Assembly: GCF_963664965.1 (NCBI RefSeq)
Contig: NZ_OY761823.1
Location: forward strand, 3,552,001-3,616,000
Origin: an uncultured Pseudodesulfovibrio sp.
GTDB taxonomy: Bacteria > Desulfobacterota > Desulfovibrionia > Desulfovibrionales > Desulfovibrionaceae
Direction of reading: 5' to 3'
DNA length: 64,000 bases
Shown: one piece after another, positions 1 to 64,000 of the stretch
How positions within the stretch are numbered: the stretch's first letter is position 1
Layout: each line of letters starts with the position of its first letter
Made by a program: the position numbers and the translations under genes
The notes under the pieces: generated by a model
The model's input: only the letters and a program-made list of their open reading frames with translations
The model's database searches: none
Told to the model about the DNA's origin: nothing

Positions 1-72
1 GCGACCATGGAAGTGATCGGCGCACTCATGGCGGGCAAGACAATGGAACAGATCAGGGAGGAACAACGATGA
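1..72 (+). CDS. ABC transporter ATP-binding protein, C-terminal end (partial)
   Basis: Only the last 23 codons lie in the window; frame 1 runs open from the left edge to TGA at 70-72. The visible residues EVIGALMAGKT resemble the extreme C-terminus of the double-cassette ATPases of sugar/nucleoside-type importers. The stop overlaps the start of the next permease (ATGA at 69-72), so translation is coupled. The assignment rests mostly on the two downstream permeases. Confidence 0.6.
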   Translation, partial: ATMEVIGALMAGKTMEQIREEQR

Positions 73-1109
73 AACGGGATTCCCTCCTGACGCAGATAGG
101 CTGGCTCGGCGCTGCCGTGGGCCTCGCCCTGATTCTCACCGTACTGGTGACGCTCCCAGCGGGCGCTCCGCCGTTCGAAACGCTCTACGTCCTGTTCAAG
201 GGCGGACTCGGCTCCATGTCCAAGATCGGACGCGTGCTTTCCGTATGGGTGCCACTCACTCTCTGCTCGGTGGGCCTGCTCGTTCCGTTCACGGCACGAC
301 TGTGGAACATCGGCGTGGAAGGTCAGGTCATCATGGGCGCGATCTTCGCCACAGCGGCCCTGCGTCCCTTTGATGAAGGCGGCATGTTGCAGATCGCACT
401 CGCCATCGCTGCGGCCATGCTGGGCGGCGCGCTCTGGGCTCTGCTGTCCGGATTGCTGCGCGTATTCGGGCGCGTGCATGAAATCTTCTCGGGCCTCGGG
501 CTGAACTTCGTTGCGCTGGGCGTGACGCTCTGGCTCATCTTCGGCCCGTGGAAACGTCCCGGCGTGGCATCCATGTCCGGCACCGAACCCATCGACATCT
601 CCATGTGGCTCCCCCGGCTCGGCAACCTGTCCGTCAGCTGGGTCGGTCTGGCGCTCGCCTTTGCCGCGCTCATAGTCATATATATTCTGATGCACCGAAC
701 CGAATGGGGGCTCAAACTGCGTGCCGTGGGTGAAAACCCCAAGGCGGCGACCCTGTTCTCCCTCGGCCCGCGTCGACGCCTCTTGCAGGCATTCATGATT
801 TGCGGCGCGCTCGCTGGCCTTGCCGGAGCCACGCAGGTGCTCGGCGTTTACCACCGCCTGCTCCCGGCCATTTCGTCCAGCTACGGCTATACCGCCCTGC
901 TTGTCGGAATGATGGCCTCATTCCGCCTGCCGCTGGTTCCGTTCATCTGCCTGTTTTTCGCAGTGCTCAACGTCGGCTCGATTCAGCTGCCGCTCCAGAT
1001 GGGACTCGACTCGTCCCTGTCCGGCGTCATTCAGGGCGTCATGGTCCTGTCCGTCTTCATCGTGCAGGGACTACGCATATGGCTCAACCAGCGGAAGGAG
1101 GCTGATTAA
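69..1109 (+). CDS. nucleoside/sugar-type ABC transporter permease 1
   Basis: A 346-residue polytopic inner-membrane protein of the BPD_transp_2 family, the type that works with Bmp-family nucleoside-binding lipoproteins. The N-terminus has one hydrophobic helix (about residues 13-32), followed by a series of helices. The EAA-like cytoplasmic region lies around residues 213-226 (TEWGLKLRAVGENP), where the ATPase would dock. It overlaps the upstream ATPase gene by 4 bp and the next permease starts 2 bp after its stop, so the three genes form one operon. Purine nucleosides are the usual substrate of this subfamily, but nothing here proves the substrate; the binding protein would be outside the window. 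Confidence 0.85.
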   Translation: MKRDSLLTQIGWLGAAVGLALILTVLVTLPAGAPPFETLYVLFKGGLGSMSKIGRVLSVWVPLTLCSVGLLVPFTARLWNIGVEGQVIMGAIFATAALRPFDEGGMLQIALAIAAAMLGGALWALLSGLLRVFGRVHEIFSGLGLNFVALGVTLWLIFGPWKRPGVASMSGTEPIDISMWLPRLGNLSVSWVGLALAFAALIVIYILMHRTEWGLKLRAVGENPKAATLFSLGPRRRLLQAFMICGALAGLAGATQVLGVYHRLLPAISSSYGYTALLVGMMASFRLPLVPFICLFFAVLNVGSIQLPLQMGLDSSLSGVIQGVMVLSVFIVQGLRIWLNQRKEAD

Positions 1110-1111
1110 TC

Positions 1112-2095
1112 ATGGAAACTTTCGGTCTCACAATCGCCGCCATCCTGATAGCAGGCGCACCGCTCGTACTGGCCACCCTCGGTGAAACGCTCACCGAGAA
1201 GGCGGGCATCATCAACCTGTCGCTGGACGGCTCCATTTTGCTGTCCGCCATGGCCGCGTTCGCCGTCTCCGTCGCGTTCGACAACCCGTGGATCGGCGTG
1301 CTCGGCGGCATGGCCGTGGGCGCAGCCATCGCCGGAGTGCTCGGACTCATCGGCATTTATCTGGGACAGTCGCAGCTCGCCATCGGATTCATCCTGACCC
1401 TGCTCTGCCGAGACCTCGCCTACTTTCTCGGACATTCCTATTCCCGCCAGCCCGGACCGGACCTCGGTCTCTGGAACATTCCCGGCATCGGCGCGATCCC
1501 GCTCGTCGGTCCGATCTTTTCGTCCCAGTCTCCCGTGGTCTACATGGGGCTGGCCGCCATTGCCGGATGCTGGTGGTGGATGTACCGCACCGAAAGCGGC
1601 ATGCGTCTGCGCGCTGTGGGCGAGTCTCCACGCGCGGCATTCGGGCGCGGCATCCGGGTCCGCCTCGTCAGGCTGTATTACTGCCTCGCGGGCGGGGCAC
1701 TGGTCGGCATGGCCGGAGCCGCATACTCCCTCGCCGTCAAACCGGGCTGGGGCCGTCCGCAGGGCTGTGAAGGCGCAGGCTGGATCGCCCTTGCCATCGT
1801 CATTTTCGGCGGTTGGCATCCGGTACGTGCAGCACTGGGCGCATTCTTCTTTGCCGGACTTCAGGTCTCGGGCATCCATCTACAGGAAATATTCCCGTCC
1901 ATTCCGGCTCCGGTCTTTCAGGTGGCACCGTTCCCCATGATGATCATCACCCTGCTGGCCGTGAACATGGGCCGCATGGGCTGGGTGCAGGACATCGTCC
2001 GCCGCTACCCCGTACTCGGAAAGTTTTCGAAGGGATGGTCCATCGAGGCACCGGCCGCACTGGGACAGGACTTCGATCCGAAGAAAGGCCTCTAA
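1112..2095 (+). CDS. nucleoside/sugar-type ABC transporter permease 2
   Basis: A 327-residue permease, the second half of the heterodimeric membrane channel. It has the family's early GETLTEKAGIINLSLDG motif (about residues 25-41), and a second EAA-like loop reads TESGMRLRAVGESPRAAF. The start ATG is 2 bp after the previous stop and is preceded by AAGGAGG. A strong intrinsic terminator follows at 2124-2160, so this is the last gene of the operon. The paired short permeases are typical of Bmp-dependent nucleoside importers (YufP/YufQ arrangement). Confidence 0.85.
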   Translation: METFGLTIAAILIAGAPLVLATLGETLTEKAGIINLSLDGSILLSAMAAFAVSVAFDNPWIGVLGGMAVGAAIAGVLGLIGIYLGQSQLAIGFILTLLCRDLAYFLGHSYSRQPGPDLGLWNIPGIGAIPLVGPIFSSQSPVVYMGLAAIAGCWWWMYRTESGMRLRAVGESPRAAFGRGIRVRLVRLYYCLAGGALVGMAGAAYSLAVKPGWGRPQGCEGAGWIALAIVIFGGWHPVRAALGAFFFAGLQVSGIHLQEIFPSIPAPVFQVAPFPMMIITLLAVNMGRMGWVQDIVRRYPVLGKFSKGWSIEAPAALGQDFDPKKGL

Positions 2096-2123
2096 GCCAG
2101 CACTACTGAAAGAACACGTAAAC

Positions 2124-2160
2124 AAGGGCAGGACTGACAACCGTCAGCCCTGCCCTTTTT
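2124..2160 (+). terminator. intrinsic terminator of the ABC importer operon
   Basis: Stem AAGGGCAGGACTGAC (2124-2138) pairs with GTCAGCCCTGCCCTT with one A-C mismatch, and is followed by a T-run. It sits 29 bp after the permease stop codon. Confidence 0.85.
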
Positions 2161-2233
2161 CTTCCCCTTTTTTTGTTGCAACATCAACTTTTTTTCAGAT
2201 ATATTATTTCTCAAATTTTTTCAGTCGATTACG

Positions 2234-2290
2234 AATTCAATTACACAAAACAAACGTTTGACCTAAACGTTTGTTTTGTGTAATTGAATT
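2234..2290. promoter_or_regulatory. 26-bp perfect inverted repeat, probable TetR operator
   Basis: Positions 2234-2259 and 2265-2290 are perfect reverse complements, separated by GACCT. The inner part is CAAACGTTT-GACCT-AAACGTTTG, so each arm also contains the small palindrome AAACGTTT. It lies 56 bp upstream of the TetR gene at 2346 in an AT-rich promoter region. By family habit the adjacent TetR protein is likely to bind here and repress its own RND operon. The arms are much longer than a usual TetR operator, so the element may hold two overlapping dimer sites or form a cruciform. Confidence 0.75.
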
Positions 2291-2345
2291 TTGAAATACT
2301 CATAAAAATCCCCATCAGGGATACACGACACAGCAAGGAAACTGC

Positions 2346-3026
2346 ATGTTGAAACCCGAAATGAAAATATCCGCGAAAAAGGAACAAAGTGCGGGAACCC
2401 GCAATGCTCTCATCATGACCGGCGCACGCCTTTTCGCCTCCAAGGGCTATCATGCCGTGAGTGTCCGGGAGCTCACCAGTGAAGCCGGGGTCAACCTCGC
2501 CACGGTCAGCTATCATTTCGGCGGAAAATCAGGTCTGTACGAGGCCATTTTCCGATACATCATCACCCGCCACGACGAAATCACGCCGTCGGCAGAGGAA
2601 GTCAGAAAGAGATGGGCCGCCAGCCCGGACACGCCGCAGGGGAAATGCGAAGTGGTCGACTGGTACGTGTCCACGCTTGTTCACGGCCTGATCGGTCCAG
2701 AATACCACATCTGGGCATGCATCCTGCTGAGTCATGAAATAACTCAGCCCACCGAACTCTTCCCCCTTCTGGAAAAAGAATTCTTCAAGCCCGCTCAGGC
2801 CGGACTGCTCGCCTTTGTGGACGGCGCGCTTCCACCGGGGACCGACCGCGAAGAGCGCGTCATCACAGCACAGATCGTTATCAACATGTGTCTCAAATTT
2901 CTCGAAAGCGAACGGTTGATCAGCAAATGGATCGGCTGGGATCAATACGGCGAATACGGAATCAACAAGATAGCCACTGTCATCAGCAAAAGAATACGGG
3001 GCATGCTCGGCCTCCCCATGGAGTAG
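2346..3026 (+). CDS. TetR/AcrR family transcriptional repressor
   Basis: A 226-residue regulator. The N-terminal helix-turn-helix occupies about residues 18-64 (ALIMTGARLFASKGYHAVSV, then EAGVNLATVSYHFGGKSGLY), a textbook TetR DNA-binding domain. The C-terminal half is a ligand-binding, dimerisation region resembling the CerR-type TetR_C domain. The start is preceded by AAGGA at 7-bp spacing. The RND adaptor gene begins 4 bp after its stop, so the regulator is the first gene of the efflux operon it probably represses through the inverted repeat at 2234-2290. The inducer is unknown. Confidence 0.9.
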   Translation: MLKPEMKISAKKEQSAGTRNALIMTGARLFASKGYHAVSVRELTSEAGVNLATVSYHFGGKSGLYEAIFRYIITRHDEITPSAEEVRKRWAASPDTPQGKCEVVDWYVSTLVHGLIGPEYHIWACILLSHEITQPTELFPLLEKEFFKPAQAGLLAFVDGALPPGTDREERVITAQIVINMCLKFLESERLISKWIGWDQYGEYGINKIATVISKRIRGMLGLPME

Positions 3027-3030
3027 ACCA

Positions 3031-4122
3031 ATGAAACGCGTTATATCTCTCATCATCATTGCCAGCCTGCTGTGCGTTGCGGGCTGCGGTTCCGAAGCAT
3101 CACAGGTCGTCACCCCGCTCCGCCCGGTGAAAACCATCGTCATCGGCAAGCAGAAGCTCGGCAAGATGTGGGCGTTTTCCGGCACCGCGGAAGACGCACT
3201 GGAATCCGACCTCTCCTTCCGTGTCAGCGGCAAGATCATCTCCTTCCCCGGCGACCAGATCGGGCGCAGGTTCACCGAGGGCCAGATCATCGCCCGACTC
3301 GATCCCTCCGATTACGAACTGGAATTCCGGCAGGCCCGCGCCAACATGCAGCAGGTCAAGGCCAACTTCGTCCGCTCCAAGGCGGACGTGGAACGCAACC
3401 GGCAGCTCTTTGACCGCAAGGTGATTTCCCGCAGCGAAATGGATCAGGCCGAAGCCGAATTCAAATCCTATGAAGCTCAGCTCAGCGCCTCTGCAAAAAA
3501 GCTCGACATTTCACAGAAGCGGTTGAGCTATACGACCCTGCGTGCCCCGTTCGACGGCTGGATCGGCAGTGTCGCCGTCAACAAGCACCAGAACGTCCAG
3601 TCCGGTCAGGCGGTCGTCGGATTCAACGCGGGCCGCCAGATGAAGATGTACGTCTCCGTGCCGGACACGCTGATCGCGCAGGTACGCGAAGGCGATGAAG
3701 TGGCCGTTCGTTTCGATGCGCTCCCCAACCGCAAAATGACCGGCAAGGTCATGGAAATCGGTGTGGGGTCCTCCGAAGGATCAAGCTATCCGGTCAAGGT
3801 CTACCTCGACAACAAGGACAAGGCGATCCGCTCCGGCATGACCGGGCACGTCAATTTCCTCGGCCATTCCAACGGCGAACACAGCGTGATCCTGCCCATG
3901 GCGGCAGTGCTGGGCGGGGCTGACGGCAGCCGCTCGGTATGGGTCGTGGACCCCGCTACCACCGTCGTCCACAACCGCCCCGTATCCCTTGGTGACGTCA
4001 CAGCCTACGGCATCGAAATCGTCAGCGGACTCAAGCCCGGTGAAATCGTGGTCACGCGCGGTGTTCACAAGCTCAAGGAAGGCCTCAAGGTTCGCCTCAT
4101 GCAGAATGGTTCGGAGGGATAA
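3031..4122 (+). CDS. RND efflux periplasmic adaptor lipoprotein
   Basis: A 363-residue membrane-fusion protein. The signal peptide ends in the lipobox LLCVAGC (cysteine near residue 19), so it should be lipid-anchored in the periplasm. It has the biotinyl-lipoyl-like halves (SFRVSGKIISFPGDQIG and LRAPFDGWIGSVAVNKHQNV) around an alpha-helical hairpin, then a beta-barrel and a membrane-proximal domain. It links the inner-membrane pump encoded next (3 bp downstream) to an outer-membrane channel that is not in this operon. Members of the HlyD/AcrA group export drugs, dyes or metabolites. Confidence 0.9.
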   Translation: MKRVISLIIIASLLCVAGCGSEASQVVTPLRPVKTIVIGKQKLGKMWAFSGTAEDALESDLSFRVSGKIISFPGDQIGRRFTEGQIIARLDPSDYELEFRQARANMQQVKANFVRSKADVERNRQLFDRKVISRSEMDQAEAEFKSYEAQLSASAKKLDISQKRLSYTTLRAPFDGWIGSVAVNKHQNVQSGQAVVGFNAGRQMKMYVSVPDTLIAQVREGDEVAVRFDALPNRKMTGKVMEIGVGSSEGSSYPVKVYLDNKDKAIRSGMTGHVNFLGHSNGEHSVILPMAAVLGGADGSRSVWVVDPATTVVHNRPVSLGDVTAYGIEIVSGLKPGEIVVTRGVHKLKEGLKVRLMQNGSEG

Positions 4123-4125
4123 ACC

Positions 4126-7100
4126 GTGAATCTCGCCCACTGGTGCATCAAGAATAATCGGACCGCCATCGCCCTTTTTCTCATTGTGGCGCTTGGCGGC
4201 ATCATGACGTTCGTCAATATCAAGAAGGACGAGGACCCGGATTTCACCATCCGGCTTGCCACCGTCATCACCCAATTCCCCGGAGCGACGCCGCAACGCG
4301 TGGAAGAACTGGTCACGGACAAACTCGAAGAGAAAATCCGCGAGATCAGCGACGTAAAAGTCGTTGAATCCCAGTCCATGACCGGCGTCTCGATCATCAA
4401 GGTGGAACTCTATGACCGCGTCAAGAACGTTGACCCGGTCTGGCAGAAACTTCGCAACAAGGTAGCGGATGCGGCCCCAACCCTCCCGTCCGAAGCGAAA
4501 ACGCCTCTCATCAACGATGAGTTCGGCGATGTCTTCGGCATACTCATCGCCCTGACCGGCGACGGTTTCACCTACCGCGAACTCAAGGACGCGGCCGATG
4601 ACATGCGCGACCAGTTGCTCAAGGTCGAGGGTGTCGGCAAGGTGGAACGCTGGGGCACGCAGGATGAACGCATCTTCGTTGAATTTTCCAACTCCCGCAT
4701 GGCCTCCGCAGGGATCAGCCCGTTCGCGCTGGCCCAGACCATCGACCACCAGAACACCATCCAGCCCAGCGGCAGCGCCCATGTCGGGCCGGAACGCATC
4801 GTCATAGAACCCACCGGCGAATTTCGCGGCGTGGAAGACATCTACAGCCTTGCCATCCGCCCGCCCGGAGGGAAAAGCTCTGTCCGGCTGGCCGACGTGA
4901 CCACCATCACGCGGGACTTTTCTGACCCGCCTTCCACCATGGCCCGGTACAACGCGACCCCGGCCCTGATTCTTGCCGTATCCATGGCCAAAGGCGGCAA
5001 CATCACCGAACTCGGAGACCGCGTCACCAAACGCCTCGATGAACTCAGGGCGAACCTGTACCACGGACTGGAGGCGGAAACCCTCGTATTCCAGCCGGAC
5101 TACGTTGACACCGCTATCACGGAATTCATGATTAACCTTCTGGAGTCCTTCGGCTTCGTGGTCATCGTCATTCTGGTCTTCGCGGGCTTCCGAACCGGCC
5201 TGATTGCTGGCTCTCTCGTTCCCATGGCCATGCTGGGCTGCATCGGGCTGATGCCGTATTTCGATGTAGGTCTGCAACGCATCTCCATCGCCTCACTCAT
5301 CATTTCGCTCGGTATCCTCGTGGACAACGGCGTGGTCGTTTCCGAGGCTATTCTCGTTCGACTCGCCTCCGGGCAGGACCGCCTGAAAGCGGTCACAGGC
5401 GCGGTGTCCGAACTCTGGATGCCCCTGCTGGCCGCCTCGCTGACCACGATCTTCGCCTTCCTGCCGATTCCACTTGCTGAAAACGCCACGGGTGAATTCT
5501 GCTTCTCCCTGTTCGTGGTCGTGACCCTGACCCTGTTCTGCTCATGGGCGCTCTCCATGAGCATGGTCCCCATGATGTGCTTCTACGTGCTCAAGCCAAA
5601 GATCACCATCCAGACCTTCTCCAGCCGTCTGTACCGCTGGTACCGCACCTTCCTGCTGCTGTGCCTGCGCCACCGGACCGTGTTCGTGGCAAGCGTGCTC
5701 ATCCTGTGCGGCGTGGCCCTGTGGGGCTTCAAGTTTGTCCCGAAGATGTTCTTCCCACCCAACGAGCGCGCCCAGTTCACCATTGATTTCTGGGAACCGT
5801 ACGGCACGGATATCACCAAGACCGCCGAACGCACGGCTCGGCTTGAGCACTTCCTGCTCGCCAACAAGGACGTGGACAGCGTCGGTTCCTTTGTGGGACA
5901 CGGCGGTCCCCGCTGGTACCTGCCGCTCAACCTTGAGCAGCAGAACAGCAACCTGAGCACATTCGTGGTCAACACCAAGAATGTCGAAAGCGTGAACGAC
6001 GTCATGCAGGCGACCCGGACCGAGCTGGAATCCAACTTCCCTGATACCGACTTCAGCCTGAAGAAACTCATGAATGGCCCGCCCGTCGGCGCGCCGCTCC
6101 AGATCCGCATCTCAGGCCCGGACATCAAGACGCTCTATACCCTGCGCGACAAGATCGCCGCCATGGTCGAAAACACGCAGGGCATCACCCGCGTATGGGA
6201 CGACTGGGGCCAGTGGACCAAGAAAATGATGGTCAAGGTCGATCAGGACAAAGCGCGTGAAGCCGGACTGACCAGTTTCGACGTGGCCGTCAGCCTCCAG
6301 ACCAGCATGAGCGGCCTGCGCGCTTCCGATTACCGCGAAGGCGACACGGTCATTCCGATCATCCTGCGTAACACCGATTCGTTCCGGGGCCGCCTCGACA
6401 AGCTCGACAGCCTGAACGTGTATTCCTACACCGACGGCAAGGCCGTCCCCCTCAGCCGGGTGGCGTCCTCCTACCTCGACTGGCAACCCTCGGACATCCG
6501 GCGGCGCGATCAGGCACGCACCATGACCGTCAAGGCGGACGTGGCAGCAGGCTACTTCGCCCTGCCCATCCTCGACGGGCTGCGCCCGCAGATCGAGGAA
6601 CTCATGCGAGATCACGACTGGCCGCTGGGCTATACCGTGGAATACGGCGGTGAATTCGAAAAGAGTGAAGAATCACAGGCGGCGATCAACGCCAACATGC
6701 CGCTCGCCATGGGACTGCTCGTGCTCGTGCTCATCTTCCAGTTCAACTCAGTGCGCCGCCCGCTCATCATTCTGCTGACCCTGCCGCCCATGATGATCGG
6801 CATCACGTCCGGCATGCTGGCCACCCAGTCGCCATTCGGATTCATGCCCATGCTCGGCATGATCTCACTGCTCGGAATCATCGTGAACAACGCCATCATG
6901 CTCATTGACCGCATTGAAATCCAACGCGGGAGAGGTATGAACCTGGCGGACGCCATCGTGCTGTCATCCATGGAACGGGCACGCCCGATCATCATGACCG
7001 CCTGCACCACCATCATCGGCATGGTCCCGCTCTCGTTGCAGGGCGGCGAGATGTGGCGTCCCATGGCAAACTGCATCATGTCCGGCCTCACGTTCGCCAC

Positions 7101-7224
7101 GGTCCTGACACTGGTTCTCTGCCCGGTGCTCTATTCCATGTTCTTCCGCCAGAAGTTCACAGACTACACATGGAGCCAGGACGTGGTTAAGCAGGGCAGC
7201 GACATCCCGGCACAAACGGCATAG
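4126..7224 (+). CDS. RND-family efflux pump inner-membrane subunit
   Basis: A 1032-residue proton-driven antiporter of the AcrB/hydrophobe-amphiphile group. It has the expected plan: TM1 near residues 12-30, a large periplasmic porter domain, a bundle TM2-TM6 containing SLGILVDNGVVVSEAI with the proton-relay Asp, a second porter domain, and TM7-TM12 with the GIIVNNAIMLIDRIE motif. Full length compared with the family's usual 1020-1050. The neighbours are TetR, adaptor and pump in order, with no outer-membrane factor. It is a paralogue of the pump at 54650-57688. Confidence 0.93.
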   Translation: MNLAHWCIKNNRTAIALFLIVALGGIMTFVNIKKDEDPDFTIRLATVITQFPGATPQRVEELVTDKLEEKIREISDVKVVESQSMTGVSIIKVELYDRVKNVDPVWQKLRNKVADAAPTLPSEAKTPLINDEFGDVFGILIALTGDGFTYRELKDAADDMRDQLLKVEGVGKVERWGTQDERIFVEFSNSRMASAGISPFALAQTIDHQNTIQPSGSAHVGPERIVIEPTGEFRGVEDIYSLAIRPPGGKSSVRLADVTTITRDFSDPPSTMARYNATPALILAVSMAKGGNITELGDRVTKRLDELRANLYHGLEAETLVFQPDYVDTAITEFMINLLESFGFVVIVILVFAGFRTGLIAGSLVPMAMLGCIGLMPYFDVGLQRISIASLIISLGILVDNGVVVSEAILVRLASGQDRLKAVTGAVSELWMPLLAASLTTIFAFLPIPLAENATGEFCFSLFVVVTLTLFCSWALSMSMVPMMCFYVLKPKITIQTFSSRLYRWYRTFLLLCLRHRTVFVASVLILCGVALWGFKFVPKMFFPPNERAQFTIDFWEPYGTDITKTAERTARLEHFLLANKDVDSVGSFVGHGGPRWYLPLNLEQQNSNLSTFVVNTKNVESVNDVMQATRTELESNFPDTDFSLKKLMNGPPVGAPLQIRISGPDIKTLYTLRDKIAAMVENTQGITRVWDDWGQWTKKMMVKVDQDKAREAGLTSFDVAVSLQTSMSGLRASDYREGDTVIPIILRNTDSFRGRLDKLDSLNVYSYTDGKAVPLSRVASSYLDWQPSDIRRRDQARTMTVKADVAAGYFALPILDGLRPQIEELMRDHDWPLGYTVEYGGEFEKSEESQAAINANMPLAMGLLVLVLIFQFNSVRRPLIILLTLPPMMIGITSGMLATQSPFGFMPMLGMISLLGIIVNNAIMLIDRIEIQRGRGMNLADAIVLSSMERARPIIMTACTTIIGMVPLSLQGGEMWRPMANCIMSGLTFATVLTLVLCPVLYSMFFRQKFTDYTWSQDVVKQGSDIPAQTA

Positions 7225-7242
7225 GCACCAAGGAGCAAGTCC

Positions 7243-8442
7243 ATGCGTCCCCTTCCGCACACCGCCAGCGTGCTGGCCATGCTGATTCTCTGCACGGGCC
7301 TGCTCTGCGCGTGCGCTCCGAAACGCAACGGCCTGCCCGCCACCCTGCAAACACAGGCAACCATCAACGGACTGGCCCCGGATACCATCCGCTCCTTCGG
7401 CGACACCGCACCGAAGCATATGGATCAGGGCATTGGGTCATGGGCAACCGTCATCCAAAACGGCCCATACGCATCAGCCCCGTTGACCATGCTCAGTCTC
7501 TCCGGCGGCGGTGCGGACGGAGCCTTCGGTGCCGGGATCCTGTCCGGCTGGTCCGCACGGGGTAATCGTCCGACCTTCACCATGGTCACCGGCATCAGTA
7601 CAGGCGCGCTGATTGCGCCGTTTGCCTTTCTCGGACCGGAATACGACATGCTGCTCAAGCTGTTCTACACCACATTCTCCACCGAGGACCTTGCCCGCCC
7701 ACTCCCTGTAGGCTCCGCCATCAGCCGCAACGGGTTTTTCAGCACGAAACCGCTCAGGGAAGCACTCAAACAGTACATCTCGACAGAAGTCATCACCAAG
7801 ATCGCCACGGAATACCGCAAGGGCAGGCGGCTCATCATCGGCACCACCAACCTTGACCTCATGCGCCCTGTCTACTGGGATATCGGGGCCATCGCACAAC
7901 ACCGGAGCGAGAAGAACGACCAGCTCATCCGGGACATCATCCTTGCCTCGGTTTCGGTTCCCGTGGCATTCCCGCCGGTCTTCATCTCTCTGGAAGCAGA
8001 TGGAAAAACGTATGACGAAATGCATGTGGATGGCGGCGTCACCAATCAGGTCTTCGCCTACCCGGTCAGTCTCGATCTGAAAAAGGTGCTCGCACAGTTC
8101 AGCGAAAAACGCTCGGTCTCCCTGTATGTCATCCGCAACGGCACCCTTACGGCACACGCTGAAACCGTGGAAGCGAGCCTTGCCGACATCGCGGAAAAAT
8201 CCATGACCAGCCTCATCCGCAATCAAGGGATCGGTGACCTGTACCGCATCTACTACACTGCCCAGCGGGACAGCGTTGACTTCCACCTCGCATTCATCCC
8301 CCCTTCTTTTCAGGAAAAACCGGAGGAGGACGAAATGTTCAGTACCCCGTACATGAAAGAACTCTTCCACCTCGGCTATAACACCGCACTCCACGGCGAT
8401 CCGTGGCATGATGCACCGCCAGCCGACTTCTCGCGCAGATAG
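7243..8442 (+). CDS. patatin-like phospholipase lipoprotein
   Basis: A 399-residue protein with a lipoprotein signal ending LLCACAP. The patatin fold is clear: an oxyanion-hole glycine run SGGGADGAFGAGIL (about residues 86-99), the nucleophile elbow GISTG, and the catalytic Asp in DGGVTNQV. It therefore has the Ser-Asp dyad of a lipid acyl hydrolase. AAGGAG precedes the start. It is the last gene of the TetR-RND operon, ending just before a terminator. Co-transcription with an efflux pump suggests a role in envelope lipid turnover or in responding to membrane-active compounds; this is inference. Confidence 0.88.
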   Translation: MRPLPHTASVLAMLILCTGLLCACAPKRNGLPATLQTQATINGLAPDTIRSFGDTAPKHMDQGIGSWATVIQNGPYASAPLTMLSLSGGGADGAFGAGILSGWSARGNRPTFTMVTGISTGALIAPFAFLGPEYDMLLKLFYTTFSTEDLARPLPVGSAISRNGFFSTKPLREALKQYISTEVITKIATEYRKGRRLIIGTTNLDLMRPVYWDIGAIAQHRSEKNDQLIRDIILASVSVPVAFPPVFISLEADGKTYDEMHVDGGVTNQVFAYPVSLDLKKVLAQFSEKRSVSLYVIRNGTLTAHAETVEASLADIAEKSMTSLIRNQGIGDLYRIYYTAQRDSVDFHLAFIPPSFQEKPEEDEMFSTPYMKELFHLGYNTALHGDPWHDAPPADFSRR

Positions 8443-8482
8443 CCCGCCCAAAAGACGAGCCACCAGTCAGTCCTTACATACT

Positions 8483-8516
8483 CCGGCCTTTTTCAGAAAG
8501 GCCGGTATCTTTTTTG
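8483..8516 (+). terminator. intrinsic terminator after the patatin gene
   Basis: CCGGCCTTT (8483-8491) pairs with AAAGGCCGG (8497-8505), followed by TATCTTTTTTG. It separates the efflux operon from the cytochrome operon. Confidence 0.85.
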
Positions 8517-8522
8517 TTCCAC

Positions 8523-8551
8523 TTGACACATATACCCCGTGGGGGTATTTA
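8523..8551 (+). promoter_or_regulatory. sigma-70-like promoter with an embedded CsoR/CstR-like palindrome
   Basis: TTGACA (8523-8528) and TATTTA (8546-8551) are 17 bp apart. The spacer and first -10 bases hold the perfect palindrome ATACCCC-GTG-GGGGTAT (8532-8548). G/C-run palindromes of the TACCCC-N-GGGGTA type are typical binding sites of CsoR-family repressors, including the persulfide sensor CstR. Placement between -35 and -10 would let such a repressor block RNA polymerase. The regulator itself is not in the window. Confidence 0.6.
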
Positions 8552-8673
8552 TGAAGCAATGATAATTTTTACGATTCCATGGACTTTTTTCAAAAAAACG
8601 TGTTCATATGGGGTCATAACTCCATTTCCAAAAGTGGAGAGGGTTGCGACAGGCTCTAAAAAGGAGGGTGCTC

Positions 8674-10398
8674 ATGTTTACGATTCACTGGCGATGGTTC
8701 TGCGCCGTACTGATCGCACTGCCGCTCATGGCGGTGCTGGCTGCCGACGCTTCCGCTGCGATTGAACCGGAAAAGGCTCCGGGTAGAAAGATGGCGATTC
8801 AGGCCACCAAGGCAAAGCCCATCGTTCATACCATCACGGCAGACCACAGCAAATTCCCGCAATTGCAGTTTGATGCGGAACAAATGAAAACCATGAAGCC
8901 GGAAGAAGTCACCAAGGCGTGTCTGAGCTGCCATAATCAGGCCGCACTCCAGTTTCACAAGACCATTCACTGGACATGGCGTGACTCCGACGAAGATGGC
9001 AAGCCCCGCAAGCTCGGAAAAGGCGGAATATCCGTCAACAACTTCTGAATCAACATCCAAAGCAACGAGGCTCGTTGCACATCATGTCATGCTGGCTACG
9101 GATGGAAAGACAAGAACTTCGATTTTTCCTCACAGGAAAAGGTAGACTGTCTGGTCTGTCACGAACGGACAGGAACCTACAAGAAATTCCCTGCCGGTGC
9201 CGGATACCCCGCACCGTATATTGCGGACCCGGACAATCCGGGCAAGCAGAAGGGAAAGCTGTTCAAGGGCAACGGCAAAACCTACTTCGCTCCTGAATGG
9301 GACAAGGTCGCCCAGTCCGTTGGACGCCCCATGCGAAAGAACTGCGGCACCTGCCACTTCTTCGGCGGTGGCGGCGATGCAGTCAAGCACGGTGACCTCG
9401 ACTCATCCATGACCAAACCCGACAAGAACCTTGATGTCCACATGGGTTCCATCGAATCCGGCGGACAGAACTTCACCTGTGTGCGCTGCCACACCACACG
9501 CAACCACAACATTGCAGGCCGCATCTATGACAAGCCCGCAGCGGTGGAACGCAAGAGTCTGCTTCAGGATGACCTGGGCGACAAGATCATGTGCGAATCC
9601 TGCCACGGTGCCCAGCCGCACAGCAGCGGCGGCATGGATGCCAAGCTCAACGATCACACGGACAAGGTCGCCTGTCAGTCGTGCCATATCCCCGAGTTTG
9701 CCCGCGCACAGTCCACCAAGATGTGGTGGGACTGGTCCAAGGCCGGACAGCTCATGGACGGCAAGGCCAAGGTAAAGGGGCCGGACGGCAAGCCCATCTT
9801 CGTCAAGAAGAAGGGACAATTCGTATGGGAAAAGAACGTGGTGCCCGAATACTTCTGGTTTGACGGAACACTCAATTACGCCACCACCGAAGACCCCATC
9901 GACCCCACCGGCGAAGTCTGGCTGAACCGTCCCAACGGCTCCCGCAGCGATCCGAACTCCCGCATCATGCCGTTCAAGGTTCACCGGGGCAAGACGCCGT
10001 ACGACGTGACCAACAAAACCATGCTCATCACGCATCTCTTCCCCAAGAACAAGAAGGATATGGATGCCTACTGGAAGAGCTTCGACTGGCAAAAGGCCAA
10101 TGCCTCCGGCATGAAGTACGCCGGACAGCCCTACAGCGGTGAATACGGCTTTGCCGACACCACGTATGTCTTCCCCACCACGCACATGGTCGCACCGAAG
10201 GAAAACGCCCTCGACTGCGCCCAGTGTCACAGCAAGGACAGCCGCCTGAAGAACCTGACAGGCTTCTACATGCCCGCCAGAGACTCCTTCAAGGTCGTTG
10301 ACGCTGCGGGCTGGTTCGGTGCCGCAGGCGCATTGATAGCAGTCCTCATCCACGGCATCATGCGCTTTTTCGCCGGTCTCAGCAGGAAGGAGGACTAG
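8674..10398 (+). CDS. octahaem cytochrome c, tetrathionate reductase family, probable selenoprotein (in-frame TGA at 9046-9048)
   Basis: Read through one TGA, this frame encodes 574 residues with a Sec signal peptide (cleavage near residue 28), exactly eight CXXCH haem motifs (C83, C135, C159, C224, C269, C307, C334, C515) and a C-terminal membrane helix (about 546-566). That is the pattern of the octahaem tetrathionate reductase (OTR) family of periplasmic cytochromes, here membrane-tethered. TGA is codon 125, in the context VNNF-TGA-INIQSNEARC. OTR relatives have Cys after NNF, and in Shewanella OTR, as I recall, this Asn and Cys line the active-site haem. A hairpin fitting a bacterial SECIS follows (9062-9078). 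Frame and motifs continue undisturbed on both sides, which argues against a decayed gene. ATG 8674 has AAGGAGG at 6-bp spacing. The cytochrome b gene follows 2 bp downstream. Substrate (tetrathionate, nitrite, hydroxylamine or another sulfur/nitrogen oxide) is unknown. Confidence 0.85.
9046..9078 (+). promoter_or_regulatory. UGA codon plus candidate bacterial SECIS hairpin
   Basis: TGA at 9046-9048 is followed by a perfect 7-bp hairpin: GCAACGA (9062-9068), loop GGC (9069-9071), TCGTTGC (9072-9078). The loop starts 20 nt after the UGA and begins with GG. Bacterial SECIS elements recognised by SelB usually have the loop about 16-37 nt after UGA with a G in its first two positions. It lies inside the coding sequence, as bacterial SECIS elements do. 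Confidence 0.75.
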
Positions 10399-10400
10399 CC

Positions 10401-11054
10401 ATGACTGAACACAAAATGCAAAAGATCTACCTCTACTCCAAGTTCGAACGCTTCTGGCACTGGTTCCAGGCCGTGATGATCATCCTGCTCCTGGCCACGG
10501 GCTTCGAAGTCCACGGCTCCCTTGAACTGTTCGGGTTCATGAAGGCAGTCGATCTGCACAACATTCTGGGCCTGACATGGCTCGGCATGTTCTTCTTCTT
10601 TGCCTTCTGGATGTTCGTCACGCACGAATACAAACAATACATCCCGACGACGAAGAAACTCTTCGAAGTGCTCAGCTACTATTCCTCCGGCATCTTCAAG
10701 GGTGAACCCCATCCGGTCAACAAGAGCAAGAATGCCAAGCATAACCCCATGCAGCGCCTGACCTATCTGTCGCTGACAGCCATCCTGCTGCCGTTCCAGA
10801 TGATTACCGGCTTCCTGTACTGGGGGTACAACGAATGGACGGAATGGGGACTCTCCTTCCTCAATCTGGAGATCGTCGCCCTGCTCCACCTCATCGGCGG
10901 ATTCTCCATTCTCATCTTCCTCATCATCCACGTCTACATGACCACCACGGGCCATACGGTAACGGCCCATATCGCGGCCATGTTCTCCGGGTGGGAAGAA
11001 GTACCCGAGGAAGAAGAAGTCGCAGAATGGGAGAGAAAGGTGGAACGCCACTAG
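10401..11054 (+). CDS. membrane di-haem cytochrome b subunit
   Basis: A 217-residue integral membrane protein of the thiosulfate-reductase/Ni-Fe-hydrogenase cytochrome b type. Helices lie at about residues 16-38, 50-72, 115-140 and 155-180. Histidines sit in helices at FWHWF, DLHNILG and LLHLIGG/IIHVYM and can ligate two b haems. A GGAGG site precedes the ATG. It begins 2 bp after the octahaem cytochrome, so it probably passes electrons between menaquinol and that cytochrome. A terminator follows at 11078-11112. Confidence 0.88.
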   Translation: MTEHKMQKIYLYSKFERFWHWFQAVMIILLLATGFEVHGSLELFGFMKAVDLHNILGLTWLGMFFFFAFWMFVTHEYKQYIPTTKKLFEVLSYYSSGIFKGEPHPVNKSKNAKHNPMQRLTYLSLTAILLPFQMITGFLYWGYNEWTEWGLSFLNLEIVALLHLIGGFSILIFLIIHVYMTTTGHTVTAHIAAMFSGWEEVPEEEEVAEWERKVERH

Positions 11055-11077
11055 GCAATCACAAAGCACCAACCATG

Positions 11078-11112
11078 AAAAAGGGGAGCACCATTCGGCG
11101 CTCCCCTTTTTG
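11078..11112. terminator. bidirectional terminator between cytochrome operon and chemoreceptor
   Basis: AAAAAGGGGAGC (11078-11089) pairs with GCTCCCCTTTTT (11100-11111). The A-run and T-run allow termination on both strands, serving cytochrome b (+) and the chemoreceptor (-). Confidence 0.85.
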
Positions 11113-11130
11113 TTTATCGGAATTTCCCTG

Positions 11131-13077
11131 CTAGAACTTTTGGAACTCGTCCCCGTTATCACCGAGATCAGGACTGACTGCTGACTGAAGGGCAGGAGCA
11201 GCCCTTCGAGCCACAGTCACCCGTGCAGGAGCAGCCCCGCCGCTGTTACCTATATTAAAAAAGGCCACAGTGTTCTTGAGGTGATCTGCCTGCTCGGCAA
11301 GTTGCTCGGATGTCGAAGACATCTCCTCAGATGAAGATGCAATCTGCTGAATAACCTGATCCAACTGATGAATAGCCGTATTCACACCATCTGCACCGGC
11401 TTTCTGCTCACCGCTTGCAGCAGCGATCTCCTGAATGAGTTCGGCAGTATGCTTGATGTCCGGAACCATCTTGTCGAGCATCTGTCCGGCCTCTTCGGCT
11501 ACCTGCACACTCGTGCCGGAGAGTTCACTGATTTCTGCGGCAGCAATACCCGACCGTTCAGCGAGCTTGCGCACCTCAGCGGCAACAACGGCAAACCCCT
11601 TGCCGTGTTCACCGGCACGGGCTGCCTCAATTGCCGCATTCAGCGCCAGCAGGTTGGTCTGACGGGCAATCTCTTCAACTACGGATATCTTGTCTGCAAT
11701 CTCGCGCATGGCTTCGAGAGTCTGTGCCACGGACTTGCCGCCCTGCTCAGCATCCCCAGCCGATCGCAAAGCGATCCGTTCGGTTTCCTTCGCATTCTCT
11801 GTACTCTGAGCAATGTTGGCAAGCATCTGTTCCATGGATGCAGCCACTTCTTCAACATTGGAGGCCTGCTCCGTGGCCCCTTGCGAAAGAGCTTCCGCTG
11901 TGGAAGACAATTCCTGCGAACCAGTGGCAACCACTTCGACGGAACTGCGGACTTCACTGACGACATCACGCAACTTTCCCCCCATGCCGGTCAGGTCATT
12001 GGCGAGTTGTGCCACCTCGTCCTTGCCGGCGACGTCGATGGACGCCATCAGGTTGCCGGACGCCACTTCACGAACAAAACCACCACTCTTGATGATCGGT
12101 GCCGTCATGGAGTGAGCGAGCCGCCATCCGCCGAGTCCGAACAGCACGGCAATAACCAGACCGATCAGGATCGTCTGCATAATGGCAGCATTGGACGAAG
12201 CCACTATCTCCGCACGTTCGATGAGTGCAATATATTTCCAGCCGGTGGCCGGAGAAACATACACACTGGCGTACATATCCTTTCCACCTATATCGAGGTC
12301 CTCCAACAGGCCGCTCGAGGTGCTGCCCATAACAGCGTAGGCTTTGGACAGCTCGTTCAGCTTCTTGAAAACAAAGTCATCATGATGCGGATCAGCGAGC
12401 ACTGTCCCATCATCCTGAACGATCATGATGTAACCGCTTTTGCCGATCTTGATGCTTGAGGCGATTTCAGTAAGCTTGCCAAGCGAAATGTCAGCAGCAG
12501 CCACACCGACTACCTGCCCTGCGTCATTCCTGACCTTGGTCACCATACCGATATTGGGAACACCTTCCGTGGTGATGTACGCACTCAGAAGAGTTGTTTC
12601 ATCGGGAGAATTCATTCCTTGGGAATACCACGGGCGTTTACGCGGATCGTACCCGGAACTCATAGACTCATCTGGAGCCTGCGTGTAGCCGCCGTCTTTG
12701 AGTCCGCAGTAGACATACGCAAATTCAGGGTGGCTCTTCAGCAGCAGTCTGAAGGTATTGAAGGCGATTCGCTCCTTAGCATCCATATCCGCATGTTCAA
12801 TTGAATGCTTGCCTGCCGGAAGATCCATATATTTACGCCAATAGCCCTCCCCTTCTTTCACCGACGGAAGCGAGGCGACATACTTGGTGATATCTGCCGG
12901 CCCTTTAAGCAATTGATTGACAAAGCCGTCAATTCGCTGCAACTGCTCCTGCGAAGACATCTCGAAGAGATCCGTGACTGTACCAGTCACCTGTACGGAC
13001 ACAGCAACAGAAATAACAGCAACAGCCAGTACGACCGGCATAACAATCGATAAGATGAATTTTGTCTGAACCTTCAT
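11131..13077 (-). CDS. methyl-accepting chemotaxis protein with Cache sensor
   Basis: A 648-residue transmembrane chemoreceptor. TM1 is near residues 5-30, then a periplasmic double-Cache sensor ([15 protein letters not shown] is a typical dCache signature), TM2, HAMP, and the cytoplasmic signalling domain with the hairpin tip [22 protein letters not shown]. The C-terminus ends DEFQKF, a possible CheR/CheB tether pentapeptide. I start at ATG 13077 because a G-rich ribosome site (AGGGGG) precedes it; an in-frame upstream ATG at 13119 has none and would disrupt the signal anchor. dCache receptors bind small molecules such as amino acids or carboxylates; the ligand is unknown. Confidence 0.92.
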
Positions 13078-13176
13078 TTCGCCCCCTTTTCGACATAGAT
13101 AGACAAACCATCCCAACAATTCTATTTTTATTCAATTATAACTAATTCTTCTTATCAATACCCGTACCCGGCAAAA

Positions 13177-13214
13177 AAAAGACACCGTCAGTAATCAAAC
13201 TGCCGGTGTCTTTT
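13177..13214 (-). terminator. terminator of the EamA-YitT-TSCPD operon
   Basis: On the minus strand AAAAGACACCGG...CGGTGTCTTTTTTTT forms a stem (arms 13204-13214 and 13177-13187) followed by a T-run, just after the stop of the TSCPD gene. Confidence 0.8.
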
Positions 13215-13234
13215 CTCCGAAATTCAAGACTCGA

Positions 13235-13546
13235 CTATTCTTCCTCTAGATACTCTTCCAGCCCTTTGCAAAGCTGGTCCGCACAGGAAGTGCTTTTCTT
13301 GCCGCAGGTAAGCCCTTTCAATGTCTTGAGGACCTGCTTCACAGGCATGCCTTCGACAAGCGCCGAAATGGCCTTGAGATTGCCGTCACAACCGCCGGTA
13401 AAGCTGACGCGGGTCAGACGATTGTCCTCCACTGCGAAACGAATGAGTTTGGCACAGACCCCTTTGGGAACAAACAGTTCGGTATCCTCGTCTGCGGGGA
13501 TGGTCAGTGGGGCCAGAGGTTCAATTTGAAATACGCTGTTATCCAT
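13235..13546 (-). CDS. TSCPD-domain protein (TIGR03905-like)
   Basis: A 103-residue protein matching a small uncharacterised family related to the C-terminal TSCPD domain of some ribonucleotide reductases. The core reads VSFTGGCDGNLKAISALVEG, then GLTCGKKSTSCADQL, giving three conserved cysteines that could bind metal or take part in thiol chemistry. It is 23 bp downstream of the YitT gene and followed by a terminator, so it is the last gene of an operon starting with EamA. Function is unknown; its inclusion in a putative sigma-54 regulon is inferred from promoter position. Confidence 0.75.
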   Translation of the reverse strand: MDNSVFQIEPLAPLTIPADEDTELFVPKGVCAKLIRFAVEDNRLTRVSFTGGCDGNLKAISALVEGMPVKQVLKTLKGLTCGKKSTSCADQLCKGLEEYLEEE

Positions 13547-13569
13547 GTCTGCCTTGCCTGAAGTATGAG

Positions 13570-14433
13570 TTAGTAATCCTTGCGTCGGGCAAAACTGCCA
13601 CCCATGACGCTGAATGTATTTTCCACCACGAAAATAGCTTCGGGATCGATATCGAAAACGATCTGCTCAAGAGAGCGGAGACGGAGATTGTCGGTGACGG
13701 AAAAGACCATGTCCAGATCATCACCGGTATACCCGCCCTTTCCGGGAAAAATCGTGGCATGCATCTTTCGCACGGAAGTGATTTCCCGCACCAGATCTGC
13801 GCCCTTCTTTGTAATGATACGCACGGCCTTGCGCTGGTTGAACAGCGAAAGGACGTACTCCGTCAGCACGGAACTGATGAACAGCATCACCAGTGAAGCG
13901 ATAATCTTGTCCGGGGTATACCGGCTGAGGGCGAACACCATGACCAGGGCGTTGACCGCAAAATAAAACACGCCGAAACGCACGCCATATTTGCGGTTGA
14001 GAATGACCGCGACCACGTCGAGTCCGCCACCGCCGCCATAGGAACGGAGAATGATCCCCCCTCCTGCGCCCATGAGCGCACCTGCCACAATAGCCGCATA
14101 CATCTCGTTACGAATGCCCATGTCGAGATGAACATAGGAAGTCATCAACGTGACCATGCTCATCGTGAACAGATTCAGGAAAAAGAAACGGCGGCTCACG
14201 CCTTTCCATGCAACCAGGAACAGCGGTATATTGAGCAACAGATACCACTTGGACAGCGACATTTCGGGTTCAAGCGTATGCACCACGACGGACAGCCCGT
14301 AAAGGGCTCCCGGTACAAAGTCATGATGCGCCGCGACACCGTTGTAGCCGATGATGAAAACAAAAGCGCCAATCACCAGCAACAGCAGATTCCACATGAG
14401 TGAATCAGAGAGTGACCTTAGACGGTTCTCCAT
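13570..14433 (-). CDS. YitT family membrane protein (DUF161 + DUF2179)
   Basis: A 287-residue protein. The N-terminal half has five or six membrane helices with the glycine-rich family motif SYGGGGGLDVVA; the C-terminal soluble part (about 205-287) matches the DUF2179 ACT-like domain (RIITKKGADLVREITS...). I place the start at ATG 14433, which follows AGGAGG at 9 bp; the frame stays open to 14502 with no other good site. It overlaps the end of the EamA gene by 29 bp, so the two are translationally coupled. Family members are suspected transporters; no substrate is established. Confidence 0.85.
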   Translation of the reverse strand: MENRLRSLSDSLMWNLLLLVIGAFVFIIGYNGVAAHHDFVPGALYGLSVVVHTLEPEMSLSKWYLLLNIPLFLVAWKGVSRRFFFLNLFTMSMVTLMTSYVHLDMGIRNEMYAAIVAGALMGAGGGIILRSYGGGGGLDVVAVILNRKYGVRFGVFYFAVNALVMVFALSRYTPDKIIASLVMLFISSVLTEYVLSLFNQRKAVRIITKKGADLVREITSVRKMHATIFPGKGGYTGDDLDMVFSVTDNLRLRSLEQIVFDIDPEAIFVVENTFSVMGGSFARRKDY

Positions 14434-15370
14434 AATTATCGGCCTCCTGCCTCCTCGATTTCGGGGAGCCACCATATAGCGCAAAAAGGATGCCCGCAAC
14501 AATAATCAGGCCGCTGAGAACCTGATTCTGATTCACGGGTTCATCGATCACGAACCAGGCGATAAGCGCACTGACCGGAGGCAGGGTATAATAAAAAAGC
14601 ATGGCCTTGGGTGCACCGATAACCTGTACGGCGGCGTTCCAGAAAAGGTAACAGAGAATGGACGCGAAAACAGCGAGATAGAACAGCGACCACATCAGGG
14701 TCGGCGTGAATTCAGGCAGGACGATGTGACCGCCGGTTTCCCACAGATACAGCGGGATAATGTAAAAAGTGCCAAAAAGACAAAGCGACATGACCAGTGC
14801 AGTCTGGCTGATCTTTCCGGCAATCTTGCTCACGGTAGTGTTGTAAATCGCGGACATCATGGCTGTGCTCAGAATAAGCAGGTCCCCTTGGGCGAAACGC
14901 ATTTCAAGAAGACGGCTCAAGTTGCCGTCAGTCACGAGCATCACAATGCCAAAGGTACTGAGTGCAATCCCCATATACATGCGCTGGCTGACCTTCTCCT
15001 TGAAGATAAACTGGGCGATAAGCGTTGTCAGCAGTGGAGAAAGCGTGGAGATCAAAGACATGTTCAGCGCTTCGGAAGTCCGGCCGGCCATAAAAACCAC
15101 GGTGTCGTAGAGAGAAATGCCGGTCAACGCGATGAGCGTCATGACCTTCCAATGCCGGAAGATTACACGGCGCTCCCGCCAGAATGCACGAAAACCGAAC
15201 GGCAGGAAAACAAGTGTCGCGCACACCCACCTGAGCAGGTTGAGAGTGGCAGGGTCAATGGAATCGGCAAGACCGCGTGCGGCTACGAAATTGCCGCTCC
15301 AGTTGAGAATGCCGAGGACGATGAAAACATAGCCAGCCGTTTTTGTCTGCTTGAAGGAATTCCAGTTCAT
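14405..15370 (-). CDS. EamA-family (DMT) transporter
   Basis: A 321-residue inner-membrane protein with ten predicted helices in two EamA repeats, ending each half with the family's helix-loop patterns (LNLLRWVCATLVFLPF; YTLPPVSALIAWFVIDEPV). Such proteins usually export or exchange small metabolites. It starts at ATG 15370 after AAGGA and is the first gene of a minus-strand operon (EamA, YitT, TSCPD). A candidate sigma-54 promoter lies 370 bp upstream at 15741-15756, with activator sites beyond it. The long leader between them is structured. A second EamA gene occurs at 17863-18867. Confidence 0.85.
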   Translation of the reverse strand: MNWNSFKQTKTAGYVFIVLGILNWSGNFVAARGLADSIDPATLNLLRWVCATLVFLPFGFRAFWRERRVIFRHWKVMTLIALTGISLYDTVVFMAGRTSEALNMSLISTLSPLLTTLIAQFIFKEKVSQRMYMGIALSTFGIVMLVTDGNLSRLLEMRFAQGDLLILSTAMMSAIYNTTVSKIAGKISQTALVMSLCLFGTFYIIPLYLWETGGHIVLPEFTPTLMWSLFYLAVFASILCYLFWNAAVQVIGAPKAMLFYYTLPPVSALIAWFVIDEPVNQNQVLSGLIIVAGILFALYGGSPKSRRQEADNYGEPSKVTL

Positions 15371-15392
15371 TTCTCTAATCCTTGAAATATAT

Positions 15393-15730
15393 GGTCTGCT
15401 TGGCAGGAGCGGCCAAGCAGACCAAACCCTCGCGAGGAAAATAATTTCAAAATTTCCAAGAGAAGGACGTCGGTTATTTATTCGATGTTTGCCGGCATGC
15501 CCTTGGGAAAGGAGGAGAACACGGATGATGGGAGTTTTTTCGGAGATCTATCGTCTTTCGCTCACGAAAGAGGCAATGGAGGCTGATAGATTTATGGCAA
15601 TGGTTTCCTAAAAAAACTTCCGCGCATACCTGTGTTGGGAGGAGGCTGCAACAGGCACTCCGCCCTTCCCAAGAGCCTTTATTCGAATCTGCGGGCAATG
15701 CAGGATTTCGATATCCGGACAGCACAATCA
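15393..15730 (-). ncRNA. long structured 5' leader (or small RNA) downstream of the sigma-54 promoter
   Basis: This gene-free stretch would be the 5' UTR made from the promoter at 15741-15756. It can fold: minus-strand ATCTATC...GATAGAT encloses CTTTCG-TGAG-CGAAAG; TCGAAATCCTGC...GCAGATTCGA forms an imperfect stem; and a perfect 12-bp stem (15393-15404 with 15411-15422) lies just before the EamA ribosome site. No convincing ORF was seen; an 83-codon frame at 15474-15725 lacks family features. Whether it is a riboregulator or a separate RNA cannot be told by eye. Confidence 0.4.
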
Positions 15731-15740
15731 GCGCCCCTAA

Positions 15741-15756
15741 AGCACAGGGCGTGCCA
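15741..15756 (-). promoter_or_regulatory. sigma-54 promoter (-24/-12) for the EamA-YitT-TSCPD operon
   Basis: Minus-strand TGGCACGCCCTGTGCT matches the consensus TGGCACG-N4-TTGCW at all key positions, with GG and GC ten bases apart. Activator-type palindromes lie 65-185 bp upstream (15821-15926). The adjacent gene at 15946 encodes a sigma-54 activator. Confidence 0.7.
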
Positions 15757-15810
15757 ACCGAGTAACCACTTGATTTACAAGGATTAATTTAACAGAAACC
15801 CAAGAAAACA

Positions 15811-15845
15811 AAAAAGCAGGGCGACAATCATGTCGCCCTGCTTTT
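15811..15845. terminator. terminator hairpin of the activator gene, also an activator-site palindrome
   Basis: A perfect 15-bp stem (15812-15826 with 15831-15845) with loop ATCA is flanked by A- and T-runs, so it can terminate the minus-strand activator transcript. Its centre, GCGACA-ATCA-TGTCGC (15821-15836), is also a perfect copy of the palindrome found near both sigma-54 promoters, about 70 bp upstream of the promoter at 15741. Confidence 0.75.
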
Positions 15846-15890
15846 ACTACTACTCTTTAAGTTGCTTATTTTAAATACTTTTTAACCAAA

Positions 15891-15926
15891 GACGACACCC
15901 CTGTCGTCGCACGACATTGCTGTCGC
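15891..15926. promoter_or_regulatory. two tandem activator-site palindromes
   Basis: GACGACA-CCCC-TGTCGTC (15891-15908) and ACGACA-TTGC-TGTCGC (15911-15926) match the consensus RCGACA-N4-TGTCGY. They lie between the activator's stop codon and its terminator, 135-185 bp upstream of the sigma-54 promoter at 15741-15756, a usual distance for enhancer-bound activators. Confidence 0.65.
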
Positions 15927-15945
15927 AAAAAAGAACTTGTGCTCC

Positions 15946-17415
15946 TTAAATTCCGTGCTTCTTGAGTTTCCTCTGCATGGTTCGCATATTCAGGCCCAAG
16001 TCTTTGGCAGTAATTCCCTTTTTCCAATGATTGCGTTCCAGCGCCTTGAGCATCATATGCCGCTCGACAATATCCATGGCTTCACTCAGGCTGGCGCACT
16101 CTGTCGCCGCTTCGATCGCCTCATCAAGGTCATGCGTCGAATCCGCAGATTGAATACCGAAATCACTGAACACCATCTCCCCGAAGGTAAGATACCGCTC
16201 AAGCACATTCTGCAATTCCCGCACGTTACCCGGCCACGGATGCCGGTCAAAGGCTGCCCTGATTTTACCGGGGATCGTCGGAATTGATGCCCCCGGACCG
16301 AGAAAGCGACCCATGAATTCCGTACACAGAAGAGAAAAATCCTCGCCTCTCTCGCGCAGAGGAGGAATGCGAATGGGAAGTACGTGCAGCCGGAAGAAAA
16401 AGTCGGACCGCATCTTGCCTTCCTTGACCATTTCATTCAGGTCGCGGTTGGTAGCGGCAATAAGTCTGAAATTTGATGAGCGAGGCGTATTGCCGCCCAC
16501 AGGAGTGTACAACTTGCTCTCAAGCGCACGCAGCAGCTTGACCTGTAGCGAATGATCGATCTCACCGACTTCGTCAAGAAACAGGGTACCGCCGTCCGCT
16601 GCGGCAAGATACCCCTCACGATCTCGTACCGCGCCGGAAAAGGCCCCCTTCTTGTGCCCGAAGAATTCGCTCTCCATCAGGTTGGCAGGAATGGCACCGC
16701 AGTTCACCGGGACGTACGGCCCGTGAGAACCAGCCTGTTCATGAATGGTCTGAGCAACAAGATCCTTACCGGTGCCGGTCTCGCCGAGGATGATGACGTT
16801 GGCATCGCTCTTGGACGCCTTGATGATGAGTTTGAAAACCTCACGCATCCCCTGACTCTTTCCGATGATGCTGCCGAATCGATAACGATCCCCCAGTGAT
16901 CCCTGAAGCTTCTGATTCTCCTGAACCAGCTCATATTCGCGAAGCTTCTGGGCACTGATATCAATCATGATGCCTTCAAGGTGTGTCGGCCTGTCGAACT
17001 CATCATAAACACACTCACCCTGATCCCAGACCCACTTGCGGCTGTCGTCATCAAGGCAGACCCGATAATGAAGCTTGTAAGGGCGACGTCCTACAATGGC
17101 AGCCTGCTGTTCCCGGTGCATGAATGCGAGATCATCAGGATGCGCCAGTGTCTCCATGACATTGGTGTGCTGGTCAGTGAAAAATTCCGGCGCAACCCCA
17201 AAGAGGTCAACACTGCCACGGCTGACAAATTCCAAAGTGGGACGCAAATTATCGTCAAGTGAGCAACGATACGCCACACCGGGCAGGTTGTTGAGCAGGC
17301 GAGTCAACTGACGCTGCCCATTCTGATACAGCTGCTGCGTTCCTTCGAACGATCCAAGCTGCGCCTTCAAGATCTGACAATGACGAACCAATTCTTCATA
17401 GGTCGGCTTGCTCAT
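15946..17415 (-). CDS. sigma-54-dependent transcriptional activator with PAS sensor
   Basis: A 489-residue bacterial enhancer-binding protein. A short N-terminal coiled region is followed by a PAS domain (about residues 33-165), then the AAA+ core from about 180: Walker A GETGTGKD, the sigma-54 contact loop as GAFSGA (usual form GAFTGA), Walker [14 protein letters not shown], and the arginine-finger region. A Fis-type helix-turn-helix ends the protein ([20 protein letters not shown]). There is no phosphoacceptor receiver domain, so PAS ligand or redox state probably controls it. Three copies of an RCGACA-N4-TGTCGY palindrome lie just beyond its 3' end, two near its start, and two beside the BCCT operon promoter; it is the obvious candidate to bind them. 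Confidence 0.92.
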
Positions 17416-17451
17416 CCCTACCCCCTGTTTGCAAAAAATAACCGCGCCACC

Positions 17452-17490
17452 GCGACAGTGATGTCGTGATCGACGCGACGTTTATGTCTT
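17452..17490. promoter_or_regulatory. activator-site palindromes upstream of the activator gene
   Basis: GCGACA-GTGA-TGTCGT (17452-17467) and a weaker GCGACG-TTTA-TGTCTT (17475-17490) match the RCGACA-N4-TGTCGY pattern 37-75 bp upstream of the activator start codon. This suggests autoregulation, possibly repression because the sites are so close to the start. Confidence 0.55.
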
Positions 17491-17544
17491 CACGACAAAT
17501 AACGCAAGATTTTTTTCATATTCACCAATTGGCACCCATGCGGA

Positions 17545-17581
17545 AAGGCAGGCAGAAGCGATATCCGCTTCTGCCTGCCTT
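17545..17581 (-). terminator. terminator ending the BCCT-sulfur-relay gene block
   Basis: A perfect 16-bp stem, AAGGCAGGCAGAAGCG (17545-17560) with 17566-17581, loop ATATC, lies 4 bp after the stop of the small gene at 17586. The U-run is short, so it may work with Rho or as an RNA end protector. Confidence 0.7.
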
Positions 17582-17585
17582 GTTC

Positions 17586-17852
17586 TTACTGGGCTTTCTG
17601 CACCTTGCTCTGACCGTATTCCGAAATACGGTAGACAGACACAAGCTGCCCTGAATCGTCAAGATACGAGCCGTCTTCATGAATTATTCCGACAGCCTTG
17701 AGTGATTTCAGATGTTCAGCCACCACTTGATCCGAACAATACTTTTCATTTGGATAGTGGCTTTTCACCAGCTCAAAGACTTCGCCTGCGCCGTAGGCCT
17801 GCCCATCGGCATAGGTCTCGGCGACCATGGTCTTCAAAGGTTTTGTGCTCAT
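17586..17852 (-). CDS. small conserved-looking protein, possible winged helix
   Basis: An 88-residue protein I do not recognise. Its helix-rich plan (GAGEVFELVKSHY, then CSDQVVAEHLKSLKAVGIIHED, then a beta pair SYLDDSGQLVSVYRI) looks like a winged-helix fold, so a small DNA-binding or adaptor role is possible. GGAGGAG precedes the ATG. It starts 10 bp after the EamA gene at 17863 ends and is followed by a strong hairpin, so it closes the operon. Codon use matches the neighbours. Confidence 0.6.
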   Translation of the reverse strand: MSTKPLKTMVAETYADGQAYGAGEVFELVKSHYPNEKYCSDQVVAEHLKSLKAVGIIHEDGSYLDDSGQLVSVYRISEYGQSKVQKAQ

Positions 17853-17862
17853 ACTCTCCTCC

Positions 17863-18867
17863 CTAGTCCACGTTCCGCAGACTGGTCATTTCCTTGGGAT
17901 TTCCGACCACCAGAACCATGCCGATGGTAATGCCGAGGGCACCCAAAAGCAGGTTGGCAGTAATATTCACCTCGGTAAAAATGGCGCTGAACAGGATTCC
18001 CCACAGGGAATACGTAATATTGATGGCCATGGCGCGGCTGACTCCGGTCATGTTCATTGCCCGGTACCAGCAAACGTAGGAAGCGGTTCCCACGAATGCC
18101 GCGGCAGGGAACACCCAGCCCACGTCGGAAAACAGGCCGGGACCAAGCAGCGCGTACCCACCGGCGAGCGGCAGAACAACGAACAGGTACACCGTGGACG
18201 ATGTCAGCTGACGCACATTCAGTGCAACGGCGGGATCGAGCAGGTCCATCCCGGATGTTGCGAGTACACCCTCGACACCCCAGCCGAACATGGCGACCAC
18301 GGCAAAGGCGATGCCCATGTAAAATTCGGTACCAAGCGAACCTTCAGGCGGTGCATAGCCAATGACCACACCACCGACAACGCACAGGGCAAGCCCGCAC
18401 CATGCACGCAGGCAGATTTTCTCCTTGAGAAATATCGAAGCAAGAACAGATGCCACTGCCGGATACAGAGAGGTAATTGGCATGACATACGCCGGACCGG
18501 CAAACTTCACGCCCAGCATGTAGGACGACATGGCAATGGGGCCACCGAAAAGGGCTCCGAGAACAACCAGACGGGCGGACTTGCTGCGCAGGGTACGCCC
18601 AAGCTCCTTGAGCCGTCCGGTAAGGCCGTTGAAAACGAGCAGCCACAAGGCAGCGCATGTATCATGCAATGCACCGACCGTCAGTGGAGCGAGGAGCCAA
18701 TACTTCTCGTCCATGAATACGGCGGCGGCAAATGCAAAACTAAGCAGAACACCGTTCATTCCCCAGGTCATGCCTGAAAGCACGGCGAAGACGAGTCCTT
18801 TTTTCGCAAAGGACACGTCCTGATGCAGTTTGAGGTCGTCGACGGTTGTAGCGGTTGCTGAAGTCAT
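17863..18867 (-). CDS. EamA/DMT-family transporter in the BCCT-sulfur operon
   Basis: A 334-residue membrane protein with about ten helices and two EamA-like halves. The first begins KKGLVFAVLSGMTWGMNGVLL and the second starts near residue 185 (YMGIAFAVVAMFGWGVEGVL); the end reads ITIGMVLVVGNPKE. It is distantly related to the EamA protein at 14405 rather than a duplicate. It lies downstream of the degenerate phosphodiesterase-like gene, separated by 117 bp containing a hairpin (18905-18934). In context it probably exports a product or exchanges a metabolite with the BCCT substrate; this is inference. Confidence 0.8.
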   Translation of the reverse strand: MTSATATTVDDLKLHQDVSFAKKGLVFAVLSGMTWGMNGVLLSFAFAAAVFMDEKYWLLAPLTVGALHDTCAALWLLVFNGLTGRLKELGRTLRSKSARLVVLGALFGGPIAMSSYMLGVKFAGPAYVMPITSLYPAVASVLASIFLKEKICLRAWCGLALCVVGGVVIGYAPPEGSLGTEFYMGIAFAVVAMFGWGVEGVLATSGMDLLDPAVALNVRQLTSSTVYLFVVLPLAGGYALLGPGLFSDVGWVFPAAAFVGTASYVCWYRAMNMTGVSRAMAINITYSLWGILFSAIFTEVNITANLLLGALGITIGMVLVVGNPKEMTSLRNVD

Positions 18868-18904
18868 TTCGTGTCAGGTCTCCATTTTTTTCTTGAAGAG
18901 GCAC

Positions 18905-18934
18905 GGGGCCGGCCATGGTAGGATGACCGGCCCC
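18905..18934 (-). other. intercistronic hairpin
   Basis: GGGGCCGG (18905-18912) pairs with CCGGCCCC (18927-18934) with extra inner pairs CAT/ATG. No U-run follows on the minus strand, so it is more likely an RNA processing or stability element within the operon than a full terminator. Confidence 0.45.
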
Positions 18935-18984
18935 GCTGATATATTCCGGGAAAAGCCTCAGCGCTCTCCCCGGCAGGGGATGGC

Positions 18985-19566
18985 TTAAGCGCAGTCGTGC
19001 TTGTCCCAGGGCTCGCGGCTGTCACGCTGCAAGGCGACTTCCATGCGACCGATGGCTTCCTTGAGCTTAGCGATTTCCTTGAGCTTCATGTTGGGATCCT
19101 TGAGTGCCTGGTACAGGACAGCACCCATGCAGTCGGCGGGAACGGCCAGATCAGCGATGTAGCAGATGGTTGCGACGACGTCGGCTGCGACAACTTCGCG
19201 CTCGATGGTGCCGGCCTTCTTGTTGATGCCGAGGCCACCCACGAACAGGCCGCCTTCGGTTGCCAGCACGATCAGGGTGCGACGGTCAGCAGCGTCAGCG
19301 ATCTGAGCCATTGCGGTTTCCAGAGCGTCACCGTCAACGTTGCCCAGCTCGACGACAGCGAAAGCGCCGTCTTCCTCGAAGACCTTGGCAACGCCGTCGG
19401 CAGCCACGGTTGCAGCGCCTTCGATCTTGGCAGCTTCAGCTTCCATGTCGGCAGCATTGAAACCGGCAAAGGTGCAGGTCTTCTTCATGAATTTCTTCAT
19501 TGCGGAACCACCGGCGTTTACATCAGCTTCACCACAAACGATCAGAACTACTTTCTTGTCAGCCAT
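18985..19566 (-). CDS. degenerate phosphodiesterase-like protein of unknown role
   Basis: A 193-residue protein. Residues about 95-160 (TLIVLATEGGLFVGG, then REVVAADVVATICYIADLAVP, ADCMGAVLYQAL) read like the C-terminal part of alkaline-phosphatase-superfamily phosphodiesterases, where the usual text is a GPGI-strand, a VDIAPT helix and GxVLYEAL. The catalytic Thr and the metal-binding Asp/His residues are missing. It therefore looks like a non-catalytic relative of the enzyme encoded at 21331-23211 in the same operon, perhaps a binding or scaffold protein. The C-terminus is polar and ends in DKHDCA. AAGGAG precedes the start. Confidence 0.6.
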   Translation of the reverse strand: MADKKVVLIVCGEADVNAGGSAMKKFMKKTCTFAGFNAADMEAEAAKIEGAATVAADGVAKVFEEDGAFAVVELGNVDGDALETAMAQIADAADRRTLIVLATEGGLFVGGLGINKKAGTIEREVVAADVVATICYIADLAVPADCMGAVLYQALKDPNMKLKEIAKLKEAIGRMEVALQRDSREPWDKHDCA

Positions 19567-19637
19567 TGTTTTTCTCCTTGTAATAGGGGCTCCACGGCCC
19601 CGGGTTAATCTTCTTGTTATTTATCCAGCGAGTCTGT

Positions 19638-20069
19638 TTAGACAGCTTTCATTTCAATGTTGTAATCGACTTCCATGCCCTCTTCGAGGGAGTAGGTCAG
19701 CAGGGAACCGTTGAGCATGTTGTCCTTGACGACTTCAAAGACTTCACGGTCCTTCTCGTCCAGACCGACTTCGATGTTGATCTCGAGTTCGACGTAACGG
19801 GTACGGTTGACTTCGTCCTTGTCCTTGGAAGCGGTTGCGGAACCGGTCAGGGACTTCACTTCAACGTCGTTGCGCTTGAAGGCGTTGACCATGGTGTTGC
19901 AGTAGCAGGACAGGGCAGCCACGCAGAGAATGCGGGAACCCATGGATTCCTGATTGCGCTCCTCCGGAGTAATGGAGGAGAAATCCATGATGATTTCGGG
20001 GACAGCCTTTGCACCGACCTCGAAACGGTCGTGGTTCTCATCCATGCGCTCAAATTTGACAGTTGCCAT
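19638..20069 (-). CDS. OsmC/Ohr-like family protein
   Basis: A 143-residue protein with the OsmC fold pattern: an N-terminal beta region, the central helix SRILCVAALSCYCNTMVNAFKR, then a V-x-V strand (DVEVKSLTGSATA) and a long beta/alpha tail. The central helix has three cysteines (CVAALSCYC); classic Ohr/OsmC peroxidases have one there plus one later, so standard hydroperoxide chemistry is not assured. OsmC-like proteins also occur in sulfur-transfer gene clusters. GAGGGAAG precedes the ATG, 29 bp after the DsrF-like gene ends. Confidence 0.75.
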   Translation of the reverse strand: MATVKFERMDENHDRFEVGAKAVPEIIMDFSSITPEERNQESMGSRILCVAALSCYCNTMVNAFKRNDVEVKSLTGSATASKDKDEVNRTRYVELEINIEVGLDEKDREVFEVVKDNMLNGSLLTYSLEEGMEVDYNIEMKAV

Positions 20070-20098
20070 ATTTCTTCCCTCGTATATTGGTTTTGTTG

Positions 20099-20431
20099 CT
20101 AAAAATAGTTAACAGTTTCGACATCTTCACACAGATCAGCCACATCAGCGGCGTCAACAATCTCCACGCCGTCGATGAGGTTGTCCTCGGACAGGCCGCG
20201 CTTCTCGAGTTCTTCGCGAATGACGAACACTTCGCCGTCTTCCTCGATGAAATCATTGAGCATGGAGGTCTGGTATCCGGGATTGCCGGTCAGGCACCAG
20301 ACTCCTTCTTCGGTGTAGACGATCTTGGCTTCAAAGCCATTTTGGTGGCAGGCCCAAGCGGTACGGATACCGAGGGCGGACAGTTCCACGCCAAGCGGCT
20401 TGGACACGACAAAACAGACTGAATTAATCAT
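20099..20431 (-). CDS. DsrF/TusC-like sulfur-relay protein
   Basis: A 110-residue protein of the DsrE/DsrF fold. It begins with the family strand NSVCFVVSKPLGVELSALGI, followed by a helix and strand (FEAKIVYTEEGVWCLTG). In TusBCD/DsrEFH complexes this subunit is structural and partners the Cys-bearing DsrE subunit. Here it forms a compact trio with the DsrE-like (12 bp upstream) and DsrH-like genes. GGGGGAG precedes the start. The order H-E-F differs from the common E-F-H order. Confidence 0.7.
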   Translation of the reverse strand: MINSVCFVVSKPLGVELSALGIRTAWACHQNGFEAKIVYTEEGVWCLTGNPGYQTSMLNDFIEEDGEVFVIREELEKRGLSEDNLIDGVEIVDAADVADLCEDVETVNYF

Positions 20432-20443
20432 CGTGCTCCCCCT

Positions 20444-20845
20444 TTAGTGACCGATGGACAGAAGAACGTCCGCAGTCATGAGATATTTGGTAAAGGTTCC
20501 GCCGACGTCGCCCCACTTGACGCCTTCGACGTATTCCCTGGACTCGATACCGCGAGCATGCTCGTTGGTATGGCAGGTGGAAACATCAGCACCGGCGGCG
20601 CAGATTTTCCCGATACGTTCAAAGTTCTTGGTGGGTTCGATGTGATCGAGAAGGCGCGGTGCGATGTGCAGGTCGTCACCTTCGATGGGAATTTCCTTTT
20701 TGGAAAGATTCACGGCGTTTCCGTACAGATAGATCTGGACTTTGTGACCCTTGTCGATCGCGGCCTCGGAGAGACGGGTTGCGAATTCTGCATCCTCGTT
20801 CTCGGCAGAGCCGGACAGGAGCATGATGGTGAGTGTCTTTGACAT
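20444..20845 (-). CDS. DsrE/TusD-like sulfur-transfer protein
   Basis: A 133-residue protein with the DsrE-like fold: strand LTIMLLSGSAENEDAEFATRL, then KVQIYLYGNAV, a helix, and the loop ICAAGADVSTCHTNEHARG. The cysteine of STCH (near residue 94) is placed where DsrE/TusD carries its persulfide-accepting Cys, with another Cys (ICAAG) ten residues before. It ends with strand ADVLLSIGH. AAGGAGAG precedes the ATG. It is the probable sulfane-sulfur carrier of the operon; whether it receives sulfur from a substrate, a desulfurase or DsrC is not shown. Confidence 0.72.
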   Translation of the reverse strand: MSKTLTIMLLSGSAENEDAEFATRLSEAAIDKGHKVQIYLYGNAVNLSKKEIPIEGDDLHIAPRLLDHIEPTKNFERIGKICAAGADVSTCHTNEHARGIESREYVEGVKWGDVGGTFTKYLMTADVLLSIGH

Positions 20846-20857
20846 ACTTCTCTCTCC

Positions 20858-21139
20858 TTAAAGCGAAACGACTTTTTCATCGCTGCCGAGCAGCAGGTCC
20901 ACGACTTCGCCGTAGTCCACAGTCTCGCAGTTGTCGCTGAGTTCGATGTTGCGGGCATCCACGGCATCTTTCAGCGCGTAGACGTCTTCCACATCCAGGT
21001 CTTCAAGTTTTTCTTCCCAGTAAGCGGTACCGAACGTTACGGCATCGCCGACCAGGAGCAGGGCCTTGTCCTCGTCGCCGCCGATAAGAGCGATTCGATC
21101 AAGAATTCCCTCTTCCGGCTTGTTCACGAAAAAGAGCAT
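20858..21139 (-). CDS. DsrH/TusB-like sulfur-relay protein
   Basis: A 93-residue protein. The opening MLFFVNKPEEGILDRIALI and the strand DKALLLVGDAVTFGT match the DsrH/TusB subunit of sulfur-relay heterohexamers, followed by VYALKDAVDARNI. I begin at ATG 21139, which has GGAG at about 9 bp; the open frame continues to 21193 but adds polar residues foreign to the family. It is the first of the DsrH-E-F trio, 12 bp before the DsrE-like gene, and lies 191 bp after the phosphodiesterase gene, a gap with a GGCTGGA...TCCAGCC hairpin. Confidence 0.68.
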   Translation of the reverse strand: MLFFVNKPEEGILDRIALIGGDEDKALLLVGDAVTFGTAYWEEKLEDLDVEDVYALKDAVDARNIELSDNCETVDYGEVVDLLLGSDEKVVSL

Positions 21140-21330
21140 ATATGCGTCTCCATTCGTTTCTCCCTGCGCTGCCCTGTCGCCGCGGGCCTGCATGGGATGG
21201 GTTGATGTCAGGCGACTTCACTCGTGGTCCGGGGCCGCCAAACGGGCCGAAGTTCCGATGACGAAGCCCCGAATCGGCAGGGCGGCTGGAGGAAGGTCCA
21301 GCCACCCCGCCTTTCGGAGTGAGTGTTGGT

Positions 21331-23211
21331 TTATTTGTCGTGATCTTCGAAGATCTGGTAGCAGATCGCACCTTCGGTATCTGCCGGCAGCGGGTTGCCC
21401 GTTGCGTGGCAGAAGGTGGGCACGACGTCGGCCAGCCAGCGCGGACGATCGTAAACGTAGCCCTGCTTGACGCCGGGACCACGCCACATCATGACGTTCT
21501 TCAGGGAACCGCATCCGGATTCACCGGTGGGGAAGCCGTAGCCGTGTTCAGCCATGTACTCGGGCTTGAGCACGTACACGACGTCACCAGCCTGAGCACC
21601 ACCCATACCGAAGACCTTGGCGTCTTCTTTCGGGAGTGCGCACATAACAGGACGTTCGCCGGTGTCGGGGTGCTTGTAGTCGAGCAGAGCGTCGATGATC
21701 TCGCCGCGAACCTTCTCGTAATCCTCGTCCTCGACGATGCCGCCGGGGTACTTGGACTTCAGGTTGACGTAGACGAACATGTAGCGCTGGGGGACAGCCT
21801 TGGACTTCTCGGGAATCAGCTCGTAGTTGAAGCCTTCGGATTCGTCGAAGAAGTTGCCTTCGCCTTCGCGGGCTTCGTAGGCGGTCAGACCGGCCTGCTT
21901 CAGTGCGTCAGCGGTGTTGAGGATCGGGCCGATCGGAGTTGCGCCGTGGTCGGAAATCAGGCAGGTCAGTGCGTCCTCGGGCAGGAGGTCCATCATGATA
22001 CCGAGGAACTTGTCCTCGATCTGGTAGATGCGGCGCTCCAGATCGTAACCAAGCTCACGCACTTCCGGATCGTCGCTGTCCATCTTGTCGAGGAAGCCAT
22101 GGTAGAACCAGTCGATCAGGTGAGTGTGCATGTAGATGAGGTCCCAATCCGGGTTGTCCTTCATCAGAGTGGTGATGATCTCGGTGTTCCACTGGGAGTG
22201 GAAGTCTGCCATCTCGATCAGGGTGTCGTTGTCGATAATGCCGTTGGCGTGACCGACAAAACCCATGTCGTTGGCCAGAATGGCCTTGGTGAAATCAACG
22301 TTCTTGAGGGCGTCGGCCGGAGCGCAGTAGCCCTGAGTGCCGTTGATGCCGGAGATGTAGAGCTTGAAATCTTCTGCATCGTCGGAGAGTTCCATCAGCT
22401 TGCAGCGGAAGTAACCCTTTTCGATGCGACCATCGGATTCGATGGGGAAATCGGCTTCGATGACGTCGGACCATTCACGGACCTTGATGGTGAAGAAAGC
22501 CTTGGAGTAATCCTTTTCCGGGCACAGAGCGAATACGTCGTATCCGTCTTCGCCTTCCCAGGTCAGGCCGTACCAGGTCTGCGGCTTGAGGGGATCCATG
22601 GCGTGGCCGAATTCCATGGGAATGACCATTTCCAGCGGCTCGTTGTCTTCAATTTCCTCGGTCAGGCCTTCCCAGCCGTCAGCTTCTTCGAAGCGGGCCT
22701 GAACGCCGATGGGGTAGTAATCGGTTGCAACACAGGACTCGGCGCAGAGCCATTCCTTGTGTTCGTAACCTTCGATCTGCCAGCGGTGCTCGGCAGCGGA
22801 GAGGCCTTCACCCTGAACCATGATGCCGTTCTTCAGCTTGGAAGGCCAGGAGGTCGGGTAGTTGGTGACGATGCACTTCTTGCCTTCCTTGTCCCACCTG
22901 TCCCAGATGGTCTCAGCGGTCAGCATGTCGGAACCAAAGGCCTGCACGCACTTGGAAAAGTGCAGGGATTCGCCCTCATTGTAGTAGTAGTAGTCCTCAA
23001 CACCATGGGTGCGCGGGAAAGCGCCGGTGCAGATAGTAGCCCAGGAAGGCGGGGTGACGGTGGGCATATTGTAGCCCTCAGTCATGTAGGAACCCTGAGC
23101 CTTGAACTTTGCGAAGTTTGGCAGTGCACCCTCTTCAATCAGCGCTTCAAGACGCTTGGGGATGGCGCAGTCAAATCCGAGCAACGCAACTCTTTTCGTT
23201 TCGTTAGCCAT
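21331..23211 (-). CDS. cytoplasmic type I phosphodiesterase / nucleotide pyrophosphatase family hydrolase
   Basis: A 626-residue enzyme of the alkaline phosphatase superfamily (PF01663 type). Residues 8-14 (VALLGFD) give the first metal Asp, PTVTPPSWATICTG (about 50-63) holds the nucleophilic Thr, HTHLIDWFYHGF the later metal ligands, and LISDHGA the Asp-His pair. Where relatives have a GTHR-type metal His near the C-terminus this protein reads TGESGCGSLKN, an oddity. There is no signal peptide, so it acts inside the cell. ATG 23211 has AAGGAG at 7 bp; the longer frame to 23277 lacks one. It sits between a BCCT transporter and DsrH/E/F genes, suggesting hydrolysis of an imported phospho- or sulfo-ester. 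Such enzymes act on phosphodiesters, phosphonates or sulfate esters; the substrate is unknown. Confidence 0.8.
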   Translation of the reverse strand: MANETKRVALLGFDCAIPKRLEALIEEGALPNFAKFKAQGSYMTEGYNMPTVTPPSWATICTGAFPRTHGVEDYYYYNEGESLHFSKCVQAFGSDMLTAETIWDRWDKEGKKCIVTNYPTSWPSKLKNGIMVQGEGLSAAEHRWQIEGYEHKEWLCAESCVATDYYPIGVQARFEEADGWEGLTEEIEDNEPLEMVIPMEFGHAMDPLKPQTWYGLTWEGEDGYDVFALCPEKDYSKAFFTIKVREWSDVIEADFPIESDGRIEKGYFRCKLMELSDDAEDFKLYISGINGTQGYCAPADALKNVDFTKAILANDMGFVGHANGIIDNDTLIEMADFHSQWNTEIITTLMKDNPDWDLIYMHTHLIDWFYHGFLDKMDSDDPEVRELGYDLERRIYQIEDKFLGIMMDLLPEDALTCLISDHGATPIGPILNTADALKQAGLTAYEAREGEGNFFDESEGFNYELIPEKSKAVPQRYMFVYVNLKSKYPGGIVEDEDYEKVRGEIIDALLDYKHPDTGERPVMCALPKEDAKVFGMGGAQAGDVVYVLKPEYMAEHGYGFPTGESGCGSLKNVMMWRGPGVKQGYVYDRPRWLADVVPTFCHATGNPLPADTEGAICYQIFEDHDK

Positions 23212-23261
23212 GATTTTCTCCTTAGATTTCAACAACTTATTATTTACATTACGCGCAAGGA

Positions 23262-23307
23262 AAGACCCCGGAGGCACAAGCCTTTTTTTCCGGATGGCCG
23301 GGGTCTT
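23262..23307 (-). other. intercistronic hairpin between transporter and phosphodiesterase genes
   Basis: AAGACCCCGG (23262-23271) pairs perfectly with CCGGGGTCTT (23298-23307). On the minus strand only TTTCC follows, so partial termination or mRNA protection after the transporter gene is likely rather than a full stop. Confidence 0.55.
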
Positions 23308-23333
23308 CCCGATGTGTCAAAACGCGATGCTGT

Positions 23334-24890
23334 CTATTTACCGTTGGGTTTGCAGTACTTGACCAGGGCGTCATCTTCCTTGGTCATCTTGAACCACGCC
23401 GCTACGGCGAATGCGATGGGGATCAGCATGAGTGCGCCGGAGAAGTTCGCGAAGATGCGAACGGGTCCGAGACCACCCATGGTGATCGCTGCCAGGGCCA
23501 GACCGGCCTGAATGATTGCCCAGTAGAAACGATGGCCGCGAGTCGGCTCGTGACCGGGAACCAGCTTCGTGGTGGCTGCACAGGAAATGACGTACGCGCA
23601 GGAGTCAACCGAGGTTGCCAGGAAGATGGTGGAGAACACGCAGTAACCGATGAGTACGATGTAGCCCATGGGCAGGCTGTTCAGGGTTGCCACAAGAGCG
23701 GCAGGGCCACCGCTTGCCTTGAGGATGCCGACTGCGTCGACGAGGCCGTTGAGCTGGGCGTACATGGTGCAGCCGCCGAAGACAGCGTGGATCATGTAGG
23801 AACCGGCGATACCACCGGCGAGGCCCATGCCGACGACGTTACGAACAGAACGACCGCGAGAGATGCGGGCGATGAACAGGCCCATGAACGGACCGTAAGA
23901 GGCCATCCACAGAGCATAGAAGATCGTCCAATCCTGCGGGAAAGTGCCGTCGGTGTAAGGATCAGTCCAGAAGACCATATCCCAGAAGTTACCCAGCATG
24001 TGACCGAAGGAACTCGTGAAGTTGTCCATGATAAAGACAGTGGGACCAGCCACGAAACAGAAGAACACCATGGCAAGTGCGATACACACGTTGGTATCGG
24101 ACAGGATCTTGATGCCCTTCTTCAGGCCGAGGGAAACCGAAACTGTGAAGATCACGGCGGAAACGCCGAGAACGATCAGTTCGAGAGTGAAGCTCGGTTC
24201 GATGCCGAGAACGGCACCCAGAGCGTGGTTGACGATGGGCACGGACACGCCCATGACGGCTGCGTTCGAAAACATGAGACCGATAATGAAGAAGATCTCG
24301 ATGCCCTTGCCGATGCCGCCGTTGACTTTTTCGCCGAGAACCGGTTCAGCGGTTGTGCTGATACGCAGAACAGGTTTCTTGCGCTTGTAGTACATGTAAC
24401 AGATGGGCAGTGCGGTAACCACGTACCACGGCCAAGTCACCGGACCCCAGTGCAACAGGACATAAGACATGGCCCACTCGAACGACTGACGGCTCAGCGG
24501 CTCAGCGAACTGGGGCGGGTATGCCAGGTTGAACAGGGGTTCGACGATGGACCAGAACATGACTGCACCGGCCACACCGGAACAGAACATCATGGCGATC
24601 CATGAATAGTTGTTGAACTCGGGCTTCTCGTCTTCTTCGCCGAATTTGATCTCGCCATATCGAGAAAACAGGAAGAAGGCGCAAAGGAACATCATACCTA
24701 CAGTCACCCACAGATACAGGGTTCCTGTCGTCTGAGCAAAAGCTGTATAGACAGTCTTGAGAACTTTTTCACTTGCCTCGGTGAAAAGGATTGAACACGC
24801 AATAATGGCGATCAGCACCAATGTTGCGGGAATAAGGATTTTTTTATCAGGACGAAGGTCTGCACCTTCACTGTTACCACTTGTAGCCAT
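23334..24890 (-). CDS. BCCT-family transporter (betaine/carnitine/choline type)
   Basis: A 518-residue inner-membrane carrier with about twelve helices. BCCT hallmarks include GVAGAVMFWSIVEP, AMSYVLLHWGP and WTIFYALWMASYGPFMGLF followed by IARISRGRSVR. In betaine carriers the central box reads FYWAWWISWSPF; here FYALWMASYGPF keeps only one of three substrate-stacking Trp residues, so the ligand is probably not plain glycine betaine. ATG 24890 follows GGGAGG; the frame is open to 25013 but with an unlikely basic extension. A sigma-54 promoter (25059-25073) and two activator sites lie upstream. It is the first gene of the sulfur-relay operon and should import its substrate. Confidence 0.87.
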   Translation of the reverse strand: MATSGNSEGADLRPDKKILIPATLVLIAIIACSILFTEASEKVLKTVYTAFAQTTGTLYLWVTVGMMFLCAFFLFSRYGEIKFGEEDEKPEFNNYSWIAMMFCSGVAGAVMFWSIVEPLFNLAYPPQFAEPLSRQSFEWAMSYVLLHWGPVTWPWYVVTALPICYMYYKRKKPVLRISTTAEPVLGEKVNGGIGKGIEIFFIIGLMFSNAAVMGVSVPIVNHALGAVLGIEPSFTLELIVLGVSAVIFTVSVSLGLKKGIKILSDTNVCIALAMVFFCFVAGPTVFIMDNFTSSFGHMLGNFWDMVFWTDPYTDGTFPQDWTIFYALWMASYGPFMGLFIARISRGRSVRNVVGMGLAGGIAGSYMIHAVFGGCTMYAQLNGLVDAVGILKASGGPAALVATLNSLPMGYIVLIGYCVFSTIFLATSVDSCAYVISCAATTKLVPGHEPTRGHRFYWAIIQAGLALAAITMGGLGPVRIFANFSGALMLIPIAFAVAAWFKMTKEDDALVKYCKPNGK

Positions 24891-25058
24891 ACTTCCTCCC
24901 AAGGTGAGTACGCTTGCAGTTCTCCGATGCGGTAAAACCGCGCCGATAGTTAATGCATTTTGTTGATTGTACTTACTCGGACGCCACCGGCCAATTCGGT
25001 GACCTTCCCCCATGCATGAAAATCATGCGTTGTGCGCTGCAGTCGCGGACACCCCTGA

Positions 25059-25073
25059 GCAAGATGCAGGCCA
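25059..25073 (-). promoter_or_regulatory. sigma-54 promoter (-24/-12) of the BCCT operon
   Basis: Minus-strand TGGCCTGCATCTTGC fits TGGC-N-N-G-N4-TTGC with the required GG-N10-GC spacing. It lies about 170 bp upstream of the BCCT start codon, and two activator palindromes lie 83-165 bp further upstream. Confidence 0.75.
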
Positions 25074-25155
25074 AACTGTTTGAAACAGCGAAAACCCCCC
25101 GCCCTGCTTGTGAAAAGCAGAACAATAGCCAAACAGGGCTCATTCTCCCAAAACA

Positions 25156-25238
25156 GCGACATAACTGTCGCACCCGACCGCAAAACGGCAAAAGACACCG
25201 TGGGCCGAGGCTTCTTGCGGCAGCGACACTATTGTCGC
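25156..25238. promoter_or_regulatory. two perfect activator-site palindromes upstream of the BCCT promoter
   Basis: GCGACA-TAAC-TGTCGC (25156-25171) and GCGACA-CTAT-TGTCGC (25223-25238) are identical in both half-sites, with centres 67 bp apart. They match the sites around the sigma-54 activator gene (15821, 15891, 15911, 17452). Confidence 0.75.
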
Positions 25239-25660
25239 AAACACGAAACGACTGTCTTCTTTTTTCTGCTCGCCACCGCTGACCTTGAAACGAAAAATAT
25301 CATGAAACCACTTATCCTCCAGAAAAGCCCACACAAAGCCATCAAACGCCCTTGGGAATAAAACATATGTTTATAGTAATAGGAGAGACATCAAGGGCGG
25401 CGTTCTTTTGAGAGATATCTCACATGGAGTCAAGGTATTTCCCGGCTCAAGTCTACATATAAAAAACAGGTTCGGCCAACCTCCAAAGCCTTCTCCGCCC
25501 CATTCCAAGTGAAGACATTCACAGTCCCTCGCATAACCACCTGTCATCGCGCACAAAACAATCAAGACATGCCTTTTCACAACCCGACTCCCAATAAAAT
25601 CTCCCCCTCAAAAAGCATTCTCTCTTGCCCTCCCCCGCGGCTTGCGCTAACAATATTCGC
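25239..25660. other. gene-free stretch upstream of the cobalamin riboswitch
   Basis: About 420 bp between the activator sites and the riboswitch. It has AT-rich patches that may include the riboswitch promoter (around 25355-25380, AACATATGTTTATAGTAAT), but no frame here shows family features and I see no repeat. Confidence 0.4.
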
Positions 25661-25823
25661 GTCACGATGCCCTTCAGGTGGCCGCAAGGCCGTAACAGGG
25701 AATCCGGTGAAAAACCGGAGCGGTCCCGCCGCTGTTATCCCTATGAACAATCTGTTCCTGCACACCACTGCCAAGCGCGGGAAGGTGGAACAGACAGGGA
25801 AAGCCAGAAGACCTGCCTGAAGC
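25661..25823 (+). promoter_or_regulatory. cobalamin (B12) riboswitch upstream of nrdD
   Basis: The conserved cobalamin aptamer elements appear in order: AACAGGGAATCCGGTGAAAA (25694-25713), CCGGAGCGGTCCCGCCGCTG, CCACTGCCAAGCGCGGGAAGG, and the B12 box AGCCAGAAGACCTGCC (25802-25817). A hairpin GACCGAA...TTCGGTC (about 25830-25863) just downstream may be the expression platform. B12 binding normally lowers expression of B12-independent isozymes, which fits control of a class III ribonucleotide reductase. Confidence 0.92.
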
Positions 25824-26010
25824 ACTTCTGACCGAAAATGGATCGCGGAATCCCGGTTCGGTCACGAGCGAATACACCCCATACCGGTTGTCCGGCCGGG
25901 GACGGTTCCGCCGTCACGGTCACCATGACAACAGCGCAGCAGTCCTGACGTCCAATCCGAATATTGGCGTCTTGAGGCGTCCGCACCGTACTGCCTGCAA
26001 AGAGAGCTAC

Positions 26011-28074
26011 ATGCCCATTCAGATTCAGAAACGCGACGGATGCATCGAAACATGGTCCACCAAACGCATTGGCGACGCCATTTTCAAGGCCCTCAACGGC
26101 AGCGGCATCAAGGACCCGCTCCTTGCCGCCCGCCTCGCCAAAAAAGTAGAGAAAAAGCTGGAGGGAACCGACGTTCCCGAACAGGAGCAGGTGCAGGACA
26201 TGGTCCAGCAGGTGCTCATGGAAGCCCGACTCTACAAGGTGGCCGAACGCTACATCATCTATCGCGAAAAACGCCGCGAACTGCGTACCCAGAACGAGGC
26301 GTTCCTCGACATCGCCGGTGTCACCGAAAGCTATCTCGACAACATCGACTGGCGCGTCAACGAGAACTCCAACATGGTTCACTCCTTTCAGGGGCTGATC
26401 CTGCACATGGCCGGTTCGGTTCAGGCCCGCTACGTTCTTGAAAAATACCCGGAAGAAGTGCGTATGGCCCATACACACGGTTACTTCCATATCCACGACC
26501 TCTCCTTCGGCCTTGCCGGTTACTGCTCGGGCTGGTCCCTGCGCGACCTGCTGCTCGAAGGATTCAACCTGCGCGACCGCTGCTCGTCCTCCCCGGCCAA
26601 GCACTTTGACGCGGCCTGCGGCCAGATCGTCAACTTCCTCGGCACACTCCAGAACGAGTGGGCCGGTGCACAGGCGTTCAACAACGTGGACACCTATCTC
26701 GCACCGTTCATCCGTCACGACGGCCTCGACTACGAGATCGTGAAGCAGCAGATCCAGAAGCTGCTCCACAACCTCAACGCCACGTCCCGCTGGGGCGGCC
26801 AGAGCCCGTTCACCAACTTCACCTTCGACTTCGTGCCCCCGTCCCACATCGCCAACGAACCGATCATCATCGGCGGAGCGCTCCAGGACTCCACATACGG
26901 CGAGTACGCCGAGGAAATGGCCATGATCAACCGCGCCTTCCTCGAAGTCATGCTTGAAGGCGACGCGGACGGCCGCATCTTCTCCTTCCCCATCCCCACG
27001 TACAACGTGACTGAAGATTTCCCCTGGGAATCCGAGGAAGGAAAACTGCTGCTCAAGATGACCGCGAAGTACGGTGCGCCCTACTTCCAGAACTTCATCA
27101 ACTCGGACCTCAACCCCGAAGACGTGCGGTCCATGTGCTGCCGTCTCCAGATGGACCTGCGCGAAATCCGCAAGAAGACCGGCGGCCTGTTCGGCGCTGG
27201 CGACCTGACCGGCTCCATCGGTGTTGTCACCCTGAACCTGCCCAAGCTCGCCTATCTCGCGCACAATGAGGAAGACTTCCTTGAACTGGTCACCGAGTAC
27301 GCCCGTCTGGCCAGCGAATCCCTTGAGTTCAAGCGGAAGATCGTCGAGAAGAACCTCGAAGCGGGCATGTTCCCGTTCTCCCGCCGCTACCTCAAGAACG
27401 GCTTCAAGGGCCACTTCTCCACCATCGGCCTGATCGGCGGCCACGAGGCCTGCATGAACCTGCTGGACAAGGGCGTGGACACGCCTTCCGGCTCCCGTCT
27501 CATGCAGCGCGTGCTCAACCAGTTGCGCCGTCTGGTGGTCGAATTCCAGGAGGAGACCGGCAACCTGTACAACCTCGAAGCCACGCCCGGTGAAGGCACC
27601 TGCTACCGTCTGGCGAAGATCGACAAGGAGCTTTACTCCGACATCTACACTTCCGGCGACGAGACTCCGTACTACACCAACTCCACCCTGCTGCCCGTAG
27701 GCGTCAGCTCGGACGTGTTCTTTGCCCTTGAGCACCAGAACGAACTCCAGACGCTGTACAACGGCGGCACGGTGTTCCATACTTTCCTCGGAGAGGCCGC
27801 ACCCAACGAGGAGAGCGTGAAGAACTTCCTGCTCAAGGCCATGAGCAAAACCAAGATTCCGTATATCTCGGTCACCCCGACCTTCTCGGTCTGCGAGGAT
27901 CACGGCTATGTCTACGGCGAGCACTTCAACTGCCCGGACTGCGGCAAGGAAACCGAAGTCTACACCCGCGTAGTCGGCTACTACCGCCCGGTGGGCCGCT
28001 GGAACAAGGGTAAGCAGGAAGAATACAAGGACCGCGTGGAGTATTCTGAACAGACATTCTGCGTAAACGCCTAA
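26011..28074 (+). CDS. nrdD: anaerobic (class III) ribonucleoside-triphosphate reductase
   Basis: A 687-residue glycyl-radical enzyme that makes deoxyribonucleotides without oxygen. The N-terminal ATP-cone is about residues 1-95 (QKRDGCIETWSTKRIGDAIF). The catalytic barrel follows (NATSRWGGQSPFTNFTFDF; the CC pair in SMCCRLQMDLREI). The C-terminal zinc site reads CEDHGY...CPDCGKETEVY, and the radical loop is RVVGYYRPVGRW, with the glycine that carries the radical. ATG 26011 follows AAGAGAG; the frame extends upstream through riboswitch sequence and is not translated there. A cobalamin riboswitch precedes it. No nrdG activase is adjacent. Confidence 0.96.
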   Translation: MPIQIQKRDGCIETWSTKRIGDAIFKALNGSGIKDPLLAARLAKKVEKKLEGTDVPEQEQVQDMVQQVLMEARLYKVAERYIIYREKRRELRTQNEAFLDIAGVTESYLDNIDWRVNENSNMVHSFQGLILHMAGSVQARYVLEKYPEEVRMAHTHGYFHIHDLSFGLAGYCSGWSLRDLLLEGFNLRDRCSSSPAKHFDAACGQIVNFLGTLQNEWAGAQAFNNVDTYLAPFIRHDGLDYEIVKQQIQKLLHNLNATSRWGGQSPFTNFTFDFVPPSHIANEPIIIGGALQDSTYGEYAEEMAMINRAFLEVMLEGDADGRIFSFPIPTYNVTEDFPWESEEGKLLLKMTAKYGAPYFQNFINSDLNPEDVRSMCCRLQMDLREIRKKTGGLFGAGDLTGSIGVVTLNLPKLAYLAHNEEDFLELVTEYARLASESLEFKRKIVEKNLEAGMFPFSRRYLKNGFKGHFSTIGLIGGHEACMNLLDKGVDTPSGSRLMQRVLNQLRRLVVEFQEETGNLYNLEATPGEGTCYRLAKIDKELYSDIYTSGDETPYYTNSTLLPVGVSSDVFFALEHQNELQTLYNGGTVFHTFLGEAAPNEESVKNFLLKAMSKTKIPYISVTPTFSVCEDHGYVYGEHFNCPDCGKETEVYTRVVGYYRPVGRWNKGKQEEYKDRVEYSEQTFCVNA

Positions 28075-28091
28075 ACAACAGGTGCCGACTG

Positions 28092-28331
28092 ATGATTCTT
28101 GATGCCAACCAGCTTGCCGCACTCCGGCAGCGCAACGACGAGGAAGTCCGCAGGGGCAACAATGGAACGCACGGCTATCCGGCCCAGACGATCCAGAGCC
28201 TGCTGCATACCGTCGAGGCGCTGAAAAAGGAAAAGCGAAAGTGGAAGAAACTGGCTCAGGCCAGAGGCAAGGCGCTCGAAAAAATCAGCGACATCACCGC
28301 CGGGACCAACGGACATCATGAGTCCGACTGA
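28092..28331 (+). CDS. small protein downstream of nrdD
   Basis: A 79-residue protein I do not recognise. It is charged and mostly helical, with a probable coiled coil at about residues 35-62 (SLLHTVEALKKEKRKWKKLAQ). It starts 17 bp after nrdD and ends before a terminator, so it is co-transcribed under the B12 riboswitch. The CXXC-type and SAM motifs of NrdG are absent, so it is not the activase. A role in DNA or nucleotide metabolism is only a guess from position. Confidence 0.6.
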   Translation: MILDANQLAALRQRNDEEVRRGNNGTHGYPAQTIQSLLHTVEALKKEKRKWKKLAQARGKALEKISDITAGTNGHHESD

Positions 28332-28354
28332 TCCCCGGCACTGACATGAAAAAC

Positions 28355-28392
28355 AAAGGCCCGTCTCCTGCAAACAGGAGACGGGCCTTTTC
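28355..28392 (+). terminator. terminator of the nrdD operon
   Basis: AAAGGCCCGTCTCCTG (28355-28370), loop CAAA, then a perfect complement and TTTTCC. The mirrored A-run may also serve the convergent gene ending at 28419. Confidence 0.85.
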
Positions 28393-28418
28393 CTTGCAAT
28401 TTCCCAAGATAACCCAAC

Positions 28419-29219
28419 TTACAAGAACGTCTCCGGCTCTTTCGGATCGGCATGGTTTTCATGCAGGAAGACGTTGATTTCATGAACACGGGGAACATCC
28501 CAGTATCTGCCGCCGGAAGGACAGGCCCTGATACAGGCGCTACACCAGATGCAAGCGCTCGGCTCCGTTTCCACGGCCGTCTCGGTCACGGTTATGGCCT
28601 GTGAAGGACACATGCGGGCACATTCGCCGCAATGGGTACACTCTTCCGCTCTGGTCTTCGGAGAAACCGTCGAGACCGGCGCTCCGTCGCGATAGGGGAA
28701 ATTACCGGGCACCTGAAGTTCGCCCATCTGCCCCAGTGATTCGACAGCCTGCATCTTCTCGATAACACCCGCGCCGAAATGTCGGGCCTTTTCCACATGG
28801 CTTTCAGTGGGATATCCCGGCACCACGGGCAGCTCGGGGGTGGAAAAGGAATGCTCTCCGATGAAAGCACCTGCGGCAACGGGCACAAATCCCAGTTCCT
28901 CGGCCAGATTTCGAAGCTCCAGCAAGGCATCGTCATAGGCCCGGTTCCCGTAGACAACCACGAGAACAGCCGGACGCCCCTTGCCCTGCACATGTTTGCG
29001 AAGACGTTTCACGGCCAGATCCGGCACACGGCCGGAATACACTGGCACACCTATGACGGCCAGATCACCAGCGTCTTCAATGGCCTCATTCTTCGAAGGA
29101 AAAGTCAAATCCACTCGGGAAACACTCTTGAGGCCCAAGCCTTCGGCAACGGCATCGACAATTTTCAACGTCGTTTTTGTGGGAGAAAAATACACTACCT
29201 GTTCAGTCGCAAATTCCAT
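28419..29219 (-). CDS. flavodoxin-ferredoxin fusion protein (EFR1-type)
   Basis: A 266-residue cytoplasmic electron carrier. The N-terminal flavodoxin-like domain opens with the FMN phosphate loop YFSPTKTTLKI and continues to about residue 160. The C-terminal part carries two [4Fe-4S] sites: CTHCGECARMCP, and a second CIWCSACIRACP. The layout matches the EFR1 family. I start at ATG 29219 with AGGA at 8 bp; the frame stays open far upstream into the repeat element but without a good start. It probably moves low-potential electrons to an unidentified partner. Confidence 0.82.
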   Translation of the reverse strand: MEFATEQVVYFSPTKTTLKIVDAVAEGLGLKSVSRVDLTFPSKNEAIEDAGDLAVIGVPVYSGRVPDLAVKRLRKHVQGKGRPAVLVVVYGNRAYDDALLELRNLAEELGFVPVAAGAFIGEHSFSTPELPVVPGYPTESHVEKARHFGAGVIEKMQAVESLGQMGELQVPGNFPYRDGAPVSTVSPKTRAEECTHCGECARMCPSQAITVTETAVETEPSACIWCSACIRACPSGGRYWDVPRVHEINVFLHENHADPKEPETFL

Positions 29220-29324
29220 ACTCATAATCCTGTCTGTTTTGTTGGACATTTCCACCATGTCAGGGCGCACTTTGGCGCATCCTTTCCTATGAGTCAAAAG
29301 GGATTTTTCAAAAGAGGGGAAAGA

Positions 29325-29500
29325 AAAAGGCAGGAAGGCAAAAAACAAAAATCCAGTCGCTAACGCTCCCTCCATGCCCTCCCGGCGGGGTCCTTTCTTT
29401 TTCCAAAGCAGAAAAGAAAGAACGAAAGAAACTGCTTTTGTTCTCAACTTCACCGCCTTGTATCTTCGAAGCCAAGAATCTGATCAAACCGGGCCGCTCC
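29325..29500 (+). repeat. left arm of a large imperfect inverted repeat element
   Basis: This stretch (GGCAGGAAGGC...CCAGTCGCTAACGCTCCCT...GGTCCTTTCTTT...AAAGAAACTGCTTTT...GAATCTGATC...) recurs inverted at about 29821-30003. The two copies share most bases with small indels. No reading frame in it looks genuine. Confidence 0.6.
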
Positions 29501-29820
29501 CGAATCCAGTCGCCGGGGACGGCTCCGGATTCGAAGAGCCGCGGCTTCCGTTTTGTCAGCTTCTAGGCTCCGAAGCTAAGGACTAGTGCCAGTCTTCGTG
29601 TGGAAGGGACATGAAAGGCAAGCAGGGAAACAAAAGACGGATTTTCGTTGCCGCACTTGCCTTTCGCTCCCTTAACAACCGAAGTACCCCGACTAGCCAA
29701 TTAAACCTCACAAGCCTTAGAAGCTGACTGAGAGGGGGAAGGCGGCTTTGGCGGCGGAACACGTATGAATCGACATAATCCCGTACCCAACGGAATGGCA
29801 GGGGCTACGCTTTTCATGGT
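29501..29820. other. core between the inverted repeat arms, no gene seen
   Basis: About 320 bp of non-coding-looking sequence lying between the two arms. No open frame with family features was found. It may be the remnant of a non-autonomous mobile element or an ordinary intergenic region between two genome-wide repeats. Confidence 0.4.
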
Positions 29821-30003
29821 GTGGAGCCGCCCCGATCAGATCAGATTCTTGGCGGTGAGGACTTGGCGGGTAAATCAAGTAAAAGCCGGGTTTCTTTGGT
29901 CCTTTCTTGAGCCGGCTCAGTCAAGAAAGGACCGCCGTCCGCGCAGGACATGGAAGGAGCGCAAGCGACTGGCTTTCTGCCTTTCGCCTTTCTGTCTTTC
30001 CTA
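29821..30003 (-). repeat. right arm of the inverted repeat element
   Basis: Read on the minus strand it gives GGAAAGACAGAAAGGC...CCAGTCGCTTGCGCTCCTT...GGTCCTTTCTTG...AAAGAAACCCGGCTTTT...GAATCTGATC, parallel to 29325-29500. It contains its own stem GGTCCTTTCTTGA...TCAAGAAAGGACC. Confidence 0.6.
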
Positions 30004-30110
30004 GACAATAAACTTTTCCACCCATTCTCACCCACCACAATTGACATCCCCACAAAACGATGGTGCATTCATACAGTTCAACATCGACACCCACCACAAG
30101 GAGACCATCC

Positions 30111-31007
30111 ATGAAATCCATATCCCGTCTGCTGACTGGACTGCTCCTCTTCTGCCTTACAGTGACAGGTTTTCCGATTGCCACCCATGCCGGGACATCG
30201 GTATTTGTCAGCATCCTGCCGCAGAAATATTTCGTGGAAAAAATCGGCGGCGATCTCGTGAACGTTTCCGTCATGGTCATGCCCGGTGCCAGCCCGGCCA
30301 CATACGAACCGTCACCGAAACAGATGGCACAGCTTTCCACGGCCAGCGCATACTTCTCCATAGGCGTCCCCTTCGAGAATACATGGCTGCATCGCATCGC
30401 TGGTGCCAACAAGTCCATGCCCGTCATCCACACCGACAAGGGCATCACCAAACGTCCCATGCAGACAGGACACGGGCATGAAAATGAAACGGGAAATCAC
30501 GACCACGGTCACGGCATTCTTGATCCGCACGTCTGGCTCGCTCCCGATCTGGTGCAGATAATCGCCCGCAACATCTACGCCGCGCTGGTCGGCCTCGACC
30601 CTGCCAACAAGTCCGTCTACACCAAGAACTACGCAAAATTCATGGCCGAAATAGCGCGACTCGATTCGGATATCCTGCAACAGATCGACTCGCTGCCCAA
30701 AGACAAACGCTCATTCATGGTCTTTCATCCGTCATGGGGCTACTTCGCCCATCAGTACGGCCTGCAACAAATCCCCATTGAGTCCGAAGGCAAATCACCC
30801 AGCCCGCGAGACCTCGCCGAAATCATCAGGATTGGACGAGAACTCAAGGTTCCCGCCGTATTCGTGCAGCCGCAGTTCTCCGAAAAAAGCGCAAAGGTCA
30901 TCGCTCATGAAATCGGCGCAAACGTCGTGCCGCTCAATCCGCTCGCCGAAGACTGGGAAAACAACCTGCGAACCGCTGCCAAGGCATTTCGCAAGGCGCT
31001 TCAATAA
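30111..31007 (+). CDS. zinc/manganese ABC transporter substrate-binding protein (ZnuA-like)
   Basis: A 298-residue periplasmic cluster A-I binding protein. The signal peptide ends near residue 27 (IATHAG). Early family text is SVFVSILPQKYFVEKIGGD. A His/acid-rich loop (HGHENETGNHDHGHG, about residues 125-139) is typical of ZnuA zinc-handling loops, followed by DPHVWLAP and VFHPSWGYFA with metal-ligand His. ATG 30111 has AAGGAG. No permease or ATPase of the Znu type is adjacent; convergent downstream are a TIGR03943 protein and a DUF318 permease. Zinc is the likeliest ligand. Confidence 0.85.
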   Translation: MKSISRLLTGLLLFCLTVTGFPIATHAGTSVFVSILPQKYFVEKIGGDLVNVSVMVMPGASPATYEPSPKQMAQLSTASAYFSIGVPFENTWLHRIAGANKSMPVIHTDKGITKRPMQTGHGHENETGNHDHGHGILDPHVWLAPDLVQIIARNIYAALVGLDPANKSVYTKNYAKFMAEIARLDSDILQQIDSLPKDKRSFMVFHPSWGYFAHQYGLQQIPIESEGKSPSPRDLAEIIRIGRELKVPAVFVQPQFSEKSAKVIAHEIGANVVPLNPLAEDWENNLRTAAKAFRKALQ

Positions 31008-31010
31008 CGA

Positions 31011-31320
31011 GGGATGCGCCTGACGGCGCGATTGTCGGGTGATTTCGCCTCCGGCGGCTCAAGGCCGAAGGCCTTAAGAATCCCAGGTCGCCTTCGGCGA
31101 AGTAGGGTTACAAAGAAATTCAATTAAACACGCTTCGCGAAGCGCACAAAAAAGCTTAGGAGATTCTTAAGAACCCTTGATTCGCCACGTCCTGTGGCTC
31201 ACCGCTTTGCGGCGGCGGCAGGAACCGACGTCCAAATCAGCTGTCCTGCGGATTTGTCACGAAGGGTTCTTAAGCCGCCGGAGGCAATGCCTTCGACAAT
31301 CGCGCCGTCAGGCGCATCCC
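31011..31320. repeat. nested inverted repeats between convergent genes
   Basis: GGGATGCGCCTGACGGCGCG (from 31011) continues through ATTGTCG and is mirrored perfectly up to 31320; GCCTCCGGCGGCT (31047-31059) pairs with AGCCGCCGGAGGC (31273-31285). Inside, CTTAAGAACCCTT (31166-31178) pairs perfectly with 31262-31274. The structure separates the ZnuA-like gene (+) from the TIGR03943 gene (-) and could terminate both; it may also be a REP-type element. Confidence 0.7.
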
Positions 31321-31328
31321 ATTCCGCT

Positions 31329-32111
31329 TTAATACGCGAACGGGGCTTCCGAACGGATGTCGAAGATAAACGGGACACCGGTCATGGATTGGATAGTCAC
31401 ATCTGCCGCGTCGAGTACGTAACGGTCACTTCGAAGCGATGAGAGCGCGCCGGTAACGGCAATGGGCTTATCCGGGACCTTGGCAGTGGGTGTCAACGTC
31501 CCGGCAACCCGCGCCCATTGACCGATTTCGTATGATTGGGGCTCATCCACTTTCACAACCACTGTGATGCCTGTGGCGTCGGCAAAGCAACAGGTGATGA
31601 GCAGGCGTCCGATAGCTATGCACCCGACCGCATCCAGCTCAGACGTTCGGAGTATGGTTCCCTGAATCGCGTAGTTGCCGCCAGCCTTCACCCATCCGCC
31701 GGTTTCGCCTGCAATGAGTTCCGCAAGATTCATTTTCGTGTATTCCACGCCATCGATTTCAATGGTCGGCGTCAATGCAAGGCTACCCGGCTCAGGGTAG
31801 GAACGTGTCAATGTTCCCTGCGAATGCCCGTCATCTTCGGCACCGAGAAAGATGCTCGGCATGACCGCCGCAGCCCATGCAAGGCCGAGAAAAATGGTGA
31901 GCATGAGCATTTCGCTGAATCCGCGTTTCCGGTCCGCATGAAACAACGCCCCGATTCCGATCAGAATGATGATCGCCCCGGCTGTGGTAGTGAGCCACGC
32001 ATATTTCGGATTGATGAACTGCCAATAGGACGATGAAGACGCCAGCCAGACCATGAACGTTCCCATGGTGACAAGCAGGAAGGTTTCGACGAAGCGAAGC
32101 AGTGTGTTCAT
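31329..32111 (-). CDS. TIGR03943/DUF1980 family membrane protein (YcgQ-like)
   Basis: A 260-residue protein. Two or three N-terminal helices (TFMVWLASSSSYW; TTTAGAIIILIGIGALF; a third near residues 68-85) precede an extracytoplasmic beta-rich domain (EIDGVEYTKMNLAELI through FIFDIRSEAP). Members of this family nearly always accompany a DUF318 permease, as here: its ATG (32111-32109) is one base after the permease's stop. I chose that ATG over an upstream one because GGAGG precedes it. The pair is suspected to handle metals, and the nearby ZnuA-like gene suggests zinc; that is inference. Confidence 0.8.
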   Translation of the reverse strand: MNTLLRFVETFLLVTMGTFMVWLASSSSYWQFINPKYAWLTTTAGAIIILIGIGALFHADRKRGFSEMLMLTIFLGLAWAAAVMPSIFLGAEDDGHSQGTLTRSYPEPGSLALTPTIEIDGVEYTKMNLAELIAGETGGWVKAGGNYAIQGTILRTSELDAVGCIAIGRLLITCCFADATGITVVVKVDEPQSYEIGQWARVAGTLTPTAKVPDKPIAVTGALSSLRSDRYVLDAADVTIQSMTGVPFIFDIRSEAPFAY

Positions 32112-32112
32112 C

Positions 32113-33045
32113 CTACCAGCCTCCCAAGGCCATGACGAACGACATGACATACACTGACACGGTCGGCACCACGATCAGGGCCACGGCGACACGGCGGTTG
32201 AACACGCTCAGGAACATGGGGATAAGCTTGAGATCGACCATGGGACCGATGGCCATGAACGCGACCTTGGCGGTCAACGGGAACGAGGCGAATGAAGCGG
32301 CCACAAATGCATCCGCCTCGGAACAGACGGACAGGAGCACGGCTAGCAGCATCAGGCCGCCCACGGCGAGGAATGCGCTGCCCGAGAACAGTTCAAGAAT
32401 CTCTATCGGCAAAAAGGTCTTGAACCCCGCCGCCACAACCGCACCGAAAATCAAAAACCGCGCCATGGAAACGAATTCAGCCGCCGTGTGATACAGCACG
32501 GCCTTGAACCGATTGCTTTCGGTTACATGGCATCCGCAGGCACAACCGGGACCGTGCTCATGAATATGAACCGCTTCGGCCTCGCTGAATTTCTCCAGAT
32601 TCACGGGACGCTGGCGAAGAACCGCCTGCGGCCCGACATTTCCGAGCACCATCCCGAGGGCCATGGCAGGGACAAGCACAAGCACCACCCGAAGCGCCAC
32701 CACGGTCCAGTCCCCCTGAAACGCGAACAGCGTGGAACCGAGCACCACGGGGTTCACCACGGGAGCGGCCATCATGTACGGAATGGCGGCCCTCGGCGGG
32801 ACATTCTTGAGCAGCAGCCGCCGCGCCACCGGCACGATGCCGCATTCGCAGGTCGGCAACAGCATCCCGGCAAACAACCCGACCGCCACCTGCCCGCCTC
32901 CACTGCGCGGAATAAACCGCAGCAGGGTTTCTTCCGGCACCAATACTTCTATGACAGCACCAATCAGGGACCCCAGCAGCAGGAATGGTGCGGCTTCCAG
33001 CACGATGGCCGTTGCCGCCGTGGCAAAAATGGCAAAATCTTCCAT
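32113..33045 (-). CDS. DUF318/UPF0718 family permease (YcgR/YraQ-like)
   Basis: A 310-residue inner-membrane protein with about eight helices. Conserved motifs include LLPTCECGIVPVARRLL with a Cys-Glu-Cys, YMMAAPVVNPVVL, and near the end SVCSEADAFVAASF and GPMVDLKL. A His/Cys stretch between helices (HIHEHGPGCACGCH, about residues 160-173) can bind metal. I start at ATG 33045 because the hydrophobic domain begins directly after it; upstream in-frame ATG 33093 lacks a ribosome site. It is coupled to the TIGR03943 gene. The transported species is unknown, perhaps a transition metal. Confidence 0.85.
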   Translation of the reverse strand: MEDFAIFATAATAIVLEAAPFLLLGSLIGAVIEVLVPEETLLRFIPRSGGGQVAVGLFAGMLLPTCECGIVPVARRLLLKNVPPRAAIPYMMAAPVVNPVVLGSTLFAFQGDWTVVALRVVLVLVPAMALGMVLGNVGPQAVLRQRPVNLEKFSEAEAVHIHEHGPGCACGCHVTESNRFKAVLYHTAAEFVSMARFLIFGAVVAAGFKTFLPIEILELFSGSAFLAVGGLMLLAVLLSVCSEADAFVAASFASFPLTAKVAFMAIGPMVDLKLIPMFLSVFNRRVAVALIVVPTVSVYVMSFVMALGGW

Positions 33046-33162
33046 ATCTCCCGCTTCGTTACGTTCAGAATAAAAACCGATATGACTGAACATACATACA
33101 TGGAGAACGAAAAAGAGAAAAGAACGTCATGAAATCACTCTTTCACCATCAGAAACACACGG

Positions 33163-33178
33163 TTGCACTGTAATGCAA
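33163..33178. promoter_or_regulatory. palindrome in the divergent promoter region
   Basis: TTGCA-CTGTAA-TGCAA is a 5-bp perfect inverted repeat between the divergent permease (33045, -) and kinase (33201, +) genes. A metal-regulator (Zur-type) site is conceivable because of the zinc-like gene context, but the motif is short. Confidence 0.35.
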
Positions 33179-33200
33179 ATATCTGCTATCAATCTGGAAT

Positions 33201-34196
33201 ATGGAAAAAATAGAAACAATATATACGTTCCTTCAATCGAACAAATGGGTGCTCGTCGACGATCCGGAAGAACAGATATCCTTCCTCGCGTCCGGCGAGT
33301 ACAATGAAAACTACCACATCAGAATCGCGGAACTCTACGGGCAGGCCGAATATGTCTTTCGCATCAATCACGGCAGCCAGCTCGGGCTGAAGAATCAAAT
33401 CGAGTACGAATTCGCCGTGCTGAGGGAACTTTCCCGGTCTGGCGTTACACCACGTCCTTATTACTGTGACCCCGAACCGGGAATCGAAGAACTTGGCAAC
33501 GGCGTCCTGCTCATGGAGTACCTGCCGGGGCGTCCGCTTGAGTACGAAAAGGACTGGCGCACTGCGGCGTCGATTTTCGCGACAACCCACGCACAGCCGG
33601 TCAGACAGCAATTGATCGAACAAAGAAATCCGGTGCTTGATATCGCACGCGAAAGCCAAGGGTTGATTCACCGCTATCCCGAGCATCCATTCACCAGAGA
33701 GAAAGGTATTCTTCTCGCCTATCATGAAAAGGTCATGCACCTAGTCGCCGAAGCAGAGGCGTTGTTTGCAAACGACCCGCCGGTTCTGGTCAACACGGAA
33801 GTCAACTCGCATAACTTCATCATCGACGACGAAACCGGACGCGGCTGGCTCGTGGACTGGGAAAAGGCCGTTGTCTCGACGCGGTATCAGGACCTCGCCC
33901 ACTTTCTCGTTCCGACCACAACACTCTGGAAAACCGATTTCAGATTCAGCGAAAAGGAGCAGCGCCAGTTTGTGGCAACGTATCTGGAGGCGGCTTCGCT
34001 GGACACGGACATCGACACGGCCATGCGCTGCGTCGACATCATGCAGCAGACCATTCTCCTGCGGGCGATGGCGTGGTGTTACATGGCATACCATGAATAT
34101 ACCGAAAGCGGCCGTGCCTTGAAAAACGCCGAGACTTTCACCACCATTCAGAAATATCTGGACGAAATGGAATGTTTTTTCGAGCCAAAGACATAA
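33201..34196 (+). CDS. APH/choline-kinase-like phosphotransferase
   Basis: A 331-residue kinase-fold protein. The N-lobe has SGEYNENYHIRI (nucleotide loop) and the Lys/Arg strand AEYVFRIN. VLLMEYLPGRPLE is the hinge. The catalytic segment reads VNTEVNSHNFII where APH kinases have HGDxxxxN, so the catalytic Asp is Glu and the His is Asn; the metal-binding DFG-equivalent is intact in WLVDWEKA. It overlaps the ABC ATPase gene downstream by 25 bp. Kinases in importer operons usually phosphorylate the incoming solute (choline, thiamine, sugar alcohol). The substrate and actual activity are uncertain. Confidence 0.78.
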   Translation: MEKIETIYTFLQSNKWVLVDDPEEQISFLASGEYNENYHIRIAELYGQAEYVFRINHGSQLGLKNQIEYEFAVLRELSRSGVTPRPYYCDPEPGIEELGNGVLLMEYLPGRPLEYEKDWRTAASIFATTHAQPVRQQLIEQRNPVLDIARESQGLIHRYPEHPFTREKGILLAYHEKVMHLVAEAEALFANDPPVLVNTEVNSHNFIIDDETGRGWLVDWEKAVVSTRYQDLAHFLVPTTTLWKTDFRFSEKEQRQFVATYLEAASLDTDIDTAMRCVDIMQQTILLRAMAWCYMAYHEYTESGRALKNAETFTTIQKYLDEMECFFEPKT

Positions 34197-35116
34197 ACAG
34201 GTCATTTGACGGCAGACTGGTTCTGCACGATGTCAGCTTTTCCGTGGGACAGGGTGACATCGTTTCGTTCATTGGACCGTCCGGCGTCGGCAAGACCACC
34301 CTGCTCAAAATAATCGCCGGACTGGACGAACCGGACTCCGGGAACCTGCACTTCAAGCAGCAGCCGAGCCGGGAAAATCCCGTCATCCTCGTATTTCAGG
34401 ACTACCTGCTCTTCCCGAACCTCACTGTCTTTGAAAACGCGGCATTCGGCCTGCGGGCGCGCAAGGTCGCCGACAATGAAATTGAACGGCGCGTCATGGA
34501 ACTGCTCGACCATTTCAAACTGGCAGACAGGCGGTCTCACTACCCGACGGAACTCTCCGCAGGCCAGCAACAGCGGGTCGCCATTGCCCGGGCCATGGTA
34601 GTCAACCCGGCCATGCTCCTGCTGGACGAACCGTTTGCCAACCTCGACCGCAATCTCAAACTGAGCACGGCGGAATTCATCCGTGATACGCAAAAGGAAT
34701 TCGGCGTGACGACCATTGCCGTGACGCACGATCAGGAAGAGGCGTTCCTAATGTCCGATGCCGTGGGTGTCATGCTCGACGGGCACCTTGCCCAGTTCGC
34801 ACCGGCTGACGAAATATATGCATCACCGGCCAGTCTCGACGTGGCGGAATTCCTCGGACCGATCAACGTCCTGCCGCCAAAGCTGGCAAAGCTTCTGGGC
34901 CTTAACCATGCAAAAAACGGCAACCACCTTGCCCGCCCGGAAAATCTGTGTATCGAACCCCACCCAAACGGCTTCGCAACCGTCAAACATGTCATGTTCG
35001 TGGGACATTACACAAAATATGTTGTACAGATGGACAAAACTGTCCTGATCATATTTGACGCCGACAACAGTTTCAAACGAGGCGACAAGGTCAATCTGAG
35101 TCTGAAAAACCTCTAG
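34172..35116 (+). CDS. ABC transporter ATP-binding protein (YnjD-like)
   Basis: A 314-residue ATPase. Walker A is GPSGVGKTT (about residues 35-43), the Q-loop is VFQDYLLF, the signature is LSAGQQQRVAIARA, Walker B is AMLLLDEPFANLD, and the switch His is in VTHDQEEA. The C-terminal 80 residues form a short regulatory/OB-like extension as in spermidine/iron-type importers. It starts inside the end of the kinase gene and is followed 9 bp later by the binding protein, so the five genes 33201-37987 form one operon. Confidence 0.9.
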   Translation: MFFRAKDINRSFDGRLVLHDVSFSVGQGDIVSFIGPSGVGKTTLLKIIAGLDEPDSGNLHFKQQPSRENPVILVFQDYLLFPNLTVFENAAFGLRARKVADNEIERRVMELLDHFKLADRRSHYPTELSAGQQQRVAIARAMVVNPAMLLLDEPFANLDRNLKLSTAEFIRDTQKEFGVTTIAVTHDQEEAFLMSDAVGVMLDGHLAQFAPADEIYASPASLDVAEFLGPINVLPPKLAKLLGLNHAKNGNHLARPENLCIEPHPNGFATVKHVMFVGHYTKYVVQMDKTVLIIFDADNSFKRGDKVNLSLKNL

Positions 35117-35125
35117 GGGAACAGT

Positions 35126-36346
35126 ATGAGACGCACCCTTGCCATTTTCATTCTGACATTCATCCTGATCGGATGCTCCGAGAAACCAAACAGGACCGAC
35201 GGCAAAACCCTGCTTTCCAATAACTGGTCGAGTATTGAAAATGCGGCGGAAGGCAACACGGTCCGATTCTACATGTACGGCGGCTTTGCTCACGTCAATC
35301 ACTGGATCGACACCTATGTGGCTGACGAAGTCAAAAAACGATACGGCATCACGCTGGTCCGGGTCCCCATGGATGCGGGAGTATTCGTAAACAAGCTGCT
35401 CACCGAAAAAAACGCCGGCAAACAGATCGGCTCCATTGACCTGCTCTGGGTCAACGGTGAAAATTTCAAGGCACTCAAGGAAGGGGACGCCCTGTTCGGC
35501 CCGTATGCCGAAAAGCTGCCCAACTTCGTGAAGTATGTGGACAAGGGACTCGCTTCCATTGACTTCGGCTTTCCCGTGGAAGGCTATGAAACACCCTACG
35601 GGCGGGCACAATTCGTCTTTGAATACGACTCGGCGCGCACCGCAAGCCCACCCACGACCTTTGCGGAACTTGAGGACTGGGTAAAAGCCAATCCCGGCCT
35701 GTTTACCTATCCGCAACCACCGGACTTCACAGGGTCCGCTTTCATCCGGCAGGCCTTCTATGCGACCAGCGGCGGACCGGGACAGTTCATCTCGAGATGG
35801 CGGCCCAAACTGTACGCCGAGCAGGTTCCGGCCCTGTGGGAATATCTGAACGCGCTCAAGCCCTATCTCTGGCAGGAAGGAAAGGCCTACCCAAAGAGTT
35901 CCGCCGAACTCGACACCCTTTTCGCACGCGGAGAGGTGGCTATCAACATGTCCTACCACCCGCTCCATGCCCAATCCAAGATACTGGACGGCTCCTACCC
36001 CAAATCCGTCCGCACCTTCGTCATGACCAAGAACTCCATCTTCAACCTGCATTTCACAGCCATCCCGGAGAATGCTCCCAACAAGGCAGGTGCCATGACG
36101 GTCGCGAATTTCCTGCTTTCGCCGGACGCACAGCTTTCCAAACTCGATCCGAAAAACTGGGGAGACTTCCCGGCCATCGAAGTCAGCATGTTACCCCAAC
36201 AGGAACAGGCCGAATTCAGGGCGGTCAATCTGGGTGAAGCAACCATGACACTTGAAAAACTCTCCTCGCAGGCAGTGCCGGAAATCCCGGCGCAGTATCT
36301 GGAAGCACTGGAAAAGGACTGGGAAGAACATGTCCTCAGGCACTAG
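35126..36346 (+). CDS. ABC transporter substrate-binding lipoprotein (YnjB-like)
   Basis: A 406-residue extracytoplasmic binding protein with a lipobox ending LIGCSEK (Cys near residue 14). The segment GGFAHVNHWIDTYVADEVKK and later DLLWVNGENFKALKEGDALF match the YnjB subgroup of family-1 binding proteins. AGGGGA precedes the start. The following permease starts 17 bp before its stop. YnjB-type systems lack a proven substrate; relatives carry thiamine, polyamines or iron complexes. Confidence 0.86.
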   Translation: MRRTLAIFILTFILIGCSEKPNRTDGKTLLSNNWSSIENAAEGNTVRFYMYGGFAHVNHWIDTYVADEVKKRYGITLVRVPMDAGVFVNKLLTEKNAGKQIGSIDLLWVNGENFKALKEGDALFGPYAEKLPNFVKYVDKGLASIDFGFPVEGYETPYGRAQFVFEYDSARTASPPTTFAELEDWVKANPGLFTYPQPPDFTGSAFIRQAFYATSGGPGQFISRWRPKLYAEQVPALWEYLNALKPYLWQEGKAYPKSSAELDTLFARGEVAINMSYHPLHAQSKILDGSYPKSVRTFVMTKNSIFNLHFTAIPENAPNKAGAMTVANFLLSPDAQLSKLDPKNWGDFPAIEVSMLPQQEQAEFRAVNLGEATMTLEKLSSQAVPEIPAQYLEALEKDWEEHVLRH

Positions 36347-37205
36347 GCCGAGCCGGACGTTCCTGAAGCTATCGCCCCTGCTCATACCGTTTGTCGCGCT
36401 GTTCATGGGCGGCCTGTTCATGGCCGTGGCCCAGTCCTTTGGCTTTTTCCTGCCCATCCCCCACGAGGGCGGACTTTTCGACGCTTACCGGGAACTGTTC
36501 CGTCCCCATATTCTGGCTTCGGCAGGCCATTCCCTGTGGGTTGCCGCCGTCTCATCGACTCTAGCCGTATCCATCGGCTCAATCATGGCCTACCAGATAT
36601 GGCAGTTGCCCGAACGGTCAGGGCGCATGGCCATCATGTACAAGATTCCACTCATTCTGCCGCACATCGCAGTGGCATTCATCATACTCGTTTTCCTGAG
36701 CCAGTCAGGAGTATTCGCCTCCATCGGCCATCAGCTCGGGCTGGTGAAGACCGTCCGGGACTTTCCGCCCCTGCTCCATGGTACGGGCGGAGCGGGCATG
36801 ATTCTGGCCTATGTGTTCAAGGAAGTCCCCTTCGTCATCATCCTCGCCCTTGCCGTACTCCGGCGCATGGACCCACGGCTCGTGGAAACCGCCCGCATGC
36901 TGGGCGCGAGACCCATGACCGTCTTTCTACGCGTGGTCGTTCCCCACATGCGTCCGGCGCTTCACACCGCGTTCATCATCCTGTTTCTCTACGGCTTCGG
37001 GGCCTTTGACATCCCCTTCCTGCTCGGCGAAAGCTCGCCCGCCATGCTCAGTATCGAAACATACAATCTCTATTTCCGGCGCGATCTGGTCAACCGCCCC
37101 ACGGCCATGGCCATCCTCGTCTGCATGTTCCTGTTTTCAGCCGTATTCATCATCCTCTACACCCGCATCGCCGCCCGAATCAGCGGGAAGGACCGCAAGC
37201 TGTGA
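36330..37205 (+). CDS. ABC transporter permease (YnjC N-half-like)
   Basis: A 291-residue inner-membrane subunit with six helices and the EAA loop ETARMLGARPMTVFLRVVVPHM (about residues 190-211), the ATPase contact. E. coli YnjC is one fused permease; here the two halves are separate genes. I use ATG 36330, giving a short N-terminus before the first helix. It overlaps both neighbours (17 bp and 4 bp). Confidence 0.85.
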   Translation: MSSGTRPSRTFLKLSPLLIPFVALFMGGLFMAVAQSFGFFLPIPHEGGLFDAYRELFRPHILASAGHSLWVAAVSSTLAVSIGSIMAYQIWQLPERSGRMAIMYKIPLILPHIAVAFIILVFLSQSGVFASIGHQLGLVKTVRDFPPLLHGTGGAGMILAYVFKEVPFVIILALAVLRRMDPRLVETARMLGARPMTVFLRVVVPHMRPALHTAFIILFLYGFGAFDIPFLLGESSPAMLSIETYNLYFRRDLVNRPTAMAILVCMFLFSAVFIILYTRIAARISGKDRKL

Positions 37206-37987
37206 AAACGCGCATTGTCCTTTTCACCATCGCGGTATTCTCACTCCTGCCGCTCAGTGTTCTCGCGCTGTATACCGTGGCTCCGGGCTGGCGATTCCCC
37301 GATGTGATTCCAACCGAATTCGACCTGCGGGCAGTACGCTATCTGCTCTCACAGGCAAGCCCAGTCTCCCGGCACATGCTTTCCTCGCTCGGCTACTCCC
37401 TGCTCACCGTTGCGCTGACCTTCATCATCTGCATCGCCCCGGCGCACCACTTCGCCCGATACGACTTCAAGGGAAAGGCCCTGCTCGAAGGCCTGTTCCT
37501 CGCCCCGGCGCTGGTTCCATCCATGACCTTTTCCATGGGCATCCACTGGCTGTTCATCAAGGCGGAACTCGTGGATACGTTTCCCGGAGTGGTGCTGGTA
37601 CTGACGATTTTCAGCTATCCCTACATGCTCCGCGCCCTGACCGCCGGATATCAGGCCTTCGGCAGGGAATACGAACTCTGCGCGCGCAATCTCGGCGCGA
37701 CTCCGGTGCAACGGTTCCTGCATGTGGAACTCCCCCTGCTCATGCCGTCGGCCATTGCAGGCGGTTCCGTGGTCTTTCTGGTCGCGTTCTCCGAATACTT
37801 CCTCGTCTTCCTCATCGGCGGAGGGGCCGTGAATTCCTTCACGGGCTACCTGTTCCCCTACCTCGTCTCGTCGGACCGCAGCACAGGGGCGCTCATGACC
37901 CTCGTATTTCTGACCGTTCCCATCCTTTTGTTCATACTCATCGAAATCTGCATTTCCAGAACATACCGCAGGCGCGGCATATACTGA
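37202..37987 (+). CDS. ABC transporter permease (YnjC C-half-like)
   Basis: A 261-residue second permease. It starts at GTG 37202, which overlaps the previous stop (GTGA), so coupling is tight. It has six helices and the EAA loop ELCARNLGATPVQRFLHVELP. It completes the kinase-ATPase-binding protein-permease-permease operon, which ends ahead of the minus-strand terminator at 37998. Confidence 0.87.
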   Translation: MKTRIVLFTIAVFSLLPLSVLALYTVAPGWRFPDVIPTEFDLRAVRYLLSQASPVSRHMLSSLGYSLLTVALTFIICIAPAHHFARYDFKGKALLEGLFLAPALVPSMTFSMGIHWLFIKAELVDTFPGVVLVLTIFSYPYMLRALTAGYQAFGREYELCARNLGATPVQRFLHVELPLLMPSAIAGGSVVFLVAFSEYFLVFLIGGGAVNSFTGYLFPYLVSSDRSTGALMTLVFLTVPILLFILIEICISRTYRRRGIY

Positions 37988-37997
37988 CACGACCATG

Positions 37998-38031
37998 AAA
38001 AAAGGGGCCGCGACACACTGCCGCAGCCCCT
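37998..38031 (-). terminator. terminator downstream of the TroA-like binding protein gene
   Basis: On the minus strand AGGGGCTGCGG...CGCGGCCCCT folds with one mismatch and is followed by TTTTT. It serves the gene at 38054 and may also stop the convergent permease operon. Confidence 0.7.
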
Positions 38032-38053
38032 GAATTTCACGCTTTTCCTGTCA

Positions 38054-39022
38054 CTACTTTTTCAGTGCGATACTCCACTGGCGGAATATCTGCGGATATT
38101 CAAGCACACTGGAATCCCCGTAAAACGGCAGGCTGTACACCGCGCCGTTCTTGATGGCCGGGATGTTCGCCAGAGCGGGATTCTTTTTCATCGCCTTGTG
38201 CAGGGCAAGCTGCACGGCAAAACCGTTGCCCGTGGCAACGATCACGTCGGGATTGGCCTTCTCGATTCCACCGAGCCGACCGGCGGAAACATGCCCCTTG
38301 CTGATCTTCATGGTCTCGGTAATCATCTCGCCCGCGACGTTGGTACACCCGAGCGGACCGAGAATATACTGATCGGTATAACCGCCCGGAGCCTCGATAC
38401 GCAGGAAGGTCTTGCCAGACGACGTGGAATAGTTGCCGTTGATGACGAGCACACGCTTGCCGAGGCCGCCCTTTGCCAGAGACGCTTCCACCTTCTTCAT
38501 GTCAGCCTTGTACTTGCCGATGACCTTGTCGGCCTTGTCCTGCCGACCCAGCAGGGCTGCGGTTTCCCGGACGGCTGCCGGGATACCCTTGGAAAAGTCC
38601 ACGTACTCGATTGTGACGCCCGGAACGTCCTTGACCAGATCAGCCACGCTCACCGGATTGACATTTTTCTTGTACAGGCAGAATTTCATGCTCTTTTCCA
38701 GAATCAGACGCTTGATGCCACGTTCCTTCATGAAATCGGCAATAGTCTCCGGATGTTTTTTCGTCACATAGTTGGGGCAGCCCAGCACCTGCGTCGCCAG
38801 CCGCAAGGCAGGTGCCTTGTCAGGCCACATGGACAGACGCACGGACATGCCCTCGGGGACGACGCCCAGTTGCAGCGACACGTCAACCAGCCTGTCACCG
38901 ACCATCACGGCCTTGATCTGGTCGGGTTTCTTTGCGGGCGTGGCATATGCCCCTGTCAGGCAGAAAAACGCGGAAAGGCAGCAAAGGCACAGCGCCGTGA
39001 ACAGAATTCGTATTTTTCTCAT
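38054..39022 (-). CDS. TroA-superfamily (BtuF/FepB-like) periplasmic binding protein without transporter
   Basis: A 322-residue exported protein. The signal peptide runs to about residue 27 (GAYA). The fold resembles cluster A-II binding proteins for B12, haem or siderophores: a long spine helix near 150-185 and domain 2 with RVLVINGNYS, GGIEKANPDVIVATG and KNGAVYSLPFYG. Two cysteines (LGCPN and FCLYK) are in the N-lobe. No permease or ATPase is near. It is 18 bp downstream of the outer-membrane barrel gene, so a joint role in iron or tetrapyrrole/metal uptake is likely. GGAGA precedes the ATG. Confidence 0.75.
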   Translation of the reverse strand: MRKIRILFTALCLCCLSAFFCLTGAYATPAKKPDQIKAVMVGDRLVDVSLQLGVVPEGMSVRLSMWPDKAPALRLATQVLGCPNYVTKKHPETIADFMKERGIKRLILEKSMKFCLYKKNVNPVSVADLVKDVPGVTIEYVDFSKGIPAAVRETAALLGRQDKADKVIGKYKADMKKVEASLAKGGLGKRVLVINGNYSTSSGKTFLRIEAPGGYTDQYILGPLGCTNVAGEMITETMKISKGHVSAGRLGGIEKANPDVIVATGNGFAVQLALHKAMKKNPALANIPAIKNGAVYSLPFYGDSSVLEYPQIFRQWSIALKK

Positions 39023-39040
39023 TTGTATTCTCCGAAGGTG

Positions 39041-40084
39041 TTAGAAGCTGTAACCGAGACGGCCTATGACCTGAAAACTCTCACCCAGCGCATACTTACC
39101 GTTGCGCTCGGGATTGGCATGGTCACCGTTCAGGTTGCGGTAAATGACAATGGGGGCACCGACAGAGAAGTGGCACTTGTCGGTAATTTTCCAGTGCACG
39201 CCGGGGGTCAGGTAAATGGTATGGCCACCGGTGTTGACGGTCATGGAATGATCATACTTGTGACGGGCCTGATCCACACCGTTCAACTCGATTTCAAGAT
39301 CAAACAGCTTGTTCAGGGCATAGCCGTAACCAAAGTTGTACTTGAACTGGTTTCCTTTGCGCGAACCGTGCGATCCCTCGCCGGGGAGCGTGTACATGAA
39401 ATGCGCGTCCAGCCGGGAACGCCCGAGGAACTTGGTCGCGCCCAGTTCGAACTTGGGGTCCCAGGAGCCGGTACCGAGCTGCGCGCCGGGACCGAGATAC
39501 TTGTGAGTGTTGGAAAACGGAGGCCCGTTCTCACGGTCCGCATCACCGGTCGGCATTTTCAATCCCGCGCCGAACGCAAGGTTGATCCAGTCCCCCTTGC
39601 GCTGGCTCATGAGCGCGTACCGGCCCATGACCACGATATCGCCAAGTCCGGTAACACTGTCCGTGTCAACATGTACCGGCGGATTTCCCGCCTTGCGCTT
39701 GAACTCCTTATCCCAGAAAGGAACCATGATCCGGGCGTCGAAATTTTCGAACAGACCGGCCTTGGCCGTGAGCTGCACCTGCTGATTCACGCGATCATAC
39801 TTGCCGCCGTAATTACCGGTCATCCGCTCGCTGCCGTCGTACAGTTCATCCTTGTGAACGTACTTGTACTTGACGCACGCAGTGACCTTGCCCTTGGGAA
39901 GCACGGTACCGCCCGACATGTTAATCGGACCGAGGCACTTCAACGGTTTGGTGTCCGGCCTGTCCTTCAACTTCTGCTCCGAATCCGCACCGCCGCCCAT
40001 AACCGGACCGGCATGGGCATACCTCGCGCCACCGGCCAGCAGCATGACGGCCATGCACACCATTACTGTCACTAATCGTTTCAA
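39041..40084 (-). CDS. outer-membrane beta-barrel protein (phenol MetA_deg/transporter-like)
   Basis: A 347-residue exported protein. After a signal peptide ending near YAHAG, the rest is alternating amphipathic beta strands with aromatic girdles, ending in RLGYSF with the terminal Phe used by the Bam machinery. Motifs such as FDARIMVPFWDKEF and LGDIVVMGRYAL fit the Phenol_MetA_deg outer-membrane family. I start at TTG 40084 because GAGGAG lies 5 bp before it; no ATG nearby has such a site. A Fur-like box (40142-40160) lies 58 bp upstream, and the binding-protein gene follows 18 bp downstream. Confidence 0.75.
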   Translation of the reverse strand: MKRLVTVMVCMAVMLLAGGARYAHAGPVMGGGADSEQKLKDRPDTKPLKCLGPINMSGGTVLPKGKVTACVKYKYVHKDELYDGSERMTGNYGGKYDRVNQQVQLTAKAGLFENFDARIMVPFWDKEFKRKAGNPPVHVDTDSVTGLGDIVVMGRYALMSQRKGDWINLAFGAGLKMPTGDADRENGPPFSNTHKYLGPGAQLGTGSWDPKFELGATKFLGRSRLDAHFMYTLPGEGSHGSRKGNQFKYNFGYGYALNKLFDLEIELNGVDQARHKYDHSMTVNTGGHTIYLTPGVHWKITDKCHFSVGAPIVIYRNLNGDHANPERNGKYALGESFQVIGRLGYSF

Positions 40085-40141
40085 AACTATCTCCTCATTG
40101 CTTTTCTCCGCCACCCCCTTCCCAAACGGTGGAACGGTTAT

Positions 40142-40160
40142 GAATATGAAATTCATTTTC
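40142..40160. promoter_or_regulatory. Fur-like box upstream of the outer-membrane barrel gene
   Basis: GAATATGAAATTCATTTTC matches 14 of 19 positions of the classical Fur box GATAATGATAATCATTATC and is nearly palindromic about its centre. Confidence 0.55.
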
Positions 40161-40595
40161 AACAGAATGCTCCACTAATAATAAATATATCTCACTGTCA
40201 ACACTCTCTTTTCTGAAAATCTTTATAGCCTTACACTTAGCTCAAATCTTTTTGAGACACGTTTTCAATCACAATAAAACGACTCAATGTCACTTCTGAG
40301 GAGCACTTCAAGCACAAACCGAGATATGCATTCGAATTCAAATAGTTACAGATACAAACCCACCATTAGGATACGTAATGTCAAAAATATCCAGTCAACA
40401 GCCCTCTCCAAGCAGACGGGCGATTGACAACAACTGCCAATCGCCCGTTCAAATATTTTTTTGATAAAAATCGTTTTTTTCCTGACAGCACCCACAAACG
40501 GGGCGGCCGCTGCGACAAAGGGAGTGGCGGGCCCTCTCGCCAGAGGGGGGAGAGAAGAGGTCCGAAGGCCCGCCGGTCTCCTGTTTCCAGCAGTA
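40161..40595. other. gene-free stretch with two hairpins
   Basis: About 430 AT-rich then GC-rich bases. ACGGGCGATTG (40418-40428) pairs with CAATCGCCCGT (40440-40450), with a T-run after 8 more bases on the plus strand, which could end an unannotated plus-strand small RNA. GGCGGGCC (40528 region) pairs with GGCCCGCC near 40575, downstream of the DUF4198 gene. No convincing coding frame was seen. Confidence 0.4.
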
Positions 40596-41459
40596 TCAAT
40601 GCCCCGGATGCGGCTGTTTCCGCTCATTGGGAACAAGTACGACGAGCGTCGCCGTCTGCTTGAGCTGAAAATACTCCTGCTTCTTGTCTTCAGGTGCGTC
40701 GGTCTTGATGAAATACCGAATGAACCAGCGGCCCGAATGATTGAACGGGACCTTGATCGTGTCCCCTTCTGCGGAGACTCTCGGCAAGGCCATATCCTCG
40801 GCTTCAGTGGAATAGCCGCCGTAGGTGGCGTCCCACTGGCCTGTACCCTTGTACGGTTTGCCATCATGATAAACCTGCAAGGTCAGCACATCACCGACAC
40901 GAAGCGCCGTGGGGTCCTGCATGGGAACCAGTTCCAGAGGCATGCCCACGCGGGCCTGATATTTTCCGTCCGGTTCGCCGCAACGCACGTACGATTTTGC
41001 ATACTGCTTGCTGTACAGGCTCTTGAGGATTTTCGAGGCCTTGTCCACGATGGCGCTCATGGGCTTGATCGTGCTGCGGTCACGCCCTTTCCTGTCCACC
41101 CATTTGGTATAAAATCCCGGATTGGTTTCCGCTGCCAGAACATATGCACCAGGCGCGTCATACTCGACCATGTAGGATTGCAGACACGTCTCGTCACGCA
41201 AGGTGATGTCAGTCCCCTTGCCAGACGGATCATACACTTTCACCAAAGCAAGTTTTTTCCTCCGCACACCGTCATCCACCGGGAAATGATGCCCATAACA
41301 GAAAAAAAGCGGCGTCTTCTTGCCCTCGGAAACCCGGTGACGGCCAGACTGGATAAACATGGAATGCGCGGAGGCGACATCCGCCCAGAGAATCAGCGTT
41401 GCAGCGGCAAAAGCCAGAAACATCGACGGAAATACGATCGTTTTTTTAAGAAAAGTCAT
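40596..41459 (-). CDS. DUF4198 family periplasmic protein 1
   Basis: A 287-residue exported protein. The signal peptide is cleaved near residue 31 (ADVASAHSMF). Right after cleavage comes the family-typical His (AHSMFIQSG), then beta-sandwich repeats with YGHHFPVDD, GAYVLAAE and GRWFIRYF. The C-terminus is His-rich (KQPHPGH). DUF4198 proteins are often annotated near nickel or iron uptake genes and probably bind metal extracytoplasmically. A paralogue is at 41616. It lies in a minus-strand block with FeoAAB and a barrel protein. Confidence 0.75.
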   Translation of the reverse strand: MTFLKKTIVFPSMFLAFAAATLILWADVASAHSMFIQSGRHRVSEGKKTPLFFCYGHHFPVDDGVRRKKLALVKVYDPSGKGTDITLRDETCLQSYMVEYDAPGAYVLAAETNPGFYTKWVDRKGRDRSTIKPMSAIVDKASKILKSLYSKQYAKSYVRCGEPDGKYQARVGMPLELVPMQDPTALRVGDVLTLQVYHDGKPYKGTGQWDATYGGYSTEAEDMALPRVSAEGDTIKVPFNHSGRWFIRYFIKTDAPEDKKQEYFQLKQTATLVVLVPNERKQPHPGH

Positions 41460-41547
41460 ACTGCTTGTTTGGGGTAAAATTATTCTGGGGATGGAATCTA
41501 TTTTCCACGAAACACTTTCATTACACCTTTGGTCTATTCACATCAGG

Positions 41548-41576
41548 TGCGGCAGGCCGCCGATCGGCCTGCCGCA
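41548..41576. other. strong intercistronic hairpin
   Basis: TGCGGCAGGCCG (41548-41559) pairs perfectly with CGGCCTGCCGCA (41565-41576), loop CCGAT. No T-run follows on the minus strand, so it may be a stability element or weak terminator between the two DUF4198 genes. Confidence 0.5.
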
Positions 41577-41615
41577 CGACTCGAGAGGTTCACCTTTTTA
41601 AAGAGGCGACTCGGA

Positions 41616-42443
41616 CTACTTCATGTCTTCGGCCTTGATCCAGAGAACGGCATCCTGACCAAGTTCCTTGCCCTTGTATTCGGTATCCGGGCCGACACCG
41701 AGAGCGGCGAAGCCCCACCATCCGGCCTTGGGAATACCGAAGGTGATGTAACCATTGGCATCGGAGAAAATGGTCTGGGTGACGAAAGCGTCATGCGGGT
41801 ATTCAACGGAAGACTTCTCGGGCATGGAGTTGGTCTTCAGGTTTGGCATGTGGCTCATGTATTCGACCTCGACCTCGGCACCGGCGACCGGCTTGCCGTT
41901 GGACAGGACCTGTCCCTTGAACACGTTGCCGGTCCACATGCCGTAAGGCTTGATAAGCGGTACGATTTCGCAGGGAAGACCAACGGGTTCGGCCCAGTTG
42001 CCCGGGATGCCGCCGACATTCAGGATCAGCTTGGTGATCTGTTGCATGTACAGGCCTTCTTCCTTTTCAAAGTAGTAACCGGGCTTCATGACGAAAACAT
42101 AATCGCCCATGGAACGAACGACCTTTTTCGGAATCAGGGCAGAAAAGGCGGCCGCTTCTGAGTGGGGATTTTTCCAGGTGATCTCTTTCAGATACCCTTT
42201 CAGGTCGGTTTTCTTGACTTTGGAATCGCCGCGCTGGCTCAGGACGTAAAACTCTTCGACTCCACCCATGTCCATCATGTGCCCCGCCTCGGCCGGATGG
42301 GAAAAGAGAATGCGCATATCAAGATCAGTTCCCTTGTCCAGAGCAATCTCCGGAGTGTACATGACCATGAAGTGTGCAAAGGCGGAACTGACGACCGTCA
42401 TGACGCAGATAGCAGCCAAAATGGGTATGAAACGCTTTCTCAT
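41616..42443 (-). CDS. DUF4198 family periplasmic protein 2
   Basis: A 275-residue exported protein, signal peptide cleaved near residue 23 (SSAFAHFMVMY). The mature N-terminus again begins with His, followed by a Met/His-rich segment (HPAEAGHMMDMGG) suitable for metal binding. Later text GAEVEVEYMSHMPN and NGYITFGIPKAGWW fits the DUF4198 C-terminal sandwich. ATG 42443 follows GAGGAG at 8 bp; a TTG at 42458 overlaps that ribosome site and is less likely. A Fur-like box (42463-42481) lies 19 bp upstream, indicating iron control. Confidence 0.78.
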   Translation of the reverse strand: MRKRFIPILAAICVMTVVSSAFAHFMVMYTPEIALDKGTDLDMRILFSHPAEAGHMMDMGGVEEFYVLSQRGDSKVKKTDLKGYLKEITWKNPHSEAAAFSALIPKKVVRSMGDYVFVMKPGYYFEKEEGLYMQQITKLILNVGGIPGNWAEPVGLPCEIVPLIKPYGMWTGNVFKGQVLSNGKPVAGAEVEVEYMSHMPNLKTNSMPEKSSVEYPHDAFVTQTIFSDANGYITFGIPKAGWWGFAALGVGPDTEYKGKELGQDAVLWIKAEDMK

Positions 42444-42462
42444 CAAAAATCTCCTCAATTTT

Positions 42463-42481
42463 GAAAATGACTTTTATTATC
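42463..42481. promoter_or_regulatory. Fur-like box upstream of DUF4198 protein 2
   Basis: The minus-strand 19-mer GATAATAAAAGTCATTTTC matches 15 of 19 positions of the classical Fur box. It lies directly upstream of the ribosome site for the gene at 42443. Confidence 0.6.
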
Positions 42482-42495
42482 AAACTATGAACTGT

Positions 42496-42529
42496 AAAAA
42501 ACACAGAACAGGCCGACCCTGTCCTGTGT
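42496..42529 (-). terminator. terminator after the small secreted protein gene
   Basis: On the minus strand ACACAGGACAGG (42529-42518) pairs with CCTGTTCTGTGT and is followed by a T-run (42496-42501). Confidence 0.8.
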
Positions 42530-42544
42530 CAGGACATCCGCTTT

Positions 42545-42862
42545 CTATTCGACGATATCAGCACCGTTGATTTCAACAGTGTGGCCCTCGCCGGCATCAA
42601 AGACGACACCGTAGGAACCGGCAGGCTTGTCAAAGGTAAACTCGCTGTCTTCGTTCATCTTGCCGTCGATCAGGTTTTTTCCGTCGGCATTTTTGACGTA
42701 CATCTTCACGCCAGCCGCGGAAGAACCGTCGGAGAATCCGCCTTCGCAGGTAACCGTGTTGTCACCGTTATCAAAGCAGCTCATGAGCGGGCTGTGGGCA
42801 AAAGCCTGTCCGGCAAAGGCCATCAGGGCGGCAAGGGTCAGTACAATCATCATCTTTTTCAT
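42545..42862 (-). CDS. small secreted protein in the feo region
   Basis: A 105-residue exported protein with a signal peptide ending FAGQAFAHS; the mature form begins with His. One disulfide is possible (MSCFDNGDNTVTCEGG). The rest is a beta-sandwich pattern (GVKMYVKNADGKNLIDGK; GSYGVVFDAGEGHTVEING) similar to the C-terminal part of DUF4198 proteins, so it may be a single-domain relative. It lies 30 bp downstream of feoB with AGGAGG before the ATG, so it is probably made with the ferrous iron transporter. Confidence 0.68.
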   Translation of the reverse strand: MKKMMIVLTLAALMAFAGQAFAHSPLMSCFDNGDNTVTCEGGFSDGSSAAGVKMYVKNADGKNLIDGKMNEDSEFTFDKPAGSYGVVFDAGEGHTVEINGADIVE

Positions 42863-42892
42863 TTTCTACTCCTCCTTGAGAGCAATTCATTA

Positions 42893-45391
42893 TTAACACG
42901 TCTCAGTAGTCGCTTTGACACTGGATTTAACTTCCTTTTCCTCAGGCGTCGGGATCAGGGCCATGCCGATGGTAGCTGCCACGCACAATGCGTAGAATGC
43001 CCACATGGCCTGGAAACCGGTCAAACCGAGCAGGGTTCCTCCGGTGAAGACCAAACTGGAGACAAACAGACCGAGAAGCGTCTGATAGCCGATGGAAAAC
43101 AGCATCCACTTCGTTGAATTGGCCTGATGCCGGACCATGATGGAGGCAGGTACGCACGGCGGATACAATGCCATGAAGAGCATGAGCGCCAAGGCGTGCA
43201 GCGGAGTAAACCCGCTCTCCCCGGCCTTCATGCTGTCCTGCACGGACTGTCCGGAATCGTCGATGCCGTAGATGGAACCAAGGGTGGCAGCGGAATTTTC
43301 CTTGGCAGCAAAGGCGGACAGGAGCGCGATATTGATGCGCCAGTTGAAGCCAGCCCATTGCGTAACTGGCTCAAGCGCACGCCCCATGGAGCCGAGGAAA
43401 CTGCTTTCGAACCGTTCCGCACGCATCTCGCGCCGCAGTTTCTTGCGAACCTTGATGACCTTCTTGAGCGCCTTGTTCAGCTTCTTCCCGTCTTTGCCGA
43501 CACGCTTGACCACAGCGTAATACACGGAATTTTTCGCCTCGAACTCGGCATTGACCTCGGCAGACTTCTCCTTGTCCGTTATTCCCCGTTTGGCCTGCTT
43601 CAACGCTTCACCAAACAGGATGACGTCAGTGACATTGGTTTCGGTGATAAGCCCCTTGTACTGGGTCTTGTTCACCTGCGTGACAAACTTGGTCACAGCC
43701 TTGTCGCGGACACCGTCAAAATAGGCCTGACGTTCCTCGGACAGCCCCGGAAAGTTGATGAGCACGAACACCACCACGGCCACGGCAGCGACTACGGTGA
43801 CGATCTTCTTCATGAACAGCCAGATGCGTTCGGTTGCTCGTCGCAGCACCCCGGAAATGGTGGGGACATGATACGGCGGCATTTCCATGATAAACGGCGC
43901 ACTCGCACGTTTTCGAAGGACCGTCATGGAAAGCAGCTTGGCCACAGGCAGCGCCATGAACAGGGTCACGGTCGCAATGAAGAACATGGCCAGCCCGCCG
44001 ACATCTGCGAAATAGGCCCCGATCAGAATGAGATACAGCGGCACCTTGGCAAGGCAGTTCATCATCGGAACGATGAGAATGGTTGCCAGCCGCGCCCGCT
44101 CATCCGGGATGGCCTTGGTGGCCATGACGCCGGGAATGGCGCACCCCCCCACGTACACGCCGCCGAGAATCATGGGCAGCGTGGACTGCCCGTGCAGCCC
44201 GAAACGACGGAACAGGCGGTCAAGGATGAACGCCATGCGCGGCATGTATCCGCTGTCCTCAAGAACGGCTATGAGCGCGAACAGCAAAAAGAAAATCGGC
44301 AGGTAATTCAGAATGGCCGTTATCGACTTGACCACCCACACGCTCAATGAACGCAAAAGCGGATCCGTCAGGAAACCGGCCTGCGGCAGTATGTCGGCAA
44401 CAAAGTTTTCCAAGCCGCCCCAAATGGGCCAGACTTCGATGGCAAGCCAGCCGCCGAACACGATGGAGACCTCATACAGTATGAACAGGATGGCTATCAG
44501 AATGATCGGGCCGAGGTACCGGTTGCAGACATACCGGTCAGCGAGATCGGAAACGCTGCGGTGCCGCTCCTCCGGCAAGGCCACTGTTTCACGGGCCATT
44601 CTGGCGCAGAGGCCATGACGGACAAAGGCGATATGCCGCTCAACGGCATTGCCGTTCTGTTCCTTGAAATGCTCCCGGCAGGTTTCCGTATGCGTGAGCA
44701 CCCGTTCAAAATCAGGATGCGTCCGCCTCAGCAACTCAACGGCCTCGGCGTCCCCTTCAAGCAGTTTGATGGCAAACCACCGAACCGGATACTGGACGCT
44801 GAGAACCGGGTCCTCGGCCAGCATACTCTCAAGCTCCGAAATGGTCTCCTCAAGCGGACCGTAATCCACTCTGAACGCTTTCTCCGGCCGCTTCACAGCC
44901 AGCCTGCTGACAGCCTCACGCAGAGCATCATCGCCGAGCCCCTTCTTGGCCGTCGTAGGAACCACCGGAGTACCAAGCAGATTTTCCAGCTTTTGGACAT
45001 CAAGCACCTGTCCCCTGCGCTCGGCCACATCCATCATGTTCAGATTGAGAATGGTCGGCACCTCCATCTCAAGCAGTTGCAGCGTGAGATAGAGATTGCG
45101 CTTAAGATTGGACGCATCGGCCACATCAATCACTACTCCGGGGTTGTCCCCCAGCAGAAAATCACGGGCCACTCGTTCTTCAAGGGAATAGGAAGTCAGG
45201 CTGTACGTACCCGGCAAATCGACCAGTTCAACACGGGATTCGCCCAAATCAAAAAACCCCGTTTTCTTCTCAACGGTCACACCGGGATAGTTGGCCACAT
45301 GCTGGCGGGCACCGGTGAGCATGTTGAAAACGGTTGATTTACCGCAATTGGGTTGTCCGGCAAGGGCAACAAGAAGATTTTTTGTCCCCAT
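42893..45391 (-). CDS. feoB: ferrous iron transport protein B
   Basis: An 832-residue inner-membrane Fe(II) transporter. The N-terminal G domain has G1 GQPNCGKS, G2/G3 with DLPGTYSL, and G4 NLNMMD (about residue 115-120). A helical GDI-like domain follows, then two Gate repeats and about eight to ten helices, including PMILGGVYVGGCAIPG and LSAFAAKENSAATLG. Long soluble insertion at about residues 560-670 is charged. Its start overlaps the stop of feoA by one base (TAATG), so translation is coupled. A Fur-like box precedes the operon. Confidence 0.96.
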   Translation of the reverse strand: MGTKNLLVALAGQPNCGKSTVFNMLTGARQHVANYPGVTVEKKTGFFDLGESRVELVDLPGTYSLTSYSLEERVARDFLLGDNPGVVIDVADASNLKRNLYLTLQLLEMEVPTILNLNMMDVAERRGQVLDVQKLENLLGTPVVPTTAKKGLGDDALREAVSRLAVKRPEKAFRVDYGPLEETISELESMLAEDPVLSVQYPVRWFAIKLLEGDAEAVELLRRTHPDFERVLTHTETCREHFKEQNGNAVERHIAFVRHGLCARMARETVALPEERHRSVSDLADRYVCNRYLGPIILIAILFILYEVSIVFGGWLAIEVWPIWGGLENFVADILPQAGFLTDPLLRSLSVWVVKSITAILNYLPIFFLLFALIAVLEDSGYMPRMAFILDRLFRRFGLHGQSTLPMILGGVYVGGCAIPGVMATKAIPDERARLATILIVPMMNCLAKVPLYLILIGAYFADVGGLAMFFIATVTLFMALPVAKLLSMTVLRKRASAPFIMEMPPYHVPTISGVLRRATERIWLFMKKIVTVVAAVAVVVFVLINFPGLSEERQAYFDGVRDKAVTKFVTQVNKTQYKGLITETNVTDVILFGEALKQAKRGITDKEKSAEVNAEFEAKNSVYYAVVKRVGKDGKKLNKALKKVIKVRKKLRREMRAERFESSFLGSMGRALEPVTQWAGFNWRINIALLSAFAAKENSAATLGSIYGIDDSGQSVQDSMKAGESGFTPLHALALMLFMALYPPCVPASIMVRHQANSTKWMLFSIGYQTLLGLFVSSLVFTGGTLLGLTGFQAMWAFYALCVAATIGMALIPTPEEKEVKSSVKATTETC

Positions 45392-45612
45392 TACCCATCC
45401 ACCTCGATATGTTTCGCCTCGTTATGCCGAATGGAAACATGGTAGCCGTCAAGATGAAGCTCAACAGGATCAACCAGCGGCGCGTTGCGTACGATTTCAA
45501 TCTCCGCGCCCGGATAAAACCCGAGATCCATCAGCCGCTGGCCAAGAGAGCCATCCACGGTAATATCGGACATCACGCACCGGGTTCCCGGCTTCAATTC
45601 ATCAAGAGTCAT
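45391..45612 (-). CDS. feoA: ferrous iron transport protein A
   Basis: A 73-residue SH3-like FeoA protein: MTLDELKPGTRCVM, LGQRLMDLGFYPGAEIEIV and a final strand SIRHNEAKHIEV, all typical. FeoA supports FeoB, probably by contacting its cytoplasmic part. It overlaps feoB by one base. A second FeoA lies 45 bp upstream. Confidence 0.93.
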   Translation of the reverse strand: MTLDELKPGTRCVMSDITVDGSLGQRLMDLGFYPGAEIEIVRNAPLVDPVELHLDGYHVSIRHNEAKHIEVDG

Positions 45613-45657
45613 ATGTTCACCTTATATATGTAGAAATATCAGCAGATAGAATCATCA

Positions 45658-45882
45658 TCAGGCCACAAGCACCTTTTCCGCGATACCGCGTTCAACCATG
45701 ACTCGCCCCTCTCCAACCGACACGATCATGGGACCGTTGCCGTTGTTCAGAACATCCACTTCGACACCGGGAATAATCCCCATGGACTCCAGACGATTCC
45801 GCGCCCTGAACCCGGCAGCCACGGCCACGACAAAGGCCGTCTTTCCCGGAATCACGGACTTCAGAGTTTTGTGCGTTTGCAT
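45658..45882 (-). CDS. feoA: second FeoA-domain protein
   Basis: A 74-residue FeoA-like SH3 protein (LKSVIPGKTAFVV, RARNRLESMGIIPGVEVDVLN, GRVMVERGIAEKVLV). I start at ATG 45882, preceded by a G-run (GGGGGGAA); the longer frame to 45957 includes promoter sequence with a Fur-like box. Two feoA genes before feoB is common in Desulfovibrionaceae. Confidence 0.9.
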   Translation of the reverse strand: MQTHKTLKSVIPGKTAFVVAVAAGFRARNRLESMGIIPGVEVDVLNNGNGPMIVSVGEGRVMVERGIAEKVLVA

Positions 45883-45912
45883 GTGGTTCCCCCCGTAATG
45901 CATTTTTGCGTT

Positions 45913-45931
45913 GCAATTGATAATGAATTTC
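45913..45931. promoter_or_regulatory. Fur-like box upstream of feoA-feoA-feoB
   Basis: GCAATTGATAATGAATTTC matches 13 of 19 positions of the Fur consensus, including a full TGATAAT half-site (45918-45924). It lies between the divergent feo operon and the Fur-family gene, so it may control both. Confidence 0.5.
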
Positions 45932-46097
45932 GGTATCAGTGATAGGCGTTGGGGCACAAGAGGTCAACAAAAAATGGCAGTTGAAACACAGTCTCAACGA
46001 CGGCTTCATAAAGCCCGATACCGACCACTAATTGAGAAAGAAAATCAAGAACGACTCTGAAAACGTACGGAAACCGTCCAAAACGGAACTGGGAAAC

Positions 46098-46568
46098 ATG
46101 AAAGAAGCTCTCAAATCATTCAAGGACTACCTCTCAAGCAACCACCTCAAGCTCACACAGCAGAGGCTTCTCATCTTCAAGGTCTTCATGAGCGATGATG
46201 AAGAAATGAGTTCGGAACAACTCCTTGAGGCGGTGCAGGACATAGACGAAACAGTCAGCCGCTCCACCGTCTACCGCACCGTCAAGCACCTGCACAACGC
46301 GGGCATTGCCAGATGCCTCCATCGCAGCGACGGCTCAACTCACTATGAACCCATGGGGGACCATTACAGCCAGATGATCTGTGAGCGGTGCGGGAGAAGC
46401 ATCCCGATCAAGAATCCCTACATAGACTGTCTGCAACAGGAAACGGCGCGGCAACAGGGGTTCATCCTCTTCCGCTACCAGACCGTCTTTTACGGGCTTT
46501 GCAGCCGATGCAGCGAACAGCCGTGCCCTTCAAAAATGAAAACAGCCTGCCAGACCGACAGGCAATAA
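46098..46568 (+). CDS. Fur-family metalloregulator
   Basis: A 156-residue regulator. The winged helix spans about residues 10-80 (LKLTQQRLLIFKVF, then SRSTVYRTVKHLHNAGIARC). The dimerisation domain has the regulatory metal His residues (HYEPMGDHYSQMIC) and structural zinc cysteines CERCG and CSRCSEQPC. I start at ATG 46098; the frame is open to a TTG at 46032 but that has no ribosome site. Location beside feoAAB suggests iron sensing, though Zur or PerR cannot be excluded from sequence alone. A small gene follows 9 bp downstream. Confidence 0.9.
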   Translation: MKEALKSFKDYLSSNHLKLTQQRLLIFKVFMSDDEEMSSEQLLEAVQDIDETVSRSTVYRTVKHLHNAGIARCLHRSDGSTHYEPMGDHYSQMICERCGRSIPIKNPYIDCLQQETARQQGFILFRYQTVFYGLCSRCSEQPCPSKMKTACQTDRQ

Positions 46569-46577
46569 GGAGAAACC

Positions 46578-46730
46578 ATGACATTTCGAACATCCATCAA
46601 CAGCAAGGACAATCCCCGCGACATGCTCAAACGCGGACTGAAATCCATGTTCACCAATTACGAAATGAATAAGCAGTCAACCACGCCGGTTGATACCGAG
46701 GAAAGGCGCGACAAGAAAAAAGCAGCATAA
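46578..46730 (+). CDS. 50-residue protein co-transcribed with the Fur-family gene
   Basis: A short frame starting ATG 46578 and ending TAA 46728-46730, with AAGGAG at 6-bp spacing. The product (begins MTFRTSINSKDNPRDMLKRG, ends ERRDKKKAA) is basic, with a probable helix in the middle (DMLKRGLKSMFTNYEMNK) and no cysteine, signal or membrane segment. I do not recognise it. It begins 9 bp after the regulator stop, so it is probably translated from the same mRNA and could be an accessory of metal homeostasis. Confidence 0.62.
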   Translation: MTFRTSINSKDNPRDMLKRGLKSMFTNYEMNKQSTTPVDTEERRDKKKAA

Positions 46731-46878
46731 CCGTCGCGGCGGCAGCACGACCTGCCGCCCCATATTTCGGCAGGCATGCGGGATGTCACCGGTCCCGCTC
46801 CACCTGCAACAGTCCATTCCCCGAAAAGAGAGGGACGGGTAACTCCGTCCTTCTCGCTGTGTTGAGCACAAATAAAAC

Positions 46879-46910
46879 AAGTCCCCGCGAACATTTAAAC
46901 GCGGGGACTT
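46879..46910. terminator. bidirectional terminator
   Basis: AAGTCCCCGCG (46879-46889) pairs with CGCGGGGACTT (46900-46910). It lies between the convergent Fur-family operon and the FmdE/MoeA-like gene; the T-run is modest on both strands. Confidence 0.7.
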
Positions 46911-46941
46911 CGTTTTGTATTGCTACGCTATCTTCAGCAGT

Positions 46942-48606
46942 CTACTTGCCGAACGGGCATTTCGGGAACGAACAGTGGGTGCACTCCATGCACATGCCGC
47001 CGTTGCCGATACGCGCCAGATCGGTCCGGGTCACGTCCAGCCCGGCCAGCAGGCGCGGCAACAGCAGATCGAGACTCGTATGCTTGTGGAACAGGGCGCA
47101 TGCCGGAACTCCGAGCGTCTGCACGTCTCTGATTTTGCCAAGCAGGGTCATGGCTCCCGGCAGAATCGGAGCGCCGTGCAGGATATCGGTCAATCCGGCA
47201 TCCAGCAGGCCGAGCCGGGTGACGTCGTCCGGGTCCACGGACAGTCCCGCAGTGGTGATGATGAGGTCACAGCCGTCGTCCACAAGGGAATTGGCTGCCG
47301 CAGCAATGCGCTCCCGATCATCCGGGCAAATGATCGTCTTTCCGATCTTGCTGCCCAGAGAGGCGAGCTTGGCTTCGATAATGCCTTCGAACCTATCCTG
47401 AATCAGGCCGTCAAAGACCTCGTTGCCTGTAATCAGAACCCCGGCTTTTGCGACACGCAGAGGCTGGACGCTGAAGACCGGGCCGTCTTCCAGCACGCGC
47501 ATGGCGTTTTCAAAATCAGTGCGTTGCAGATACAGCGGGATGGCACGGGTTCCGGCCACACTGACATCATCGGAGACAAGGGAAAAACCCTTTCTGCTTG
47601 CAGCCATGACGCCGGGGACATGGTTGAACGCTTCAAGGCGGCGGGCGTCAACGACCAGCATTCCTGCGGCCGTGGACACGATCTCCACTTTGCCCTCGCT
47701 GGGTTCGGCCTTGGCTGCCACGTTTTCGCCGCACATGGCGGCGGCAAAACTGCGGGCACAATCGTTTTCATGCACCCACTCTTCGCCGACGTCGCCTTCG
47801 GCCACGTAGACCGAATTTTTGCCGATTCGCTGGAGGCGACACAGATCGCCGACTTCGAAGGTATGGCCTTTCTTGAAGGCTGGCCCCTTGCTCTTGCCCG
47901 GTTCGATGCGGGTCATGTCATGCAATGCCTCTTCTCCGACAGCCTCTTCGATGGGAACGGACTTGATGGCTTCCGGCACCTCGATGGGAGTCGTCTTGGT
48001 CAGCGACTGGACATACGGTGTCTCGCCCTGACAGGCACGGCAGATGGCCCCGTGAAATTCCGGATACGGCTCGCCGCAGACCGGACAGTCGATAATGCCG
48101 CCCTTGCTGCGCTTCTTCATGGTCCGTTTGGTTACCGTAATGCGCTCAACATTGCAGACCGAAGCTCCGGCCATGGCAATCTGGCGTTGCAAAAGCGGCG
48201 TATCCTGCTCCGGTTTGGGCTTGAGCTTGTAGAGCCATGTCTTGAACTCGCCGTACTCCTCCAGCTTTTTCGGACAGACGCTCACGCGCACGCCCTCGCC
48301 GGTATATTTATCATACAAGGAAACAGCGTACCGTCCGAGATTGACCACCTTGAGCCAGCCGTTGCCGATGGTGCAGGGAGTGAGCATCTGCGCCGCATCG
48401 GGCAGACACCACGGTGTCTCCGCGAGAACCTCGTACAGGACATCGTCAGCCATGAGCGCCTTGGCCGCTTCCACCATGTACCCGCCCAGCATCAATCCCG
48501 GAGCCGGATAATTGTGAAAAAGTGTAGCCATGTCCCTGAATTCCTTATAGCTGTACTGCCCGATCGGCAGTTCATCGCCTCTTATTTCGTATGTCTGATC
48601 TCCCAT
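46942..48606 (-). CDS. FmdE-domain protein fused to a molybdopterin-binding (MoeA-like) domain
   Basis: A 554-residue cytoplasmic protein. Residues about 20-165 form an FmdE domain (LFHNYPAPGLMLGGYMVEAAK; ending NVERITVTK), followed by a zinc ribbon (CPVCGEPYPEFHGAICRAC). Residues about 260-535 resemble the molybdopterin-binding domain of MoeA/MogA (VLITGNEVFDGLIQD; DDGCDLIITTAGLSVDPDDVT). It ends in a Cys cluster CMECTHCSFPKCPFGK. The architecture points to molybdenum or tungsten cofactor handling for formate dehydrogenase-type enzymes. AGGAGG precedes the ATG. Homologues are sometimes mislabelled trehalose-binding protein. Confidence 0.82.
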   Translation of the reverse strand: MGDQTYEIRGDELPIGQYSYKEFRDMATLFHNYPAPGLMLGGYMVEAAKALMADDVLYEVLAETPWCLPDAAQMLTPCTIGNGWLKVVNLGRYAVSLYDKYTGEGVRVSVCPKKLEEYGEFKTWLYKLKPKPEQDTPLLQRQIAMAGASVCNVERITVTKRTMKKRSKGGIIDCPVCGEPYPEFHGAICRACQGETPYVQSLTKTTPIEVPEAIKSVPIEEAVGEEALHDMTRIEPGKSKGPAFKKGHTFEVGDLCRLQRIGKNSVYVAEGDVGEEWVHENDCARSFAAAMCGENVAAKAEPSEGKVEIVSTAAGMLVVDARRLEAFNHVPGVMAASRKGFSLVSDDVSVAGTRAIPLYLQRTDFENAMRVLEDGPVFSVQPLRVAKAGVLITGNEVFDGLIQDRFEGIIEAKLASLGSKIGKTIICPDDRERIAAAANSLVDDGCDLIITTAGLSVDPDDVTRLGLLDAGLTDILHGAPILPGAMTLLGKIRDVQTLGVPACALFHKHTSLDLLLPRLLAGLDVTRTDLARIGNGGMCMECTHCSFPKCPFGK

Positions 48607-48940
48607 GAAAGAGCCTCCTGTGCAAAATATGCTTCTGTATAATCAAACAATGATCGGAAATTGAAATGCCCTGCCACTCAAGATCATTGTCACCAAATGT
48701 CGCCGCCGGACCCTGTGTTTCCAACGCATTCCGAGCTTCGGAGCACACAGGAAACCCTTCCCTATTTTGCGGAACCCATACCCCAAAAGCCCAAAATGGT
48801 GAAATGGAAAGATCATGTTAACAATTTCACATAGTATATTGAGCCTGTTTTCCGGTCTCGCCCCGTGGATTGACAGGAGAGCAAGGGCTGGAATAGGGTT
48901 TTGATACTGAGGACTTCTTTTTTCCCCTGTAAGAGACGCC
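48607..48940. other. gene-free stretch with promoter-like sequence
   Basis: The 334 bp between divergent genes hold a hairpin CCTGTGT...ACACAGG (about 48713-48761) and promoter-like AT-rich sequence near 48810-48840 (GTTAACAATTTCACATAGTATATT). The minus frame at 48643-48954 has no family features. Confidence 0.4.
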
Positions 48941-49714
48941 ATGCAGATACGCACCCTGATAGTTGATGACGAAGCACCGGCTCGTAACGAGCTGGCCTAT
49001 CTGCTCGCCAGCTACCCGGATCTCGAGATTCAGGAGGCCCAGACTGCGGCAAGTGCACTCGACATCATCCGCAACGACTCGCCCGACCTCGTGTTTCTGG
49101 ACATCCAGATGCCGGAGCGGGACGGGTTCGACGTACTGCGGGAGGCCCGCTGCCTTCCCAACCCACCCCTGTTTGTATTTGTCACCGCGTATGACCAATA
49201 CGCTGTCCGCGCATTTGAAAAAAACGCGGTGGACTATCTGCTCAAGCCGATCGCCGCAGAACGCTTGCAGATGAGCATCGAACGGGTCCGGGAAATCCTC
49301 GACAGGAAGGATCGCGAAAGCGACTCTCAACCGGAACTGCAAGAGCTGCTGAATACGGTACAGAAAGGTCAGGCCCTTCCTCGTCTCACTGTTGAGCGCA
49401 ATGGACGCATTCAACTCATCGACTACGACGATATCGTTTATTTCGAATGCAGCGACCGCAAGATCATAGCCAACACCCGCGAAGAAAGCTTCCCCTGCCA
49501 CGGGCTGACAGCCCTTGATGAAGTGGAAGCGCGTGTCACCTCACTCCCCTTCCTGCGTATCAACCGCAGCACCGTGGTCAATCTCAACAAAGTCCGCGAA
49601 TTCACCCCGTGGACCGGCGGAAAATACTGTCTCATCCTCGACGACGACGCATCCACCGAACTCACGCTCAGCCGAAGCCGCGTCCGGGAATTCAAACAAC
49701 GGCTCGGACTCTGA
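48941..49714 (+). CDS. LytTR-family response regulator
   Basis: A 257-residue two-component regulator. The receiver domain (1-125) has the acidic pair IVDDEAP, the phosphoacceptor Asp in VFLDIQMPERDG (near residue 54), the Thr/Ser switch FVTAYDQYA and the Lys in LLKPIA. The C-terminal LytTR DNA-binding domain starts near residue 150 (RLTVERNGRIQLIDYDDIVYFE) and ends with LSRSRVREF. It is 18 bp upstream of a LytS-type kinase gene. Targets are unknown; homologous pairs control pyruvate or peptide carriers such as CstA. Confidence 0.93.
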   Translation: MQIRTLIVDDEAPARNELAYLLASYPDLEIQEAQTAASALDIIRNDSPDLVFLDIQMPERDGFDVLREARCLPNPPLFVFVTAYDQYAVRAFEKNAVDYLLKPIAAERLQMSIERVREILDRKDRESDSQPELQELLNTVQKGQALPRLTVERNGRIQLIDYDDIVYFECSDRKIIANTREESFPCHGLTALDEVEARVTSLPFLRINRSTVVNLNKVREFTPWTGGKYCLILDDDASTELTLSRSRVREFKQRLGL

Positions 49715-49732
49715 TTCCGCTGATCCCGCAGG

Positions 49733-51440
49733 ATGACCATGCTCGAATACATTCTCAATCTTCTGATGACACTGGTAGGCCGCTTCGGAGCCATGCTCGC
49801 CATCGGCCTGTTCGTGCTCACACTGTCGCCGCTTGGCAAACTCGGGGTGAACAGGCGGCCCGAGAAAAAATACCGTCTCATGCTCGCCATCATTTTCGGT
49901 CTGCTCGGCATCATGGGCACCTACGGCGGCGATATCGTATTCGACTCCTACGCCAACCTGCGCGGCGTCTATGTCATCACAGGCGGGTTGCTCGGCGGAC
50001 CTATTGTGGGATTCGGGGCCGGACTCATCGCGGGAGGCCACCGTTTTCTCATCGACATCGGCGGGTTCAGCACCATCCCGTGCAGTCTGGCGACTCTCAT
50101 TGAAGGCACGGCAGCCGGATACGTATCCCTCCATCTCAAAGGGCAACAATCTCAACTGGCGGGCGGCGCTGCTGGTCGGCCTTGTCGGTGAAACCATCCA
50201 TCAGATCATGGTCCTGTCCATGGCAAAACCGTTTGAACAGGCCTTGGAACTGGTCAAGGTCATCGCCCTGCCCATGATTGCGGTCAACACCTTTGGTGCG
50301 GTCCTGTTTGTCCAGACCCTGCACCTGCTGTTCGAGTACCGAAGCAAACGGGACTCCAGCCGCATCAGCCAGATCATGGCCATTGCCAACAAGACCGTGG
50401 CTCATTTGCGATCCGGCCTGAATCAGGAATCAGCCCTGGAAACAGCCCGCATCATCTGGGAGCGCGTCCCCGTGGCCGCAGTCGATATCGCCAGCACCAC
50501 AAAAGTCCTTACGCACCTCGGCGTCGGGGACGACCACCATCTGCCCGGAGAACCTCTGCGAACCAAGGCCACCAAAGACGTCCTTCGCACCGGCACTCCC
50601 CTTTTCCTGCGTTCGAAAGACGCCATCGGCTGCGACGACCCCGACTGTCCGCTGACCTCCGCAGTCATCGTGCCCATGCGAAAGGGCGACCGGATCGTCG
50701 GCTGCCTCAAATTTTACGGAACCGAAGACATTCAGCTTCATACCACCCACTTTGAGCTTGCCAAAGGGCTGGCTGGACTTTTTTCCACCCAACTCGAATT
50801 GCAGGATATCCAGACAAAAAACCAATTGCTTGCACGAGCGGAAATCCGCCGGCTCCAAACCCAGATCAACCCGCATTTCCTGTTCAATGCGCTGAACACC
50901 ATCGGCTCGTTCTGCCGCACCAAACCGGAACGCGCACGCTCCCTGCTTTCCGAGCTCGCCATGTACATGCGCCGCAACCTCGACGCTGGCGACGGATTCG
51001 CCCGCATCGGATCGGAGCTCGACCAGATCCGCTCCTATCTGGAAATCGAACAGGCCCGTTTCGGTGACCGGGTCCGCAGCCGCTGGCATCTGGAACCCGG
51101 CGTCGAAGACATCAAGATTCCCTCACTCATCATCCAGCCTCTGGTGGAAAACGGCGTCAAACACGGCATTCTCGGCCGCGATGAAGGCGGCACCATTTCC
51201 ATAACCATCGGTCGCCAGAACGGATTGCTCCGGGTGGATATCGAGGATGACGGGGTCGGCATGGATGCCGAAACCCTGCGCGGCGTACTTCTGAGCGAAG
51301 GAGATTTCGCCGGGGACGATCACATCGGAGTCAGGAACTGCAACCAACGGCTTGAACAGATTTACGGCCCCGCCCACACCCTGTCCATTTCCAGCCGTCC
51401 GGGCGAGGGAACTCTCGTTTCGTTCACGATTCCAAGCTGA
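49733..51440 (+). pseudogene. LytS-type sensor histidine kinase with a frameshift near 50138
   Basis: Two overlapping frames together encode one LytS-like kinase. The first (49733-50191, or ATG 49739) gives the 5TMR-LYT membrane sensor up to TAAGYVSLHLKG; the second continues GNNLNWRAALLVGLVGETIHQ with the last membrane helices, a GAF-like domain, the His-kinase motif LQTQINPHFLFNALNTIGSF and the ATPase end (HIGVRNCNQRLEQIYG). Deleting one A of AAA at 50138-50140 restores a single frame. It may be a true inactivating mutation, a sequencing error, or programmed frameshifting. All catalytic motifs are otherwise intact, which argues for a recent event or an error. Partner of the regulator at 48941. 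Confidence 0.85.
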
Positions 51441-51659
51441 TTTCCATTCTTCCAAAGGACCTGTTTCTATCCCGTTCTTGTCTTGGACACCGTCCCGAAA
51501 ATATGCTTATTGACATTGTCATGAAATACGCGGAAATCCATCAGATTCCCGCTCAACAGCGCCGTTGCATTATCATAAATCGGAGACATCACGGGCCGAG
51601 ATACGATTTTATCCATAATCAGACCGGCAAACCATTCCATTTCAATTGAGGAGATACCA

Positions 51660-52784
51660 TTGCGACTTCCAGACATGATCAGACAAGCTCACCTCTTGAG
51701 GCCGAATTCTTTTCCCAATTCACACAGTCTTGCCATCGTCTGCTATGCCGAAGCCTTGAAAGACATACCGGATTCCTTTTGGGAAACAGCCAAAGCCGCT
51801 TATCTCATCGATCATAACCCTGCTGTTCACGACTTTTTCGAAAAGCCAAATTCCGACAGTTCACTCAGGCTCCCTCTGCATCCTTTAACAGCTCTGAAAG
51901 AAAACTATTCCTGTGATGTTGCTTTCTTTCATCCGCACTATACTTACAGCTTGTTAGTCGCGCCGGCCCTCCGATTGCTTCCCCTTGGAATTGAGTCCTT
52001 TTACAACTGCATACCGATTCCACACAACGTAGGCATAACAACGACTCATATTCCCGATTATTTCACTTCCAACCAGGAAAGCCTTGAATACACCTTCCAG
52101 AGCCTTCAGGATGACAAAAGCAAACGGATTTTTGCTTCAAGAATTCGGGCAATTGAAACCGGAAACATCGGATATGTCGAACTGTCAGAATATCCTGAAT
52201 ACTTTCACCCGGAGGTACAGCCTTCAAACGAAGATATCGTCATTGACGGGGGTGTTTCAGCAAACATTCGTCCACAGATCATGTTTTCGAAGGCAGTTGG
52301 TAAAAAGGGAAGAATTTTCGGATTTGAACCGGATCCGGTAGGCCTCTGTGAAGCCAACGATCAATTGGAAAAAAGTCAGGCAAATGAGAATTACAAACTT
52401 ATTCCGCTTGGACTGTGGGACAAAAAGGATACACTCTTTTTCGAACTCAACGGTCAGGGGACACATGTTGATACAACCCAGAATGCACATTCAGTAAGAT
52501 GCGACGTCGTTTCCATAGATGAGTTCGTCAGTTCAAGCCGTATCAAAAAAGTGGACTTCATAAAGCTGGACGTGGAAGGAGCTGAAGCCAATGTTTTAAA
52601 AGGGGCTCTCAAGACCATTTCCAAATTCAAGCCCAAACTGGCTATTTCCATCTACCATGAACCTCAGGACCTGTATTATCTTCCCAAACTTATTCATGAA
52701 ATTGAGAAACAGTACAAATTCTTTCTCGGCCAGCATCACGCAACGCTGCACGAAACAATTCTGTATGCCAAACCGTGCCCATAA
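51660..52784 (+). CDS. FkbM-family SAM-dependent methyltransferase
   Basis: A 374-residue protein. The N-terminal half (about 1-180) is unfamiliar. The C-terminal half is an FkbM methyltransferase: DIVIDGGVSANIRPQIMFSKAVG as the SAM loop, GFEPDPVG, VVSIDEFVSS, and DFIKLDVEGAEANVLKGA. It starts at TTG 51660, with GAGGAG 6 bp before it. Its base composition is clearly more AT-rich than the neighbours, a sign of horizontal acquisition. FkbM enzymes often methylate sugars in surface glycans; the substrate here is unknown. Confidence 0.82.
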   Translation: MRLPDMIRQAHLLRPNSFPNSHSLAIVCYAEALKDIPDSFWETAKAAYLIDHNPAVHDFFEKPNSDSSLRLPLHPLTALKENYSCDVAFFHPHYTYSLLVAPALRLLPLGIESFYNCIPIPHNVGITTTHIPDYFTSNQESLEYTFQSLQDDKSKRIFASRIRAIETGNIGYVELSEYPEYFHPEVQPSNEDIVIDGGVSANIRPQIMFSKAVGKKGRIFGFEPDPVGLCEANDQLEKSQANENYKLIPLGLWDKKDTLFFELNGQGTHVDTTQNAHSVRCDVVSIDEFVSSSRIKKVDFIKLDVEGAEANVLKGALKTISKFKPKLAISIYHEPQDLYYLPKLIHEIEKQYKFFLGQHHATLHETILYAKPCP

Positions 52785-52870
52785 ACCTCAATGAATTCAG
52801 TCGTGAAATCATCGATTCAAAAAACTCATATGCCCCCCTGTGCTCCATACAAAAACAAGACGCATATGAG

Positions 52871-52905
52871 TTGACAAAAACTAATCAACCGATTAATTAA
52901 TAGGC
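52871..52905 (+). promoter_or_regulatory. promoter with overlapping TetR operator
   Basis: TTGACA (52871-52876) is followed after 17 bp by a TTAATT/TAATTA -10-like region. The spacer contains ACTAATCAACCGATTAATT, a variant of the perfect palindrome at 53502-53527, so the TetR protein at 52906 probably represses itself here. Confidence 0.6.
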
Positions 52906-53487
52906 ATGACCAAGAAGGAACTCATCTTCCACGCTGGCGCAAAACTCTTTGCCGAACGCTCATACGACATCGTAGGAATCCGCGATATAGCCAATGAAGC
53001 CGGCGTCAACAGCGCCATGATTTCATATTATTATGGCGGAAAAAGCGGCCTTCTTCGTGACATCTTCATCCGATTCTCATCACTCGTCATGGGAAGCATA
53101 GAGCCTGTTCTGGAAAAGACGACCGACATCAATCAGATGGGCAAATATACAGCGGAAAGCCTTCTGAAAAGCGCGCGGACCAACAGGGACATCTACCTTG
53201 TCGGACTGAAGGAGCTCAATCGCGAAAGGGAAGAACTGATAGACCTTCGGGAAGAACTTCAGGAAAGGGGCTGGGCAAATTTCTCCCGCACGCTTGACAG
53301 GTTGGGACTCACCAAAAAGGACGATGACGATTACGCCGACATGACTTTCACGGTTGTCATAGGAATGGTTTTCTCCGACTACCTCCTTGGCGGGGGAACA
53401 TACATTGATGATGACACCAAAATCGAAAAGTATACCAATATCGTCACAACCATCCTGAGACACGGATCAGCCCAACTCTGGAAGTAA
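52906..53487 (+). CDS. TetR-family regulator of the second RND cassette
   Basis: A 193-residue repressor with an N-terminal helix-turn-helix (ELIFHAGAKLFAERSYDIVGI, then EAGVNSAMISYYYGGKSGLL), and a helical effector domain. The ribosome site is weak (TAGG). Operator-like palindromes flank it: one in its own promoter, one between it and the adaptor gene (53502-53527). This arrangement would allow separate control of regulator and pump. The inducer is unknown. Confidence 0.9.
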   Translation: MTKKELIFHAGAKLFAERSYDIVGIRDIANEAGVNSAMISYYYGGKSGLLRDIFIRFSSLVMGSIEPVLEKTTDINQMGKYTAESLLKSARTNRDIYLVGLKELNREREELIDLREELQERGWANFSRTLDRLGLTKKDDDDYADMTFTVVIGMVFSDYLLGGGTYIDDDTKIEKYTNIVTTILRHGSAQLWK

Positions 53488-53501
53488 TTTTTTTTACACA
53501 C

Positions 53502-53527
53502 AAACTAATCAACTGATTGATTAGTTT
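53502..53527. promoter_or_regulatory. perfect palindromic operator before the second RND adaptor gene
   Basis: AAACTAATCA-ACTGAT-TGATTAGTTT, 10-bp perfect arms, lies 16 bp before the adaptor ATG and downstream of the TetR stop. A related sequence is in the TetR promoter. Confidence 0.7.
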
Positions 53528-53543
53528 GTTCAATGGAGGAAAC

Positions 53544-54653
53544 ATGAGAAAGGAAATCATATTCTGCCTGCTGACAGCGCTCCTGCTTGCCGGCTGCAAG
53601 GAAGAAGTGAAAAAGGCCCAGCCGATTCGGCCGGTGCGGGTCTTCAAGGTTGAAGGTCAGGCGAAGTCGGAAATGCGGACATTTCCCGGCAAGGTCAAGG
53701 CGACACGGGAGGTCACGCTGGCTTTCCGCGTACCCGGGCAAATCGTCGAGTTGAAAGTGAAAGAAGGCGACTTCGTCAAAAAGGGGCAGCTTATCGCCCT
53801 GCTTGACCAGCGGGATTTTCAAGCTGCGGTCGCCGACCTTGAAGCCAAGATTCTCGGTGCCGAGTCCGTGCTGAATGAAGCCAAGCTCAACATAGAAAGA
53901 AGCCAGAAACTCATTTCCGGAAAGATTATTGCCCAGTCCGAATTCGATTCCGCGCAAAGCAACTACGCCACCAGCCGCGCCAATGTCCTGTCGCTGAAAC
54001 AATCCCTGCGCCGCGCACGGCTCAACCTGCAATACACAAGGCTGGAAGCGCCCTTTGACGGAGTGGTCGCGGTCAAGGAGATCGACAACCACGAGTATGT
54101 TCAGGCCAAGGAACCGATTGTCCAGTTGGAAGATACGTCTTCCCTCGACGTGGTCATGAACGTGCCGGAAGCCGTGTGGGTCAAGGCATTCAAGTCCGGC
54201 AACATGGACATGGGCAACGCCGTGGCCACGTTCGAGGCATTCCCGGGCAAGACCTTTCCGCTGACCATGAAGGAATTCCAGACCAAGGCCAATGCGGGTA
54301 CGCAGACATATGAAGTCACCCTGAACATGGACGCCCCGGAAGACCTGAATGTCCATCCCGGCATGACCGCGGAAATCCGAAGCAGCATGCCGACGGCTCA
54401 AACAGCCGAAACGGTAAACATCCCTGTATCGGCTGTGGCCGGAACGCCGGAAGGCGGAAAATTCGTCTGGCTGATCAAGGACGACAACACCGTCAGCAAA
54501 CGAAAAGTGGAAGTCGGCCGCATTCTCAACGACATGTTCTCCGTAGACAACGGCGTGACCAGAGGCGAAACCATCGTGGTCGCCGGGGTCCATTTCCTTC
54601 ACGAAGGCCAGAAGGTGAAAATCCTTGAAGGCCGGATCGGAGGCAGGGAATGA
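53544..54653 (+). CDS. RND efflux periplasmic adaptor lipoprotein 2
   Basis: A 369-residue membrane-fusion protein with lipobox LLLAGCKEE (Cys near residue 18). Lipoyl-like halves FRVPGQIVELKVKEGDFVKKG and LEAPFDGVVAVKEIDNHEYV surround a helical hairpin (LKQSLRRARLNLQYTRLE). ATG 53544 follows GGAGG at 4-5 bp. It overlaps the pump gene by 4 bp (ATGA). It is a paralogue of the adaptor at 3031-4122. No outer-membrane factor is encoded. Confidence 0.9.
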   Translation: MRKEIIFCLLTALLLAGCKEEVKKAQPIRPVRVFKVEGQAKSEMRTFPGKVKATREVTLAFRVPGQIVELKVKEGDFVKKGQLIALLDQRDFQAAVADLEAKILGAESVLNEAKLNIERSQKLISGKIIAQSEFDSAQSNYATSRANVLSLKQSLRRARLNLQYTRLEAPFDGVVAVKEIDNHEYVQAKEPIVQLEDTSSLDVVMNVPEAVWVKAFKSGNMDMGNAVATFEAFPGKTFPLTMKEFQTKANAGTQTYEVTLNMDAPEDLNVHPGMTAEIRSSMPTAQTAETVNIPVSAVAGTPEGGKFVWLIKDDNTVSKRKVEVGRILNDMFSVDNGVTRGETIVVAGVHFLHEGQKVKILEGRIGGRE

Positions 54654-57600
54654 ACCTGGCCGAACTGACCATCCGCAAAAAAACGGTCTCGCTTGTCCTG
54701 ACCTTGGCCTTCCTTGTCGGTGGTGTGCTCGCATTTCTCGAAATGCCCCGCCTGGAAGACCCGGAATTCACCATCAAGGAGGCGCTGGTTGTCACCAACT
54801 ATCCCGGTGCCACTCCTATTGAAGTAGCCAACGAAGTGACCGACGTCATCGAAAGCGCGGCCCAGCAGATGGGCCAGCTCAAGAAGGTGACATCCATCAA
54901 CAACCGGGGCCAGTCCATCGTCACTGTCGAAGTGCAGGACAACTACGACAAAAACACCCTGCCTCAGGTCTGGGACGAGCTTCGACGCAAGGTCAACGAC
55001 GCACAGCCATCCCTGCCCCCGGGCGCAGGCCCTTCGCTCGTAATCGATGATTTCAGCGACGTCTACGGCATCCTGCTTTCCGTCACAGGCGAGGGCTACT
55101 CACAGCAGGACTTGCAGGATTATGTCGATTACCTTCGCAAGCAACTGCTTCTGGTGGACAATGTCGCCAAGATCACCATCTGGGGCAAACAGCAGGAAAC
55201 CGTTTTCGTCGAGATATCCCGCGCCCGCATGAGCCGAATGGGCATCTCCATGGACGCGGTCCGGCAGACGCTTTCACAGCGAAACCTCGTGGTTCCCGCA
55301 GGCAATGTCCGCGTCGGCAATGAATACATCGAGATTTCACCCACTGGAAACGTCGAATCCGTGGAAGACCTCGGCGACCTGTTCATCAAGGACGCCAAGG
55401 GAGAAAACCTCGTTCCGCTGCGGGATATCGCCGACATTCACCGAGGCTACACCGATCCGCCGTCACAAGTCATGCGGTACAACAGCCAGAACGCCATCGC
55501 GCTCGGCATCTCGATGGTCTCGTCCGCCAATGTCGTGGACCTCGGCAAGGCCATCGACGCCAAGCTGGAAACGCTTGAGTCACAAACCCCGGTGGGCATC
55601 ACCGTCAATCAGGTCTATTACCAGCCCAAGCGGGTGGAACAGGCCGTCAGCTCCTTTGTCATCAGTCTGGCCGAGGCCGTGGGTATCGTCATCGTCGTTC
55701 TTCTGCTCTTCATGGGCATGCAGAGCGGTCTCCTCATCGGCATCATTCTGCTCATCACCATATGCGGCTCGTTCATCTTCATCCAGATGGCGGGCGTAGC
55801 GCTGGAGCGTATCTCGCTCGGCGCACTCATCATCGCGCTCGGCATGCTCGTGGACAACGCCATCGTCGTGGTCGAAGGATTGCTGATACGCTATCAGAAA
55901 GGAGTGGACCGTCTCACGGCGGCCATAGAAGTCGTCAACCAGAACAAGTGGCCCCTGCTCGGAGCGACGGTCATCGCAATCATGGCCTTTGCCGGAATCG
56001 GATTGAGTCAGGACAAGGTCGGTGAATTCTGCAAATCGCTCTTCATCGTCCTGTTCATCTCGCTGTTCATGAGCTGGATAACCGCCGTGACCATTACGCC
56101 GCTGTTGTGTGACATGTTCCTGCACCCCAAACCCCTTGACGGTGAAGACCCGTACGGTGGCTTCATCTTCCGGCTGTATCGCGGATTCCTCGAATTCTGC
56201 CTGCACCACCGGGTTGCCACCATGACCACGCTCGGCATCATGCTCGCCGTTTCCATCTACGGATTCGGATTCGTCAAGCAGAGCTTCTTCCCGAACTCCA
56301 CCCAACCACGGTTCTTCATACACTACTGGCTGCCGCAGGGGGCCGACATCCGGGCCACGAGCGACGACCTGAAACAGATCGAGCAGGCCATTCTCAAGGA
56401 TGACCGCGTCAAGTCCGTCACCTCGTTTGCCGGACAGGGCGCTCCCCGCTTCATCCTCACCTACCCGCCCGAAAAGACGAACACGTCATACGGCATGCTG
56501 CTCGTCGAGGTGAACGACTATCTCCAGATCGACGCCATCCTTGCCGAATACAAACGCAAAATAGCAGCGGAATATCCCAATGCGGAACCAAAACTCAAGA
56601 AGTTCCGCCTCGGTCCAGGACGCGACGCCTCCATCGAAGTCCGGTTCAGCGGTCCCGACACCCGCGTATTGCGCGACCTGTCGCTCAAGGCTCAGCAGAT
56701 CATGCACGCCAGCGGCAATGCCGAAGGCGTCCGGGACAACTGGCGTCAGGAAGTGAAAATCGTCAAACCGGTCATCTCCGAAGCACAGGCAAAACTGGCG
56801 GGCATCACCCGTCCGGCGCTGGCCAACACCATGGAGATGGTCTTCAGCGGCTCCTCCGTCGGCGTATACCGCGAAGGCGACAAGCTCCTGCCCATCGTTC
56901 TCCGCCTGCCGGAAAAAGAACGTACCGCCATCGAGGAAATCGGCAACGTGCAGATATTCAGCCCGGTGGCAGGACAGATGATTCCCATTGAGGAAGTTGT
57001 GTCCGACTTCAGAACGGAAATGGAATTCGGCACCCTCAAGACCCGCAACCGTTTATTGACGGTAACCGCCTCCTGCGACCCGGCAAGCGGACTGCCCTCC
57101 GTGCTCTTCAAGAAATTGCAGCCCCAGATCGAATCGATTGAACTCCCGGCAGGGTATTCAATGGAATGGGGCGGTGAATTCGAAGACTCCAGAGATGCAC
57201 AGAAAAGCCTTGCGGCGTCGCTGATCCTCCCGTTCACCATCATGATTCTGGTCACGGTGATGCTCTTCAACAACCTGCGGAACCCGCTGATTATCTGGCT
57301 GACCGTTCCGCTGGCGATCATCGGTGTCACGTCAGGCCTGCTTGTGACGGGCGAGGCATTCGGCTTCATGGCACTGCTCGGATTCCTGAGCCTGTCAGGC
57401 ATGCTCATCAAGAACTCGGTCGTCCTGCTCGACCAGATCAAACTGGAACTGGAAGAAGGCAAGGACCCGTACACGGCCATCGTCCATGCATCCGTCAGCC
57501 GCATCAGGCCGGTCGCCATGGCGGCAGCCACGACCATCCTCGGCATGATCCCGCTTGTGGCCGATGCCTTCTTCTCGGCCATGGCAGTCACCATCATGTC

Positions 57601-57688
57601 CGGGCTGGCCTTTGCCACGGTGCTGACACTGATCGTCGTTCCGGTCCTCTTCGCCATGTTCCACAAGGTCAAGACTCCGGCCGACTAA
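54650..57688 (+). CDS. RND-family efflux pump inner-membrane subunit 2
   Basis: A 1012-residue AcrB-type pump. TM1 is near residues 11-29; ALIIALGMLVDNAIVVVEG carries the proton-relay Asp region; the second half has SLSGMLIKNSVVLLDQIKLELEEG and ends GLAFATVLTLIVVPVLFAMF. It is full length and close in plan to the pump at 4126-7224. Translation is coupled to the adaptor (ATGA at 54650). A terminator follows at 57712-57741. Confidence 0.93.
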   Translation: MNLAELTIRKKTVSLVLTLAFLVGGVLAFLEMPRLEDPEFTIKEALVVTNYPGATPIEVANEVTDVIESAAQQMGQLKKVTSINNRGQSIVTVEVQDNYDKNTLPQVWDELRRKVNDAQPSLPPGAGPSLVIDDFSDVYGILLSVTGEGYSQQDLQDYVDYLRKQLLLVDNVAKITIWGKQQETVFVEISRARMSRMGISMDAVRQTLSQRNLVVPAGNVRVGNEYIEISPTGNVESVEDLGDLFIKDAKGENLVPLRDIADIHRGYTDPPSQVMRYNSQNAIALGISMVSSANVVDLGKAIDAKLETLESQTPVGITVNQVYYQPKRVEQAVSSFVISLAEAVGIVIVVLLLFMGMQSGLLIGIILLITICGSFIFIQMAGVALERISLGALIIALGMLVDNAIVVVEGLLIRYQKGVDRLTAAIEVVNQNKWPLLGATVIAIMAFAGIGLSQDKVGEFCKSLFIVLFISLFMSWITAVTITPLLCDMFLHPKPLDGEDPYGGFIFRLYRGFLEFCLHHRVATMTTLGIMLAVSIYGFGFVKQSFFPNSTQPRFFIHYWLPQGADIRATSDDLKQIEQAILKDDRVKSVTSFAGQGAPRFILTYPPEKTNTSYGMLLVEVNDYLQIDAILAEYKRKIAAEYPNAEPKLKKFRLGPGRDASIEVRFSGPDTRVLRDLSLKAQQIMHASGNAEGVRDNWRQEVKIVKPVISEAQAKLAGITRPALANTMEMVFSGSSVGVYREGDKLLPIVLRLPEKERTAIEEIGNVQIFSPVAGQMIPIEEVVSDFRTEMEFGTLKTRNRLLTVTASCDPASGLPSVLFKKLQPQIESIELPAGYSMEWGGEFEDSRDAQKSLAASLILPFTIMILVTVMLFNNLRNPLIIWLTVPLAIIGVTSGLLVTGEAFGFMALLGFLSLSGMLIKNSVVLLDQIKLELEEGKDPYTAIVHASVSRIRPVAMAAATTILGMIPLVADAFFSAMAVTIMSGLAFATVLTLIVVPVLFAMFHKVKTPAD

Positions 57689-57711
57689 CGGCCTGCACTC
57701 TCCAGGAAAAC

Positions 57712-57741
57712 AAAGGGCGGGGCAATCATGCTCCGCCCTTT
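57712..57741. terminator. terminator between the RND operon and the hybrid kinase
   Basis: AAAGGGCGGGGC pairs with GCTCCGCCCTTT (one G-T pair) around loop AATCAT. The flanking bases allow it to serve both convergent genes. Confidence 0.75.
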
Positions 57742-57841
57742 CGCATTAAAATTCACTCCCGCCAAGAGGCTCACTCTCCGACTCAAAACAACAGCCGGAA
57801 TTGTTCACAGGAACTCTTCAGTTCCCGGCGGAGCAACTGAA

Positions 57842-60800
57842 TCATTCGGACAGTTGGCGAGGACGAAAGTCGGCAGTGGCAAGCACCTTTTTCCAGCGCG
57901 GTTTTCCGGGCAGAGTCCCTTCCTCCAGATATTTGTCCAACGTCTGCGTTCGGAAATACCCATCTCTTTCCATGTAGACATTCCAGAGACCGGACTGCTC
58001 GGCCATGTCGGCCTTTTGGGTGCCTGTCGATTCCGTCCAGCAGTCAACAGCGAGATTCATGACCCGAACGGCAAGAGGGCGCTTGTCATGCCCTTTGTTG
58101 ACCTGCATTCGCGAACTGATGCCTTCAAGCAGTTCATCGAGAGATTTCAGGTCGTCCAGAACCTGCTGCCGACTCTCCGGATCGCCCGATTCCAGAGAAA
58201 GCATGGTCTCTTCCAGATTCAGCACCCTCTGACGATTGGCATTCAGCGACTGAAACAGCTGTGCAGGGATGGATGCGGAATGAGGAGTGTCCGAGACCGT
58301 TGCGGGACGAACGACCATCAGGCACATCGCCTCTTCCTCTATCTCCATGTCAGTGGCCCAGAAGGACACGCGGGTCTCGCCACCGTCACCGGCAGTCATG
58401 GCGATGTTCTCAAAGAGGCTCGGCTGGCCGGACGTTCCCGCCTGAACCGGGGCATAATCAAGCAGGGCCGCACTCGACTTGTTATCGACACCGACAAGCA
58501 ATGAAGCCAAAGGCTGCCCCAACAAAGCCTGAGCCGTGCCCCCGACAAGCAGCTCGAACGGCTGGTTGCAAAAGGCGATCTCATTGCTCGGATTCACACC
58601 GACGATGGCGTCGTCGAGGGTATCCAGTATTTTTGCCAGTCTTGCCTGCATGAACCGGAGACCGCTTTCCGTCTTTCGGCGCAGTTCCAATTCCCGCTTC
58701 AACTCCAGATTCTCTTCCAATGCGGCATATGCCTCCCGCAACTTGAGCTGCGTGGCCACGCGCGCACTCAGTTCTTCCCGTGAAAACGGCTTGGTAAGAT
58801 AATCGTTGGCCCCGGCGGAAAAGCCTTCCACAATGTCCTCGACACGGTTTTTCACTGTCAGCAGGACAATAGGCAGGACCGAAGCAGGATACTTTTTTCG
58901 CAGCTCACGGCAGACCGCATAGCCGTTCATGTCCGGCATCATGACATCCAGCAGCAGCATGTCCGGCTCATGGCCCTGTTCAAGCATCCGCAGAGCCTCG
59001 GAGCCATTCTCCGCCGTGCAAAAGGATATCCCGGAAATATTGAGTATCGATGCGACCACTTGCAGGTTCACCGGCTCATCATCCACCACCAGCACCTGAT
59101 ATTTGCCATCGGAAGTAATCGAATGGCTCTGGAGGGACTCACTTGTCACGAAGACGGACGGGTCCATATCCTGCACGAGGTCACTCGTTCCTTCTTCGCC
59201 TTCTGTAGAAGTAGCAGGCAGGCCTGCCGGATCACTCAACGAAGACGTCTCAGCCAATGGCAAGGAAAATCGGAAAGAACTCCCATTGCCTGCTTCGGAA
59301 TCAACGGAGAGGATTCCGCCGTGCAGTTCCACGAGGTGCCTGCTGATGGAAAGCCCGAGACCGGCCCCGCCCGTACTGTGGGCATCTCCTTGTTCGTATG
59401 CATTGAAAATTCTTTTCTGATCCGCAGGTGCGATACCCGGCCCCGTGTCGGTGACAACGATTTCCGCCATGCCCCCACGCTGCGTGGCCGAAACCGTCAC
59501 ATGCCCTGAATCAGTGAATTTCAGGCTGTTTCCGACCAGATTGAATAGTATCTGCTCCAATCGATCCGGGTCTGCCTTGACCGGTGGGAAATCCGCCGGG
59601 ATGGCATTGACCAGCAAGATATCATTCCCGCGCTTCAATGTTTCACCCAATGCGACAACCCGCTGCGTCGCGCCATACGGCCTGACCGCTTCGGATTGCA
59701 ACACGATGTCACGATGCCGCAATCGGGAGAGATCGAGCACGTCATTGATGAGTTTTGAAAGCCTCTTTCCGCTGTGTGCGATGACTTTCAAGTGACCGGC
59801 TGTCATGTCTGACACCCCGCCCCCGGACCCGGCGAGCAGGGATTCCGCAATGCCGACCATGCCTGCCAGCGGCGTTTTCAGTTCATGCGTGGTGTTGGCA
59901 AGAAATTCATCTTTCAGCCTATCCATCTGCAACAGGCGGACATTGGTCACCTCCAGCTCTTCGGAAAGCGTCTGCACCTTGGTAAATGAACGGGAAAACC
60001 GAAACGCGAGGTACAAGGCATAGGAAAGCATGAAAAGGAACACACCGACCGGACGAAGGGACGCCGAATCGATGATGTTCAGGTCGAAAAGCATGTCGTC
60101 CAGTTCCGTGAACCCCAGAGCGAGATAGCCGATCACCAGTATGCCGGTCCCTTTTTCCCTGCGATACAAATCCATTGCAAAACAGAAGAACATGTAGAGC
60201 AGCACGACGACGCTCACCAGAAAATACGCAAACAAAACGACATCATAGGCATTGGGCGGCGTCATGAGAATATACGCCATGTACAACAGGCCGACCGTCC
60301 AGCAGACACGCTCCATGACCGGACCATATTTCTTGGGGAACAGCCGATGATAGAACATCAGCATCAGGGGAACGGTCAGCCCGTACGGCAGCATTGAAAC
60401 AGTGATATACCAGCCCCATGGCATGGACGGCACAAGTTCGGCCATCAGGAAGCCGGAAGACGGGCTGAAAAGAATGGCAACGCACCAGAACAGGCAGAAC
60501 GCCCCGAAATAGAGATACTCCCTGCCGGAACGGCGCATGTAAAACAGTGCCATATACAGCAGGCTCAGGCAGAACAGCGCCCCGGCCATGCTGGCACCGA
60601 GCAGTCGCGGGGTACTGTAAAAACCGAGTATCTGCCGGGAAGTACCGAGAAGGACATCACTGTTCAGTCCTCCCTGCACGTTGTGATAATTGGAAACCCG
60701 GAGCGTGATCTCCGCGATATTGCAAGGCGCAGGACACTCCGCGATGACATAATGATCGACCGGCTTTTCAGATTCAAGGTCCCTGCCGAGCGTCCCGCTT

Positions 60801-61222
60801 GCCGCGACTCTGGTTCCGTTTATCCAGACCTCGCAGACTGACATGCCGCCCGCAACCAGAACGGCCATATCCTCAGGGTGATCGCTGGGCATGCGAAGAC
60901 GAAGGCGATACACCGCATTACCAAAGGGACTCAGGGAACGGCCCTCGGCCGTTTCCCCATGCCACAGGCCGGGGACATGGAAACGATCACTCGCCTTGGC
61001 ATCCTCGGAAGCAAAGCCATCACCCCAATTAAACTCCCAGTCTCCGAAAAGGCGCACAGGCCCGCTGTTGTCGAAATCCCAGGAGGACAAATCAATAACA
61101 CCGTCCACAACCCGTGGAGCCTGCTCCTTCGGGGTGCAGCCGGACAAGACAAACAGCAGGACCATGATCGACAGAAAAAAATGAAACGAAGTCAGATGTA
61201 TTCCATTCCTACGCAGCGTCAT
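57842..61222 (-). CDS. hybrid sensor histidine kinase / response regulator with 7TMR-DISM sensor
   Basis: An 1126-residue membrane sensor. A lipoprotein-like signal (LLFVLSGCTPK) precedes a periplasmic 7TMR-DISM/galactose-binding-like domain (about 35-195: GDWEFNWGDGF; AVYRLRLRMP). Seven helices follow (about 205-400). HisKA has FLANTTHELKTPLAG; the ATPase has the N-box LFNLVGNSLKF, DTGPGIA and GGAGLGLSISRHLV. A receiver domain (QVLVVDDEPVNL; LLLDVMMPDMNG; LTVKN; LTKPFS) is near 715-835. A coiled segment and a PAS domain follow (about 880-1000), then a unique 100-residue tail. No DNA-binding or HPt domain is visible, so a partner must carry the output. 7TMR-DISM ligands are often carbohydrates. 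Confidence 0.9.
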   Translation of the reverse strand: MTLRRNGIHLTSFHFFLSIMVLLFVLSGCTPKEQAPRVVDGVIDLSSWDFDNSGPVRLFGDWEFNWGDGFASEDAKASDRFHVPGLWHGETAEGRSLSPFGNAVYRLRLRMPSDHPEDMAVLVAGGMSVCEVWINGTRVAASGTLGRDLESEKPVDHYVIAECPAPCNIAEITLRVSNYHNVQGGLNSDVLLGTSRQILGFYSTPRLLGASMAGALFCLSLLYMALFYMRRSGREYLYFGAFCLFWCVAILFSPSSGFLMAELVPSMPWGWYITVSMLPYGLTVPLMLMFYHRLFPKKYGPVMERVCWTVGLLYMAYILMTPPNAYDVVLFAYFLVSVVVLLYMFFCFAMDLYRREKGTGILVIGYLALGFTELDDMLFDLNIIDSASLRPVGVFLFMLSYALYLAFRFSRSFTKVQTLSEELEVTNVRLLQMDRLKDEFLANTTHELKTPLAGMVGIAESLLAGSGGGVSDMTAGHLKVIAHSGKRLSKLINDVLDLSRLRHRDIVLQSEAVRPYGATQRVVALGETLKRGNDILLVNAIPADFPPVKADPDRLEQILFNLVGNSLKFTDSGHVTVSATQRGGMAEIVVTDTGPGIAPADQKRIFNAYEQGDAHSTGGAGLGLSISRHLVELHGGILSVDSEAGNGSSFRFSLPLAETSSLSDPAGLPATSTEGEEGTSDLVQDMDPSVFVTSESLQSHSITSDGKYQVLVVDDEPVNLQVVASILNISGISFCTAENGSEALRMLEQGHEPDMLLLDVMMPDMNGYAVCRELRKKYPASVLPIVLLTVKNRVEDIVEGFSAGANDYLTKPFSREELSARVATQLKLREAYAALEENLELKRELELRRKTESGLRFMQARLAKILDTLDDAIVGVNPSNEIAFCNQPFELLVGGTAQALLGQPLASLLVGVDNKSSAALLDYAPVQAGTSGQPSLFENIAMTAGDGGETRVSFWATDMEIEEEAMCLMVVRPATVSDTPHSASIPAQLFQSLNANRQRVLNLEETMLSLESGDPESRQQVLDDLKSLDELLEGISSRMQVNKGHDKRPLAVRVMNLAVDCWTESTGTQKADMAEQSGLWNVYMERDGYFRTQTLDKYLEEGTLPGKPRWKKVLATADFRPRQLSE

Positions 61223-61365
61223 GTGGAGATCCCGTAAACAGCATTTTCAATATGATTCGATTCTTTATCATGTGACCTGCAAAGGCCATAATGTCCAGTT
61301 CTTTCACCTGAAATGATTTGCCTGCACGACAAGGGAAACACGAAACACGGGACGCACGTTTCGCA

Positions 61366-61403
61366 CAAAAACAGAAGCCACCGCACAAACAGCCAATGGC
61401 TTC
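61366..61403 (-). terminator. terminator downstream of the lipoprotein gene
   Basis: On the minus strand GAAGCCA (61403-61397) pairs with TGGCTTC (61380-61374), followed by TGTTTTTG. It lies 70 bp after the gene ending at 61473. A run of eight C residues follows at 61413-61420. Confidence 0.55.
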
Positions 61404-61472
61404 CGCTTTTCGCCCCCCCCGGTGGCACTCTGATTCATCTTCATTAAGCAAGGCTTCCCGGACGAACCAGAT

Positions 61473-62567
61473 CTACTGCGTCGGAACAGTCAGTTGCAAC
61501 TGCGTCTCCTGCTGATTCTTGTCCATCAACGTGAACGCCAACATAATGAAGGAAAAAACCTTTTTTGCAGTCAGGTCGTGATCGTCTATCCAGAACCAGT
61601 TCCCCCGGTATTGAACCGAGGCGAACGTCCCTTCCGGCTTGGTCTTCCCGGATTGGACCATCCCCTGCCTGAACAATCCACTGTCGCCTGAAACAGGCAA
61701 CCCGGGCGCGGCCCGATGTGAGGACACATCATCGGCAGGCATGTCCACCCGCCCTGATACGGCGGCAAGCACCTGAGCGAGCGAATAGGTCTGCAACATG
61801 ACGCAGTCCTTCCCCGCGACAAGGCCGCCGAATCCCAGCGCATAGCTTTCCGCCTTTGCATCCAGTCCGAGCAGCCCCTTCAATTCCGCCACACGGGCAG
61901 CCGTTTCGACATCATCCTTGCCGCCCCTGAATGTCAGGCGAAGCAGCGGAAACCCGCTCGGCAGGCGATCCCCACGAGTGACGTGAAGGGCGTTGACCGC
62001 TTGCAGTTTGCCGACGAGGTCCACCACGCGGACGAAACCGGGGTCCGCGGCACGGTAGCCGTCCGGGGTCAGCATTTCATTTCGCAGCCCGTTGATGCTC
62101 CGCACTCCCAGACTGAAAAAGAACCGGGCGGAAGCACCGGACTCGATACTCATGAAAACGTTTCGCAGCGGCATGGGGGACATGACGCCCCGGAAAAAGG
62201 CCGTACCTGTCAGCGGACGGTAGGTTATGGTCGGACGGTCCGTATACTTGGCCGTCCCGCCGAATTCGAGCAGGGTCGAGTCCCCGGACCCCGAATGATC
62301 GAACATGGTACGCGAAGCGCCGACGCTGCCCCCGGTCTCCAGAGAATACGCCGCCACGATTTCCCCGACATCCATGAAGAAGATCGGTTCGACATACCGG
62401 ATTTTCACGATATTCAGGAGAATCTGCCGCTTCCACGAATCCGTCAGCGACAGGTTGTATTCGATACGATCCCTTTCCACCCGGGGCGGGCCGATGGCGG
62501 CACACCCGGCAAGCAGGACGATCGCAATCCCCATGACCACAGTATGAAGACCATTGCGAATGGTCAT
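61473..62567 (-). CDS. lipoprotein of unknown function
   Basis: A 364-residue exported protein with lipobox VLLAGCAAIGPP (Cys near residue 22). I do not recognise a family. The text after the signal (RVERDRIEYNLSLTDSWKRQILLNIVKIRYVEP) is a conserved-looking opening seen in uncharacterised lipoproteins. The rest mixes beta strands and short helices. GAGGT precedes the ATG. It starts 18 bp after the alpha/beta hydrolase gene ends, so the two are co-transcribed. Confidence 0.7.
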   Translation of the reverse strand: MTIRNGLHTVVMGIAIVLLAGCAAIGPPRVERDRIEYNLSLTDSWKRQILLNIVKIRYVEPIFFMDVGEIVAAYSLETGGSVGASRTMFDHSGSGDSTLLEFGGTAKYTDRPTITYRPLTGTAFFRGVMSPMPLRNVFMSIESGASARFFFSLGVRSINGLRNEMLTPDGYRAADPGFVRVVDLVGKLQAVNALHVTRGDRLPSGFPLLRLTFRGGKDDVETAARVAELKGLLGLDAKAESYALGFGGLVAGKDCVMLQTYSLAQVLAAVSGRVDMPADDVSSHRAAPGLPVSGDSGLFRQGMVQSGKTKPEGTFASVQYRGNWFWIDDHDLTAKKVFSFIMLAFTLMDKNQQETQLQLTVPTQ

Positions 62568-62585
62568 ATCTACCTCGCTCGTCCC

Positions 62586-63845
62586 TTACTTGAATATGGT
62601 ATCCAGCCAATCAAAGAGCACCTGTCCCACGACACTGCGGTTTTCCATGATGCAGTGATTGGTCGCCCCCTCGTCGGACGGCGTCACGACCATGGTGCTT
62701 CGTGAATCCGGGAAGTTGTCCAGCGCGACCTTCTGCTGCCGCTGGACTTCCTTGCTCCGGTATTCCCCTTCACCGACAATGAGCAGGGCGGGAGCGGCGA
62801 TTTTCGACGCGTCAAACGTGTTGCCGAGGTTGGCTTCGATAAGCCCGGAAGGCTGATTCACGCCGTACCGCCAGCAAATGGACTTGACCACATTGCCGTG
62901 AAACGACGTCCACGAGGCGATCTCGTCCTTGGAAGCGAGCGCCGCGGGCATGGCGGCAAAGAGCGGATAGGCGTCCACAACGGCGGAACTCATGGCAACC
63001 GCCTTGAGACGCGGGTCATGCATGGCGGCCTGTGGAACAAACAACCCGCCTCCGCTGATGCCGTATGCAGCCAGTTTTTTCGGGTCCACGTCCGAACGGC
63101 TGAGGGCATAATCCACCACCGCCTTCATGGGCACGTTGGTATCGGTTCGAAAGACATGGCCTGCGTGCGGCAGCATACCCTGCCCGGGCAGGTCGACGGT
63201 CATGAAATTGTAGCCGCGTTCATGCGCCTGCCGTGCGATGTAGAAGAAGAGGTCTTCGATATACGTTTCGCCGCCGCCGATCATCAGCAGGGTCTTGGTG
63301 GGTTTGGCCGAAGAGTCAGCCTTGCGGAAAAATCCCGGAAGGACGGTGTCCTCGAAGGGAATTTCGAAATACTCCAGAGGCGGCTCGAAAAGCGCTCCCG
63401 CCTGTTTCATGAGGCTGCGGCACTTGAGGCCGCGCTTCTCCAGTTCGGGATTGTCCGGCAGCATGGCAAGCAGTGAAATGCGATAATAGTACGCCGCACG
63501 AAGCAACTGTTCCCGGGCGCTCACGGTATGCCCGAACTTCAATGCCTCAAGCCCGCGGACCTCGACCCGCTTGGCCAGTTCATACCATGCGGTCTGCCAA
63601 CTGACGGCGTCTCCATCCTTGATCTGCGAGGCGGCATAAAACGCCTCGCCGATCTCGACACCGCCGTTCACCGCCGAACCGAGCACAAGGTTTCCGAAAT
63701 GGAAGTCCATATCGGCATCCTTGAAAAAGTAGCTGAAACTGGTGGCGTGGGCATCAAATGCCTTGCCGTCTTCCCCAGCATGAACACCGCTCCACGGGAC
63801 CATCAGCATCCCGGCAAGCAGTATGATGAGAGTGAGTCTCTTCAT
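62586..63845 (-). CDS. exported alpha/beta hydrolase (FrsA/DUF1100-like)
   Basis: A 419-residue protein with a signal peptide (cleavage near residue 23, GVHAG). A helical N-terminal region precedes an alpha/beta-hydrolase core: oxyanion strand LLMIGGGETYIEDL, nucleophile AYGISGGGLF (Ser), acid region APALLIVGEGEYRS, and His in ATNHCIMENRSVV. This layout matches acyl or peptide hydrolases of the FrsA-like group. It is preceded by AGGGGG and starts 9 bp after another hydrolase that runs off the window, so the operon contains tandem paralogues. Substrate is unknown. Confidence 0.8.
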   Translation of the reverse strand: MKRLTLIILLAGMLMVPWSGVHAGEDGKAFDAHATSFSYFFKDADMDFHFGNLVLGSAVNGGVEIGEAFYAASQIKDGDAVSWQTAWYELAKRVEVRGLEALKFGHTVSAREQLLRAAYYYRISLLAMLPDNPELEKRGLKCRSLMKQAGALFEPPLEYFEIPFEDTVLPGFFRKADSSAKPTKTLLMIGGGETYIEDLFFYIARQAHERGYNFMTVDLPGQGMLPHAGHVFRTDTNVPMKAVVDYALSRSDVDPKKLAAYGISGGGLFVPQAAMHDPRLKAVAMSSAVVDAYPLFAAMPAALASKDEIASWTSFHGNVVKSICWRYGVNQPSGLIEANLGNTFDASKIAAPALLIVGEGEYRSKEVQRQQKVALDNFPDSRSTMVVTPSDEGATNHCIMENRSVVGQVLFDWLDTIFK

Positions 63846-63854
63846 GATGCCCCC

Positions 63855-64000
63855 TTACTGCAACTGCGGTTTGGCCCGTTCATCCAGCCAGTTGAGAATG
63901 CGCTCACTGGAAACGAACGGTGCGCCGGACTGGCAATGGAACTGTGCGCCATGGCCGCGATTGAATTCGAAATAGCTCTTCTTCGATTTCAAACCGTTGT
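63855..64000 (-). CDS. alpha/beta hydrolase, C-terminal end (partial)
   Basis: The minus-strand frame runs from the right edge to TAA at 63855-63857 and encodes the end of a protein: FEFNRGHGAQFHCQSGAPF, then SERILNWLDERAKPQLQ. The catalytic His context (GHGAQFHC) resembles the NHCIMENR end of the adjacent hydrolase, so a paralogous tandem copy is likely. The N-terminal part is outside the window. Confidence 0.65.
   Translation of the reverse strand, partial: NGLKSKKSYFEFNRGHGAQFHCQSGAPFVSSERILNWLDERAKPQLQ

Follow-up and report, generated by a model that had tools for sequence, protein, structure and literature searches.

A selenocysteine form of the octahaem tetrathionate reductase family predicted in Pseudodesulfovibrio from an in-frame TGA and a conserved hairpin

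Introduction

A frame of 574 codons on the forward strand of Pseudodesulfovibrio sp. DNA (8674-10398 of the 64,000-nucleotide stretch analysed here, hereafter the window) encodes a multihaem cytochrome and is interrupted by a single TGA. The locus raises the question of whether this codon marks a broken gene, a leaky stop or a site of selenocysteine (Sec) insertion, and, in the last case, what selenium would do in a haem protein. The original prediction, made from the letters of the DNA, was that Sec replaces an active-site Cys in a cytochrome of the octahaem tetrathionate reductase (OTR) family, a family in which no selenoprotein was said to have been described. The claim of absence does not hold: a review of May 2026 (PMC13188914) contains one table row for a 'Tetrathionate reductase family octaheme c-type cytochrome', TIGR04315, with 1 Sec, represented by WP_331457571.1 and annotated in GenBank. 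Here we report a comparison of the window gene with its relatives, which bears on the identity of the codon and on the possible role of the residue.

Results

The window gene and its product

The ATG at 8674 is preceded by AGGAGG (8662-8667), a probable ribosome binding site, and the frame ends with a TAG stop at 10396-10398. Its only internal stop is the TGA at 9046-9048, codon 125, in the context VNNF-TGA-INIQSNEARCTSCH. The 574-residue product contains eight CXXCH motifs, at residues 83, 135, 159, 224, 269, 307, 334 and 515 (CLSCH, 8920-8934; CTSCH, 9076-9090; and further motifs at 9148-9162, 9343-9357, 9478-9492, 9592-9606, 9673-9687 and 10216-10230). A hydrophobic stretch at the N terminus resembles a signal peptide, and another near residue 541, close to the C terminus, may be a membrane anchor. 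The coordinates, the number of haem motifs and the sole TGA of the original prediction were all reproduced.

Membership of the OTR family, also predicted, was borne out by a match to TIGR04315 (E 4.5e-179; 596.1 bits against a cut-off of 375) that covers positions 1-440 of the 440-position profile. The Shewanella OTR structure (PDB 1sp3) matches the window protein over most of its length (E 1.6e-114), and the TGA column falls on the Cys of its NNFC, which by counting through the alignment is chain position 64. Among the best 80 of 141 relatives, the nearest named ones were Salidesulfovibrio brasiliensis and Pseudodesulfovibrio loci.

The expectation that automatic gene callers would split the gene was correct for a plain ORF listing of the window, which reports two frames, 8644-9048 and 9331-10398, in place of a single gene. 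It is too broad as a general statement: WP_331457571.1 is annotated as a selenoprotein in GenBank, so some annotation does keep such genes whole. Two nucleotides downstream of the cytochrome gene, on the same strand, 10401-11054 encodes a cytochrome b561-type membrane protein (PF01292), a probable quinone-side partner as judged from the domain match and from gene order in relatives. The upstream gene, 7243-8442, encodes a patatin-like phospholipase-type protein, with weak NCBIfam matches to anti-phage phospholipases that lie far under the cut-offs.

A candidate SECIS hairpin follows the TGA

Downstream of the TGA a perfect 7-bp stem is formed by GCAACGA (9062-9068) and TCGTTGC (9072-9078), which enclose the loop GGC (9069-9071). 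The end of its 3' arm coincides with the first codons of the second CXXCH motif. The stem begins 13 nt and the loop 20 nt after the TGA, distances that had been given correctly in the original prediction. Perfect stems of at least 7 bp at that distance follow 30 of the 2421 TGA trinucleotides on both strands of the window. The folding energy has a z of -2.02, and 6 of 200 shuffled sequences fold equally well. Folding energy of the single window sequence is weak evidence alone, and it is the comparison among relatives that decides. RF00031 (SECIS_1), a model of eukaryotic SECIS, gave no match in the source genome, nor in any of 14 control genomes, and so carries no weight either way. The apical loop GGC has the G expected of a bacterial SECIS; conservation of this nucleotide is stated in a figure legend of PMC1794560.

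The codon-125 column among relatives

A scan of genome contigs yielded 141 relatives, and in the best 80 of these the column is occupied by TGC or TGT in 72 cases and by TGA in 8. Cys is aligned with codon 125, as had been anticipated. With loci from genome searches added, 235 genes holding the motif were collected, and removal of twelve near-copies (at least 98% identity) left 223 distinct genes: TGC 113, TGT 57 (Cys 170 in all) and TGA 53. This set is enriched for TGA, because all TGA rows of a search in 288 genomes were fetched and not all Cys rows, and frequencies are therefore taken from two other counts. One TGA was found in 20 of the 87 matches over the OTR family cut-off in the 288 genomes, which lie within the taxonomic family, and in 32 of the 79 such matches in 395 genomes sampled across the phylum. 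No TAA or TAG was reported among either the 87 or the 79 over-cut-off matches.

Six loci fell outside the motif pattern and were read by eye. L159 and L240 have Cys in NDFC, L238 and L239 have TGA, and the OTR-like L237 and L249 have Thr and Ala, respectively, at the column; the last two, with neither Cys nor Sec, indicate that some relatives can do without the residue. A below-cut-off row, G330, had been reported with TAG; the stretch, read as L240, shows the Cys in NDFC just mentioned.

Two types of hairpin accompany the TGA

Downstream of the column, genes were searched for perfectly paired stems of 7 bp or longer that enclose a loop of 3 to 6 nt. Such a stem was present in 51 of the 53 TGA genes and in 1 of the 170 Cys genes; in the other two TGA genes, L194 and L198, the stem is the same except that one of its pairs is G-U. 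The co-occurrence of TGA and hairpin in other genomes, proposed as a check in the original prediction, is thus observed. Two types of stem were distinguished. Type A, found in 24 genes including that of the window, is GCAACGA-GGC-UCGUUGC. Type B, found in 29 genes, is YUGGUGC-AGGU-GCACCAR, with the loop AGGU in 26 and AGUU in 3. L225 has U-A at the stem base where other type B genes have C-G, and in L199, L201 and L234 the stem is extended to 9 bp. Type B SECIS occurs in L225, L222, L223 and L234 in a clade remote from the main type B clade, and in the first three of these the loop is AGUU, with Ser replacing Arg.

The hairpins are accompanied by changes of codon and of residue. All 24 type A genes read AAC GAG GCT CGT TGC at codons 6 to 10 counted from the TGA, while the 97 Cys genes that match N-E-x-R-C-T use these codons less uniformly (AAC 75, GAG 56, CGT 11, TGC 66). 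Codon 8 specifies Ala in all 24 type A genes and Cys in all 29 type B genes; among the 128 Cys genes that match N-[E/W]-x-R-C-T, 110 have Pro there. Pairing demands TGC, a Cys codon, at this place in type B, its partners being the TGC of the haem-2 Cys and the A of ACC; for type A, a Pro codon would presumably disrupt the GG in the loop, which would account for Ala. The 7-bp stem of type A is attainable by synonymous changes alone (1 to 8 of them) in 92 of the 97 N-E-x-R-C-T Cys genes, and that of type B in none of 31 N-W-x-R-C-T genes. Directly after the type A stem (window 9079-9086), ACA and TCA were seen in 18 and 17 of the 24 Sec genes, compared to 15 and 7 of the 97 Cys genes.

Among the Cys genes only L018 (4244-4303), whose Cys codon is TGT, has the type A stem intact. 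It groups with the Sec gene L168 with support of 100 and 99 on the two trees described below. The stem is probably a SECIS remnant of a former Sec gene, the other explanation being an assembly error in this metagenome-assembled sequence. Remnant SECIS structures are known in other families (PMC1794560).

A recent pseudogene, with a nonsense mutation and a coincidental hairpin, would likewise show one stop within a frame that is undamaged elsewhere. Yet this same stop codon recurs in this same column in 53 of the 223 distinct genes, TAA and TAG are lacking among over-cut-off matches, and the hairpin goes with the TGA. The dN/dS after the TGA is low (0.07 to 0.21 for the window gene against six TGA relatives, a rough estimate with synonymous sites near saturation), a sign that constraint persists downstream. 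We consider the pseudogene already refuted by conservation.

Selenocysteine machinery of the source genome

The 3.87-Mb source genome was found to contain selA, selB, selC and selD, the full set for which the original prediction had called. The tRNA-Sec (selC) scored 80.7 bits, above the cut-off, SelA 604.5 bits and SelD 320.6 bits; SelB was matched as well. The tRNA-Sec model gave one match above the cut-off and eight weaker ones in this genome, and since the cut-off was also passed in 5 of 14 control genomes, the SelA and SelB matches are needed beside it. Three formate dehydrogenases of the source genome have one TGA each, followed by stem-loops with the loop GGC or GGG. The SelD match (L259, G000:C1:1034944-1035873) also contains one TGA, and from its sequence SelD may be a selenoprotein itself. 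Presence of SelB was tried as a discriminating test and failed, because the protein was matched almost throughout, in 45 of 47 genomes that carry a TGA gene and in 93 of 98 with Cys forms only. The two TGA genomes without a SelB match, G367 and G665, are both fragmented.

A TGA might be suppressed, or read as Cys or Trp, without SelB, or it might be a site of regulated termination that yields a short haem protein besides the long one. The part upstream of the TGA would hold one CXXCH motif, and partial termination is compatible with the data; some termination besides Sec insertion is normal in SECIS-dependent recoding. Against suppression or regulated termination, the 170 other genes have Cys, not Trp, at the column, the hairpins are, L018 aside, restricted to TGA genes, and the sel genes are present. 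We consider these explanations very improbable. We estimate at about 0.93 the probability that the window gene is a selenoprotein form of the OTR family, with the TGA at 9046-9048 read as Sec by means of the SECIS hairpin, a judgement made from sequence comparison.

A second OTR-family gene and distant relatives

The source genome has a second OTR-family gene (L161, G000:C1:1726706-1727992) with the same TGA and hairpin. It is fused to further haem motifs, so that 13 CXXCH are present in frame, and is preceded by genes for NrfD-like (PF03916) and 4Fe-4S (PF13247) proteins. In the region of this second gene (L161, G000:C1:1724900-1728700, and L274) a Crp/Fnr-looking gene was noticed by eye on the opposite strand. 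Across the genus, the first OTR gene has TGA in 11 and TGC in 1 of the 12 genomes with the gene over the cut-off, and the second has TGA in 6 and TGC in 6 of 12 genomes.

The hairpin segments of the window gene and the second gene are identical at 18 of 18 positions. Gene conversion between the two genes was considered and rejected, as identity in the upstream flank (25/45) is not raised over that of Cys-Cys pairs (24 to 27/45). The identical hairpins may reflect a very short conversion tract or convergence through pairing constraints.

Distant OTR-like genes under the family cut-off, L263 and L264 (also L239 and L238), contain an in-frame TGA at SY-TGA-APPN. In the distant OTR-like search a TGA lay near the column in 2 of 11 matches (L263 and L264), at a place where the alignment is uncertain. 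The hairpins of these two genes differ, and G437, one of their genomes, gave no SelB match. By sequence they are a possible third Sec branch.

Sec and Cys replace each other repeatedly

Trees were built with FastTree (222 rows) and as an IQ-TREE quick tree (109 rows), with the stretch from the column through the next CXXCH masked. L062 holds two genes, one of which is missing from the trees, hence the 222 rows; for the smaller tree Cys and Sec rows were thinned and six long-branched rows left out. On each tree at least 9 changes between Sec and Cys are required, counted as changes with gain and loss not distinguished. The starred branches alone force 7 changes for the Cys label. Sec and Cys replace each other repeatedly in the OTR family, and the TGA always comes with one of the two hairpins. 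The existence of two different stems suggests that the SECIS arose at least twice.

A broader scenario, to which we give even odds, is that near-hairpin codons at haem 2 allowed the SECIS to arise more than once, in two unrelated designs that dictate residues near the haem. A selenolate would then recur next to a Lys-ligated c-type haem, as an active site of selenium and haem that many sulfur-cycling bacteria use and that the source genome has twice.

Haem 2 and a possible role of Sec125

The second haem of OTR, which has a conserved Lys as ligand, is described as catalytic, and the function of the enzyme is called cryptic (PMC11024163). Tetrathionate, nitrite and hydroxylamine are named as OTR substrates and a cytochrome b as partner (PMC4484225, PMC4911364). 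In the window protein the counterpart of this haem is that of the second CXXCH motif, which begins ten residues after Sec125. Lys238 (9385-9387), in GGGGDAVKHGD, aligns with the Lys at 1sp3 chain position 153, the haem 2 ligand according to PMC11024163. The Lys motif was found by pattern in 222 of the 223 genes, and L216 has DAVK by eye. Residue 125 is presumed to lie in the active site, given its alignment to Cys64 of 1sp3 and its closeness in sequence to the haem-2 motif. Of 152 loci tested, 125 have a cytochrome b561 relative encoded downstream in the same orientation, for Sec and Cys forms alike; of the remaining loci 18 have the NrfD type, 7 have neither and 2 offer too little room.

In the mechanism that we propose from these comparisons, SelB carrying Sec-tRNA would bind the hairpin at 9062-9078 and the ribosome would read the TGA at 9046-9048 as Sec. 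The protein would then be exported and, as its motifs suggest, loaded with eight haems. Sec125 would substitute for the near-universal Cys ahead of the motif of haem 2, Lys-ligated and presumed catalytic. Electrons would probably pass from quinol through cytochrome b561 and the haem chain to haem 2, where Sec125 could meet the substrate as nucleophile or reductant. Tentatively, and at somewhat less than even odds, the selenolate may attack the S-S bond of tetrathionate, thiosulfate or polysulfide, with the Se-S adduct reduced by the haems. The main alternative chemistry is reduction of nitrite, hydroxylamine or another acceptor.

Sec could also be genuine and yet structural or protective, for example guarding haem 2 against oxidants or oxygen while standing outside the catalytic cycle. 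This would agree with the fact that most OTR family members work with Cys and that L237 and L249 have neither residue, as well as with the cryptic function noted in PMC11024163. The position just ahead of the haem-2 motif and the repeated return to Sec suggest, instead, selection on reactivity, and we regard a purely structural or protective role as unlikely, while giving it appreciable weight.

Discussion

If Sec lies at the catalytic haem, selenol and c-haem chemistry are naturally paired in the OTR family, a group of enzymes for which the physiological substrate has been termed cryptic. The Sec and Cys forms, often close relatives and both found in one genus, are a ready-made set with which to test what selenium adds. 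The two SECIS designs are a case in which an RNA signal sets protein residues beside a cofactor. For annotation, with TGA in 32 of 79 family members of the phylum sample, OTR genes of this kind may often be called as two fragments.

The window gene adds a member to a selenoprotein family that is already catalogued. As far as the accessible parts of the open-access literature go, the OTR family is mentioned as containing a selenoprotein only in the table row of PMC13188914, and no OTR selenoprotein is named in the corresponding parts of PMC9312934, PMC2702500, PMC8318568 and PMC12013277. Within the same open-access literature, nothing is in print on the extent of the Sec form, on the two types of SECIS and the residue changes, on the second gene or on the repeated switching.

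The closest catalogued protein, WP_331457571.1, likewise belongs to TIGR04315 and has one Sec, likely at the same column as codon 125; its table row in PMC13188914 comes without Sec position, motif, SECIS, frequency or function. Multihaem c-type cytochromes with Sec have been known since 2007 from Geobacter (the GSU2937 cluster and the ExtKL entry; PMC1914089, PMC13188914). The GSU2937 proteins differ in that they have five CXXCH motifs N-terminally and a conserved Sec region described apart, and do not belong to the OTR family. In Thermosulfurimonas dismutans (TDIS_1882/1883) an OTR gene adjoins a cytochrome b gene, as in the window, and a membrane-linked function was proposed (PMC4911364), whereas a term search of that text found no selenocysteine.

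At the RNA level, the E. coli fdhF SECIS (NC_000913) is similar in having a TGA followed by a stem-loop within the coding sequence, and the apical part of type B, GGUGCAGGUGCACC, resembles that of fdhF, GGUUGCAGGUCUGCACC. Type B differs by lacking the bulged U and having a smaller loop, and type A, the type of the window, by its 3-nt loop GGC. Finally, the OTR of Shewanella oneidensis (1sp3) is of the same family, has eight haem motifs and NNFC in place of NNF-Sec, and the Lys of GGGGDAVKHGD is kept. It differs from the window protein in having Cys at the column, while the latter is hydrophobic near its C terminus and is encoded next to a cytochrome b561 gene.
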